From Halichondria panicea (taxonomy: Eukaryota > Porifera > Demospongiae > Suberitida > Halichondriidae), in contig NC_087392.1 of the NCBI RefSeq assembly GCF_963675165.1, forward strand, positions 1,689,001 to 1,753,000: a DNA stretch of 64,000 bases, given 5' to 3'. Below the pieces are notes generated by a model. The model was not told the origin of the DNA, did no database searches, and saw nothing but the letters and a program-made list of their open reading frames with translations. The position numbers were made by a program, and so were the translations under genes. Shown here in pieces: positions 1 through 64,000 of the stretch; the first letter of the stretch is position 1; each line of letters opens with the position of its first letter.

Positions 1-8
1 TCTTGCAG

Positions 9-3000
9 AAGCCATCAACTCCCAAAGGTCAAGTTACAGGGAAAAGGTCTGTCATGTCAACAGTGCATTGCATGAATAATCATACTCTTTTCACTCATAG
101 TCTGAGAGCATTGGGGATATCTGATCCGCTGCCAATGATAAAGCCCAAAGTATCAGCAATCTCTCTCCTCACTAGCAACTATGACTCATGTGACCAGGTA
201 GTGAGTTTGTGTACACTCAGCTGAAAATCCTGTTTACCTTGACAATTCCTTTGCCTTTTGTTGATAATCCTGCTCAACAAATTTGGAGTCTTGACAAGTA
301 GAATTGTGCATATCGTATGCTGTAATAGGCATCATCAATGTCTCTTTCCTAGGACACGACTGATGTGGAGGATCTTCATGGCCACCTGGAAACAGAGGGT
401 TCTCTGGGGGAGTCGGATACAGGTCTAAACATTGTCAGTGTGGGCGTACCCTCTGGGAGGCGCACTCAACTCATAGTACGCAATGACATGACTGTCAATG
501 ACATGCTCAAGGTCATCTCTGAGGTATGTGCTTACTCAGCAGTACACTGCACCATAGAGTATGTAAGTATAATGGCGCTACTTTCTCAGAAGCATCATTT
601 GAATTGTGCTGACCACTATGTGAGGCTAAAGCTCTCAACAAGTGATGGCGTATATGGAATCATTCCGGACAAAGAGGAGTTTCTTGTTGACTTGGTGAGA
701 TCACCTTGTAAACACCTCAATCTCTACCTTAACCATGTCCACCTCTGCAGATGTACACAAGTATAGATGTATGCCAGAAATTGGTACACACAGTGACCTT
801 AACAAAGGACAACATTGATGCTCCTGCATTTGGTGACTACCATATTCTCTCATTGATTGTTCACACTGTTTTAACATGCAGGTATGAACCTCACTCCCTA
901 CTGGGGTGAAGATGAGAGCTTGGGTTCTGTTACTGTGACAGCAGTACAAGATAAAACAGTCGCTCAGAGGGAGCGATTGAACATTGGAGATGAAATAATG
1001 CTCGTTAATGACACTAGTATCACTGAACTGGGCTGGAGTCAACTGGAAAACTTGCTCCATTCGGCCACCACCCTCTCTCTAACTGTACGGACATGCTTCA
1101 TTGATCCACCTCTGTCCAGTAACACAGCGGCACAGATGATGGACAGTCTGATATGCCCTGCCCCGCCCACATCAGGCCATCCAGAACTCTCTGTAGATAT
1201 GCTGAAACTACTAACTGTACCCAATCCCGATTGTGAGAAAAGCATACCTTAAGTTTAACAACCTGTTTATTGTACAATGTACCTCCTCTTCACAGCTGAC
1301 AATGGCCTCTCCTCTGGATCCACGCACGGTGTCTCTGGGGAGAATCTGGAACAGCTGATGAAGGTAAGATACCCACCCGTTCATTACAAGTTGGTATAAT
1401 GGCTATCCATTTGTTGGGTTCATAGCACTCCAAGGATATGTCAAAGTTGTTGCGTGTCTGGAAGATGCAGGATACTTCTGAAGACAGCTCTCCGTGGACA
1501 AAAGATGATAAGCTGAAGAAGAGTGCATCGGACTTGCTAGAAACCGAAGCTGAGTATATTAGAGTAAGAGTCTACTAGTCTACCTTGCTTGCTTCAATGC
1601 TGATCTCAATCCTCAGTATCTCAATGTACTACTGGAGCGCTACCTTCACCCACTTCAAGGGGAGACCATTCTTTCTAAGGAGGATGTAGGTCAACAAGTC
1701 ATGGCTTGATCGTGATACTATTGTTTGCTTAGGTGGAGATCCTGTGTGGCGATATCATTCAGCTCGTGGAGGTCCAAAAGGAGTTCTTCACTTTGCTAAA
1801 TGTATGCAACTTCTGTGTATATGTGTGTATGTGTGTGGTCAATGCTATTGCTGTACAGGAGTCGGTGTCCTTAGTGGAAAAGGATATGCAACCTTCAACT
1901 CTCAAGGTTAGTACGATGCATTTTATTCATTGTCTAATCTTCGTTTTCACTCTAGCAAATGGTAGAAGGAATTGCCAAAACATTTCTTGACCATCAAAGT
2001 CATTTTCGAGAGTACTGTACTTTCTGTGCTAGTCATCAAAAGGCTCAGGAACTCACTGGTAAATGATTAATCACACTCCTCCCTGTCCATGCTAGTACTG
2101 TGGTATTAATATATTGGTTGCAGCTCGAGTAGAGGACCAGCAGCTGCAAACGTTCCTAGAGGCTCGCAACCCTCAACAAGACACATCACTCAGCCTGAGC
2201 ACACTGCTGTCAAAGCCGATTGTGGTAATTTAAGTAATTGATAGCGTATGGGATGAATGGTCACTAGTTTAAAACTGCTCTAATTTACAGCGTATCTCAA
2301 GATACCCTCTCTTCATGGGAGCCATTCAGGACAGTATTGACAAGGAGAAGGAAGAGAGGAAATCAATTAAAAGTAATCACTAAAATTACGTGCACCTTGT
2401 GGTATATAATGTGCTGTAACAATTGTGCAGAGGCTATTCAAATGATGTCCACTGTGGCGAACCACATCAATGAGATGCAGAGAGTATGTGAGGCTTATCA
2501 ACTAGTGTTTGAGTCTATGTTGAAGTCATCTCAAATCACTGAGGTAAGTAAGACTGGCAGTACATTGTAGTACTAGACGGACTATTGTGTTCTTGGTGTG
2601 TAGGTTCAATTAAACATCAACATATCTGAGTTGAAATATTATGGGGAAGCCAAGTGGTTGAATCCGTCGGTGGAGAACCTCTCACGAGGGCTCAGGAAAG
2701 GTCAAGGTCCTGTAGTCAATTGTTTTGGTGAGTGTGGTAGTATTTTCAATACATAAAGTTGCGTACTTTTATGAATGTACGCCCACACAAACATACACCT
2801 CCACACATACAGTGTTTAAGTCTGTAATCATACTCATGTGCATTGAGAAGAGACAAAAACGTAAAGAAAGCAGGGTGAGATATTCTACGGTTTCAAGATG
2901 GTATTTGTGACATCGTATTTTCTTTAGGGATTGAGGGAAATCACTGTATTGGACGATGACATCAGATACAAAGCTTTGTTGCCGTCTGTCTACTGCAAAT

Positions 3001-3415
3001 TGCATGACCTTCCAAACTCAGATGGTACTGTTAGTTAATACTCTGCATGACTGTACTATATACGTGTGTTGTACAACACTACAGGAGTCTCCAATATGTG
3101 GCAGATACAATATCGGCCAAGGTCTGGTGCTATGGTGGGAAACAACTATCTATTTCGGAATGTGTACGTCATTAATTTTACTGTAACAGTGTACTAGTTT
3201 AAATGGACCACACTTTTTCACTCAGTGATTCTGAGGACAAGTTGGCGTTCATTCGATGGATAGACTATGTGACTACAGACCAGAGGAGGATGTACGGGAG
3301 CTCTGCGTGTAGTTCAGGACACTCCACCCCCACCCTCACATCCCCACACCACTCCCCCTCTCTCACACAGCTGCCAGCTCGACGAAATAGATCTCTCTCA
3401 CCACTCTCTCAATGA
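9..3415 (+). CDS. TIAM: TIAM/Still life-like Rac guanine nucleotide exchange factor, 3' part (partial)
   Basis: Multi-exon C-terminal part of a TIAM-family RhoGEF; the 5' end lies left of the window. In order I read a Ras-binding domain (exons 353-523 and 590-694; conserved-looking HLNCADHYVRLKL), a PDZ domain (751-832 joined to 882-1232; joining gives FGMNL, then RLNIGDEIMLVND), a DH domain (from about 1426; SASDLLETEAEYIR, then SRYPLFMGAIQDS), and a PH domain ending in FIRWIDYV. A Ser/Pro-rich tail ends at the stop at 3413-3415. This RBD-PDZ-DH-PH order is diagnostic of TIAM1/TIAM2/sif, which load GTP onto Rac at the membrane to remodel actin. Introns are about 50-150 bp with GT-AG ends. 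The 66-bp intron 524-589 has no stop and keeps frame. It converges on SPATA4, whose stop is 145 bp away. The assignment is firm; exact exon ends are predicted. Confidence 0.9.
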
Positions 3416-3559
3416 CTGTTCCTTTAATTTGTAAATCATGACTGTTCATCTGTTTTAACTATTAAGTATAATTATAATATATGTCAAACATCAAGAGTTT
3501 AAGTTATGAATACATTTGTACCATACAATAATTTTACTATACATACGAGAGATTAATAA

Positions 3560-4687
3560 TTAAGACATAGTTGGTTTTAGTCTCTGTTCTACTTCAATCT
3601 CCTTGATGGTTTCGTCCTGTTTGTCTACATCCCTGGCATTGGCTTTGGGCAGAGTTTTCTTTCCATTTGTGGATGTTCGTATGCCAAAATGCTCTGTAAC
3701 CAATAGCAATAACTCCACCAGTCAGATCATCAATGCTTACCTGGGTGATTTTCTCTGTCTTGTTTCCGCTGTTTCACATGTGCTTCCATGATTGCTTGAG
3801 CCTGCACAGAAACAACAGTCGTTATGATGATGTCAGATGTACACATGTATTGAGAGCACACACCTTTTGTGTACTGAGGGTTCTGTCTGGTTTTGTGGTG
3901 AGCTCTGTATTAGCTAGGTTGTTCTTGATGGACTGTATAAGTAGGTCAGGGTAGTCAGCACAATGTACACACAAGACAGATAATAATGGTGGATTTTATG
4001 CTTTAATTTTAGTGTATCTTGTACAGAGCTTCTAAATAACTACAGAAAGACACGTTAACATTCACAATCTGTTACCTGAGCAGTTGTGGACCTAGCATGA
4101 AGAGGTAGCTGTGACTGGTAGGAGCTGTCACTGAAGTCAGTGGGGCAACCCTTGGCTGGCAGGTAGTGTAACCTATGGGAGGAGAAACAGAATCCTTTCT
4201 GTTTAGAATGCTATCCACACATGCGCACTTACACTTTGTGCGTGAGGAGGGTGTACATTCTCTCCAGGAGTGAGAAAGCTGCACCAGGCTTACAGTGTAT
4301 CGTTCCTTCAATCACATCCTTAGCTATATCAAGCTGTTCTTTGATGAAAAACTGTGACAAAACAGCGACCCTTTATGTACAGTACTAGAAAGTGAAGTAT
4401 GAATGACCTCACCCTCTCGAGTTGCTGCCAGTTTCCAAGTTTTGTCTGAATTGAGGTACCGTTGGAGAAGGAGTGCATTTGAATGTCCTGAGGATAATAC
4501 CAACCCACTATCTCAGCTAGCAGGTAGCCATTGGAAAAATCTCTGCAGCATATGACAGAGGGTATATAGCTTGAGTTAGAGTTAGCAGCAATGTTAAATC
4601 TACACCTCACCTCCTCACATTTCTGATGGGATGAGTGAGATCCAAGCTTTGCAGCCATTTAATCACTTCTCTTGGTAACCCACTCAT
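3560..4687 (-). CDS. SPATA4: SPATA4-like protein (calponin-homology-like/CLAMP domain)
   Basis: At least six exons on the minus strand. The protein starts [17 protein letters not shown], then [30 protein letters not shown] and [11 protein letters not shown], followed by a short charged tail with EHPQMERK-type residues ending KPTMS. The N-terminal half is the CH-like fold shared by SPATA4 and SPEF1/CLAMP, a family tied to cilia, microtubules and sperm flagella. The [14 protein letters not shown] stretch matches my memory of vertebrate SPATA4 more closely than SPEF1. The start at 4687 is chosen because the next exon joins in frame and the initial residues fit the family. It is head to head with MANEA (262 bp between start codons). 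Function in sponge choanocyte or sperm flagella is inference. Confidence 0.85.
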
Positions 4688-4948
4688 TCCTTGAGCTTCA
4701 GAGAAACTGTACTGTTTCCATGGAGATGCCTCAAGCCAAGCCTCAATAGCTGTTTCAGAGCTTGTTCTAACGACGATCTTTCACCTAGGAGGTACAGGTG
4801 GGAGTGGCTCAGCTCTTGCAAAATGGACAAAATTTTGCTGAGACATGAAGCTGACCGGAGGTCCTAGCATGTAAGTAAGTAATTGTAGGCAATAAATAAG
4901 AGATAATCATACCTTTCCTACACACACAGGTACGTATAGATCTATGCA
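4688..4948. promoter_or_regulatory. Divergent promoter region, SPATA4/MANEA
   Basis: 261 bp between two opposite start codons. It must hold both 5' UTRs and probably a shared promoter. A possible 3' splice site just before 4931 (CACACACAG) suggests a 5' UTR intron for MANEA. No TATA box is convincing. Confidence 0.5.
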
Positions 4949-6370
4949 ATGAGGGTACTTCAAGTGCGTGTGTTGCTCTTACTCTGTTTGGTTTACTTGA
5001 GTCTGGTCGCGCTCATCTACCATTACTGGAGGAGCACTGGTCTGGACAACAGCATCGACATACTGTTTGACTCCCCGGGTGAGGGGAAGTCCCCACAAGT
5101 TTCCAACAATGAGATTGTCCAGTTTAACTTCAGGCGAGGGAGCATACACCTCGGCATCGACAATGCAACCACCCCTCAAGCAAGTGACACTACTAATCTG
5201 CCAAGTGATACCCTGGACAACTCTAAGGAGGATGACACATCCCTTGATTTATCTAAGGAGGATGACACATCCCTTGATTTATCAGGCCTGAGCCCTCCTA
5301 ACTATTGTCTCCATACATTTTATTACATGTGGTATAGGAACGAAGATACTGATGGAGGCTACATGCATTGGAACCACCGATACCTTCCTCACTGGAAGGA
5401 AGACGTTAGCAAACGCTACCCTAAAGGGCGTCACGAACCACCCAATGACATTGGAGCTAGCTTCTATCCAAAACTAGGTCCCTACAGCTCGAAAGATCCA
5501 CTCACCATGAAGACACACATGTACCAATTGCGGCAGGCCGAAGTGGGTGTGGTTTCAGTGTCATGGTACCCCAAGGGAATATCAGATGATGAAGGAGGAC
5601 CCCCTGATGAGTTGATGTCACAATTATTGGACATTGCTCTCAAGTATTCAATAAAAGTCACCGTACACATTGAACCATACAAGAACAGAACTCCTCTCAG
5701 CGTGCGAAATGACCTAGAATACATTCACAAGCAATACGTCAATCACCCTGCCTTCTACAAGCTATCAAGACGCGCTAATGACCGGGCTCTCCCCTTAATC
5801 TATGTGTATGACTCTTACTTGAGCCCCGCTAAAGAGTGGAACAAAATATTCACGGCTAGTGGATCTGACACAATTCGTGGGAGAGAAATAGACTCAATCG
5901 TTTTAGGACTGTTGGTGGAGGAAAGACACAAGCAAGATATCCTGCAAGGGGGATTCGATGGATTTTACACATACTTTGCTTCAGATAGGTTCAGTTACGG
6001 GTCTACCATCAAAAACTGGGAAGGTTTGGAGAAATTCGCCCGTCAAAGAAAACTGATATTCATTCCAAGTTTCGGGCCTGGGTATAATGATGAACGTGTT
6101 CGTCCATGGAACAAAAGAAACAGCAAATCTCGGCAAAATGGCTCCTACTACAGAAAGATGTTTGATGCAGCTACACTAAGAGCTCATACCCCACAAAGCA
6201 GCTCAAAGATTGTTTCACTGACATCTTTTAATGAGTGGCATGAAGGTACACAAATCGAACCAGCTATACCCAAGCTCTATGGCAACTACACTTATATTGA
6301 CTACACTCCCAATGGACCGGATTTTTATTTGCAACTCACAAGAGAGGGTTCTAAAAAGTTGGTGTGCTAA
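4949..6370 (+). CDS. MANEA: Glycoprotein endo-alpha-1,2-mannosidase (GH99)
   Basis: Single coding exon of 473 codons, unusual here because neighbours are intron-rich. The N-terminus has a short cytoplasmic tail and one hydrophobic segment (residues about 5-26), as in a type II Golgi membrane enzyme, then a Ser/Thr/Asp-rich stem. The catalytic domain runs from about residue 115 to the end, with GH99 landmarks GRHEPPNDIGASFYPKLG, VGVVSVSWYPKG, HIEPYKNR and SFNEWHEGTQIEPA; the two Glu of NEWHEG correspond to the catalytic pair described for this family. The enzyme cleaves glucosylated mannose from N-glycans in the Golgi, an alternative to ER glucosidases. The stem contains two perfect copies of a 10-residue unit (SKEDDTSLDL). 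The lack of coding introns could be ancestral or reflect retroposition. Confidence 0.95.
   Translation: MRVLQVRVLLLLCLVYLSLVALIYHYWRSTGLDNSIDILFDSPGEGKSPQVSNNEIVQFNFRRGSIHLGIDNATTPQASDTTNLPSDTLDNSKEDDTSLDLSKEDDTSLDLSGLSPPNYCLHTFYYMWYRNEDTDGGYMHWNHRYLPHWKEDVSKRYPKGRHEPPNDIGASFYPKLGPYSSKDPLTMKTHMYQLRQAEVGVVSVSWYPKGISDDEGGPPDELMSQLLDIALKYSIKVTVHIEPYKNRTPLSVRNDLEYIHKQYVNHPAFYKLSRRANDRALPLIYVYDSYLSPAKEWNKIFTASGSDTIRGREIDSIVLGLLVEERHKQDILQGGFDGFYTYFASDRFSYGSTIKNWEGLEKFARQRKLIFIPSFGPGYNDERVRPWNKRNSKSRQNGSYYRKMFDAATLRAHTPQSSSKIVSLTSFNEWHEGTQIEPAIPKLYGNYTYIDYTPNGPDFYLQLTREGSKKLVC
5222..5281 (+). repeat. In-frame 30-bp tandem duplication in the MANEA stem
   Basis: Two identical 30-bp copies encode SKEDDTSLDL twice, in the region between the membrane anchor and the catalytic domain. 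Identity at the DNA level suggests a recent, probably length-polymorphic duplication. Confidence 0.95.
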
Positions 6371-6543
6371 ATGTTTCATTCTTTAAAATTCTTTATAACA
6401 CATTTGTGTGTGCACGTATCTTTATACATTGTATCAGACAGCATATTGAACAACTGAATACACACACACAATAAGATTCATAAACAGCGCACACATAGCA
6501 CCGTACTATAGTCGGTACACAGTTCTAGTTCAGTTCAGTTTCT

Positions 6544-8023
6544 TTACTGATAACCCTGCTGCCTGTAAGCATACTGCTGTGCTGATGAAGGCCTCGGTGG
6601 CTGGTTTTGATAGTAGTAGCCAGCTTGTGGTTGAGGGGTTGCAGTGGCCGGATTGGGAGGGTATTGCGTGGGAGTGTGCATCTGTGAGGACGGTGTGGGT
6701 GGTGTGGGAGCGGGGGCGGACTGTGGGTAGCCACTTTGTGTAGGAGGGTAGGCTTGTTGGCCAGTGCTGTATCCCGGTTGCTGTTGCTGTTGTTGTTGTT
6801 GCTGTTGGTCACCGTAGAAACTTGGGTTGACTTGCCCCGTCTGTTGCTGTGTCACTTGCCCTGGACCCATCTGCGGCGGATAGCGAGACTGCTGATTGGG
6901 GGGTTGAGATGTCAGAAAATCGGTGGAGCTCCCCTGAGCAAAGAACTGGGATGTGGAACTCTGTTGTGAAGTAGCTGTAGAGAATTATACACATATAATA
7001 ATAGGCACAGGCATTGGCTCTAACTGAGCTGATGTTATATGCACTTACAAGGTATTTGAATAATAGCTGAGGTGTAATATCTTACTAGGGGCCTACACAC
7101 TTAGTCACATACCTGGAGCAGCAGGTTGTGATGATGTTGGCTTTAGTGGGTCAAAAATTCCCAGGCTACCAGTGGGAGCTGTCTTAGGATTGCTGTCATC
7201 TACAACAAAACACAAACACCTACATCATCACATTCACACAGCACCAACCATATGTTAGCTAGGGTGTGTTACAAGTATAATACTAAGAACAGAGTATCTA
7301 TGATGGACCACACACCTGTCCTAGCAACAGATGACATGTTGGAACTGGGTGCACTCTGCTTGATGGTATCAGGAGCCTTGGGAGTGCTCGATACTGGGAT
7401 AGCGTTGGTCGTGCCTCCTGATTTACTAGAGGCTCCGTCCAGAGCATTAAGGAGGGTGTTGACCTTGTTTCGTATGGTCACCAGCTCTGTCCTGACCTCC
7501 TGAACCTCTGAGGCATCCAGTGTAGGCAGAGGCACTTTACCATGCACTGAAGGGAGGGAGAGAGATAGTGATGCAATGGACACCATGGGAAAGGAAAGAT
7601 GAACTCACCATATATCTTTATTTTGAGCTGACGACAGATTTGCTTGGCCAAGTTCAGGTCAGAGGAGTCAGAGATTGTTATATAGTCACCCTCTATGAGA
7701 GAAAACAAGGAACATTATAGTCATATCACAATCGGCCAACAAAACAATAGCGCTATTGTCATAGACGCTAGATACTACAGATCATTGTGAAAGCTCGTTT
7801 TACCTTCATCACAATACTTGAGTGTGACCTCGTCCGTGTTGTTCAGTTTGCCTTTGTACACTCGTTGTAGCATGAGAAGAAGCTCGTCATAAGTGATGTC
7901 TTCGTTGTGAATGGGCACTCTTCTGAAATCATCACCCAGACGTGCCTTGATCATCAACTTTCCACTCAGATCCATTGGTAGAAAAGAGAAAGTACCGTCT
8001 TTCTGTCCTCTACTGGAGCTCAT
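6544..8023 (-). CDS. TFG: TFG (TRK-fused gene) protein, ER-exit-site scaffold
   Basis: Five exons: 7804-8023, about 7611-7692, 7318-7546, 7112-7199 and 6544-6972. The N-terminal PB1 domain (residues about 10-95; [20 protein letters not shown], then [18 protein letters not shown]) is followed by a coiled coil ([19 protein letters not shown]) and a Pro/Gln/Tyr-rich tail with about ten consecutive Gln and repeated YPP/SGYPQ-type motifs. That order is the TFG architecture; TFG polymerises through PB1 and organises COPII carriers between ER and ERGIC. The stop is at 6544-6546. It is head to head with MPC2 (190 bp between start codons) and converges on MANEA (173 bp). The Gln tract at about 6779-6809 is probably polymorphic. 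Confidence 0.92.
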
Positions 8024-8213
8024 GACTCTTCAAAAGCACATACAAGAGGGTTGATGTCGATGATGATGACTTGACAGCTTTTACAGTGAGAACTAGAACA
8101 GGAAGTCACAAGACAAACTTGGACACTCCTACTATTGACCTTTCTCTTTGACCCCAGAGCAACATAAACAAACAAACGTAAAACTTTCTCTAGCTCTAGC
8201 TCTACATCATATC
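8024..8213. promoter_or_regulatory. Divergent promoter region, TFG/MPC2
   Basis: 190 bp between start codons. It contains ACAGGAAGTCAC near 8098-8109, a good ETS-type (GGAA) core, a common element of bidirectional housekeeping promoters. Activity is inferred, not shown. Confidence 0.5.
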
Positions 8214-9452
8214 ATGGCTACTCGTTTTCTCAATCACCCAGCAGGTATGTTGCTAGCTCACTGACCACTGTGAAACCTTTGTCACTTGCTGAAATTTCTA
8301 TGCAGGTCCCAAAACCATATTTTTCTGGGCACCGGCTTTCAAGTGGGTGAGTGAATTGTTTATTATTATACACTAGACTATGACAGTTAAAATTGGTTGT
8401 CAGTGATCCTAGATACACTACCTGATATACTAAAGATGGTCGTAATTCTTGGTAATTGTTATTATTTTTATTATTATAATTATGCCTCGTGCGCATGCGC
8501 AACCGAGGTATACGGTAGTGTGTTTGTGTGTGCGTGTGTGTTTGTGTGTGCGGGTGTGTGTGTGTAGACTGCTACAGCTGCTTAAGGATCAATGAAGTGC
8601 AAGTAAGAGTTTCTATAGGCTTCTAGTCATGTTTTCTTGGTCGTGGATTTGCAAAATAATGCTTCGTTCTTGAGTTATGCCTAGTTTTTTGCTTACTTGG
8701 AATGCCATTGCAGAAAAGTGCGTAGCGAAACTTGTCCATGGAGTGTTACTACTCTACTTAGTAGTTAGCTCTGCACTAGAACACTAGCTATTGGTAGCTG
8801 CAACAGTGAGAAGAGAGCTGCAAGGCTCTGCTGCTACTAGCAGCCATTCAGACTTGGACTTTTGGCATCGATCGTTTTTAACAACAATCATTCCCACTGG
8901 TTGAGTTTCTCTGTTCTGCATGCAGCAAAATTTTATAACATCATGATGTGTGACAGTGTAATAGCTATATAGCTGTAGCTTTATGTTATGTAGCTTTGAC
9001 ACCTCCACCGAGGCATCAGCACCAGTGGTGCTTTCATTATTATAGTTTTTAATTTGTTACATTCCCCCATGCAGGGTCTTGTAGTAGCTGGTCTGGCTGA
9101 CATGCAGAGGCCTGCAGATAAGCTGAGTGTCTCCCAGTCCTCTGCTCTGGCCGCAACTGGGGCCATTTGGTCTCGCTACTCTCTGGTCATCACCCCAGTC
9201 AACTACAACCTTTTTGGTGTCAACATCTTTGTGGCCATGACTGGGTTCTATCAACTCTACAGAATTTGGAAGTAAATTGTCTTCCCTCCACACATACACA
9301 CACACATTTACGCTAAATTCAAATTTCGAGCAAATATTCCTTTTCCCTGAATGTCAGTAATAGAGCTTTGCAGATAATTATGATTTTCCTCTTCTCCCTG
9401 CAGCCACAAGAAGGAGCAAGCAAAGACTGAGAGCGAACCAAAATCTAGCTAG
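8214..9452 (+). CDS. MPC2: Mitochondrial pyruvate carrier subunit 2
   Basis: Four exons (8214-8244, 8306-8346, 9075-9271, 9404-9452) join in frame to a 105-residue protein. Key motifs are NHPAGPKTIFFWAPAFKWGL, GLADMQRPADKLS, GAIWSRYSLVITPVNYNL and FYQLYRIW, matching MPC2 throughout; the N-terminus is shorter than the vertebrate protein's. MPC2 pairs with MPC1 in the inner mitochondrial membrane to import pyruvate; MPC1 is also in this window at 34955-35596. The three hydrophobic segments expected for MPC2 are visible. The 728-bp intron 8347-9074 is large for this locus and contains a repeat-like block. The next gene (CNG channel) starts 233 bp downstream on the same strand. Confidence 0.97.
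8479..9016. mobile_element. Possible dispersed repeat inside MPC2 intron 2
   Basis: The enlarged intron starts with TGCCTCGTGCGCATGCGCAA, then GAGGTATACGGTAGTG and a TG-rich tract, and near 9007-9016 has ACCGAGGCAT, roughly an inverted match to the left TGCCTCG. The block looks unlike the surrounding small introns. The inverted match is short and no clear target-site duplication is seen, so this is tentative. Confidence 0.35.
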
Positions 9453-9685
9453 ACAAGACTACAGTCCACATGCACATGTATACCCGCACATTTATATACT
9501 ATAGAGTGTCTGTAAAATGCAACAAAAAGATGTTTTTTTTAGTGGTACTGGTACAAGCAGATTGCTGCAGACCAGCCCCACCCACCTTATTCTGTCACGC
9601 CCAGCAAAGGAAGCCATGTGTGGAGTCCACCATAAATCATCTTCACACCATTGCATTGAAAAATCACACTACACTCTGATATGGT

Positions 9686-12600
9686 ATGAAGAGCCACACA
9701 GAGCCTGCAGTTGCTCCTGATGACTCTCAGCTATCCCCAGATGATGATTCCTCTCAAACCCTCTACAACTCAGCTGGTTTGAAAGTGAAAAGCTTTATCC
9801 GAAGATGTATAGAAAAGTATAGAACCTCAGGCGCCAGTCACGAAAGTAATGGACGTTCTTTGTTGTCACTGGAATTAGAGTGCGGCAGAGAAGTCGAGAA
9901 TGGAGCACGAAGGCGGAGTTTCGTAGTTCAACTGAGAAAGCATATTTTTGCTGACACTTTGAAGAGATTCCTACCTCACCTCAAATTCCTCAAATACCAC
10001 ATCAACCCTTATGGTGAGAGCATTAATTTAATTACAGTCTGGGGGCCAGACCTTTTCTCAGGGGGGGGGGGGGGGGGGGAGAAGGGAGAAAAGGTCTGGA
10101 GACTCTTGTAGCATTTCCGTGTGCTCTTGGAATGTAAAGACCTGTGACATTGGAGGTTTATAGAAGGAGTAGATGTAGCTCATTTCATTGGCTCTATCCA
10201 GAGGCAATACTTGGATTAAAGATCACATGACATACATGTAGTCATTGGCTCTGGCCACATTCCGCTAGAGCACACGGAAATGCTGCAAGAGTCTCCCAGA
10301 CCTAATCCTAGCTCTACTTGATTTTGCCCGCGAGATATTAGGTCTAGCCCTGAGACTACACATATTACATATTGTACTTGCTTGGGATGGGAGGGCATTT
10401 ATAATTACAATTTCCTGGCCTACAGGGAACGTATACTTGTTCTGGATGGGAGTGGTGTCCGTGGCTTTTGTTTACAATGCCATCGCATTACCCATGCGAG
10501 CAGGCTTCCCTGTACAAACTGGGCCCTATCTCCCCGCATGGCTCTTCTTTGACTACCTTACTGACACTGTTTACATAATGGATATCGTGCTGGTACAGTT
10601 CCACCTGAGCTGGAGGGTGCAAGGAGTACTTGAGGTATTAAAGAGTTGCAATACCGCTAGCTATAATTATAGCGTGATGTTTTACTTGCTTGATTTACAG
10701 CCTGATCTCAAAGTATTAGCTAAAAGGTATATTTCTCGCTGGAAGTTTTGGGTGAGTATACGTACCAGTTTATATAATTATAGTAAAGTCTATTTGTGTT
10801 GAGTTTGACCTTCATAAAGTTGTCATAACTTTGTCATACTTACTGAAATTCATATATCATTGGATTCCTTGTTAAAAAGCGCTTCATCTATATGCTGTAG
10901 AGCTGGTAAGCTCCAACCAGCTAAAAGTTAGCATTTTCCATGTAGAAGTCCCAGGCATACTTGTCCACCACATAAGCATAAATAAAGCCATAATTGACCA
11001 CATAACTTCCGGGGTCGAACTCAACGCAAATAGACTTTAGTTATATACTCTTTAGGTGACATATTTTTGCGGGTATTAGTTTCTACTATTTCTGCGAATG
11101 AGAGTAAAATCGCAAAAATTCGTACTCACAGATAATTGGAAAAAATGAATCTCTTTAAAACCACATGCAAACGCTATGAATAACATTAACTTCACAACTT
11201 TCGCTACCAGCAAAATGAGGTGAAATCGCATGTAAAAATATGTCACCTGAAATAAGGAGGTATTATAGTTATGATAATTACCTTTGTTGCAGTTTGACTT
11301 TCTAGCGTGTCTTCCACTGTACGTTATTCCTGTGCTGAGATATAGGTCTCTGCTCAGACTGCCGAGGCTACTCAAGGTGAGCAAGGAGTGTCCCTAGAAT
11401 GTTCTAATTGATGACCACTTTCAATCTTTCAATTCAATTAACACACGTTGATAATAGGTAAAGTATACCTAAGAGGTGGTTAGTTAAAATATTGGCACAT
11501 CAGTATAGCTGAAATGGAACAGGAATGTTAACTTATTTTCTCAACTATGCAGGCAGAAAGTCCGTTGTTGTTTCGGCACAGGGTTGAGATCAAGATTCGA
11601 TACCCTCATCATTTTCGCATGATAAGGCTTTTTTTTCAGTTCTTTTATGCCATACACGTCTACACCTGTGTCTATCACCACATTTCATTGTGGCAGGGAA
11701 TAGGCTCCACCAAGTGGGTCTACGACGGAAACGGAACAGCGTAAGCTACGTAGTGATAGAGCATTTTAAATTTCCTCTTATGTTGTGGGATATGTTATAC
11801 TGGTCAATTCACTATAGTAATGTTCTATCCATAATTCAGATATCTTCGTTGTTTCTACTGGGCAACTGTTACCGTAGTGACCAGTCACAATCTAGACAGG
11901 GGCCCCCCCTCCAATGCGGTGGAGTACATTGGTGAGATGGTGGCTTACCTCATTGGAGTATTTATACTGGCACTCATCATTGGAGAGGTATGTATGTGTT
12001 TGGAACGTTAATCTTAATTAACAATTTTATAGCATGTTTGCATGTGTATATGCATAAACTATCCCAAAAGCATGTCTGGTAGTTCTCAGGAACTTGTCGC
12101 AAAGTGCTTTGAATTCGTGAGATTCAGGGAAAGTTCTAGTTCTATCAGGATATATCCTGGTGCCATAGTGATGAGTGTGCTTTAAATTCCTGGCAGACTA
12201 TCGTGTGTTGGCATGCCTAGTGGACACATTCCCACCAATTAGATCAGCTTCTCTGTACAATACACAGGTGTATACATCTATGAATATAAAAAATGTGGGG
12301 TGTTTCCCTTAAGATACGTAGGTCCTTACCTTGGGGATTACCTGTAGAGCTGCATTGTCACTGTTATGACCCCTTGTGTCCGCCCTAGACCAGTATACTG
12401 CATGCTTGGTCAGAGGCTGATTCAATCACTCGAAGGGTCTGGCTCAACTATGAGACAGTATGGTGCAATATCTCGAGTTTGGTTACATATTGTGCTTATT
12501 TCCTGTTGGTTGGAAACCATAGTGACTGTTCCAAATTCTTGTTCCTGCAGATCAGGAATATTACCGAAGCAGCTAGTGCTCACAAAACTGAGGCGTATCA

Positions 12601-15135
12601 AAAATGGGACAGAGTGAAAGAGTATCTCCACCATTATCACATCCCTCAGAAAGTGAGCGAGATGTGTGGGCGTATGGGTGGGTGGATGCGTTACGTATAC
12701 ACAGCTAGAATAAACATGATGTGTGTATACGCACTTATTTAATATTGTTGTTTATAGATGGTCAATCTCATGCAAAGAATGTAATCTAGCTACCAAAGCT
12801 ACCAAAGGGGACTTATTAAATATTACGAAAGTGGGTATGTGTATGTGTGCATACAAGGAAAATTTATGAGTAATTTTGGAAGAGGAATGTATTATAAAAG
12901 TAAAATAAGAAACCCTAACACATACCCACTAGTTGTGTGGTAGAAACCCTGACACATACCCACTAGTTGTGTGGTATCAAACTGAAGTCTCAAAATGTTG
13001 AAGAATTTAATCTTTGGGAGAGATATTATAATGAGGACGCCAAATATGCACTTTGTTGTCTGTTCCGTTGAATTGCACAACAACTTTTTAATAATTAGTT
13101 GACAAGTGGATGCAATAACATGGCTTTGTATTTCCTACTCTTAATGATGTTTTGCCACATACTAGAGCCATTTTCAATGAAGCCAAGTTATAGTATTGCA
13201 AAATGTGTTTGATTCCGGCTAGGAAATAATTAGATTCATGGGGCTCTTCCCCAAATAACAACAGCCGCTTTCAGGAAATGGCCCTAAGGGGTAATGCGAG
13301 GAATGTGAGGCATCTACTATGACAGTGCTTTCTAACAGGAAGTGTGTGCAGCTTGTGGCTATATAATGAGCTAGTGCAGCTCCTTGCATCAGTCAAGTTT
13401 ATTAAGCAGCAAAATTACAAGATTTCAACAACTACACCTCATATAAGTCATCAGCAGGTAAGAGAAAGAAAATTTCCTTGCAAAATGTTCATGCAAATAA
13501 CGGCTATTTGCGTGATACTCTTCATACTAATAGCTATAGCTAATTTGTATTTGCTATATACAATTGCTCACTGCATGCTGTGCTCCCCCCTCCCCTACAG
13601 AGCCATGAATCAGATTGACGCTGCAACCTTGCACCTGTGGACACAGTTCTCGGACCTCAGAATGAGTCCGTCCACCTCCCCCCACTCCCGTCACAGCCTC
13701 AGCTCCTCACTCTCACACTCGCACTCCTCGACATCTTCACCGAAATCTCTCAGCCCCGACATCACCGTCATGGCTGATCAATCCAATGTGGACGCTCTAA
13801 CTGTGGAAGAGATTGACCTAGAGCGTCGCTGTCTGGGTACCCTCACAGACTGTCTCCGCTCCATAATCTCGTATGCCCATTCCTCGTACAAAGTTCCTAT
13901 CTCGTTCCAGGTCAAACGATTTGACCGGGCTCACGGGCAGGTGTGGGTCAAAGTGAGTCCAGATGAGGTTCCCGAAGGATTCGACCTCAAGTACCTGCTA
14001 CAGCACATTAAGTTTTACGAGAACATTCCTCGCTATGCAGAGCTTCTTGGAGTGGAAGACTACAAGCTGAGGAGCACCTGTCAGTTCTTCCTTGATCTGC
14101 AGAGTAAAACTGCTAGCCAAAAGTCGGAGGTGAATTTCGGTGAGATTTCTCGAGTTCGTGACACCATCTGTCGCTCGATAAAGTGGGTACAAGAGATGAT
14201 GAGCATCGGTATCAGCGATCGTGATGTTGTACAACAGTTGAAGGAGGGCGTGTACAGACTACGAGAGTTGACTGTAGCTGTGGATAAATTTCTGGCCTTC
14301 CAGCACAATCAGAGCGATGTCGTTCGAATGACCAGCTCCTGGTTCCCTGAGAAACAGCGACAAGCTGCTCGTAGTATTCACCATCAAATGCAACACCTTC
14401 TTCAAGATCCCGAGGTGGTCAAGTACGTACTGAATGTGGTCGGGCCTCGTCTTGGTTTGGTTCCGTTCCAGTTTACTCCCCCGACTCCTGGCCCCCTCCT
14501 CTCATAAAGTGGAACTGTAGTATTGTGTTATGAACCTAACCCCCTTCCAACACATCATGTGCTGTGGTATTTTTGTGAAATAATTTGCTTTCAGATTTGT
14601 TGTGGAATTAGTTATATAATTATACAGTAGTCACATTAATTACAGTTTGTTCAATAGTCAGCAGGTAACCATACAGCAGTATCATTCACGTTTCATCTTG
14701 TTCAACCATGTTGCATCAGTTTAAAGTCTGTTTTTTGACACATTAATATTGTCATAATTGTGTCATTGTAACCTAGCTTGCATTTATTATTTCGAGGATA
14801 AAATCATTTTTTTGTGTTTATTCTAAGCACCTGGGTTGTTTCTATTCTGCTATTGAAAGTGTGATAATGTTATTGAATTGTTAATTCTCATTAAATTGTT
14901 TAATTCTCACTGTTTGTAAGAGCAGTTATAAGTAGAAGAGTCTGTTGGTCATTTGGGACCCACTCTCCTTTAGACTTTTCAAAGTGATCGCTTTTGGGAA
15001 ATGCCTTGTTTATTACTGGACAGAGATAATGAGGATAACTGTGATCAATTCACGGAACAGTACTTTGTATGTGTCCTTATTTGGGTTCGTTATCTGTTAT
15101 GGAATTCGCTACACACTGCACACTGCACACGCGCA

Positions 15136-15185
<50 letters not shown>

Positions 15186-16959
15186 AACACACACACACAC
15201 AAACACACACATATCCCGCAGCTTCAAGACAAAATACGATCCTGGTATGAAAACGTACTACTAACGGAGGAGTACCTATTAGGTTAGCTGGTTTCCATGG
15301 AGATGCCACCCCCGTATAATTATAGTTTATTTTCAGTCTATCATACATTTCTAGAACACACTGAAAGTGTGTGTTTTGTGGTAAGAGAATCGACTTAGTG
15401 GTACAATTTGAGTTTCATTATCGTCCACAGAAAGCCACAAGTTCAGCACCCATTAATCTTTGTTATTGTTTTGGTGGGAGTGTGGTTCTGTTTCCTGTAT
15501 CTATAGCCATGCTCCACTTGGTACCGTCTTTGGGATGGTATAATTATATATGTAATTGTGATAAAATCTCTATATCTAGCATGTTGTTATGATCGAGTTA
15601 GGGTTGTGTGTGCATGTGTGTGCATGTGTGTGCATGTGTGTGCAAAGTTATGTAAACAACTATGGTGAGATTATCTCACACACTTGGTCAGGCATTAGCT
15701 TTCCCTGATAAAAAAATTGACTCACTGATATCCTTATGCAGACAGGAGGTGGTAAAACTGGTGTATATTGCATCATATCATGTGTGACCATGTATTGTTT
15801 CACTTACAGATGAGAGCAAATTGGTGAACACCCTCCCCGTCAAGATGAAAGCAGATCTAGCCATACATACTCATTTGGAAACTCTATCAAAAGTTGCCCT
15901 ATTAAGAGTAAGCTGATGTAATAGTTCTTATCGTGCCTTTTTATTCTTCTTGCATGTCAGGATTGTGAGAAGGCATTCTTGTTGGAGCTGGTTCTCAAAC
16001 TGAGGCCACTTCTGTTCTTACCAGGAGACTTCATTTGCAGGAAGGTATGACGCATATATATCACATGATCTCCATGACTTTTTTATCCGACATACCTGCG
16101 CAGGGGGAAATTGGTAGAGAGATGTACATTGTGAACCAAGGTCAGGTGCAGGTGATGGGTGGGACGGACAACCAGGTGCTGGCTGAGTTGGGAGCTGGTG
16201 CTGTCTTTGGGGAGATCAAGTGAGTGCCAGGTGTGCATGTCCTCGTGTGAATCATAACGTTTCATTTTGGCCCTTATAAAGCTTCCTGACAGGTACTTTA
16301 ATTAATTATGAATGTTTGAAATTTACTAGTGATCGAAGCCATCCTACTTAGCGATCAATTTTGAGCCGAGATAATACAGAATACTTCTTTAAGTAATTAG
16401 GAGATTTTTCAGTGTTATCTCGATCATATGAATATTTACAGGTATATAATAATTATTATAATAATGTCTCCCTCATGTACGTGTACATGTGCAGCTTGCT
16501 GGGATTGGGAGGAGGCAACCGAAGGACTGTGCACATTCGCTCCAAGGGTTTCTCCAAACTGTTTTCCCTGAGCAGGGCAGACCTTCAACGCTCACTAGTC
16601 GACTACCCAGAGGCACAGGAGATCCTCTCCAAGAGGTCTCACACAGACGACAATGTCCAGACAGAAGAGGTGAGATAAAGCTTTAAGGGTATACTTGTCA
16701 TCTTGCGTAAATTTGCTCTGCAACATTTTCTGTGGTTATATAATTATAATGCAGGATGTTGTATTCATTAATTATTTGAAACATACTCGCCATGCACACT
16801 GACTATAATTATATATATCAGGTGGAGAGGGAGGTCAATGAAACACAGCTCTCTCTAAGGAAGTGCAGGAGGTACAGACGTGTCACTCCAGCGGTCCGTC
16901 ACAGCTCGTTTGTTGTCATGCCAACATCATACCCCCATTCCTCTCCTCCATGGCTGTAA
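9686..16959 (+). CDS. Cyclic nucleotide-gated (CNG) channel subunit, CNGB-like, with atypical pore
   Basis: Multi-exon channel gene. Exons encode a cytoplasmic N-terminus (9686-10013), S1-S3 (from 10426: [27 protein letters not shown]), S4 (about 11288-11375: [13 protein letters not shown]), S5 ([23 protein letters not shown]), turret [13 protein letters not shown], pore plus S6 (about 11840-11988), the C-linker ([20 protein letters not shown], then HIPQK joined across a 2.57-kb intron to [12 protein letters not shown]), and the cyclic-nucleotide-binding domain (15810-16670: [31 protein letters not shown]). The stop is at 16957-16959. C-linker and binding domain resemble CNGB more than CNGA. 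The pore helix TVTVVT is followed by SHN where CNG channels carry TIGE or TIGG. The intron 12653-15221 hosts another gene on the same strand. Expected role: cGMP/cAMP-gated cation channel in the plasma or ciliary membrane. Confidence 0.93.
10093..10303. mobile_element. Short inverted-repeat (MITE-like) element in CNG intron 1
   Basis: The ends GGTCTGGAGACTCTTGTAGC and, on the right, its inverted counterpart (GAGTCTCCCAGACC at the outer edge) pair over about 37 bp with a few mismatches, enclosing about 135 bp with no coding potential. A poly(G) tract precedes it at 10061-10079. No clear target duplication was seen. Confidence 0.7.
10784..11039. mobile_element. MITE with ~26-bp terminal inverted repeats and TA target duplication
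   Basis: The left end AAGTCTATTTGTGTTGAG (from 10786) and the right end CTCAACGCAAATAGACTT (to 11037) are inverted repeats with about two mismatches, and pairing continues a few bases further in. Each end is flanked by TA (10784-10785, 11038-11039). A 252-bp non-coding body with TA duplication fits a non-autonomous Tc1/mariner-type element. It sits in a CNG intron. Confidence 0.8.
11054..11248. mobile_element. Second inverted-repeat element in the same CNG intron
   Basis: AGGTGACATATTTTTGCG at the left pairs with the inverted CGCATGTAAAAATATGTCACCT at the right (15 perfect bp at the ends). The 195-bp unit begins 15 bp after the preceding MITE. Flanking duplications are not evident, so it could be a nested or adjacent insertion. 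Confidence 0.65.
12907..12975. repeat. Two-copy 34-bp tandem repeat in CNG intron
   Basis: AGAAACCCTAACACATACCC and AGAAACCCTGACACATACCC begin two adjacent near-identical units ending in TAGTTGTGTGGT. One mismatch separates them. Confidence 0.9.
13605..14507 (+). CDS. Unrecognised ~300-residue protein gene nested in a CNG intron, same strand
   Basis: A single coding exon of 301 codons including the stop. The open frame continues upstream to an ATG at 13344, but a clean polypyrimidine-CAG acceptor at 13600 and a GTAAGA donor at 13458 suggest a 5' UTR intron, so the ATG at 13605 ([12 protein letters not shown]) is preferred. Residues 20-52 are Ser/His/Pro-rich and disordered. From residue about 62 the sequence is ordered and mixed alpha/beta-like ([67 protein letters not shown]), ending in a Pro-rich tail. 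Codon use looks like a real gene. I do not recognise the family and assign no function. If the upstream ATG is used instead, the N-terminus would contain a hydrophobic, membrane-like segment. Confidence 0.75.
   Translation: MNQIDAATLHLWTQFSDLRMSPSTSPHSRHSLSSSLSHSHSSTSSPKSLSPDITVMADQSNVDALTVEEIDLERRCLGTLTDCLRSIISYAHSSYKVPISFQVKRFDRAHGQVWVKVSPDEVPEGFDLKYLLQHIKFYENIPRYAELLGVEDYKLRSTCQFFLDLQSKTASQKSEVNFGEISRVRDTICRSIKWVQEMMSIGISDRDVVQQLKEGVYRLRELTVAVDKFLAFQHNQSDVVRMTSSWFPEKQRQAARSIHHQMQHLLQDPEVVKYVLNVVGPRLGLVPFQFTPPTPGPLLS
15128..15210. repeat. (CA)n microsatellite immediately before a CNG splice acceptor
   Basis: Almost uninterrupted CA repeats occupy the last part of the 2.57-kb intron, ending about 10 bp before the exon at 15222. 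A long CA tract replaces the usual polypyrimidine tract. Confidence 0.95.
15606..15642. repeat. GTGTGCAT-type tandem repeat
   Basis: About four tandem copies of an 8-10-bp TGTGTGCA(TG) unit in a CNG intron. Confidence 0.85.
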
Positions 16960-17278
16960 TACTACATGGGACATTCAGTTTAATTAAGTCATAAGACAGT
17001 CTTGTAGAATAGAGATTTATTGTTGATGACTGCAACCCCAATTCACTTTCATTGTAGTTATACCACATAATGTATTTTCAACATCATAACATCATCATAA
17101 TTATCATCAAACAGTGACAAACCTAATGCATACAGTGCAATTAACACAACACGTACTGTATGAACATAAATGAAGATAAAAAAATAGACGGAAACAATGA
17201 ACAATGCATTACAGTCAGTCATGTTATAAGATCGGGGCTAAAGTCACATGAGGACATATAATTATACATACATAGACA
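16960..17278. other. Convergent intergenic region, CNG channel/SAM adaptor
   Basis: 319 bp between two stop codons, AT-rich. TTTATT at 17017-17022 reads AATAAA on the minus strand, a likely polyadenylation signal for the SAM adaptor about 257 nt after its stop. I see no gene or RNA here. Confidence 0.6.
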
Positions 17279-18279
17279 TCAGTTTGCAGTTTTGAGTTTG
17301 ATAGATTTCCGAGGTGGCTTGCTGGGCTTGCTTGGAGGAGATGGTTTCTTTGAACTGTACACAGTTTTTCTTGTCTTGGGTGGTGGTCCATCTTCCTGAC
17401 TGTTCCCTGCGCTCTGGCTTAACGAGGGGGTGTGGTCAGGGGAGTCCGCTGCTGGAGAGTGGCTCCTTCTAAGTAGTTCACTTGGTTTGATATTCTCGCC
17501 ACCGTCCGTATTCTTCTCAACAACAGGCTTAACTGATAGAGCAGGTTTGTCAGGGGGACGTGTGAGAATTTTGACACTCTTATAGTTACGTGATGGTTTC
17601 GGAGGGGGAGGTGTGACAGAAGGGGTACCAGAAGGGGTGTGGTTGTCAGATAAGCCTTTTAACAAAGAGGTGTCGTCCGTCTTGGTTGGTACAACCTTCT
17701 CTTCTTTTGGTGAAGGAGGTACATTGCCAGCCCTACTTGATTTGTCCTCCAGCTCTTTTCGTACCTTTTCGGTAACTCCCTCACGTTTGATACTCTTCCT
17801 CATTGGTTTGGGTGGCCCTGCCTTGGACATGGCTTCATCGTTTGTCTTGGCATTTGCTGCCTCTAAAGAGGTGGAGCTTCCTTTGTTGTTTTTAGAAGGG
17901 TTATCAGCGTTCACTGTGGTGACCATCTGAGGGGCAGCACCTTTGGGAGAGGTTTTCCCAGTTGGTTTGGGTTTTCTAGTCAGCGTGGAAGGTTTAGGAG
18001 GTGGAGGGGGTTTGTCCAAACTCTTTGCCGAACCGGAGGATCTGGTGCGGACCATGGGAATATCAGGTGTACATGAGCCGCTAGAGAAGTGGCTACTTTC
18101 AGTGGGTACACTGCTAGCGAGTACAGGCATTGTACGTTGTTCTGGTGGGGTGTGTTGAGGGGTGTGGCTTTGAGAGGACAGCGGTGAGCGTTTGAAGGAG
18201 CGGCTCGGTTTTGCAGGGCTTCTCTTGATAACAGGAATGTCTTCAGGAATGGACGGTTGCCTGTCCAAGATCGAGAGAG

Positions 18280-18323
<44 letters not shown>

Positions 18324-21300
18324 AGTTGAGGTATTCAATCGAGAGAGCTGTGTGTGTGTGTGTGTGTGTGTGTGTGTTGTGTATATGTGGTTGAGGTATT
18401 GTGCACATAACCTTTACATTCACACTTTAGCTTCAAGAATTAGACAAAGTGTACAGTTACATTAATAATTATAAGTACACAGAACACGGCAGAACTCACA
18501 TGCTATGTCTGGCATGCTCATGGAGGCGGTCAGACTGTTGACTCGAGCAATCTCAGCCCCACTCGTATCAGCTCCAGAGTCAGAACCTTTGTGTTTATCT
18601 TTTGAACTTTTTCGAGCATAAGTTTTTCGAAGATTCCGTAATCGAGAGAGAAGCCCTTTCTTCTCAGGCTTCTTACTATCCCTCAGTGCCGCGGTGAGGT
18701 TGTCATAGCTCTTGGAGGCCTGCATCCAGCCCTTTGAGTCATCGTCAGACACATCAAGCTGTGTGAGTGGGGGTGGGGGGGGGGGGTAGTTACTAGACCA
18801 CAAAACATTTTTAACCCAGGTACTAAGCACCATGGAAACAAGAGAGCTGTATGCAGGAAGGTCCCAAACACTAACACAGCTATTTAATAATTATTATATA
18901 CCGTATAGTGGGTAATTTTCGTGGGGTAAAATATTCGTTATTTTTGTGGGAAAGCTGACCTCCACGAAATTTTAACGTAGGCGTGGCTTACCGGAACGTA
19001 GGAATGCAGTGCAGGCACAAGACTAAACATTTTTACTCACGAAAACCACCGTTTCTTGAGTTGAACGAATTTTTTACCCCACGAAACTTACCCGCTATAC
19101 GGTAGTACATTGCATGTATACTAACTAGTACGTGAATCTGTACTTACCTCTAGATCAGATCCAGACATTCTCTTGCTACTGATTTGCTTGAGTCTCCTGA
19201 GGGCGGGAGGTGTCTTGTCATCATCACTGTCACTAGACACAGGTAGCTTCTAATGAGACATGAGAGAGAGAAGAGCATTGATTTCTATTTACCGTGTTGA
19301 GCTATACAGAAGCTGAACATGCATTTAATCACTCAATCACACTTATGACAAACCCATATTGTATACGAGACAATTGATTTTAATCCAAGCAAAATACGGA
19401 TAATCTCACGTGCATTGATATCATGTGATTAAGGGTATTCATAGTCCTATAAAAAGAGTAGTAAACTACTCACCAGTGGCTGATTATGTGTCAGAGTGGG
19501 TGGAGTTTTAAACTTCTGAAATATCCTTCCACCATACTTCTGTATAGGTGATTATTTCTATAATTAATTTTACAGGCCACATGTACATTGTACATGCCAT
19601 ATACAACGAGCTATCAGCTCTTTACAGTTCAAAGCTGTTTACGATTAACACAATCTCAACAGAGGCCTGCACCAGGCGGACAGACACAGTTAATGTCATG
19701 ATGAGAATAGTGATCGAGGCACCAAATGAATCACACGCACCACTCTGCCTAATAGCACACGACACAAATTAAAAAGTGAAGAGGAGGTTGATTGTGTGTG
19801 TTTAGTGTGAGGGTGATTGCACTACTGGGAGAGAAACATTAAACTCTCGTACTATTTCACACACTTTTCTCTGCTGAGGGCTCTCATCACTTTCCGAGGG
19901 ACCAGAGGATCCACTATCGAATGAGCGGCGGTGCTTCGGTGAGGCTATATGGTGTGGTGTGTGTGGTGTGGTGTGGTGGGGGGTGTGTGTGGTGTGGGGG
20001 GGTGTGGTGTGGTGTGGGGGTGTGTGTGGTGTGGGGGGGGTGTGGGGGGTGCAATAGTTACTAGGTCAACAAGACAGCGCTAGCTGTGGTACAATGATAT
20101 AGCTATGGACTACAGGCACTGAGATTCTTAGCTGTACAGTAAATGGTAATACTACACAGGTACATGTAAGTAAGGTATGCTGCTTCGTGCTCATACTCTA
20201 GACACTATGTTCAGCATGTCATTGTACATGTACATGTAACTTACCACCAGAGATTCCATTATGAACAGGGTAGCCGGCCACTGAGGCCCGTACTCCCTTG
20301 GAGCCACTGCGCCCTCCTCTGGGTACCACGGCCATGTCCCCCAGTGTGTCTTCCTCCTCTTCCTTGCCATGGTCAGTAGACGATCGCTTTCTTTTGCTCT
20401 GTGGGTGAGAAGAATATGATAGTGAAGTGAACAACAGATAATTAACCGTGTAACAAGACAATTTGGCAAGCAGCAGCCAATAAGCCAAATGAACAAATTG
20501 GTGTATTTTTTACTTTGGCGTCTCGGGCATGGGTACTATGTCAGTGATATTTCTTGCATGGCTTTAAAATAGTGTGTGTCTGAGATGCCAATAGTTCTAA
20601 CAAGGCAATTGTAAAATTGTCCGCACTATCACCTTAACACTCTTTGATTTGTCCGGGAAGATGATCCGAGCTTGTTTCTTCCCCTTCTTTCCTGGCTCAT
20701 CCTCAAAGACTTTAGTGAGCTCATCTTTGACAGAGCGTGCGCGTGCTTTCTCCTTGCGTCTAAACAGACGACCCAGTCCCTTTCCCCCTGAGTCCTTAGT
20801 CTTGTCTTCTGAATCAGCTAAGGGAGGGAGGGAGGTAATGAGGGTGGGGGTATTAGTACAAGAGTGGAGAGGCTCACCAGATTTTTTCTGTATCTTAGGA
20901 CTTGGTAGAGTTTTGCTTTGAGCACTTGGTAGATCAAGTCTGGATGTGGGTGAGTGGGTGGTTGGTATGTGCATACTGTCGTACATACCTTGGTGTTTTG
21001 ACAACCTGAGGAGAGCTCTTAGGTGTCTTGACTGTGTCAAATGGCTCCTACACAAACAGTACGGTACGGCTATCACACATGTACAGTATGTATGTGTATA
21101 CATGTGCAGTAAGCATTGTAGGCCGGGGAGTACATGTAGTACATGTCACAAGGTATAATAATTTCTACATAATACATTTACATTTAGAACACATTGAGAG
21201 GACTCGTGTACTTACTTCATATGTGGGCTGAGTGGTGGTGGGTGAGAGGGCGTGGCTCTTTGTGGCGTTCTGAAAGAGGAATAGTATAAGCTATGTAAAC

Positions 21301-24023
21301 TGTAAACGGTTGTAGAGTACAGTTCAACTAATAAGGTCACACACATTGTGTGAGGATAGACTTTACTGCATGGCACGATCGTATTAAGGAGAATACTCGG
21401 AACGAAAGAGTAGGAAAATGGCCAATAGGTATTGTAGGTCAAAACAATCGTCATAACTACATAGCACTCCAAACAATATATACCTTCTCTTTGGGTGAAG
21501 CAGACCCAGCTGTCAACTGTATGGAGATACAACAATCATTCGTTATGTAGACACATCAATCAGCAAGCAACAAGATTACTTTGCTACCAATTAAGGTATT
21601 CAATTTTGGCTTTGTTTAGGGAATTTGTATGACCTGTATATGTTATTGTATACATGTACGTGTACCAAAAACCTCCCACTAGTATTCGAACTTTTGCCAC
21701 AGTGAATTTAGAGTGTTGGCACAAATTTGTTACCTTAAAACAACACTGTAGACAACAAACCACGGGCAATTAAGTTAGCCCAATGAAAACACTCACATGA
21801 CACCCCCCCTGGATTTATCTTAATTATAAGTTCACAAATGGACATGCACCGCATGTAGAGGATGTAAGCACACAGAGTTAGCTCCTAGGAGCCATATGAA
21901 ACTGGAAATAGGTGGGTAGTGGTAGCCACACTAACAGAAAACATCCTTACCTTAACAACGGTAGTGGTGGGAACTACCTGGGAGTCAAATGGCTCCTGCA
22001 GGGAAAAGTATGTTTATACATGTACTCAGTAAAGGATTAAGAATAGGAATGAAAGGTTTCTCCTAAGCAGTTCCTAGACATTAAAGCATGCTGCTGTATT
22101 GAGGCAGCCTGTTTGATCTATAGCAAAGTACTCAACCGCAACTACCACAATAGGACAATACAGTAATAATTAAAGTGTAGCCTAATAATTATGTGACCTC
22201 ACTATACACAAAACACAACACACAGGTTTTCCAGGTTTGCTACATGTACAAGTGCTTGGTAATCAGCCTATTTTCTCTAAGAGAAACCACATCTAAGGTG
22301 AACTCACATCATAATTGTCAGAGGGTCCACCTTTCAGTATCTGTGAGGACAAGGGAATAAGTAATTAAGTTAGTATTGTGTTCCTATAAAGTGTTATGGC
22401 TATTCATGCACAGATCTAGAATGGATTCGGCAGCATGTCTGGTGTGTATGACTACAGAACAAGCTGAACAAGCCAGTCCAATCAAATCAGGCTCCTAGGG
22501 ATGGCATACACTACAGGCACTTAATGAAACTGAAGAAAAAAACAAGCCACATTCTTTACATTTGAAGGAGTTGCAAAATCAGACGTGTTGTTTTGGTGCC
22601 TCCACACATCCTTGAGGGCGTCGTACACTCCCAAGGACTCCACTTTGAATCGGCTGGCATAGTCCTCGGCTAGACTCACCAGCTGCTCCTCGTTGAGACC
22701 ACCGGTCTGTGTGTGGGTGGTAGGTGGGTGCTTCAGTCATGAGCCAAACACATGCTGACAAACCACAACATACAATATTGAATTATTGCATCACCATGGT
22801 GACAAGGCATTTACCTGAAAGACGACATACATGTACATATATACACACACACTACAACCTAAACATGGGATTGACTTGCACGATGCATGAGATAATAATT
22901 ATGCGAAAATTTCAACTCCATAGAGAGTTCCTATCAAAACTAGAGTCGAGAGTGGACGGTCATAATAGGTCACTATTATGTGCACATTGCTTGCTAAGTG
23001 GGTATTAGCTAACAGCATGTAGTTAAGAGCTTTGTTATTATATACGAAAGCAGCTAAAGCATCGACACATGTAGCTTGAACCCTAGCGCAGTACAAAGTG
23101 CATACAGCAAACCAATAACTGGTTGTTTGTTTAAATCAAAGCTGTTACCAGCTGTACGTACGGAGAAATACAATCTACCAACACCGATAAAAATACCATA
23201 ATATGAAGTATCTGAAATCTGAAAGGGAGCTTTACACGTATAGAGGAAAATGTAGAAGTGAGAATGGGGGATAAAAATAATTATACTGGTTACATATAGA
23301 CCACATTGTATACACACTCACGTCGCTACAGAATGGGAACTCTGACAACACAAGACTATCCTTCTGGAGCTCGTCTCTTATCTTCAGTTTGAGCTGTAGC
23401 TTCGTGAAGCCTTTCTCTCCGTCCTCCCTCTTATACTCTGGCAGCTTGATCCCAGGACTGGGTGGAGGTTTCTTTCCCTTTGTGCTACCTACTCCTTTGT
23501 TCGGTGGGGGTAAGGGCGGAGGTTTGATGTCAACAGAACCACTGTCTGTAGTCTCTATAGTTTTTATAGAGCCGTTAGACTTGGGGGTTGTCGCATTCCA
23601 AGGCTCTGAGTATTCTGCAGTTCCCAGTGGTGACTGGAGGGGTGACTGGAGGGGGACCTGGGGGGTTCGAGAGTTGTTGTCCCAAGGCTCGCTATAGTCT
23701 GACGTGTTGCTAGGGGTAGTCGGAGAGACGCTTCCAGACATTAACAAGGTGATCACAGGAGCTGGTGCTGGGGGCCGGGACGGTCTAGGACTTGGTGGGA
23801 GTCTGATTCCAGTAGTCTCTTCAAGAAGCATTCTAGCTTGCATGAACAGTATCCCTCGATCCTTCTTGCTCTTGACCCCCACTGCGTCCAAATCTTCAGC
23901 TTTCATCTTGGCGACTAGCTCCACCGTCTCGTAGCCGTTGTCCACAAAGCCTTCTGTATAGTCGGTCATCCCGATGCGTTTCAGCCATTCCTCAACACTC
24001 CATATCTCTGCCTCAGTCTCCAT
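17279..24023 (-). CDS. SAM-domain, proline-rich adaptor/scaffold (SAMD5/SASH1-like SAM)
   Basis: About a dozen exons. The first coding exon (23322-24023) holds a SAM domain (residues about 5-75: VEEWLKRIGMTDYTEGFVDN, then EDLDAVGVKSKKDRG) resembling SAMD5/SASH1, then a Pro-rich region and a KLQLKLKIRDELQKDS segment also reminiscent of SAMD5. A helix (TGGLNEEQLVSLAEDYASRF) follows. Downstream are small exons 22308-22340, 21951-21995, 21484-21516, 21216-21269 and 20989-21047, then basic segments (GRLFRRKEKARARSVKDEL; KGLLSRLRNLRKTYARKSS) and a long last exon (17279-18279) rich in PPPPKPSR-type SH3 ligands and RKSIK-like basic/Ser sites. No SH3 domain is seen, so a SASH1 orthologue is not claimed. 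Tyrosine motifs YSEPW (twice), YDEPF and YEEPF suggest SH2-type ligands. It is head to head with PCNP. Confidence 0.8.
18268..18395. repeat. Duplicated splice-acceptor/(TG)n unit in SAM adaptor
   Basis: The sequence TCGAGAGAGCTGTG(TG)n followed by TATGTAGTTGAGGTATT occurs twice in tandem. On the minus strand each copy ends in (CA)nCAG|CTCTCTCGA, so the 3' splice site of the last coding exon is present in two copies. Confidence 0.9.
18901..19102. mobile_element. MITE with ~40-bp terminal inverted repeats and TA target duplication
   Basis: The left end CCGTATAGTGGGTAATTTTC and the inverted right end (CTTACCCGCTATACGG outermost) pair over about 40 bp with a few mismatches. TA flanks both ends (18899-18900 and 19103-19104). 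The 202-bp body has no open frame. This fits a non-autonomous Tc1/mariner-like element in an intron of the SAM adaptor. Confidence 0.88.
19945..20055. repeat. G/T-rich low-complexity tract (GGTGTG and G-runs)
   Basis: About 110 bp of GTGTGGTGTG units with at least five runs of four to eight G on the plus strand, following directly on a SAM-adaptor exon. The pattern allows G-quadruplex formation on the non-transcribed strand. Confidence 0.85.
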
Positions 24024-24247
24024 AGCTTGAGCTGGTGTATGTGTATAGATCTATCTACTGTAGAAGCGTAACTGTACGTACGTACTGAGCTTCTTTAATT
24101 AAACTGAAAACAACACAAAGCTTCAGCAAAGGCAACTCCCACATGTAGATTATGAATATTCAGCTGATAAGAGTGATAAGCTACAATGATGTCATCATTT
24201 TATTATCGAAGAATTTTTTGAAGGAGAGGAGTCAAGTTGAATGTGCA
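24024..24247. promoter_or_regulatory. Divergent promoter region, SAM adaptor/PCNP
   Basis: 224 bp between opposite start codons; AT-rich, with no recognised core element. It probably drives both genes. Confidence 0.45.
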
Positions 24248-25378
24248 ATGGCTGATGGTATGTAAAGCTAAATAATATACTCTATGTGACAATGATTTAT
24301 GAGAGCGTGAGAGATGTGCATGTTGTGTGTACGTGTGTGTATGGCGTAAACGTTCTTGATTGAGCTAACGTCATGCAGGCCAGCTCACTTCGTTCTTCAG
24401 GAAGAAGACTGCCATGCCCCCCTCAACTACCACCCACACAACCACCCCCGTGTCTACCACCTCCACCCCCCTCACAACCGCCCCCGTGTCCACCACCTCT
24501 ACCCCCCTCACAACCGCCTCCATGTCCTCCACCCACACATGCACCACCTAAACCACCTCCACCAAGGACGTCACAACTGGACCCCCCAGCCCCACCTGAC
24601 GACAAACCAGATGCCAAAACATCGCCTGACAAGACAACAAAAGAACAAATCCCAAAAGGTGGTTTCTTACTCGGGAAGAGGTCTTTGGGTTCCATTACCA
24701 TGAAGCTAAAATCTCAGGTAAGGAGGACTTGACAGCTCATTTGTGCAATTAATCTTTCACCACCCTTTAGTCAGAAGCGAAGAAGAGCAAAACCGACTCA
24801 GAGCAGAATACCCTCAGCAAACCTCTATCTAGGACAGTTGCTGCGGCTTTTGGTAGCGATGTGAGTGTATACAGTCAGTGTATTTAGTGTGTGCATTACG
24901 TCACATTCTCGTGCAGAGCGAAGATGAGGAAGAGATGCCAGCAGATGCTAAACTAAGGATGAGGAATGTGGGAAAGTAAGTTCCAGACCTCTTAATGGAT
25001 GCTAATCTTAATGGATACTACATACGAGTTGCTCAACTAGCTATAATTATAGATTGACTATTTGTGTGCTACAAGAGAATTTATGTTATTTCAGGTTGGC
25101 AGCAGTTACAAGTTGAAGTGCAGTCAGCCATGACCAGGTGTATTCCACTTAATGCAATTAGTGGTCACTCTGGCTGCACTTTAACCAACTTGCATAAATC
25201 CTTTGAATTCTACATACATGTGTACATGCATGCACATGGATGTACACACTACATTTAATTAATTGTGGCATCTACATTCAGGAACACACCAACGTCATCT
25301 GGACCTAACTCCTTTAACAAAACCAAGAGTGGTTTCAGTGTTCCTCGTAACTCATCATGGAGAAATGAAGATCAATAA
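24248..25378 (+). CDS. PCNP: PEST proteolytic signal-containing nuclear protein
   Basis: Five exons. Exon 1 (24248-24257) encodes MAD plus one base. Exon 2 must start at 24401 (acceptor CGTTCTTCAG) because the AG at 24378-24379 leads to a stop in the Thr-rich frame. Exon 2 encodes a Cys/Pro-rich segment of imperfect 11-residue repeats, then KGGFLLGKRSLGSITMKL. Later exons give KKSKTDSEQN, LSRTVAAAFG, SEDEEEMPADAKLRMRN and NTPTSSGPNSFNKTKSGFS. The C-terminal half matches human PCNP (VAAAF, EEMP.EAKMRM, DTPTSAGPNSFNK), a small nuclear protein with a PEST region linked to ubiquitination and cell-cycle control. The Pro-rich N-terminus is different from vertebrates. AATAAA at 25374-25379 overlaps the stop codon, implying a very short 3' UTR unless another signal is used. 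Confidence 0.9.
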
Positions 25379-25511
25379 ACATGTACACTTTTATATACAA
25401 TGTCATACATTTATTGTTGTGAGTTTTAAAAAGATGATTATTCAAAATGAATGCCTCGCCTATCAAGATTGTGAACAACCTGCATTGTCTAGTAAACAAA
25501 CATTTAATGGG

Positions 25512-28500
25512 TTAGTTTGATTCGACAAAATCGTTCAGCAGAGTTGCCTCGATTCGTTTCATCCTTCTCTGCTGTTCATCAGTTTGAGAGTACAGCGAGC
25601 CCAGTGCAATATCAGGTGAGTGTCTTGCCCCCTTGCTCGAGAGAGGCTGTGAGAGGACAGAGAAGAGAGGCTTGAGCTCCCTCAGTGAAGAGATGGCTGC
25701 TGTCTGAAGGTGTGGGGGAGTGGGGTGGGGAGTGTAGTGACTGTGAAGGGCCTCCAGTGTCGGACTTCCCAACTGGGAGGGGGGGGGTAAGGTCAATTAT
25801 TTACGAGAGATTTGTGAATAAATTAAAAGCTTTCAAACCTTCCTAGATTACATACAGTACGTAGATGTACATGTACTGTACTAGAGTTGTAAGCAGCTTA
25901 CAGATCTGAAGTGCTTGCATAGTTTGGTGACCACAAACTCCTCAGAGCAAGAGGGTCCATCGTGATTGGAGAAGCCCCACTGCAATCTGTGTGGGTGTGT
26001 GTGTGGCCGTGAGAGACTTCTCATTATCAAACAGAACTCTTAGGGTTAGGAAATACACAACTTACTATCAAATTGTGGGCACTTATGAGTTATGTACATG
26101 TACACCCCCCCCCCTCAGGCAACACAGACAGCACAACACTCACAGCTGGAAGTGTGGCAGGCAGTCTGGGGGCAAGGCAACGGCTGTGTCTAGCAGCTTG
26201 CACACGGCCAGGTACAGGTGGAGCTTGTCAGAGGAGACTGGTACCCCCTCCGATACCTCAGTACAAAGGTCACTCTCCAGGTCTCCCAGTAGCAATAGCT
26301 AAAAGAAAAAACAAAAAATATGCATATTAAGTACAGATATGTGTGGGTAGTCATTAATTTTTCAGTCAATACTATGCGTACCAACTCTGAGGTGATGGCG
26401 GGCCAGAATGCCATGAGGTGAGAGGAGGAGAATCTAACCAGGATCACTCTGAACACTAGCATCACCACGGCACAGATAGGGGGGTGACGTAGCACCTTCA
26501 AGTACTCAGTTAGCCTCTCTGTGCATGGGAACGGAACAATCATCAAATGCAATAGACTTGTGAGTGTTGCATGAACACAAGCCATGGTAGAAGTGAATGG
26601 TTAGATAAATAGGCTAGGAAAAAGTTGGCTAGAAGTGTGAGATGGAAGGCCGAAAAATGACAAGCTAAGTTGGATTTAACACATCTTGAATGATAGTTTA
26701 AGTTCTGGCTGTTGAAAATGTTCAACTAAACCCTCCCCTCCCCCGGTTTAATTAATGGTTCGGGGACTCTTTCACTGCTAAATATCTCACATGTTCGTAT
26801 ACATGTATATCAATCAAAACAGCTATTTGAGGCTGTTCCACGGTTACCTTGGACGTCAGGCAGGAACTCCACAAACTGGTCAGTCTCTGCCGAGAGGAGA
26901 GCAAAGGCCACCCTCTTGAGCAGTCTCACTCCTGTGGCCACCTCCTACACACGTTTCAGAGTAATGTTATCTTTACTATCTAAGAGCTAGCACTGTACAC
27001 TGTATTACAAGTTACGAGCATCACAATGATGGAGTAGGTAGCAAAAACCGTGTACCTATAACCATGCCAAAGTAAGGACATGTACATGTACAGAGAGGTT
27101 ACCACTAGCTCTCACCTGTTCAATAGAGATGAAGATGTTGACTACTCCGGCTGTATTGGAAGGGTGAACTCTGGACAGGAGGTCTCTGAAGGTCACGTGA
27201 TCTTGTGTCATCAGGTTGTCCACGACCACCCTCCATTCTCGCAGACATGCCACGCCCACTTGAAAGAACGATGGGGAGAGGAAAAGCTCGAGGGCCTCTT
27301 TACGCCACGCCTTCCTGCTCACCTGGAACCCACTTAGTGATGAGAGGAGCTTCACGGCATGGAGGTAGCTCTGGTCCGAGTTGCCACTGTGTGTGTGTGG
27401 CGGGGTGGATGTTGTTCACTAGCTAACTTTGAGCACCTTTAATTGACACAAGAAAAATGAACTACATTGTACGATGTTCTTGATGCACATAACTGGCAAA
27501 AAGGTTGGTTACATGTGAGAGTACCTGTGAGATTGTAGGTGTGGCCAGATGTTCCCCAACACAGCCTTGAGGAGAGCGATGACCTTGTCCTTCTCCGCCC
27601 CCTCAAAGGCACAGTCCACAAAATGGGAGAGCACCTGAGCAGCCACACACACACACACACACACAGACAACCAATATATAAAATATCCAGACAACAAAAA
27701 TATTAACAGAAAAATAAATATTCACATGAACTCACATTTGATAACACAGCCAAGGCTTGTACTGTTGGTAGAGCACTGTTCTCTTCCTGCCCTGACGTCA
27801 TCTCCTTGGTAACTGCCGAACTTTGAGCTGCATTGTCCCTCCGACCAATCAGCTCACTGTCGCTATAGGAACTGGCTACAACTACTGCTTTGCCCCGCTC
27901 GGTCACATGTACTGGACTGTATGTGCCAGGAGTGGTGGATGTAGAGCTTGAGATGCTGCCTAATTGACTATCGGGCGCTTGACTGTCTTGTGGTGTCACA
28001 TGATACTTGTGCTTTGGTATGCCGGTGTTAGCCACCAAACTAAGAGCCTCACAGAGCTTGTGGATAAGATCCTGTAGACATGAAAGAAAGACAGCACTAT
28101 CATGCACAAAGATATTGCATGCATGGCCACCAACCTGTAGTTCTCTTCTTTCTTTCTTCTCTTTCTTAGCGTCAGGTGCTGGCACTCGGCACACCACCAC
28201 ATGGAGGATGCTGTATACGGGGGGGGGGGGGGGGGGGGATGAAGAATTGTACTCTAAATTATTTCTCCTTACCTAGTGAGCATGCAGAGGATGTGGCAGT
28301 TCTTGGCCAGTTGGTCAGGAGAGCTGGAGAAGGAATCGTTGTACAGTTCCCTCAAGAGGCCCACCAGCTGCTCACTGCAGTCAGTCAACTCCTCAGAGCT
28401 CAGGAGGGTGCTATATATATGTATATGTATATATGTGTGTGTGTGGGGGGGATGGGGGGTATGTACGACGTGTATGACAAACACAAGGCACTGCATGTAC

Positions 28501-31500
28501 ACAACACAATTATATACACTGTAGCATGTATAACGGAATGCCGGAAGTTCTGAAAAACCAGCCTGGGAACGAGACTAGTATGATATACACTAAAACCATA
28601 TCATTCTATTGTAATAGACAATACCTGCTGATGTACTTGTACAGAAAGTGGAGGAGATACTTTTGTCTCAGCAATCCGGACACTCGCTCATCAGCTAGAC
28701 CAATCTCAGAGAGGGTGGTCTGAACACTGTCAATAACTCCACCCAGGGAAAGAGCCTGGGACAGAAAATACCAATGTCATTCTGCATAATTATACTGTGT
28801 AGAAAAGACGTATACGTGACATAATAAATGCATCACCTGTATATGATGCAGTAGGTCAATGAAGAAGTTTCTCCTTTTGTTCCTTCTTCGACCCGCTTCA
28901 GAGTCAGCACCTAGATTCTGTAAGTGCAGACAACATTAGCAACTATTATGTAAAAATGATAGAACAGCGTCACATACCCATTCCATCCAGACGTGGGAGA
29001 CGGAGGAGAAGAAAGCGACGGGCTCCCGATGGGCAAGACTAGAGACAAGCTGTGACACAAGATAAACCACCTCCTGTATCGAGTTTAAGAAAGACTAACG
29101 CAACATGCATTGAAACAGTACAAACGAAAAAGACACACAAGCAAGTTACACATGTGTACTACAATGTACCTGTCCTTCAAGATTCTTTGCAACATCCATT
29201 TTTAGAGCTGTGTGCACCCCAGACTCCGCCCTCTTAATCAACTGGCCACACCCTTTCCAGACCTCAGCCACAGCATTGTACACGGCTGGCAATAGCATGA
29301 GCATGTGTTGCCCTGCACGACTATTCAGCCCCACCCTCGATTGAGAGAGGCCACTGGGACGGCCATCTTCTCCCTCTGTCCCCGAGACAGACTTGCTCAT
29401 TTGAGAGGAGGTGGAGAAGACACTAAACAACCATGACATTGTGGAGGGTGCTCTAGAGGTGGGGGAAAGACGGTCGCAATGATCCGTGGTGTCAGCCACT
29501 TGTATATGCCTCCAGTACGGATTGAGGGTTCTTTGATTTGGCCTTCCTTTGTCGACCGCTGGTCCAGTCTCACCGTACAAACACCAAGACATTATCGAGC
29601 AAAGGGAATCAAGATAACTAATTGTCAATCTGCCATTTGTCTGTTTGCCTTTTGTGATAGTTGAGAGTTTCTCGAGATTTGAACAGATTTGTTTCAAGAG
29701 TTTCGTAGCTAATTCTGCCAGTTGGTGTTCCAGGAGGTTGGGTAAAAGTGCCGTCATGAGTTGTAGCAGGGAGGGGTGGAGGTGTGTGAGGAGTGAGTCT
29801 GAGAGGACGTCTAGAATGAGAGAGTGAAAGAAAGGCTGTGAGGCAGTGGAGAGGCTGGGGAGGACAGGGGGCAACCACTCGTTAGTGGACGTACGAAGTC
29901 CCGATGATGATGGGTTGGTGGTGGGCGTGGCTACACTTACAGACTGTTTGCTGTGACACTGCGTATCCAAGGCAACCAGAGCGTACACAAGCAAAAACAA
30001 TTGAGTGAAAAATGAGCGTAACGTGAATTCCGGATTATGCAAGGTGTGTTCTGTTTTTAGTAGAGTCAACCAAATATGATTCTCTTCTTTTTTCATGAAG
30101 CCTCTTAGATCTTTGACTACAAGTCCTAGAACAAGCAGAGCCGATTTTTGGACGTCACACAGGGTAACAAGAGCAGACACAAAACTTGAGCTCAGACTCG
30201 AATTCGTCTCTGCCTCCACATCTTGAGTATCAGCAGAGAGTCTGGCAAGATGGCTGGTCATAGTGCACAACAACTCCACACTCGACATACGCACACTGAG
30301 ATTCTCAAAGTGATGCGAGAGAGAAGCTTCCAGAGCTGATGGATACTCTGATCTCATTAGATCCACACACAACGTTATCACAACCTCCAACAGAGTCTTC
30401 CTTGACACACCCTCCTCCTTCAGCAAATCCTCGCCGGAACAAGTTCCTACTTTGCCCCCCAGTGGGTACAATGTTGTCTCGACGAGTGCTTTCCCCATGT
30501 GCCCAATAATAGAGGGAGAGTCGACTTCAATGGTGCTGCGTAGGAGAGAGAGAGCGTACAGTAGCTGTCTGGTATCAATCACCTGACTGTAGTGACACAA
30601 TGCTTCGCAATGTTGGCCACTCTTTGCAAAGTCCATCGGGTCTGGAATACCCAAAGAATCGTAGTAATACTTGGCATAAACTTGGTCTTTTTCAGCATCG
30701 TCTTGACTGAGTTCCATTCCCATACGATATTTTTCCGATTCACGATCCAGAACTGGTTGTCTGAGTGCATTGGGTGAAGCGAGGATCTTGACGAGTGGTT
30801 GTATTAGAGCCTGGAGATCACCGGCTCTTGAGAGGGCAAAGGTCACCCATGACTGCACAAACTGACGCATCAAAGGAGAGTCACTTTTCAGACCTTCCAA
30901 CATCCGAAGGATGCACCTGCAGTAAAGAAACAAGCAGCTCAAATTATGAGCATGACACAAAATATTTGTTTTAGGAATCAGAGAAGCCTGCTGTTTTGGA
31001 AAATTGGCCCATTAAAAAGTTCATACAAGTGAAAGGTTTACTTTAAGCTGCATGCTCAGAATGGACCATACTGACGGGTTCACACATGAAATGCTTACCT
31101 GTGAAGGAACTTGGCTGATCTTGCAGCTGGAGGAGAGTGTTCCCATAGTACAGAGAAGCAGTGGCACGCCTCCAGGCCATCACTACTGAAGTGCTCCAGG
31201 ATGACTGTTTCGCACACACTCGGCATTTTGAGGCTCTCATGTAACCAAGACAACAGAATGGCGGCCTCAAAGTGGCAGGAGGGGTGGGCGTGAGAGAGAC
31301 AAGACCACAGACACTCAGTCACATCCTGTTAGAACAGTACCAAGCAATACAGTTCGATTAGTGTACCGAGACTCTATTAATAGTAACAGTACAAGTACAA
31401 TGCACACAGTCACCGACAACAATGTACATTATTGAATGGGCTATAAATACATGTATATAAGAAAACCATAACAATTAAGACACTAGGTAAATTTGTTTCA

Positions 31501-34500
31501 GGCTTATTTATCCACATGAAGTATGATTTTCTCACCCTTAAGAAGGCTCTGTTGGTAGAGAGGTGAGTCATGAGAGGCTCTGTAATGAGGACTGACATGA
31601 CAGATGGCCCATTCTGATTGTCACTAGGGAATCCATCACTGTGTTGTTGGCTTTGGTACAACTGAAGCAGTTTAAATATCGTCTCCAGAGCAACATACGT
31701 CACATGATGATCATGTGATCCCCAGTCTAGTGTACACAAGGACGTCAGGCTGTCTATCCATGGAATGGACTCTGAAACAACAAAACACAACAAAAGTGAT
31801 TGAAAATCAAAAAAACGAGTGAAACACTTATAAACACATACATTTTCCTCACCTTGAGAGTTAGTTACAGTGTGCTCCTGGTTTTCTCCGAACCTGGCCA
31901 TCAATACGAGCAACTGACAAGCAGCACCGAATACAGAGCCCTTCTCTCTTCCTTCAAAAACACTCTTCCTTACAAATCCATCAAAGAAACAGAGATAAGA
32001 ATTAGTCATCTCCGATGCAAGTTGCTCTGCAGTGTAGAGGTCATTTCCTGCATCAACTGGAGTAGTAGCAGGGCTCTTTGCCGGGGGTTTCCTGGGTGTG
32101 GCCGATCGAGGTGTGGTGGCAGGGGTGCTGGCATGGGAGGACGGGGAGCTCATCAGCTCATGAATTATACATGAGATGAGGTCAAGGGTCGTGAGTAGTT
32201 CGTCAGCAGTGAGGGTTGAGTGTGTGTGCCGTAGAGACTTTAGGATGGTGAGAGAGAGACGAGGCATGTGGACGAGGTGGGCATTCTCCATCGAGTCCTG
32301 GGGGGGAGGGGAATACCTATTATATTGGATACAACTGTAGCTACACAGAACTCACAATGCAGTGGAGACATTGCGAACAATGAAACTATTATAAAGCCAA
32401 TTAATGTACGTATGTATACACAACACACACACACACACGCACACACACACACACACACGCACACACACACGCACACACACGCACACACACACACACACAC
32501 ACACACGCGCACACACACGCGCACACACACAGTGACAGCTGCTACAAAACAGTGACTGCTCACCAGTGGGAGGGACTTCAACAGAAACTTGGTCAAGTTG
32601 ATTAAACAGGAACAAGACTTTCGATCACTTTGCTTCTCGTTGGAGCTTCCCACATCTTTGAGTTTAAACGTCTTGGCAACATGGCTGGGACTCGGGGGGA
32701 ATTGCGACACAGGAGAATCAATATCCTCTAAAGGCTCGGCATCTACTGCCTCAACTTCTGGTACGTCTAAATGAGATGAGGATCCTCCACCAACTTCCGT
32801 ACCATCAGTATTACTCATCAAGCCAGTTTCGAGGAGCCGTGACAACCATTGCCATAGAAACTCAGGATTGAGTGCATTGAAGAAAAGATTAGCTGACTGC
32901 AGTATGTCCAGTTTGAGTGCAGCTCTTCTTCCGAGTTTTTTGGGCTGGTCTTCAGAGGGAGTCTTCCTCAGTCCAACATCTTGAGTCTGACCAGTAATGC
33001 CTCCCAGAGATTCCACCTGCTCCTTGAAACAAGACACCACGTCCATCATTACTCCCTCCATCAGTGCCTCACTGATCTCATTCCTCTCTAAGAGTGCTCT
33101 CAAAAGACGATACGGCTGAATACAGTCTAGTTTAGCAGCTGACGATCTCTTTGCTGCCATGACGGCTTGCACACACAGCCTCTTCAGTGCTGACTCCACA
33201 TAGTTTGCCGAATATGTGTTAAAATAACTAATCTCCATAGGAACGTTCACAGTTTGATCCACACTGGCTGTATTTGGCAGGTGTTGTGAAAGTGCCGCGT
33301 TATCAACATTGGCTCCTAGTAGCCAGGAAAAGAGTCTTCTATTGAGGGAGATGTCACGCTTGAGCAGTGTTTCCAAGGCAGCAACCACAATGGCTGTGAT
33401 GTCCGAGGGTAAAAGGAACGGTCGATGGAGGGGAAAGAGGAGAGACAGGATATCCAGAAGAACCCGTACAGCGAGAACATTTTTGTCCGTCAGACCAGCA
33501 CAGATTGCAGACACCTACATGCAAGTACAATATAATTAGTGGATCTGTACAGTCCCTAAAAAAAAACTGATAAAGTTGTGAGTGATAAACAACAATGGAG
33601 GTTATTGTAACAACGTCCTAAGATTTACTTTATCTCTTTAAACTATGCTACTGTATATGTATGCCCAGAATTTTTAAGCGGTTTCTGTTTTCGTAAAGTA
33701 GGATGGTGATTATTTTGTCTGGTTTTAATTTTTGTCTAGAGGTGGTTAGTACCAACCACCACTGAAGAGTTTAGGCATATCAAAGTGTACCATTAGAGGG
33801 AGATTCCCCCCTAGAACGTGAACTTGGTCCTCAGCGGTGAGCTTCTTGTCCAGTTTGGAGAGAATGAGGTTAGCAGCTGGGACCCGCACATCGGGTGAGA
33901 ACGCCACACACTGCCACAGAGCAGAGGAGAAGAAAGTAAGATCGATATTCTCACAAATTGTGTCCAGGAAACGATTGATTCTTTCTGTATGTTCAGATTC
34001 GTCTTCTAGGCCCGGTAAGAGTCCTAATACGATACCATGAAGTGCAGGTCGCAGATTCTCACCAAGAGAGACATAGTAGAGCTCGTAAATTTCTATGACT
34101 TGTGAACGAACGGCCATTGATGAGTAGGTGATAAGAGGGAAGAGGCCGCTGCTATAGGCTAGGAGATCACTGGATAAGCCCGTTGGTCCAATTCGATTGA
34201 ATATGGCTCGGTAAACGTCGAGTGTTTTGATGTGGACTCCGCTGGGTAGGTTGGGATGGAGACATTGAGTGAGGCGTTTGCACACTGTGAGGTGATGAGG
34301 TACCACGGGATACTGCATGTACGCCAGCAGAACCTGCAGGACAATGAGTATTACAGATCATGTGACATCAGATATAATTATTAATACAATAACACAACAT
34401 ACATTGTAACCTTTCAATTTCAGAGTTTGTTGAACATCTTTGTGCCGTACGTTAATGCTAGACCAGGCAATATCACGTACTAACTTATGGCATGTGTGAT

Positions 34501-34705
34501 TACTTGAAGATCATAATTATTTGTACCAAATACCTATATCTAGAGTCTAGTCTACCTTGTTCAATTTGGCCAGAGCTGAGATGAGGTCATGCCATTCTGT
34601 AGACAGCTCAAACACTTTCAAGGCTCTCTCCACAGCTGAGACGAACTGCTTGTACTTGCTCTGGTTTCTAAAGTCCTCATCTCCCTCAGTAGCACCCTCA
34701 GACAT
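25512..34705 (-). CDS. DOP1: DOP1/Dopey family protein
   Basis: The largest gene of the window, with about 20 exons; the minus-strand start at 34705 ([20 protein letters not shown]) is typical of Dopey. Exon 2 (to 34333) carries the conserved Dopey N-terminal domain ([52 protein letters not shown]). Exon 3 (32563-33514) continues with [12 protein letters not shown], and helical-repeat segments run to a stop at 25512. DOP1 binds MON2 and a P4-ATPase and works at Golgi/endosome membranes in retrograde traffic. The middle exon 29170-30915 is one long uninterrupted exon. Several introns carry microsatellites or poly(G). TTTATT at 25410-25415 reads AATAAA on the minus strand, a likely polyadenylation signal about 100 nt after the stop. 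PCNP converges with 133 bp between stops. Confidence 0.95.
32423..32531. repeat. (CA)n/(CG) microsatellite in a DOP1 intron
   Basis: CACACA tract with interspersed CG dinucleotides. Open frames across it (His-Thr or Val-Cys repeats) are artefacts of the repeat. Confidence 0.95.
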
Positions 34706-34954
34706 CTTGTACGCTTGGGTTTATAAAGTAGCTCTGGCTTTTAATATCATCCCCAACTCTGTCATCCACATGGCCTTCAGACTAGACACACCCACCAATA
34801 ATAATATTGCTTAGCAATAATTTTAACAACACAGATAAACTTAATAACAATCCATTTATGACACGTTGTGCACAGTGCAGTGTTTACAACACTTAAAAAA
34901 AGTGAGAGCTAATAGATCTAACCGTACAGTACAGATATAAAAAGAATATCTTTT

Positions 34955-35596
34955 TCACTTTTTGGTAGAACTGCAAAAAAAAGAAAGAAAGGCAGTTATA
35001 CAATTGGGCAACAACATTCTTAGCTGTAACTTACTGATGATGTATCACTCTGCCTAACTGAGTGAGCTGGGTTGCCTCGTTCGTGAAATGACACGCAAAC
35101 AGGAGCATGTTTCGAGGCTGAACCTTTATCGCAAACCTCATGAACAGTGCGGAGTAGATACACAGTGCTAGGGAGGATGGAGAGGATAACAAGAGGACAC
35201 ATACAACGAACAAATTTCAAAGCTTTACCGACTGTCATCTTTGGGCTGATGATCTCCGGGTCTTTCTTCATGTCAGCCATAGCAGCTAGAGGCAGTCCCC
35301 AGTTGGCAACAGGACCCCAAAAATGCTGAAATGGGTCAAGCAATACATTAACACACAGTTCTATGCTAGCTCTATACTAGAGCTCAAGCTACTTACTGTG
35401 CTGTGGAAGGGGAGTTGCAATTTAATACAGCCAATGGTGAGTGACATCAGATGGTGTGTGTGTGTGTGTGTGTACGTGTGTTTGTGGTGTTCAAACGGAA
35501 TTTTACACAAGTACAAAACGTAACAGCTTACCTCATAAAATACTCCCTGGTTTCTTTGCTCTTCAGCTTGTTAATAGCACGCCTGACAGCCATCAT
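34955..35596 (-). CDS. MPC1: Mitochondrial pyruvate carrier subunit 1, with a predicted 4-nt microexon
   Basis: Exons on the minus strand: 35532-35596, a 4-nt microexon 35397-35400, 35229-35325, 35035-35167 and 34955-34970; total 315 nt, 104 residues, close to the usual 105-110. Protein: [20 protein letters not shown], then [76 protein letters not shown]. All conserved MPC1 signatures are present. Without the microexon, exon 1 (phase 2) and the next exon do not share a frame; with CACA they give exactly the conserved Ser-Thr before HFWG. MPC1 and MPC2 form the inner-membrane pyruvate importer. It is head to head with the FANCG-like gene, and DOP1 starts 250 bp downstream on the same strand. 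Confidence 0.97.
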
Positions 35597-35850
35597 GAAA
35601 GGAAGAATGAGAGCCCAGTAGATTATAAACAGTTGTTTGCTATTAAAGTATTAAAGGGGTAATCATCACTGAGGGTAAACATTAAAAATGGAAGTGTGAT
35701 TATTTTCTATAAATGTAATGACCCTTTTCCATAGTTCTAGAATCTAGATTACATGGATATAGATGTAATGACCCTGTCCCATTCTGTATGGGACACATTT
35801 TAATATAGCTTACAAATGACTGTTGGATTCCAGCCATTTTCTAGATCTAG
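35597..35850. promoter_or_regulatory. Divergent promoter region, MPC1/FANCG-like
   Basis: 254 bp between start codons. It contains a direct repeat of ATGTAATGACCCT at 35712-35724 and 35763-35775, each followed by a similar TYYCCAT. A duplicated 13-bp word in such a short promoter could be a binding site; function is inference. Confidence 0.5.
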
Positions 35851-38723
35851 ATGTCTTCACAACTGGCCCAAGCTGAGGCACACTTCAGGAGTGGGAGAGT
35901 GGAGGAGTGTGCTCAGCTGCTGGAAGCAGGTAGATCTATCTACTAGGTACTAGGTATGTCCTACAGATTACATTCAGTTGTGTGTGATTGTATGCAGTGT
36001 TGTCTGCAAGTGCCCAGTTCAGCAGAGCACAATGGCGGACCAGTGCGAACCTGTTGGCCTGCAGAATGAAGGTTGGTACCAAACTCAAGCATGCACTTGT
36101 ACACTAACCCTCTCTTCACTTCAGGCCGCCCTGCTCCACGATGATAATGACCAGCTGACATCAGTGCAGAGATTGTATAAATTGCTCTGGGAGAAGATTG
36201 TAGGTACATCTAACTTGTACACATAGATCTACAACATTTGTTTCTAATATCTATTTTCATACACAGGTTTGCCTGTGTCCGGTGGTAGCTTGCTTACTGA
36301 GATGACAGTGACATTCACCCTCTGCCAGCTGGAGCATGTACTCATGTCCAGAGGGCGTCTGATGTCATCCTCTGCCCTCTCCTGTGTGGACTGCCACTGT
36401 CAGAGATGTAAGAACAGCTACATTGTAGGGCTCTGTAATCTCTGTATGAGTTTCATTATATTTATCTAGGTGGACAATTTCCATTCAAATGCAGTTTCTT
36501 ATGAAGAGAGATCGTGTTGACTCAGAATAATTATGTGTTTCTTTTCCCTCTGTAGTGTGTGAGTATTGCGGAGTGGAGTGGGTGGGGCTAACTGCTTCTC
36601 TCCCCCACCTTGTGAGCTGTCTGACTGGACGGAAAGACCTCCTTCTAAAGATGGCCTACCTTGCTGCTGTGCTACTAATGAGGACTTCAGATACTCGGAG
36701 AAAAGGTCGTGCTCTAATGTCTACCCTATTCTCCGACCTCCAGCCACAACAGGAGTCACATGACTTAGTGGACGAGGGATCACATGCTTCAAATGGGATC
36801 AATCTTGCCCTCGCTGTTAAGGATCATCTAAACGCTGATTGTGGTGATCTTCAATACCTCAAAGGTAATTTCATCCCAATTATGATTATTGTGAAACTCA
36901 TTTTGTAGCCTGGCGATTGTTTTGTGATGGAGAGTACACGAAGGTACTCAGTACACTCAGAACAGCCACACCCTCACCCACCACCAATCTGCTACGAGGA
37001 CACTGCCTTGCAAATTTGGTTAGGCAAAGAGTGATAGTGCATAGAAGAAATGGATTTATGTACCTGTATGTGTCAAATGTTCAACCAAAATCCGAAGCCT
37101 AATTATACATAGCTGCGTACATAGACTACTACCACATCCTTCCCTCACAGAGCAAGCCTCAGTCGGCCCAGTGCTGCTACCTGAGTTGTCTCACCTCTCA
37201 CTGTCAAGTGGCCTCTCTCCCAGCCATGACGGCTTCTTGTGCACTGTACAGACATGCCTCCAATACTGAGGCAGAGATGGAAGCCATGACACTCAAACTG
37301 GAGGTAAGGATGCTGTGTTAGTGCTTCCAGAGTTAAATAGAGTATGCTTTCGTCTTTTGGTCTCAAGAATATTTTCATGTACATACTCCTGCGTTAGGCA
37401 ACAACTATAATACAGTATTACCCTATTGTAGGCCCTACGGAGCACATGTGGGTGTGTGGTTGAGGGTGTGCTCTGGTGGCGAGGGGAGGGGCTACACGAT
37501 GACCCAGCGCTGATATCTGATATACAGTGGGCAGAGTCAGCCTACAACACTGCCCTCAGGGCGCTTAAACATAGGAGGTGAATATTCCTGACAATAATTC
37601 TTATACAGGGACTTTTGTTACTTTGTAGATATGAGATGGCCGGGCGTGTGTTGAGGGATCTGCTCGCGTGTGGTCCCCTCTGCCCCCCTCTCCCCCCGTC
37701 TTCCCTTATCCACCTCTTATTGGCCAGAACCCTTCTACTCTCTGGTAACCCCATTGAGGCATGGGAGGTGTGTGAGCGATTGATTGACCATCTCTCCATC
37801 TTGGAGCTAGAGGAGTGTACTCTACACTCTGTGCTAAGTCTCTGTCAGTCACTGTTACTGGGGGCCCTCTCACTGGTTGCCAGGGGGGACTGGGACAAGG
37901 CAAAGTGTAGCTCACACAAGCAAGTGTCTCTTAATTCACTCTAAATTAATTATGTCCACATAAGAACAGCAAGTCTATGGTAGCCATGTTAGTGAATTTC
38001 TTTGTTTTTTTGCATTGTTTTAACAATTATGTTTTGCTTGTACAGGAGTTACCAGGTGTGTGGTTTCCTCATCTCACGACTGAGCCGGGATACAGAGGGA
38101 GTGGCTGATAGTCTGCAACCAGCTGTCCTAGCAATCATGGTTGGAGCAAGTTTATAATGTGTCATGCTAAAGTCTGTGTTTTGTGTAAAGTGCAAATTTG
38201 CTCATACGATGATAATATTTGGTTAATTAGATTTCAATATTCCACTCTTTAGGTGCACTTTAGTATATACTTACGATAATCTCTTACACTCCTAGGAGCT
38301 GAACCTGGTATTGATGGCTGGCCTATGTGTGGGAGGAGGGGAACGAGATAAAGCACTCTCTCTGCTCACTACCACCGTCTCCCTCACACCCACACCCTCA
38401 CTTCTCACACTCTACAACTACGCCCTACTACTGACACAACGAGGCAAGCTGAAGGAGGCGGCTAACAGCTGGCTAGGGAAGCGTGGCCAGTTGCCGAGCA
38501 ATAAGACCGAGGCTCGACATATGATTGTTGATAAGAAGAAATCGGCCAACCCTGGGTAAGTGTAATGTTAATATTAATATTTATGGTTGCACGCCTTTGC
38601 TGAACTATATCCGACATGATATGCATGTAATAATTTGACTGGTGTGTGATTTATCAATGCAGGGACTTTGAGCGTTTTGATGTGGCCATGCTGAGAGTGT
38701 GGATCAGACAATGCTCTAGCTAG
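35851..38723 (+). CDS. FANCG: FANCG-like TPR protein (Fanconi anaemia core complex)
   Basis: About ten exons, from MSSQLAQAEAHFRSGRVEEC to a C-terminus RFDVAMLRVWIRQCSS (stop 38721-38723). The protein is mostly helical repeats of TPR type: LLTEMTVTFTLCQLEHVL, DGEYTKVLSTLRTA, HLLLARTLLLSGNPIEAWEV, LLGALSLVARGDWDKA, YNYALLLTQRGKLKEAANSW. Length, repeat spacing and several local matches (ELTVT near the N-terminus, CERLIDHLS in the third repeat block, the final LWWRLE/NSWLG helix and C-terminal WIR) agree with my memory of FANCG/XRCC9. TPR proteins diverge quickly, so the name is probable rather than certain. FANCG holds together the core complex that monoubiquitinates FANCD2-FANCI in crosslink repair. 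A Cys cluster (CVDCHCQRLCEYC) spans the junction of two exons near 36415/36557. MRPS9 follows 134 bp downstream. Confidence 0.6.
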
Positions 38724-38813
38724 ACCATGTAGACTAGTCACATATAATATTGTTGTGCAGCCTCAATTTGCATAACAATATTCATGACAATGTATCATTA
38801 ATTTCGTATCACC

Positions 38814-38819
38814 CACGTG
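38814..38819. promoter_or_regulatory. Palindromic E-box upstream of MRPS9
   Basis: CACGTG in the 134-bp gap between the FANCG-like stop and the MRPS9 start, 39 bp before the ATG. It is a perfect bHLH/USF/MYC-type site; use is inferred. Confidence 0.45.
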
Positions 38820-38857
38820 GCCTGGTGGTTGTGTGTCTTTTGGTAGAAGTTGATGAA

Positions 38858-40776
38858 ATGGTGCTGCTAAGGCTACTCCAGGGGAGATGGGGGTGTGTGG
38901 AGGTCACTCTGGTCAGAAACATCATGAGACGGAGGGCTCTCACAACTGCAGTAAGAGTGCCCATTTATGTACAATGTAGCTCTATGATGGTAGATCAATG
39001 TCATAATCCCAGTGGATGATGAGGATTGCTGTGCATTTCCTCCATTGCTACTGTTGAAAACAGTTGGTCTATATCCCATGGTACATATGTGTTCTATTCC
39101 AACCTCAGTCACATGACTCTCATCCTGAGCCCAAGTCAGAGGAGGTGAGGGTGGAGCCATCAGAAGAAGAATTGTCTGGGGCGGAGCCGTGGATGGTGGA
39201 CGAGCTCCAGCGCTACTATCAGGGTCGCAGGAGATTGGCCGACATGATGGGGGTTCCCCCAAACAAGTTCACCGATAAGGATGTGGAGGATGCTCTACGC
39301 TATCTGTTACCATCCCGACTATTTGCCAGGGATGCACGGCCATCTATGAAGGTATATACTCTGAATCTATATTATTGCTTATGGTAACCGTGTCGTCTGT
39401 TTCTGTAGCATCCATTCAAAATCTTCCCAGAGAGAAAAGGTAATCATTTGTTCATCATTATTTACACCATTACATCATTATTATTTACACCATTACATCA
39501 TTATTATTTTTCTCCAGAGGCATTGTTCGGTAGGAAGGGACGTCCATTGGATGCTGGTTTCTACACTGGTTCCCCTGCATATCATTCGTTAGTTTACCAG
39601 ATCTTTGAGAAGGGGGCGGAGTTAGCTGCATCCGTGGAGGTAGCAAAGGAAGTGAAGGAGTTATTGGAGGCGACAGAGAAAGAGACTAAAGATGAGTCAG
39701 CAGATACCTCAAGCCCGAATGACATAACAGAGTTACCAGATAAAGAGGCGGAGTTATCCCCCACCACACAACCAGAGGAGAGTGAGGAAGAGACATTATC
39801 ATTATCAAATGATGTGCATAAGACTTGGATCAAGAAGGACGCAATGGAGAATGTTATTGCAGAGGAGCTCTCTGACAAACAGGTAAGGCTACAGTACTCC
39901 TTGTCTTGCCGAAGTTCACTCTGATTCTCTCTCCAGTACACTGATCTGATTGGACGCCTCTCAGCACTGGCCTCCCATTCTAAGAGCTCAACAATCTCAT
40001 CATTTCTCGATACCTATCGTCAGCCTATATTTTCCTATCGCTCCATAAGTCACGCCCCCACTCCTTCGGCAGATGGCTCTGTGCTAGCTGTCGGGAAGAG
40101 AAAGACAGCAACAGCTGTGGTCACTCTGCGTCCGGGGGCAGGGGTCATCTCTGTCAACAAGAAGACGTTTGCTGATTACTTCCCTCGGGCGGAGGACAGA
40201 CATCAGGTGCTCTACCCGATGCAGGTGACGGAACTGTTGGGAAAGTATGACATCACTGCCACTGTGAGAGGAGGTGGAGCTACAGGTGCAGTGTTGGTTG
40301 AAACCGTTGAGATGTAGCTACTTTTGATTCCCCACAAAACTTGAGTCTCTAGTAGCGCTCTATGACATGCGTTTAGATCAAAGATGGTTAAAAAAATGAG
40401 ACCAAATGACTTTGTGGGTTACTCATTTTATACCGTGTTGCAGGTTAAGGTTTAGAATGTACATTTGAAATCAGACCTCCCAAATTCAAGTTACGAGAAT
40501 GATGTTTGTTCTCCCAGGTCAGTCTGGTGCCATGCGTCTGGGCATCAGTAAAGCACTGCTGGGGTTTCCTGGTAGCCATAGCGATGTGCTGGAGTCGAAG
40601 GGGTTGTTGGTGAGGGATCCTCGCATGGTGGAAAGGAAGAAACCTGGTCAGAAGAAAGCTAGGAAGAAGTTCGCTTGGTGAGTGTTTCTTTAAAATACAT
40701 GTTTGAAGTGATATTATTTTATTATGATTATCGTTGCCCCACCCCCCACCCACACACATGCAGGGTTAAGAGATAG
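38858..40776 (+). CDS. MRPS9: Mitochondrial small-subunit ribosomal protein uS9m
   Basis: Exons begin at 38858 ([20 protein letters not shown], a basic, hydrophobic mitochondrial presequence) and continue at about 39109, 39409, 39519, 39937 and 40518, with a 13-nt last coding segment at 40764-40776. The long N-terminal extension is typical of the mitochondrial form ([14 protein letters not shown]-like, [13 protein letters not shown]). The uS9 domain starts near 40081 ([44 protein letters not shown]) and ends [12 protein letters not shown], the basic tail that reaches the P-site tRNA. An acidic insertion (about residues 150-225) separates the two parts. The last coding segment and 3' UTR lie in a 64-bp tandem duplication. 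PAXBP1 converges downstream. Confidence 0.95.
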
Positions 40777-40892
40777 CCAGCTTTACACTCGAAAGACTGT
40801 CACTGTCTGTACATTTTATGTGTCCTAGGTTAAGAGATAGCCAGCTTTATACTCGAAAGACTGTCACTGTCTGTACATTTTATGTGTCCTAG
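40765..40892 (+). repeat. 64-bp tandem duplication covering the last MRPS9 coding exon
   Basis: Two adjacent 64-bp copies with one mismatch (TTACACTC versus TTATACTC). Each copy begins GTTAAGAGATAGCCAG, the terminal codons and stop of MRPS9, and the second is preceded by TGTCCTAG, itself a plausible splice acceptor. Confidence 0.97.
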
Positions 40893-41033
40893 GCTCCTAG
40901 CTATATATTATAGATAGTAATGCAAAGTTATTTATGCAAATTCCATTCAGATCGATATTGTCACATGAGTTGTCACATGAGTTGCAGAAATAATTCAATT
41001 GCCAATAACATCTTTAATCATGTATATATATGT

Positions 41034-44000
41034 TCATGTTTGCGGAGTAAAGTTCTTGAGGTTGTGCTCAATCACTTCCGTTGCTTCACTGTGAGCTTGG
41101 ACTGTCTGTAAACAGCTGACCAGTCTCTGAATGGACGACCTGTGTGTGAGGGGGGGGGGGGGGGGGGAGGGTTAAAATACTATACATAATTATGTCATTG
41201 TAAAGCATTTCACGACTTTAGAAATTCAACAAACACAATCTTTGGGATTTTTGGATCATTAAACTAACGTTGCATGAGATGTTCTACTAACTATAAGATT
41301 ACACAATGCCATGACCAACCAATCACCTTGTAGTGTTCCTCTCCACATTGTTCTGACCAGCAGCTGCCCTGTCCAGACATTCCACCAGGTGGACAATGTA
41401 TCGAACCAGACCCTCCAGTGGGCGTGTCACCACACTCCCGTCAGAGTACCAGGAGGCGGGCAAGAGAGAAACAAGCTGTGGGGGGTGGGGGGGCACGATA
41501 TGTTAATACTGTAGTCTTTCAGTACAATTTTAGCTAGCGCACTGGGTTGTAGGTAGCGGCAAATTGGAATACTGGTAACCATGGCTGACCTGAGTGGTTT
41601 TGTCCACTGAGAGATGGGACACGGGGCTGTTCTGTAGAGAGAGGAGGAGGTACCTGTATAGAGGGTAGGAGAGGAGGGGGTCAGGTGACATATGCTACCT
41701 GTATAGAGGGGGTCAGGTGACATATGGTATCTATATAGAGGGGGTCAGGTGACATATGCTACCTGTATAGAGGGGGTCAGGTGACATATGGTATCTATAT
41801 AGAGGGGGTCAGGTGACATATGCTACCTGTATAGAGGGGGTCAGGTGACATATGCTACCTGTATAGAGGGGGTCAGGTGACATATGGTATCTATATAGAG
41901 GGGGTCAGGTGACATATGCTACCTGTATAGAGGGGGTCAGGTGACATATGGTATCTATATAGAGGGGTCAGGTGACATGGAAACAACTAGGATTATCACA
42001 AGCTGCTCATCTATACACATGATATGTATGCACATACAAATTGTACACAGTAACAAGGCCTACATGTTGAGAGGGGGGGGGGGGGGAGTACAGTTTTGGG
42101 AAAATTGGAGGGCAAGACAGATATTCGTGTACAATTATTTGTGTACAATTATTGGGCATGCTCTCACAAAATGTTCACATTTGATGCATAATTCTCAGAC
42201 TAATTTGGAAGGTTGTAGCAAAACTAGTTTGCACAGACAAGTTCTCTGTGGTGCATTCTCAGGTGCTACTTCAAATGCATATGCTCACCTGTTGAGTAGC
42301 CCATCCAACACCAGCTCCTGGAGAGTGTCCACATCAATGAGCCCCGCCCACTTGGTGATATTGCCTAATAGTTTGAGACAGCTCCAAAATTGCCGATGAT
42401 AGAATAACGCCTTCGGTGAAGTAGGATTCTCCATTTGCCTGTGGGGGGGGGGAGAGGATGGAATTATTGAAGAAACTCTAATGTTAATGTAAGCTCCGTG
42501 AAGCACATAGAAACTAATCCCTGAAATCGGACGCCTCAACAAAACGACACTCTCCATAGGTCCTACAAAAGGGTTCGTATGCATATGTATAATTATGTGG
42601 GGAGTCGACGCTACACTTACTTTGTGGCAAACAAGGGAACAAAGACGTCTCCATTAATGGCCTGTCTCAGTCTGACTGTGGCTGCGTTGACGAGAGCCTG
42701 ACCATTCTTCTCACGGGCGGAGAGTGTGGGGTAGTCCTCAAACAAGGTCTGGATCAGCAAGACTAGTCGTCCAGTCTGGCTGGTGGAGAGAGGGTCCCAA
42801 GCATTCTGCACAAGAGCTGGGGAGGATCAACACAGTACAGTGTATAATGCACACTTTATAGTACAACACAGTACCAATACACACTGTATGGTTGGATAAG
42901 AATGCAACGATATCGAGTAAGAGAGAGCCTTTCTCGTGTTGACAAAATGGGAGTACAAAGACGTCTGAGGCGAGCCTTGCACTGTAGGCCATTATCAAAC
43001 ACAATCTCACCCGTTAATTTGGGTAACACAGCTTTCTCCACGATGTTTGGTATGAGTAGAATATCCTCATCGTCTCTTTCCGGCTCTGCCCCTTCTAAGA
43101 AGCCATAGAACATAAGCACATTGAACCAACGAGCGTCCTCCAGCACTCCACCCTCGTCGTTGAGGGGGTTCCATGAGAGGAGCTCCAGACGAACAAACGG
43201 AGAAAATAGTTTGGGGAGACAGAAAGAGAGGTAGGCCTGAGAGTAAGAGGAGGGGAAGCTGAACTTCCACTGTTCCAGATGAGCCTTGATGGAGGAGACA
43301 TCACTGAACTCTTCCTTCACGTCAGAGAAGACACCCTCGCGTTTTGAGAGGACACGATCTGAGGAAACAAAGTTTAGCATTCAATAGAGTCTCGTAAATG
43401 TGCTAATGGATATCTTTATACCCTATCTAAAACCGTAGAGGTACATATCTAGATAATCTTTGAACGGCCATAACTTTAGTTCCGTTGCCTTTCAGATGAT
43501 GTGTTAAAATCTGGAAATTGTGGCCCGTTCTAAATTTGAAATTTGAAATTTGAGCATACTGTACCTTCTGAACGGGCTCCTTCTAAGCTTTCAGAATTTG
43601 GACCATAAAAACTCTAGTTATAGAGCCGATTCTAGTACTTTCAAAACGAAGGAGACCTGGCGCAAATATCTAGAGAGGATCACGCTCCTACAGTATTACA
43701 CACATGTACATGTACGCAATGAGGTCGTACCAATATCGTTCTTGAACTTGACTCTGTTTGTCTCCAATAGCTCATCATCAGAGGACATGCCGTCATGGTG
43801 ATTGACCACACCTCTCTCCCTCCTAGCCTCCCTGCGTCTCCTCTGTCGGCCCTCTCTCTCTACCACACGAGTTTTGTGGGCAGGGTCAATGGGTGTGGTC
43901 ACAGCACACTCGGCAGACATATCTTTCACGTCCTGACGACGTCTCTCCACTCGCAACTCAGTCAGACTGCCCAGAACAGAGTGCACACTTTTTTCCAGTT

Positions 44001-45218
44001 CTTCTATTACAGGGACCTGCATAATAAATAAGTACAATTTTGTTAACTTCCAGACAGAGTGGATCGAATGTGCATACAATTAATTGACTAAGAAACAACA
44101 TTCACTGCAATCAAAGACTAAAATTATTGCAGACAAGAATAAATTTTAGACAACAAACACTCCATCACCTTCTCAGTGAGACAGCTGAGCAGATCTTTCA
44201 TGTACCCCCGGGTCTCCTGGTAAAACTGGTACTCGATGGACCCCCTACTGATGTGGTCCTCTAGACCCCCCACCTCTTGATCAGCTGTCATAATATCACT
44301 CTCCATCTCCTCTAATCGTATCTCGTGTTTCCTGTGGAGAGAACGAAGCTCTGATAGCTGCTGGCTCAGACGTGACTTGAGTGTTTCCACGGTAATTGGT
44401 ACAAGGATATCTGGAATGCTGGCTACAGGAGGTTGACTTGTCGTCACATAACTTTCGGTTTCAGTTTGCCCCAGGCTGTAACTCTGACGTGGCCGAGTGA
44501 CATCGGACACAACACATCCCTTCACTGCTTTGTTGATTTGTTCCTCAACGAATCTATCCTCATCCGAACCACTTCCCGCTTCCTCCATCGCTGTGAGCAC
44601 CTGCATCTGTCGCGACACTTCTGCTCGCTTACCAAACTTGCCACGCTCCTCTCCATCACTCTCATCGGACTTGTCATACTCGTCTTCCCTAACGAGGCGG
44701 GACTTCCCCTTAGCTCGTCCAGTCTCCTTCTCATTAGAATCCAAGGACATAAAATCGTTCCCTGCAGCTGCCGGCTGACCGCCTGTCTTTCTTGCCAACT
44801 CTCTCTGTTTCCTAGCAGCGTGAATGAGAGCATTATCAGGTATCACCCCAACACTGATCCGGTGAGATATAGAGGAAAGAGCACTCTCTTGCTCAGAGTC
44901 ACTCGAATCATTAGGCTCCACCTTCTCCATCACTCGTTGTAGCTCCTCCTTACGTTTCTGTTCTTCAAGTTTCCTCGCTGTTCGTTTTGCATGATTTGAT
45001 TTCTTCACTTTGAATTCGGTACCATCGCCTAAGTCTTCATTGTCAAAACTGAGAAGCGATTTTGGTACGGTGCTGGGGGTTGCCGTAGCAACTCGGACAG
45101 ACGTCTCTTCGCATGTGGTGGGATGATCGGGGGGAGCTGATTCGTCATCTTCTAGACTGTGTATAACTTTCTTGCGGAACTGTCTTTTAGATGCCTTCTT
45201 TTTAGAGAAGAGACTCAT
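41034..45218 (-). CDS. PAXBP1: PAXBP1/GCFC-domain protein
   Basis: About eight exons. The long first exon (44170-45218) starts MSLFSKKKASKRQFRKK and encodes an acidic/basic low-complexity region (SLLSFDNEDLGDGTEFKVKK, DNALIHAARKQRELARK), then the coiled-coil RSLHRKHEIRLEEMESDI. Exons at 43737-44017 (NHHDGMSSDDELLE) and 43010-43361 (AHLEQWKFSFPSSYSQAYLS, RLELLSWNPLND) carry the GCFC domain; the last exon ends VIEHNLKNFTPQT with stop at 41034. This is the GCFC1/PAXBP1 (and GCFC2/TFIP11-related) architecture, linked to pre-mRNA splicing and PAX-dependent transcription. The start is chosen from the family N-terminus. It is head to head with HDAC8. One intron has a 32-bp minisatellite, another a poly(G) tract. 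Confidence 0.92.
41651..41978. repeat. 32-bp minisatellite with alternating unit types in PAXBP1 intron
   Basis: About ten copies of a unit containing AGAGGGGGTCAGGTGACATA. Two variants, one starting ACCTGTAT and the other ATCTATAT, mostly alternate, giving a 64-bp higher-order period. Confidence 0.95.
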
Positions 45219-45416
45219 AACAGGCTGATCTAGACAGTGTGTGTGTGTGTGTGATACATATACAGTATTTATATTTGGGCTAGCTAGAATACTTACAATC
45301 TGTACAGGAGTAACTGTTCCTTGATATATTGGGTCTTGATAAAATATTAAAAATTATTGCACATGTAGATTTTACCAACACAGGTTAGAGTTTAGAGATA
45401 TGACGATATTTACCTG
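45219..45416. promoter_or_regulatory. Divergent promoter region, PAXBP1/HDAC8
   Basis: 198 bp between start codons, including a short (TG)n tract next to PAXBP1. No core element recognised. Confidence 0.45.
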
Positions 45417-47310
45417 ATGGCTATCTGCTCTGAAGTGCAACCAGTAGTCCTTATCCGCTCACCATCGCTCCTGCAAGCATTCAACACTCACCCCAAGTAC
45501 AAGGGCAGGGTGAGTCTCCACTGAACACTCAACTGATGCACACTAATTTACTTGCAGGCTGATTTGGTACTGTCATTGATTTCGGCGTATGATTTGGACA
45601 AAAAGCTCAGGTAATTGTTTGGATATTGTACATTAATACTACTACTGACTCACTGTTGTATTTCTGCAGAGTTGTAGCCCCGCAGAAAACGGAATGGAGA
45701 GACCTTTTGACCTTTCACAGCCAAGCATACATTGACTTCATACGTAGCCATGGTAACAGCGAGGATGATGAGCTGTCCCCCTCTCAGTTGGAGGAGGCAG
45801 ACATGTACGGACTCAGTGAGTTGCTGGACACACTAGTGCAGGGGCCCCTCTCAGTATGGGAAAATCCCTACATGTACAAATAGCTACAAGATAGGGGGGT
45901 CCCCCAGAGGAGGTATGACAAGAAGTGATGTCAAAGTACGTTTACATTCCATAGCTGCAGTTATTCAAGGTACATGAGTAATAAAAATTTGATCACGTGA
46001 TCGTGTCGGACCTCCTCTGGAGGCCCCTCTTATGTATATACATTGTACACTGTATGTACAAGACTGGTACATGCTACAAGAGGGAGATCCCCATCACTCT
46101 GTGTCAACTGTACAGATTACGATTGTCCTCTGTTTGAGGGTCTCCCACATTTTGTCCTGGGCACAGCTGCTAGTAGTCTGACTGCGGCAGAGGTGGTGGT
46201 GCAATCAGGGGGTGTGGCACTTAACTGGTACGGAGGTTGGCACCACGCCCACAGGGACGAGGCCAGTGGGTTCTGCTACGTCAATGACATTGTTCTCTGT
46301 CTACTCAAGTTGTTGGACCACTACGAGAGGGTGCTCTATGTGGACATGGACATTCACCATGGAGATGGTGAGCTCTATATACTGCTTTGAATGTTTACCC
46401 TGAGTTGACAGGATTGACTACATGTACACTCTAGCTATTCTCTTGACCATCATTTTGCAGGAGTGGAGGAGGCCTTTTACCATTCCTCTCGAGTTATGAC
46501 TGTTTCCTTCCACAAACATGCTCCAGGATTCTTCCCAGGCAAGTGTCCCTCACCAGTCACATTCAATAACCTCTCATTCATAGGTAGTGGAGACATGGCA
46601 AGTATTGGCAGTGGACCAGGACAGTTCTTCACGGTCAATGTGCCTCTAAAAGATGGACTAACAGACAGAACATTTCATAAAGTATTCACGAGGTATGTAC
46701 ACTAAATTGGAACTTTAGCCAATCAGATTGCAGAATTTATGGCTAAGTATAAGAACATGATTGTCTAAATAAGTACATGATTTTCTGGTTGGATAGAACA
46801 CTACCTTTAGCCGATCAGATTGCAGTATTATAGCTATTAACATGATCTAATTATATGTAGATGCATTGTCCACCATTCCTGACCCACCCTCCTACATCTC
46901 GTAGAGTGCTCTCTGACGTTAAGAGCTGTTTCCAGCCCTCAGCTGTGGTGTTGCAATGCGGTGCTGACATGCTCAGTGGAGACCCAGTGGGGACGTTCTC
47001 TCTGACCCCGCATGGGATGAGTGACAATGTGGACTACGTTCTGGCGTGGAAACTGCCGACTGTTTTGCTCGGAGGTGGAGGCTACAATTTCCCAAATACG
47101 GCTAAATTCTGGGCCATTTGTACTGGACTTGCGACAGGGCAGAAATTGATCAATGAGATTCCAGAACATAGCCATTACGAACATTATTCCCCGGACTTTG
47201 AACTTTTAGTAACCACTAGAAATCGGCCTGACGATAACACTAGCGAGTACATTGATGAGTTATTGGAAACTATATCTGGCAATTTCTCAAATATTTATGA
47301 ATCATCTTAG
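45417..47310 (+). CDS. HDAC8: Histone deacetylase 8 (class I HDAC)
   Basis: Seven exons joining in frame. The start at 45417 (MAICSEVQPVVLIRSP) has the short HDAC8-type N-terminus. Catalytic landmarks are GGWHHAHRDEASGFCYVND (tandem His), LYVDMDIHHGDGVEEAF and QCGADMLSGDP (zinc ligands Asp, His, Asp), and GGGGYN (active-site Tyr). The C-terminus (EHSHYEHYSPDFELLV, then RPDDNTSEYIDELLETI) ends where HDAC8 does, without the long tail of HDAC1-3. Exon 5 ends CCAG before GCAAGT, so intron 46539-46583 appears to be a 45-bp GC-AG intron; it has no stop and a multiple-of-three length. A small inverted-repeat element occupies an intron at 45904-46020. AATAAA at about 47414 is a likely poly(A) signal. 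RACK1 converges (156 bp between stops). Confidence 0.95.
45904..46020. mobile_element. Short inverted-repeat element in HDAC8 intron, family shared with 63241-63321
   Basis: CCAGAGGAGGTATGACA at the left and TGTCGGACCTCCTCTGG at the right are inverted repeats with two mismatches. The same 5'-AGAGGAGGTCYGACA sequence forms the ends of the hairpin at 63241-63321, so both belong to one dispersed family. Confidence 0.8.
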
Positions 47311-47466
47311 TTATAATTATAAAAATACCATCTTTATAATTATAACACCTCATTTTCAATACATCTCTTAGTCACATTACAAACATTGTTCATTTACAAG
47401 AAAAAAGCACCAGCTAATAAAGTGAGCACAATAATACAATAATACTGTAATTCAGAGTGTTCTTGT

Positions 47467-49562
47467 TTATCCTTCGACGTCGTACACTCGAATGAGGTTA
47501 TCAGTGAACCCAGCGAACAGTGTCTGACCGTCAGAGCTCCAGGCGAGACTCATACACTCTGTGGGACCACTCATAGGCATACTCTCCACCATCAGCTCGT
47601 CAACCAGACTCTTGCTCTCAAGGTCCTGCAGGTTGGGGGGGGGGGGTCGTGTGTTACAGAGCATACAGGGCACTAAATAGGAGGCACAATGTAAGAGACG
47701 TATCCACTAGATATGCATGCCCATACTTATGACAAAGCTACTGTAGCTTGTAAACTTGGTGTGCTTACCCAGATCTTGATGTTTTGCCCTGATGCAGAAC
47801 AGAGCCAGTATCTGTTTGGACTGAAGACGAGTGCGTTGATGACCTCACTTCCTGGCAGCGTGTACAAGTGCTTTCCTTCATTTAAATCCCACAGCATAGC
47901 GTTCCCATCCTAAAGAACCAAACACATAACATTAATTGGCAATCACACATACTCGCTTAAATTGTGCTGCTGTGCCAACAAAATATATACAAAACTGACC
48001 TTTCCCCCTGAGGCACAGAGGGACCCGTCAGGAGACACAGTTACACAGTTAAGGAAGTCGTTATGCCCGAAATGATTGGTCTTGAGCTTACAGTTAGTGA
48101 GGTTCCACACCTGCATAATGAAAACAATCATAATTAATATGAAATTTGGTGGAAAGGAAACGTATAATATAGGGTAGGGGGAAACACATATAGAGTAGCT
48201 GTTACCTTGACAGCTTTGTCCCAGCCACAGGACACAATGACTGGATTCTGAGCGTTGGGGGAGAACCTCACACAAGACACCCAGTCAGTGTGGCAATCAT
48301 CCTAGCAACAAAGAACACCCTAGTCAGCAATTGTACACACACCAAATTACGTGCTTCATGATATAATTATTATGTACGAACAGTCAGTGCCTCTCCATAC
48401 GAAGGAAACCAACTCCTAATTGTATAGTTGATTCCTATGTGGTGTACATAGTCTCCTCCACAGGCCTGGGCGTGGGGATGAGATTATAGTGTGTAGAATA
48501 CCACTATCCACAAACCAATTTGAATTTGGTTTCAAACCAGTACACAATGGGAGGGGAGTGGTGGATCACCTGAATAGTGTACTTGCATACTCCCAGGGTA
48601 TTCCAGAGCTTGATGGTGTGGTCACGTGCACCAGATACAATCTGTCGGTTGTCAGCAGAGAACGCCACACTCAGCACATCCTTAGTGTGACCCACAAACC
48701 TTCGGGTGGTCACTCCCCTAAAGAGAAGAGAGAGAGAGAGGGGGAAATTATTCCTATAGGTTTCACACTGGTGTGTTCTTATAAACCACATCATTTATAG
48801 CACAATTACACGTAGGTCCAACTAAAATACATGTACACTGTAATAAAGAAATGCCTTCCTCAGACAAGCTAACACACGATCTGAGCACAGCAGAAGTGTT
48901 CACCATGCACACAACACTGTATGAAGCTCTCCCTACACTAGCCAGGTGGGCAGTCCCCTCGCTAGTAGTGAGAATGGCCCACATACTCTCTTTCCCCCGT
49001 GCGTATTCCCACCCTCACATGACAAAGTAAGGCTGGCAAAGTTAACGGGGGGACAAGATTAACTAACACACACACAATTTCTAGGGCCACCACAGCACAT
49101 TTAATTCATATGAAAATGTGTGATTTTTTCTCTAAGGTAGGCTTTCTGCTAGTGCTAATATGACGAACGTACGTGTTTAGGTCCCAGAGTCGCAGAGTAT
49201 GGTCCCAGGAGCCGCTCAGAGCAAACTGTCCATCACTACTGATGACCACATCCGACACAAAGTGATTGTGACCGGTCAATGAACGCTTGGCAACACCGTA
49301 GTTGGTGTCGTCTCGCGTGAGATTCCATACAATCACCGTTTTGTCTATACAAAAAACACCACACACCTTCAGTGTTACATCTTGAGTTATACTGCATAGC
49401 TAGCTACCTTAACTACATTGATGGGATATTAAGCTATAAAGCTCCCTACTCACCTCTGGAAGCAGACAGAATCATGTCTGGGACAGCCGGAGTGGTTGCA
49501 ATCTGGGTGACCCAGCCGCCATGTCCTTTGAGGGTCCCTCTAAGCTTTAATTGTTCACTCAT
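47467..49562 (-). CDS. RACK1: Receptor for activated C kinase 1 (ribosomal WD-repeat protein)
   Basis: About eight exons encode a seven-bladed WD propeller: [156 protein letters not shown]. It is near-identical to animal RACK1 in every blade. RACK1 sits on the 40S ribosome head and scaffolds PKC and other kinases. The start at 49562 gives the conserved N-terminus. A palindromic NRF1-type site and a pyrimidine tract lie just upstream. BSDC1 ends 222 bp upstream on the same strand. Confidence 0.99.
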
Positions 49563-49593
49563 GATGATCTTGAAGGTACACTCACTAACCACG

Positions 49594-49618
49594 AGGCAGA
49601 AGAGAACGCGCATGCGCA
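49594..49618 (-). promoter_or_regulatory. NRF1-type site and TOP-like pyrimidine tract upstream of RACK1
   Basis: CGCGCATGCGCA at 49607-49618 is a near-perfect palindromic NRF1 consensus 45 bp before the start codon. On the minus strand it is followed directly by TTCTCTTCTGCC, which could be a 5' terminal oligopyrimidine start as expected for ribosomal genes. Transcription start is inferred. Confidence 0.55.
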
Positions 49619-49784
49619 GTATAGCTAATTTAGTACACAGAGTTTGCTTCTAACTAGGCCGATTTTTCTTTAATAGAAGGTATGAAGAAAGAAAAATGGG
49701 TCTTGGGGACAAGGCTAGGTATTGGCATTAAAAACAACATAGAGACTGTATTACAATAGCGTAAACAATGAATAACAAAACATG

Positions 49785-51261
49785 TCAGTTATCGTCTGAG
49801 TGCATTTCAAGCATTCGTTCGATTTCATCCTCCCATTGCTGATCATCAGTCTTCTCCACCCCCTCCTCAGTGACCACGCCCAGATCCTCTAGCTCTCGAG
49901 CAATCTCTGCCTCCCACTCGTCTGCTGGGCCCACCCCCAGCTGCTCCAGCTCTGTCACCACACTCTCTCTGTCTAGAGGAGCATCATCAGAGGCCAACGC
50001 ATCACTGGCGAACTCGTCCACTGGACTCTGTGAACGTGTGTGTGATAGAGGAAAAATACAATAAACCTAGGCCTACACATGAACATGTAATTACAGTTCT
50101 TAATCAAGTCTAACTCTGCATGTCGTACTGCCTCTGGTACCGTAGTATTACGACTTACTGTTATCTCTGCAGTCTCTCCTGTACCAGTAGTTGTGTTGGA
50201 GAGAGAGGGCTCCTCCCCAGCAGTAGTATGGTCTGTCTCCTCTTCATACGAAATTAATTTGAAAGCATAACAATACAGAAATTTCATAGAGAAGGGTTTT
50301 CTCACCTTGTACAGTTGTCGAGTGCTCACTGGTGGTCAGCGAGGCCAGCTGTGACGACTGTTTCACCAGAAACACTCGGTAGAAGTAATTGTGCCAAAAC
50401 TTCTCCTCAGTGGTCCTATTAAGAAAAGAAAGGTAGCAATCTCTCAACTCTCAACTCTCAATACTTACTTCTTGGGTACCAGTTCAAATCGTAGCTTCTG
50501 CAATCTCGTGTCCTCTTTGAGTATGGACTGGGCGACCGGGAACGACTTCTTGAAGTCAAAATGGAACTGTACCCCCGGAGGAGGTTGTCTCAGCACATTC
50601 CTGCTGTCCTGTTGACAAGCAAACAACAAACTGATTGCTGAGTGATGCACGCACAATTACCATAGCAATGCATTAAGAAAGCAACAGAGGTATTTTAAGT
50701 GTTGTCATAATTATAATCTAGATACTGATTTTCTCACCGCTGACAACTCCATTATCTGTGCCTTCATCTTCTCCTCCTCGTTGTAGCCCACCCAGGGGGG
50801 GACGGCCGTGTCCTTGACTCGTTGTTTCTCCCTCTCAAACTTGCGATGTTCTTCTTGGAACTCACTGACCAGTGTCTGTAGTTCAAACACAAATCTGTAA
50901 CCATCCGTACAGACTATCCCACATTAGGAGGAACTCACGTTCGATTGAACTACTGTCTTCAGCTTCTCAGTGATGGTGCTGGCATATCCACTCACGTTAC
51001 TAACGTGAGTGGATATGTTAGACATCCAACCTGAAAAATGTTCAGTCAGTACTAGCTGCTAAGTAACACATCTATAGCTATATGTTTAGCTAGCATAGCT
51101 CCTATGGATCAAAGGTTTCTCATATCACTAGATCTAGTAGCTCTACCTCCTAGTCCAGCTCCCAGTGAGGACCCCCATGGTGAGGCACTGCTTGACTCTT
51201 TAGTCTCCTCTGTTGATTCACCGTGTTCTGTGCTCGTAACCTCTTCTGTGTCACTGCTCAT
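49785..51261 (-). CDS. BSDC1: BSD domain-containing protein 1
   Basis: About seven exons starting MSSDTEEVTSTEHGE (51261). The N-terminus has a Gly/Ser segment (SSLGAGLGGWMSNISTHVS) and helix ITEKLKTVVQSNTLVSEFQ, then REKQRVKDTAVPPWVGYNEE. The BSD domain follows (FDFKKSFPVAQSILKEDTRL, LRFELVPKK, TEEKFWHNYFYRVFLVKQ, with the diagnostic FW pair). The acidic C-terminus repeats an EWEAEIARELEDLGV-like unit and ends RMLEMHSDDN. This is the BSDC1 layout; molecular function is poorly known in general. Exon 50940-51031 contains a perfect 16-bp inverted repeat. It is head to head with taxilin (154 bp). Confidence 0.9.
50984..51016. repeat. Perfect 16-bp inverted repeat in BSDC1 coding exon
   Basis: ATATCCACTCACGTTA, one C, then its exact reverse complement. 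The hairpin would form in the mRNA within codons for NISTHVSNVSGY. Confidence 0.97.
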
Positions 51262-51415
51262 GATCCTTGCCTTCTTCTAGTTCTCTAGCCAGTCACTATT
51301 ATTTATACGATCCTCTATTCCTAAAGGAGCCCATTTATTGCCCACATGTTCTGATAAAAGCACATGTAGATCTACTTGAACCTGTTTAAAATATCATCTC
51401 ACCAAGAATCTAGCC
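51262..51415. promoter_or_regulatory. Divergent promoter region, BSDC1/taxilin
   Basis: 154 bp between start codons, the tightest head-to-head pair in the window. No core motif recognised. Confidence 0.45.
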
Positions 51416-53476
51416 ATGGCTGAGGGATCCACTGTTAAGGTTTATATCACTGATCTATAACAGGCAGTTATTGTATGCACACAGTGCAAAGTTGTCAATG
51501 TGGCAATATAATTAAATTCAATTATGTAGCCGTCACTAAAATTGCTTTACAGGTATCTCGAAATGACGAGAGCCAGGAGTCTGGATCAAAGAAACGTGAG
51601 TGATGATAAATCAATTTTAACTTGTTGCTAATATATAGCCCCTCCCCCCCCTCTAAAGGTTTCTCACTGCGAGAGTCCATGAGCGAGGTGAAGCGATTGG
51701 TGGAGGGCATGGCGGCCGTGGAGGGGGTGGGTGGGGAGAGGGTGGAGCTTATACACAAGCAATACCAGCTCCTCGTACGAGACTACAAGCGTCTGGAGAG
51801 GAGGGTTGCCGAGGGGCAGAAGAAACTTACTGAGGTTTAACAACGAGTGTACTAGTGTGTGCATAATGTCTGTGCATAATGTCTGTATAAACGTTAGCAT
51901 AATTAGCTACTATTGTGTTTTTATGGAAAAAACAAACCTCTGAAATGGTGTATATAGTGAAAGGAATGCTTGGTTGGTTGTCGTTATGGTTACCCTCTCC
52001 CTCCCCCCAGGTGGTCCAGCACAAGGACATCATTCAGACCGAGCACACGAGAGTCAATCAGGCAAAGATCAAGTTGGAGAATCTCTGTAGAGAGTTGCAG
52101 AAGCATTCCAAGGCAGTCGCTGTGAGTCCATTGTAGTCACCGAAAGTATGTGTCCCCTGTGACATTGCCGTTTTTAGATTGCTTTTATTAATGGTTTGTG
52201 ATTGCAGGAGGAGAGCCGTCAGCGACAGAGGGAAGAGGACGAAAAACGAAAGGAAGTGACGGGAAAGTTTCAGACAACCATCAATGAGATTACCAGCAAG
52301 ATGCAAGAGCACCACCAGAGGAATGTGGAACTACAGACTGATAATATAGAGTGAGTGACATGTGCTCCTGGTGATATTAGTTGTACTGTTCAGTATAATA
52401 TGATTGTGATTGATTTTCCTCTGCTCAGGTTGTCGAAGAAGCTTAACGAAATCACGGGAGATTACAGAGCTAGGGAAGAGGTAGGCCTCCACCCACACCC
52501 CTCACATACACACATACAACACTTATCATCCACCCGCCCCTTGCAGCACGTTGAGACGCTACTGAAAAAGAAAACTCTGGAGGTGCAGCTGAGTGAGGCG
52601 AGATTGGCCCAACAAACAGTGGCGTCTGCGCAAGAGAAGGAGAACAGTCTGGCTGAGAGGCAGTTCCTCATCGCTGAGACCCTGGACCAGCAGAAGAGGT
52701 TTGAGATACTCAGCAAGCAGGAGAGTGACCTTCGTGGCCAGCTGTCCCTCTATTCGGACAAGTTCGAGGAGTTTCAAGAGACACTCACTAAGAGCAATCA
52801 GGCATTCTCTTCGTTCAAGAGAGAAATGGACAAGGTGAGTGAAATGTAACTGTTGACATAAATTTAGTTCTAAGTAATCATCTATTTTTTTACCAATCCA
52901 TAGCTAAGCATGTACCCTCCCCTTCTCAGATGAGCAAGACTATTTCCAGTCAGGAAAAGGAACTTTTCTTATGGAAATCACGATTTGACAAGTCCCAAAA
53001 ATCACTCCACGAAATGACTCACGTTGTAAGTCTAATACACTAATACACTTTGCACTAACCTTTCACCTTTCACCTTTCACCTTTCTCTTCCCTCATAGAA
53101 ACAAACCCACGAAGCCAATGAGAAGACACTAAAGGTCAAAACAGACAAACTAGAGAAACTGTGTCGAGCTCTTCAGACTGAGCGCAATGAACTTAGGTCG
53201 AAAATCAAACAGGTAATATGGACACTCTGATTCACCCTAGTGTATGTGAAACATGAGCCCCACACATCCCCATATTACTCCACCCACTAAACCCCTCTCT
53301 CCAAAGACACACACATACCCATATTACTCCACCCACTAAACCCCTCTCCACAGACACAAGACGATGCCGACAAGATACCCCCTGAACCACCCCAAGAGAA
53401 ACAGCCTGAACTAACGGACAACACTGAGGAAACAACAGATTTACCCACAGAAGAGAAAAACACTAAAGACAGTTAG
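51416..53476 (+). CDS. TXLN: Taxilin family coiled-coil protein
   Basis: Nine or so exons. Exon 1 encodes MAEGSTVK; the second joins at 51554 (VSRNDESQESGSKK). From about residue 30 the protein is a continuous coiled coil: KRLVEGMAAVEGV, LIHKQYQLLVRDYKRLERRV, KIKLENLCRELQKHSK, EITSKMQEHHQRNVELQTDN, LDQQKRFEILSKQESDLRGQ, LYSDKFEEFQETLTKSN, FKREMDKMSKTI, LEKLCRALQTERNELRSKI. The paired LENLCRELQ and LEKLCRALQ blocks and FEEFQETLTKSNQ.FSSFK are taxilin signatures. Taxilins bind syntaxins and nascent-chain complexes. Alpha, beta and gamma cannot be separated here. The acidic C-terminus ends in TKDS. Its stop is only 50 bp from the stop of the convergent TMEM135 gene. Confidence 0.93.
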
Positions 53477-53526
53477 AAAATTATTACAGTTGTATATAAA
53501 TTTGTACAAAGTTAACAAAAACACTG

Positions 53527-55725
53527 TTATTTATCTTTGGCTGAATGTTCTCGTAATAACTGCATTGGTCTGAGTGATGCGTTAGTTCCAAACTGATCGA
53601 TTACTTCATAGTTCATTAGTAGAATTCGACCCCTCGTGACACGGTCAATAAACTTGAAGTAGGCCTCTCGAAGATGGTGGGCATCAAAGAACAACTGTGA
53701 ATTGGGAATGTAAATGTTTGTTGTGGATGTTGTGACGAATATTTACCGAATGGAAAACTATTGCTGTTGAGATTGAGAACAGCACAGCGTCACCATAGTA
53801 CCATGATTTGGCATAGCCCTTTTCGACAGCTTTGAAATACAGCACCTATTGTAGATATTAAATAAACGATTCAGTCAATAAATATGTGCAGTCATAATAA
53901 TACCTCCAATGCTTTCCAGCCAGCGTACAAGGAAATGACAGGACTTCGTACAAACACCATTGATAGACCAGCAATAAGACCTGCATGTATTAGTGTGTGT
54001 TTATACAATCTACAAACACATCTTTATAATAATAATGTAACATGCACCAATTGTACTATCTGCTAGCGGACCATTGATAAGTTAGTGTCTTGCGTACCTG
54101 AAATAATCAGCCTGAGGTCTTGGGGAACTGCTAACACCTTCATCAGCCAGTTAGACAGCTGCACGCATAAATAGCCGAAGTTAAACAAAGCGTGCGACAG
54201 ACCACATTCTGGACATTACCTTGAACCAAGTTGAAAAAGAAGCCAAAAAGAGCCCAAATTTAAGGCTTTGCTTCTTCAAGATCAACTCTTTGAGATTTGC
54301 TGCAAATGGAGGGAAAGGTGATTAAAGGTACGTAACACAATTGTTCTCACCTGTGCTTTTGACTAGCTTCCTCCAGTATGTGAGCAGAGAGAGTAGGAAA
54401 CGAATCAGGTACCCACAGCTGAATCCCCACAGCCCAACCTGGGTAATAGTAACCATAACCAATGAACACTGACGAGCAATCAATCTTACCCAGAGTAAGT
54501 TTGCCGCCATTCCACTGAAAGGACTGCAGATACAAATGCATCATAAGATAGTGAAACCAACCATGGGTGTACTTACAGCTTCATAGGAGATGGTAGAGAG
54601 GGACGGAGAAGTCCACTGCAAATGAACATACATACTTCCCACTATGTTTGAGAATTTCAGCATTTGCTCACCTTATTACAGAGCCTACTGTATCTGTTGG
54701 AATGACCTTACTTGTACTGTATAGAAGTGTTGCAAATAATACCACATCTCTGAACACACATATCTCATACCAACCATTGTCTGTGCAAAAGTACAGCTGA
54801 TGCCAGAGAAAATATCATCACCTGCAAGAATTAAGAGTATAACAACACGCTCAAGATTGGCCTTGTACAAGCACACCTCTCCGTATGGAACACCATTGAT
54901 CTTCCCCTTAGCCTTGAGTACAGAGTACACAGCCTCCGCTGCCTGCAATGTGGGCCTTCCCCTTAATGCAACCTAACACTACTAGCAATACAAAACCTAC
55001 CATTGTTGACATGTAGCCTAGAAGCAGTCTGCGTCTATGATAAGCAAACTACATAACCAACTGTGTAGATAGCTATTCCACTGACTAACCTGTTCTTTCT
55101 CTCTATGAAGATGGTGCAGAGAGAGGCCAAGAAGGCTGGAACAAATGCTGCTGTGTACTTATAAAACCCACCAAGAACATGCCTGTGAAAACACAAGTGA
55201 TATAGTAACTGTGCAAATTGATGCAAATTCTATTGTTGATGATAAACTGTAAACGAGCTGCAGTTTGTCTGACTCCTGATTTTGACTCGCCTGTTGAGGC
55301 AGATGAATCCCACAAAGCCTCCGCCATTGGCCCCCAAGAAGAGAGAGGATCTGAGGATGTTTGGTAGCAGACTCATCAGCACCCATCTCAAGTCCCTCAG
55401 GCGTGTTATATTGGACAGCTGCAGGAGAAATACAAACTAAAAACAAGCACTTGTACGTCTATACAGCCACTTAAAGGCTGCACAATAATCATAGCAATAA
55501 TTCCTTTAGTTGCAGAATATAATTCACATGCAGCTCCAACTAGTTTAGGTAGCTAGCTAGCTAACTCACCAAGTAGAGAGGTATGTAGACCTTGAGAGCT
55601 TCCAGGAAGACAAACATGAACATTTCACAGCAGCTGTACATGCATGAGGGATGCCAGGTGTGTCCCAGCTCATGGCAGCTCCCTCTAACATACAGCCATT
55701 GAGAGGGTCGAGAGAAAAGCACCAT
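53527..55725 (-). CDS. TMEM135: TMEM135-like protein, copy A of a tandem pair
   Basis: About twelve small exons. Protein starts MVLFSRPSQWLYVRGSCHEL, then GHTWHPSC (shared with human TMEM135), EALKVYIPLYL, RWVLMSLLPNILRSSLFLGA, GFICL, FVPAFLASLCTIFIERKNR, VMIFSLASAVLLHRQ, AVGIQLWVPD/VGLWGFSCGYL, SLKFGLFLASFSTWFK, GLIAGLSMVFVRSPVISLY, ALEVLYFKAVEKG, AVLFSISTAIVFHS and a tail DQFGTNASLRPM ending EHSAKDK. The paired N- and C-terminal membrane domains and the SISTAI and GL.AG.SM motifs match TMEM135, a peroxisomal/mitochondrial membrane protein implicated in fat storage and mitochondrial division. Copy B lies directly upstream in the same orientation with the same exon plan. Start 55725 is chosen by alignment to copy B. 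Confidence 0.88.
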
Positions 55726-55933
55726 GGTCGCTAGTCTAGCAGCTGGGTGTAAAACAAAAGATAATGATTTTTGTGTGGTGTGTTGCATAGTTTCAGTGGG
55801 AGGGGCAGATTGATATGATAATGAATACCGTAATTAATTATCATAAATATAATTTTCACCAAAAAATGAGCATGTACACACACATATCCATCCTAGTAGT
55901 CACACACACACACACACACTTGTAACCCTATAG

Positions 55934-58261
55934 CTAATCGCTACTAGAAGACAATTTTTGAATAAATTGATTTGGTCTGATCGAAGAATTAGTTCCAAAA
56001 TGGTCAACAGTTGGAAATTGAATATGCAGGAGTCTACTTCTTGTGACATCGATCATAAACTTCCAATAGGCTTCTCGAACGTGATGACCCTCAAAGAACA
56101 CCTGAGAAGGTGTATAGGCATACAACTTAATAAGTGATTGCAAGTATTACAATGAACATGTTTTAGGGCGCATGGGTGCAAATATCGTCTTAAGGGTTTG
56201 AAATGTTCAGGTGGGTACTTACCGAATGAAAAACAACAGCTGTAGAGAATGCATAGAGCAGTGCATCGCCATAGTACCATGATTTGACATAACCCTTCTT
56301 TACTGCCATGAAGTAAACTATCTGTAACAAATGGATACAAGACAAGATGAACATAATGGAGAAAAGTGGCTATATACTTTTTACCTCCATTGCTTTCCAG
56401 CCAGCATACAGTGAAAGGGCAGAACTGCGCACAAATATCATTGATAGACCAGCAATAAGACCTATTAGTAAGCAACAGGGAAACTGTTTAAGTTATTACG
56501 TTCACTAGATTGGCCTACCGGAGATTATCATTCTTAAGTTCCGAGGGACAGCAAACAATATCATCAGCCAGTTAGACAGCTACATAAGAAGAATAAACGG
56601 ACTGTTAAGTAATATTGGGGGGGGGGGGGGGGGGGGAGTCTAACATTTCTAGCGATGATCACGAGCTAATTATTTCACCTTAAACCAAGTGACAAATGAA
56701 GCCAAAAAGAGACCAAACTTGACACTGCGCTTGTTACCGAGCCAGTCCTTGATACTTGCTACACACAACGGTGACAATAAACAAACACACACACACACAC
56801 ACACGTACAGTTCGCTCACCAGTCTTGTTCTTGATCTTCTTCCAGTAAGAGAGCAAAGAGAGAAGTGACTGAACAAGGTAGCCACAGAAGAAGCCCCACG
56901 CACCACCCTGTAGGGGGTCATTACCTGGGTCAACCACAGAAGTCCTAGCTTACCACTACTTACTTACCCACACTAAATTGGTGACGATAGGGTTGCAACT
57001 GCGTGTGTGTGGGGGGGTATTAAAAATACATTTGCCAATAATTTAAAGATAATTTAAAGGACTTACATGTTTATTGGACATTCAACAGGGGGGCGGAAGA
57101 GACCACTGTATGTGTGCATTGCCAAGCGTATTGTAAAAGCGTTTTCACACATAAAGTGTGATATTCTGACCTCAGCAATGAGCCCACTCCATCCTGTGAA
57201 GAGCTCCTGTTTGTCCTGAGTGAGCAGAGGAGAGGGATGAGTTCCAATACTCACTCACTTATACAACGTACCCTTGTCTATGCAGGAGAACAGCTGAGGC
57301 CAGGGAGAAGATCAGTACCTGTATAATGAAGTATTGAACATACATCATGACCTCAAAGGCAAAAGAGGTTCAGGATAAAAAGAAGAATAAATAGTTGACA
57401 CACACCTCTCCAAATGGGAGACTCTTGATCAATCCTTTTGACTTGAGTACAGAGTGCACTATCTCTATTGACTGAGGGGAGTTGATGGAATGAATGAGAC
57501 TGAGTCAATAAAATGGTAGTACTCACCAGACAGGAGACGTAGCCAGCTAGTAGAGCACGTCTGTGTGGAGAATGGTAGGCATGTATTGTTGAGAATACAC
57601 ACAATCAAATCACTGACCTGCTTTTTCTCTCGACCATAATGGCACAGAGAGAGGCTAGGAATGCTGGGAGGAAAGCGGATGAGTAGAAGTAGAACCGACC
57701 AAATAGACGCCTGGAGCCAATGCACATTTAAATTTAAACACAGCTGCTTGTTGAGCAGTCTTAATAATCTATCACTACACAGAAGTACTTCACCTTACAG
57801 CACAGAGGAAGGCCACAAACCCTCCACCATTGATGGAGAGGAAGACAGCTGATCGGAGCACATTGGGCAGTAGACTCAATAGCACCCATCGCAGATCACC
57901 CAGGCGTCTCACATTGGAGAGCTGCATAGAAAAGTGGAGAAAATTCTAATACTTATCCCACCACCTCAACATTTTATTAGATTGTCTCCGATTTGTAGCT
58001 AGCTAAGGATTACGAGTAGAAGGGGTTATATATATATACAGTCAATGAACTCTTGATAACAGTAAACAATTCACACCTCATGCGCATGCAAGGTGGTCTC
58101 ACCAAGTAGAGGGGAAGGTATATCTTGATTGCCCCTAGAAATACAAACAGGAGAATTTCACAGGAGCAGTAGATGCAAGAGGGATTCCAGGTGTGACCCA
58201 CCTCATGGCAGCTGCCTGTCAGATAGAGCCATTGAGAGGGTCGAGAGACAGACATACCCAT
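55934..58261 (-). CDS. TMEM135: TMEM135-like protein, copy B of a tandem pair
   Basis: Same exon order and motifs as copy A: MGMSVSRPSQWLYLTGSCHE, GHTWNPSC, GAIKIYLPLYLV, VLLSLLPNVLRSAVFLSING, GFVAFLCAVR, FLASLCAIMVERKSR, EVLIFSLASAVLLHRQG, FTGWSGLIAE, GFFCGYLVQSLLSLLSYWKK, SVKFGLFLASFVTWF, GLIAGLSMIFVRSSALSLYA, and a tail HFGTNSSIRPNQF ending SSSSD. The two proteins share most conserved residues but differ in loops and C-termini, so the duplication is not recent. An in-frame ATG two codons upstream (58267) is possible. It is head to head with the Frizzled gene (213 bp). One intron has a poly(G) tract at 56617-56637. Confidence 0.88.
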
Positions 58262-58474
58262 GATCACTATCTGTAGCTGTCGCTATCTGTTGTGCCTAAC
58301 AGCCACTATTGGGTAAAGGATCAACAAAACAATAAACACAATAATTATTATTGTTGGGCGTAATGATATTCATACCATGCAAATTGTATCTTGCATGCTC
58401 CAGCTCACACATGTTAGTTCATTTCCCTGTGGACACTAGAAAAGTTAAGAGTTGTTTACTGGATCCGCAAGACA
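58262..58474. promoter_or_regulatory. Divergent promoter region, TMEM135-B/Frizzled
   Basis: 213 bp between start codons. No core element recognised; a signalling receptor and a housekeeping-like gene would share it. Confidence 0.45.
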
Positions 58475-60319
58475 ATGAAGCTGCTATCTATGTTCTTGCT
58501 CCTTCTGTTTGTGGGTCGCTCCCTCTCTCAAATTTTGTCTCCTGATGTCTGCAACGGGAGACAAGCCGAGTAAGTCTTTCTCTAGTCCCATCAACCTATT
58601 AAAACTTCCATGCTTGTGGTGAGATTGATGCTTGCTACTACTGTTTCTTGTGTCTGTCTGTGTGTTTCAGTATGACTTTTATGTGTATATTTTCTCCAGC
58701 CCCTCTCCTACATGTGTGAACAGTGTCTTCCAGTGCCAACGGTACTATCCCACTTCCTTCTATCCCAACAACATTACTGCCAGCCAGGAAGAGGCAACTA
58801 ATGGCATTCAGTTCTACAACGCACTGGTCAGCCTACGATGTTCAGAACTCTCTGAGCTACTGGTGTGTCTGGCCTTATCTCCAGAGTGTACTGACAGTGG
58901 CCATCGAATGCCTTGTGTCGATTTGTGCAATGCAGTTGAAGGTGCCTGCCAAGATGACTTACAAATAACCGGTCTTAACAACAACGATGTAGGATGCTTA
59001 CTCAATTGTGGCCGGTGCGTATTAGAAGCAATCCACACATTTTAGTGTTGACATTTTGTACAAGTTGTGACTCTTGTTTTTCCCACCACAGGTATCCCAC
59101 CACTAATTGTGTTGGGCTGGATGATTCGTTAGTAACTGAAATTGTTGGCTACACTGTACCACCAACACCTCCACAGATTACTGATCCACTCACCACTCTC
59201 TCAATTAATCGTGGAAATTTTTCCGAATGTCCTGCTGAGAAGTTCTTTACCGATTCAGCAAAAAACTTTGCCCTCGGTTGGTTAGTATTTTGGTCTCTTG
59301 TTTGTTTTCTCTCCACCACTCTCACCTTGGCAACCTTCCTTATTGACACTTCGCGATTTCCGTACCCATGGAGACCTGTTGTCTATCTTGCACTCTGCTT
59401 TAATCTCCACTCTCTCACACACTTCCTGTCAATGATAATCGGACGCAACACTGTCACTTGCCCTGGAGGGGAGTTTGTACAAACCTCTATCACCTGGACC
59501 TGGGGCCACACTCCATGCATTCTTGTGTTTGGACTCCTTTATTTCACGATGATGGCAGCGTTCCTCTGGTGGCTTATCCTCTCCTTCAGCTGGTTCCTTG
59601 CGTCTGCCGTCTCTTGGAGTAGCGAAGCTGTAGCCCATTTGGCTCCATTCTACCACGTAATAGCCTGGGTACTGCCACTACTATTGACTATAGTGCTAGT
59701 GGCTACAAGGGTCGTGGGTGCGGACGAACTCACTGGAATTTGCTTTATCGTAAGAGACGCTAGTAACATGTCCTTCCTGGCTCTATTGCTGGGCGTGATT
59801 GTCCCTCTCGTGGTTTGCCTACTAACTGGAAGTGTGTTCTTGACTATCGGGTTTATTAGTATCCTAAAGATACGGACTGTAATGAAAAGTAAGGGCAAGT
59901 CTGCTGAGAGTTCCATTCTAGAAAAACTGGTCGTGAGAATTGGAGTATTTGTTGTCGTTTTCATCCTTCCTGCCTGTATTGTGATTGGCTGTTTTGTGTA
60001 CGAGCTTGTTTCACAACCTTACTGGACTCCCATAGACGAGACATGTACTGACTGTGTGAGAGCAAACCCTGCCGTGTTTATGGTCCGATTTTTGATGTTC
60101 CTAATGACCGGAATTCTCACCGGAGTGTGGATATGGTCGAAAAAAACTGTCAGCTCATGGAAAATGTGTCCTCAGAAATTCATAGCTTGTTGCAAGATGC
60201 CCCAAGACGAAGAAACACCAAATGCAATAAATGCCTATACGAACGAAGGCAACGTCTATTGTGGTGGGGATATGTCTGGTGTGGATACATACCTAGGGGA
60301 AGAAATCGACAAACTATAA
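58475..60319 (+). CDS. FZD: Frizzled-family receptor
   Basis: Three exons: 58475-58569 (signal peptide MKLLSMFLLLLFVGRSLS and DVCNGRQAD), 58700-59015 and 59092-60319. The cysteine-rich Wnt-binding domain has CQRYYPTSFYPNN, RCSELSELLVCLALSPEC and MPCVDLCNAVEGAC. Seven membrane segments follow in one exon, with RFPYPWRPVVYLALCFN (TM1-TM2 loop), WWLILSFSWFLASAV (TM3) and a cytoplasmic KTVSSW, the KTxxxW Dishevelled-binding motif. Length is about 545 residues. The acceptor at 58700 is required because one at 58671 leads to a stop. This is a Wnt receptor for beta-catenin or planar polarity signalling. The sequence is divergent and cannot be placed in a vertebrate subclass; a sponge-specific class is likely. 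There is no long C-terminal tail typical of Smoothened. Confidence 0.92.
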
Positions 60320-60551
60320 ACTAAAGAATCAACTAGCAATCACTGCACAATTTAACTTATTTTCCCACTACATGTCCATTGCAATAACTGTGTACTATAA
60401 CTATGCTCTAATGTCAACCACAGTCTTCTTTGTAGTACAGCTTGGGTTAACATCAAAGCAACCAAATTCTTTGAAGTTAGTTGAAGTAACATAAACAGAG
60501 ATACCACAATCATGTAACTATGATAACAGTTTTTTAAACAAGTTGACATCA

Positions 60552-63500
60552 TTAATTTCTTTTGTGTCTCTTCCTTGCAAGTTCAGTGACCTCTCCAAAC
60601 ACATCCTGTCCACTTCTAGCCAGCTGCTCTCTGAGGTAATTCAGGCCAGCCAGGTTCACACCAAACAATTCCTGGAGGAGTAGACACAAAATATGATTAA
60701 AGGAATACATTACCAGTTTACGTACAGAAAGTGATAACATTAAAATATAGGTACTGTACCTGCTATCAATAACTTAAATTCCTGTTACACATAGGTAACT
60801 CTGCACCAGGATGTAAGGTAAGCTTTGATGTAGTCATGTTGAGAGTGGTCAATTGTGAGTCATGTATAAAAATTACCTACCAATTAGGCTAATTACATGT
60901 ATGTAATTACAGTCTGTACAGACCACAAAGCCACCAAGATGGTGATGTAATTATGTGCAACATACACGTACCTTGTGTTGCAGGACTGCAGAATGAGTGT
61001 GTTTTTGCAACTCTGTCATTAGGGGTTGGAGGTCACGAGTGCTGACCAGCTGGTTGTGATGTACCCTCATGACAAACAGGAGACAGCGACAAGTCAACTC
61101 CACCTCCCATCGGCCCTGTGGATACAGTCAATGGTAATACACGCACACCTACTAGGCCAGGGGGGGTCTTTATGTAGTCAAGGGTGATACACACACACCT
61201 ACTAGCTAGGCCAGGGGGGGTCTTTATGTAGTCAAGGGTAATACACACACACCTACTAGGCCAGGGGGGTTTTTATGCAGTCAAGGGTAATACACGCACA
61301 CCTACTAGGCCAGGGGGTGTTTTTATGCAGTCAAGGGTAATACACACACACCTACTAGGCCTAGGCCAGGGGGGGTCTTTATGTAGTCAAGGGTAATACA
61401 CACACACCTACTAGGCCTAGGCCAGGGGGGGTCTTTATGTAGTCAAGGGTAATACACACACACCTACGTATACTAGGCCTAGGCCAGGGGGGGTCTTTAT
61501 GCAGTCAAGGGTAATACACACACACCTACGTATACTAGGCCTAGGCCAGGGGGGGTCTTTATGTAGTCAAGGGCAATACACACACACCTACGTATACTAG
61601 GCCTAGGCCAGGGGGGGTCTTTATGTAGTCAAGGGTAATACACACACACCTACTAGGCCTAGGCCAGGGGGGGTCTTTATGTAGTCAAGGGCAATACACA
61701 CCCTATAGGCTAGGGGGTGGGGGTTTTTATGCAGTCTCACTCACTTGTAGCCAGAGGGTGCACAGTTGTAGTAGGAGGACTGCTTGGTGGAAGGGTAGGA
61801 CAAGCAAGCTCTCTTCCAGCTCACTGTGAGGGATCAACAACTGCTACTCAATACATATAAACACACACAGATTATGCTCACCTTGATCGAATGCTTTTGA
61901 GGGTGTTAAGTGCGTAGCGCTCAGCCTGTGAAAAGAACAACAATACTATCGTATTGGCAATGATTCACTCACCTTAATGTTACCCATGGCTACCAGGATG
62001 GGGTGGGCAGATGGTAGAGGGGGCTGCATGAGGGGTTTAAGTAATACTTGTAATTGACAGAGTCAGGCAATTAAAGGTCACCTGCTTTGAGCCCCCCTCA
62101 CTGAGTTTCCGATGTTCCTCCCAGGTGGCTCTATCCTCTTGCCAGATAGACAATGCCTCCATCAGTCTGTCTGCCTGTATGTGTGCGTGTGTGAGTGGAA
62201 GAAATTATAGACAATGCCTCCATCAGACTGTCTGTCTGTATGTGTGTGTGTGTGAGTGGAGGGGATTATAGACAATGGTAATTTTCTATGACATAATCTA
62301 ATTGACTGTTTGTAAACTGTAATTGCAGGATAGTTACTTAGCAATTTACTATAATAGGTAGGGTGAAAACATCAGTCACTTATAGCAGACTCACTGAGCT
62401 GAGGGTGTCCTTTGATCTTGTTGATGGCAGCACAGCCTCCTCATCTTTCTCTCCAGGCACCTGCAAAGGGGTGATTGATTACCAGCAAACGAGAAGGGGC
62501 ATCCCCACTCTCACCACTCTCTCCAGCCCATCCCCTCCTGCCAGCTGATCCAGAACCTTCTCACGCTCCTACCAAAAAATAAGCTCTTACATGACGGACG
62601 ATGTATATTCCGCAATTCAACTCACAATTTCTCGCTGCTCAGACAGTACGAGTGGCTCGTGTGTGCGCTCCCACACCCTCATCGAGTGGTCATGTGATCC
62701 GGACACCTGGAACGGACATTCCACTGAGTGCTTGAGTGTTTGTGTGCATATAGAGTATACGTACCACTAATCCACCATTGCTGCTCACTGCCAGACACCA
62801 GACCTCAGCACAGTGGCCCTGGAGTGGTAGAGAAAAGCAGACAGACATCATAATATTATACTAAAATTCTGTAGCTATTGCTATGCTTATCAATTCAATA
62901 GTCAACTTTTAGGGAAGACAGAAGAAGCAATTACCTCGAGAGTTTGTATATGCTCAAAGTTGTCGGCGTCCCATCTCTTCACCAGACCATCCTTTCCAGC
63001 GGAGATCATCTGATGAGTCCCAGGGACAAACGAGATGGACGAGACACTTTGATCATGAGCAAACAGAGACTTGTGGCAATCTCCAAAATCCAAACCCCAG
63101 ATACGAATGTTTTTGTCAGCAGAACAGCTGGCCAGTAAAGTATTGTCCTGTGGGAAGAGGTCAACACTACCAGTTCTCACACCACTAATTATAATTATCT
63201 GACTGTTAATTTTTACTACATTCAAAGTCGGATTATAGTCAGAGGAGGTCTGACATGCGTGCACGAATCACTACAAGTTCAGTGCATTGTGTGATTCGTG
63301 CACGCATGTCGGACCTCCTCTGGGTTATAGTTAAGGACTCACCGAGGATATGTCCATGGAGAGAACTGGAAGCTTGTGTCCATACATGGAGAGGAAAAAC
63401 TGCACGTACCAAACAACAGTCAATATACTGATCAATTGGATACAAATAGGAGGTAATAAAGATGAAACGACTGGATAATTGCTAGTAACCAAGGAACCAG

Positions 63501-64000
63501 GTAACTAGCTACTACAGGTGTCACACCAGTCACTTCACCTTGAGAGAGTCAGTAAAGAAGAGCTTGATCGTTGAGTCGAGGAGGGCCACTGCCAAGAGAC
63601 GGCCATCGGGGGAGAAAAGCACACTCAGCACATCTTCAGACATCTTTAGTGTTCGCACATGAGATAGTGACAATCTGTACAAAATAGAGAGTGGCTCTTG
63701 GTTCACAAGAGGACTTCCTCAATGCGAATGCAACAGTTTATACAATGCATAAACACGAGCACACACATTATTTGCATTTTTTGCATTTTGGGTTTTGCTT
63801 TACTTTTGGTTGTCTAGCTCAAAATCCCAGAATTTGACAGTCTGGTCAGCTGACCCAGTAACCACTCCCCTCTTGTCAGGGGAGAGGACGAGAGACCACA
63901 CTGCACCAGAGTGGGCAGTCTGTAGGTCCACCAGGAGCGATGCAGAGGACAGGTCAAATACCTGTACTGAACCACCCTACAGGGATACAATGGAGAGAAT
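60552..64000 (-). CDS. WDR3: WDR3/UTP12, U3 snoRNP-associated WD protein (5' end outside window)
   Basis: Minus-strand gene running off the right edge, so the N-terminal WD repeats are missing. Visible blades are VFDLSSASLLVDLQTAHSGA, DFGDCHKSLFAHDQSVSSIS, GTHQMISAGKDGLVKRWDAD, and DHSMRVWERTHEPLVLSEQR, which fits WDR3. After the propeller come an acidic linker and the Utp12 C-terminal domain (AERYALNTLKSIRSSELEES, LVLPFHQAVLLLQLCTLWLQ, WEVELTCRCLLFVMRVHHNQ, LFGVNLAGLNYLREQLARSG), ending in the basic RKRHKRN. UTP12/WDR3 is part of the small-subunit processome for 18S rRNA maturation. Introns hold a 56-62-bp minisatellite, a duplicated exon boundary and a palindromic element. Confidence 0.9.
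61125..61735. repeat. ~56-62-bp minisatellite in WDR3 intron
   Basis: About ten copies of a unit with ACACCTACTAGGCCTAGGCC, then AGGGGGGGTCTTTATG and TAGTCAAGGGTAATACACAC. Units differ by short insertions (TACGTA, extra CTAGG). All copies lie within one intron. Confidence 0.95.
62146..62278. repeat. ~61-bp tandem duplication across a WDR3 splice acceptor
   Basis: ATAGACAATGCCTCCATCAG, a CTGTCTG stretch and a (TG)n occur in two nearly identical tandem copies, with a partial third. On the minus strand the copy at 62146 is the used acceptor plus exon start (ADRLMEALSIW); the upstream copy is a decoy acceptor. Confidence 0.85.
63241..63321. mobile_element. Near-perfect palindromic element in WDR3 intron
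   Basis: 31-bp arms (63241-63271 and 63291-63321, one mismatch) with a 19-nt loop. The outer AGAGGAGGTC.GACA is shared with the ends of the HDAC8-intron element at 45904-46020. Too small to encode anything; a foldback element. Confidence 0.9.

What the first reader, a model, noticed from the sequence alone, without database searches (positions are those of the whole stretch)
35397..35400. A 4-nt microexon (CACA) in MPC1 restores frame and a conserved motif
Seen: exon 35532-35596 ends in phase 2 (ATG AG) with a GTAAGC donor, while the next clear exon (ending at 35325) must begin at codon-boundary CAT for HFWGPVANW; no other AG near it can fix this. Between them the minus strand reads CCTTCCACAG|CACA|GTAAGTAG, a textbook acceptor and donor around four bases. 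Inserting CACA gives AGC ACA CAT, the Ser-Thr-His of STHFWG found in MPC1 of other animals, and yields a complete 104-residue protein. Exons this small challenge exon-definition splicing and are usually missed by gene predictors.
Basis: partly seen in the sequence, partly recalled or inferred. Interest (0 to 1): 0.85.

Follow-up and report, generated by a model that had tools for sequence, protein, structure and literature searches.

The report
Four-base exon in sponge MPC1
A sponge's gene for a mitochondrial pyruvate carrier very probably contains a four-base exon at the same place as the four-base exon already known and tested in the human gene, so the feature looks real and ancient but is not a new kind of thing.

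Summary
On the minus strand, CACA (35400-35397) lies between ...CTTCCACAG and GTAAGTAG. Adding it joins exon 35596-35532 to exon 35325-35229 in frame and gives a 104-residue MPC1 that aligns without a gap to PDB MPC1 through [12 protein letters not shown] (69 of 100 identical, E 1e-43; Pfam MPC 117 bits). Leaving it out brings a stop right after residue 34. It is far the best of six frame-restoring candidate exons, and 0 of 20,000 shuffles gave an equally strong site that also encodes Ser-Thr. It is the only CAG-N4-GTAAGT in the window, both strands.

It is not new in kind. Human MPC1 exon 2 is a constitutive 4-bp microexon, TACG, studied with minigenes (PMC9929638). TACG and CACA fit the same frame context (AG|Y ACN) and differ only at two synonymous third positions. 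The genome carries silicatein-like exons, so the host is most likely a siliceous sponge. The simplest reading is an ortholog of the human microexon, kept since the common ancestor of sponges and vertebrates. My searches listed no report of it outside vertebrates. No transcript was available, so splicing itself is inferred.

The parts
35532..35596 (-). MPC1 coding exon 1 (from ATG; 65 nt, ends in phase 2: ATG AG), donor GTAAGC
35401..35531 (-). intron 1, 131 nt; no AG between the donor and the terminal CAG; possible branch points CTGAT (A at -47) and CTCAC (A at -38), consensus matches only
35397..35400 (-). 4-nt microexon CACA (third base of Ser plus the Thr codon)
   Evidence: human counterpart TACG in PMC9929638
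35326..35396 (-). intron 2, 71 nt, GTAAGTAG ... TTTCAG
35229..35325 (-). MPC1 exon 3 (97 nt), [12 protein letters not shown]...
35035..35167 (-). MPC1 exon 4 (133 nt)
34955..34970 (-). coding part of exon 5, ending in TGA

Best explanation
CACA is exon 2 of the sponge ortholog of MPC1, a constitutive 4-nt microexon that corresponds to human MPC1 exon 2 (TACG). Shown in sequence: an acceptor and a strong donor four bases apart, a frame that needs them, and a protein that matches known MPC1 without a gap. Inferred: both short introns (131 and 71 nt) are removed independently, most likely intron 1 first, which leaves ...ATGAGCACA|GTAAGT with a usable donor, and then intron 2. Its role is only to complete the codons for Ser and Thr before HFWG; it must be included every time, because skipping shifts the frame of the whole transporter. 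Also inferred: the two introns date back to the common ancestor of sponges and vertebrates. The confidence given is for the exon being real and included; given that, I put common descent at about 0.9 against parallel gain.
For: Exact sites. Frame, and the best score of six frame-restoring candidates: 17.9 bits against 4.2 for the next. Shuffle and tile controls. Single CAG-N4-GTAAGT in the window, both strands. Ungapped alignment to PDB MPC1 through MSTHFWG, 69 of 100 identical; the MPC1-like chain also has STHFWGP there (the call names no species, I take both as human from memory). Pfam MPC. Human exon 2 is TACG, with no skipped transcript detected even with cycloheximide; 67 bp upstream plus 6 bp downstream suffice. 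TACG and CACA differ only at third codon positions. The genome search found three MPC matches, two of them exons of this gene and one of MPC2, so no second MPC1 or retrocopy was seen. Silicatein-like exons point to a siliceous sponge.
Against: No RNA evidence. No other sponge or invertebrate sequence could be fetched (no relative found, in collections of prokaryotes and viruses). The exon's own last bases (ACA) are poor for U1: the donor scores 7.0 with exon positions against 9.2 without them. The human upstream features are not visible here: no TGTCTG repeat in intron 1, and 14 of 25 pyrimidines at -67 to -43 against 22 of 25 in human. Human boundary letters beside TACG were not seen; the position is inferred from TACG plus the protein. 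Four direct joins without the microexon are also open.
Confidence: 0.95

Rival explanations
1. No microexon: exon 1 is joined directly to an upstream acceptor of exon 3 (before 35371 or 35365), giving a protein with 16 or 14 residues before HFWG in place of Ser-Thr.
For: Both joins are in frame and stop-free; they are the best two of four such direct joins (residue counts).
Against: Weak acceptors (2.7 and -1.1 bits), loss of the conserved Ser-Thr, and non-conserved residues in a stretch that otherwise aligns without a gap to PDB MPC1.
Confidence: 0.02
2. The frame conflict is a sequencing or assembly error and the strong sites around CACA are chance.
For: Read support for this assembly cannot be seen here.
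Against: An error would restore the frame but not supply Ser-Thr. The chance control found 0 of 20,000 shuffles with an equal score and Ser-Thr, and the human gene has a 4-bp exon encoding the same residues.
Confidence: 0.01
3. The microexon is real but arose independently of the human one (parallel intron gain). This shares the real-and-included part with the best explanation and differs only in origin.
For: Upstream intron features described for human (distal pyrimidine tract, TGTCTG repeat) are not seen here. Only two species are compared.
Against: It needs two intron gains at the same two positions; equal position, length and coding content are simpler by descent. Intronic signals are not expected to persist over such distances.
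Confidence: 0.08

Closest known systems
Human MPC1 exon 2, 4-bp constitutive microexon TACG (Koh et al. 2023, PMC9929638; abstract, passages, sections 7, 8, 9, 12 and 15 read; figures and supplement not seen)
   Same: Same gene, same length, same coding content (third base of Ser plus Thr), between exon 1 and the HFWG exon
   Different: Letters CACA against TACG (synonymous); flanking introns 131 and 71 nt against over 12 and 3 kbp; no TGTCTG repeat or dense distal pyrimidine tract seen here; inclusion not tested here
Plant 1-nt microexons of APC11 and VPS55 (PMC8831610; start of abstract in a listing and 12 passages seen)
   Same: Microexons that are not multiples of three, kept over long times and missing from reference annotations
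   Different: Other genes, other kingdom, 1 nt
Human TNNI1 4-bp microexon (named in PMC9929638)
   Same: Same length, coding, no skipping seen in endogenous transcripts
   Different: Described there as a tissue-specific gene; its flanks did not suffice in the reporter

Membership tests
MPC1 (mitochondrial pyruvate carrier 1) | MPC domain over the curated cut-off | tested here: met
   PF03650 117.2 bits, cut-off 27
MPC1 (mitochondrial pyruvate carrier 1) | Closer to MPC1 than to MPC2 | tested here: met
   PDB MPC1 150.6 bits against MPC2 41.3 bits; the window's other MPC gene shows the reverse, MPC2 134.2 against at most 31.9 for MPC1-type chains
Orthologous MPC1 microexon | 4-nt exon with acceptor and donor on either side | tested here: met
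   (sequence only)
Orthologous MPC1 microexon | Same coding position and phase as human TACG (AG|Y ACN|CAY) | tested here: met
   Sequence here; human TACG from PMC9929638 placed by the protein MSTHFWG (species recalled); human flanking letters not seen
Orthologous MPC1 microexon | Included in mature mRNA | not testable with these tools
   no transcript data
Orthologous MPC1 microexon | Human-like upstream element: pyrimidine-rich -67 to -43 and TGTCTG repeat (part of the human mechanism, not a definition of the exon) | tested here: not met
   14 of 25 pyrimidines, no TGTCTG in intron 1
Siliceous sponge host | Silicatein (cathepsin L-like with Ser in place of the active-site Cys; definition recalled) | tested here: met
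   CGASYA exons twice on C2 and CGSSYA exons twice on C6; one 40-residue piece matches silicatein alpha 6zq3 best in the PDB, E 1.6e-11, next a cathepsin L1 chain at 4.8e-10. A short piece, so the margin is modest

The most novel reading that the evidence does not exclude
A 4-nt exon, not a multiple of three, has been kept at one position in one gene since the common ancestor of sponges and vertebrates. The sponge splices it by short-intron (intron-definition) logic without the upstream element that the human exon depends on, so the exon would have outlived a change in how it is recognised.
Probability: 0.5. Interest if true: 0.45.

Novelty: new member of a known kind. Interest (0 to 1): 0.32.

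Why it matters
It extends a known human microexon to a sponge, which would make it a very old very short exon in animals. It also gives a compact natural test (131- and 71-nt introns) of how the spliceosome handles two sites four bases apart. In practice it warns that MPC1 gene models in non-vertebrate animals may be broken at this exon (an expectation; no annotation was examined).

Tried and rejected
Four direct joins without a microexon, and the five other frame-restoring exons of up to 199 nt (at least 20 nt from both neighbouring exons), were enumerated and rejected on splice score and protein fit. The second CAG in CACAGCACAG as acceptor was rejected by reading: AG|TAAGTAG gives Ser-Lys-stop. 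A retrocopy of MPC1 as a natural cDNA record was sought and not found among the three MPC matches. Orthologs were sought in genome contigs and viral contigs without success; these collections hold prokaryotes and viruses, so this says little. The species was not identified: none of the 10 sponge genome notes listed (12 of 13 papers listed) gives a 131-Mb assembly, one search found no paper, and the COX1 search gave one short fragment with two TGA codons and no full gene.

MPC2, the partner gene, was modelled to see whether it has a matching microexon. It has exons of 31, 41 and 197 nt and a last one from 9404, with introns at other positions and no microexon (identified as MPC2).

Branch points are consensus matches only. 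Intron 1 lacks any AG between donor and terminal CAG: 107 of 20,000 composition shuffles do so, and 3 of 1,040 window tiles. That would suit a distant branch point as in the human gene, but intron 3 (61 nt) is AG-free too (7,985 of its 20,000 shuffles are), so I do not lean on it.

Recalled, from no call: that the PDB MPC1 and MPC1-like chains are human, and that silicatein is defined by Ser in place of Cys. A review on non-canonical splicing (PMC13149111, two passages) does not name MPC1.

Full report
What is there. On the minus strand of the window, CACA at 35400-35397 stands between CCTTCCACAG and GTAAGTAG. The 22-base string has one match in the 131-Mb genome. The gene around it has coding exons 35596-35532 (65 nt), 35400-35397 (4), 35325-35229 (97), 35167-35035 (133) and 34970-34955, with introns of 131, 71, 61 and 64 nt, all GT-AG. 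The spliced product is 104 residues. It is MPC1: Pfam MPC 117.2 bits; PDB MPC1 150.6 bits, E 1e-43, no gap over query residues 4-103 and 69 of 100 identical; PDB MPC2 only 41.3 bits. The call does not name the species of the PDB chains; I take them as human from memory.

Is it more than chance. Exon 1 ends in phase 2 and exon 3 must start at CAT. Leaving CACA out shifts the frame and brings a stop after residue 34, with 8 stops in the stretch translated. In the interval there are six frame-restoring, stop-free candidate exons of up to 199 nt; CACA scores 17.9 bits and the next 4.2 (weights recalled, human-like). Of 20,000 dinucleotide shuffles of the intron core, 9 matched the score with an exon of up to 30 nt, 3 of these with one of at most 10 nt, and 0 encoded Ser-Thr. 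Of 1,430 real tiles (half-overlapping, both strands), 2 matched, both with the same 28-nt site. CAG-N4-GTAAGT occurs once in the window on both strands, here. YAG-YACN-GTRAGT occurs 371 times in the genome on both strands, with 179 for the reversed pattern, so about 3 in 10,000 for an interval of this size.

The known counterpart. A paper search for MPC1 and microexon gave one paper: PMC9929638. I read its abstract, passages and sections 7, 8, 9, 12 and 15. Human MPC1 exon 2 is 4 bp, TACG. It is included without detectable skipping, also under cycloheximide; 67 bp upstream plus 6 bp downstream suffice for inclusion in foreign introns; shortening the exon to 2, 1 or 0 bp leaves splicing intact. 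The paper says the exon and its proximal introns are conserved across species, in a supplementary figure I could not see. Placed by the protein MSTHFWG, TACG is the third base of Ser plus the Thr codon, as CACA is here. The two differ at two of four bases, both synonymous third positions. Human flanking exon letters were not seen.

The host. The genome has 77 matches to the papain family. I looked at the active-site region in the 30 given loci and in three fetched regions: exons with CGASYA occur twice on contig C2 (one on each strand of the fetched stretches) and with CGSSYA twice on C6, in place of CGSCWAF. A 40-residue piece matches silicatein alpha (6zq3) best in the PDB, at E 1.6e-11, against 4.8e-10 for the next, a cathepsin L1 chain. 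One abstract in a listing calls silicatein alpha a hydrolase of siliceous sponges (PMC7565869). The host is therefore most likely a siliceous sponge; the species is not identified. Common descent of the microexon from the sponge-vertebrate ancestor is the simplest reading but rests on two points, human and this sponge.

How it works. Both introns are short, which suits pairing of sites across the intron. The likely order is intron 1 first, giving ATGAGCACA|GTAAGT, and then intron 2; this order is inferred. Intron 1 has no AG between its donor and its terminal CAG, and has possible branch points at -47 and -38, which would be compatible with a distant branch point as found at -68 and -63 or -64 in human. 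This is weak evidence, since intron 3 is AG-free too. The human upstream pyrimidine block and TGTCTG repeat are not found (14 of 25 pyrimidines at -67 to -43). If the human exon needs them and the sponge exon does not, recognition has changed while the exon stayed.

Print status. Searches for MPC1 with microexon (one paper, the human one), microexons in sponges and early animals (20 of 1,611 listed; 8 of 10; 10 of 346), MPC gene structure (5) and BRP44L with micro-exon (none) listed no report of this exon outside vertebrates. The library lacks most subscription papers and the listings are partial, so this does not show absence from print. For comparison, plant 1-nt microexons of APC11 and VPS55 are long conserved and missing from annotations (PMC8831610, passages).

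Neighbours. The partner gene MPC2 lies in the same window on the + strand (best PDB match MPC2, 134.2 bits) and has no microexon. A Dopey gene follows MPC1 on the same strand (Pfam Dopey_N 149.4 bits).

Verdict. The finding is real and correctly interpreted, but it is an ortholog of a known and experimentally studied human microexon. The added value is its phylogenetic depth.

Noticed in passing
window 8214-9463 (+): MPC2, the partner subunit of MPC1, lies about 26 kb from MPC1 in the same window: exons 8214-8244, 8306-8346, 9075-9271 and from 9404. The genome search found no MPC match outside these two genes. Whether this linkage is old is unknown.
   Followed up: partly
window 34705 (-) and 35851 (+): A Dopey gene (Pfam Dopey_N) has an ATG 250 bases after the MPC1 stop on the same strand, and a + strand reading frame with a weak, below cut-off TPR match starts at 35851, head to head with MPC1 across about 250 bases, as with a shared promoter.
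   Followed up: partly
G000:C1, C2, C3, C4, C5 (partial list): CAGTACAGTGAGT recurs at about 1.2-kb spacing in short runs, several of them close to contig ends, as in a subtelomeric tandem repeat.
   Followed up: no
L036, L037, L038 (G000:C2:653000-671000, G000:C6:199000-208000): Silicatein-like exons with Ser at the place of the papain-family active-site Cys, two on C2 and two on C6 (one tested).
   Followed up: partly
L014, L015, L017-L021 (G000:C8:493345-521186): A cluster of seven long open frames (422-502 codons) with a papain-type domain; six have CGSCWAF and one (L018) has CGSSWAF.
   Followed up: no
L005 (G000:C1:5280527-5280718): A 192-base COX1-like fragment with two in-frame TGA codons, possibly mitochondrial DNA in the nuclear genome.
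   Followed up: no
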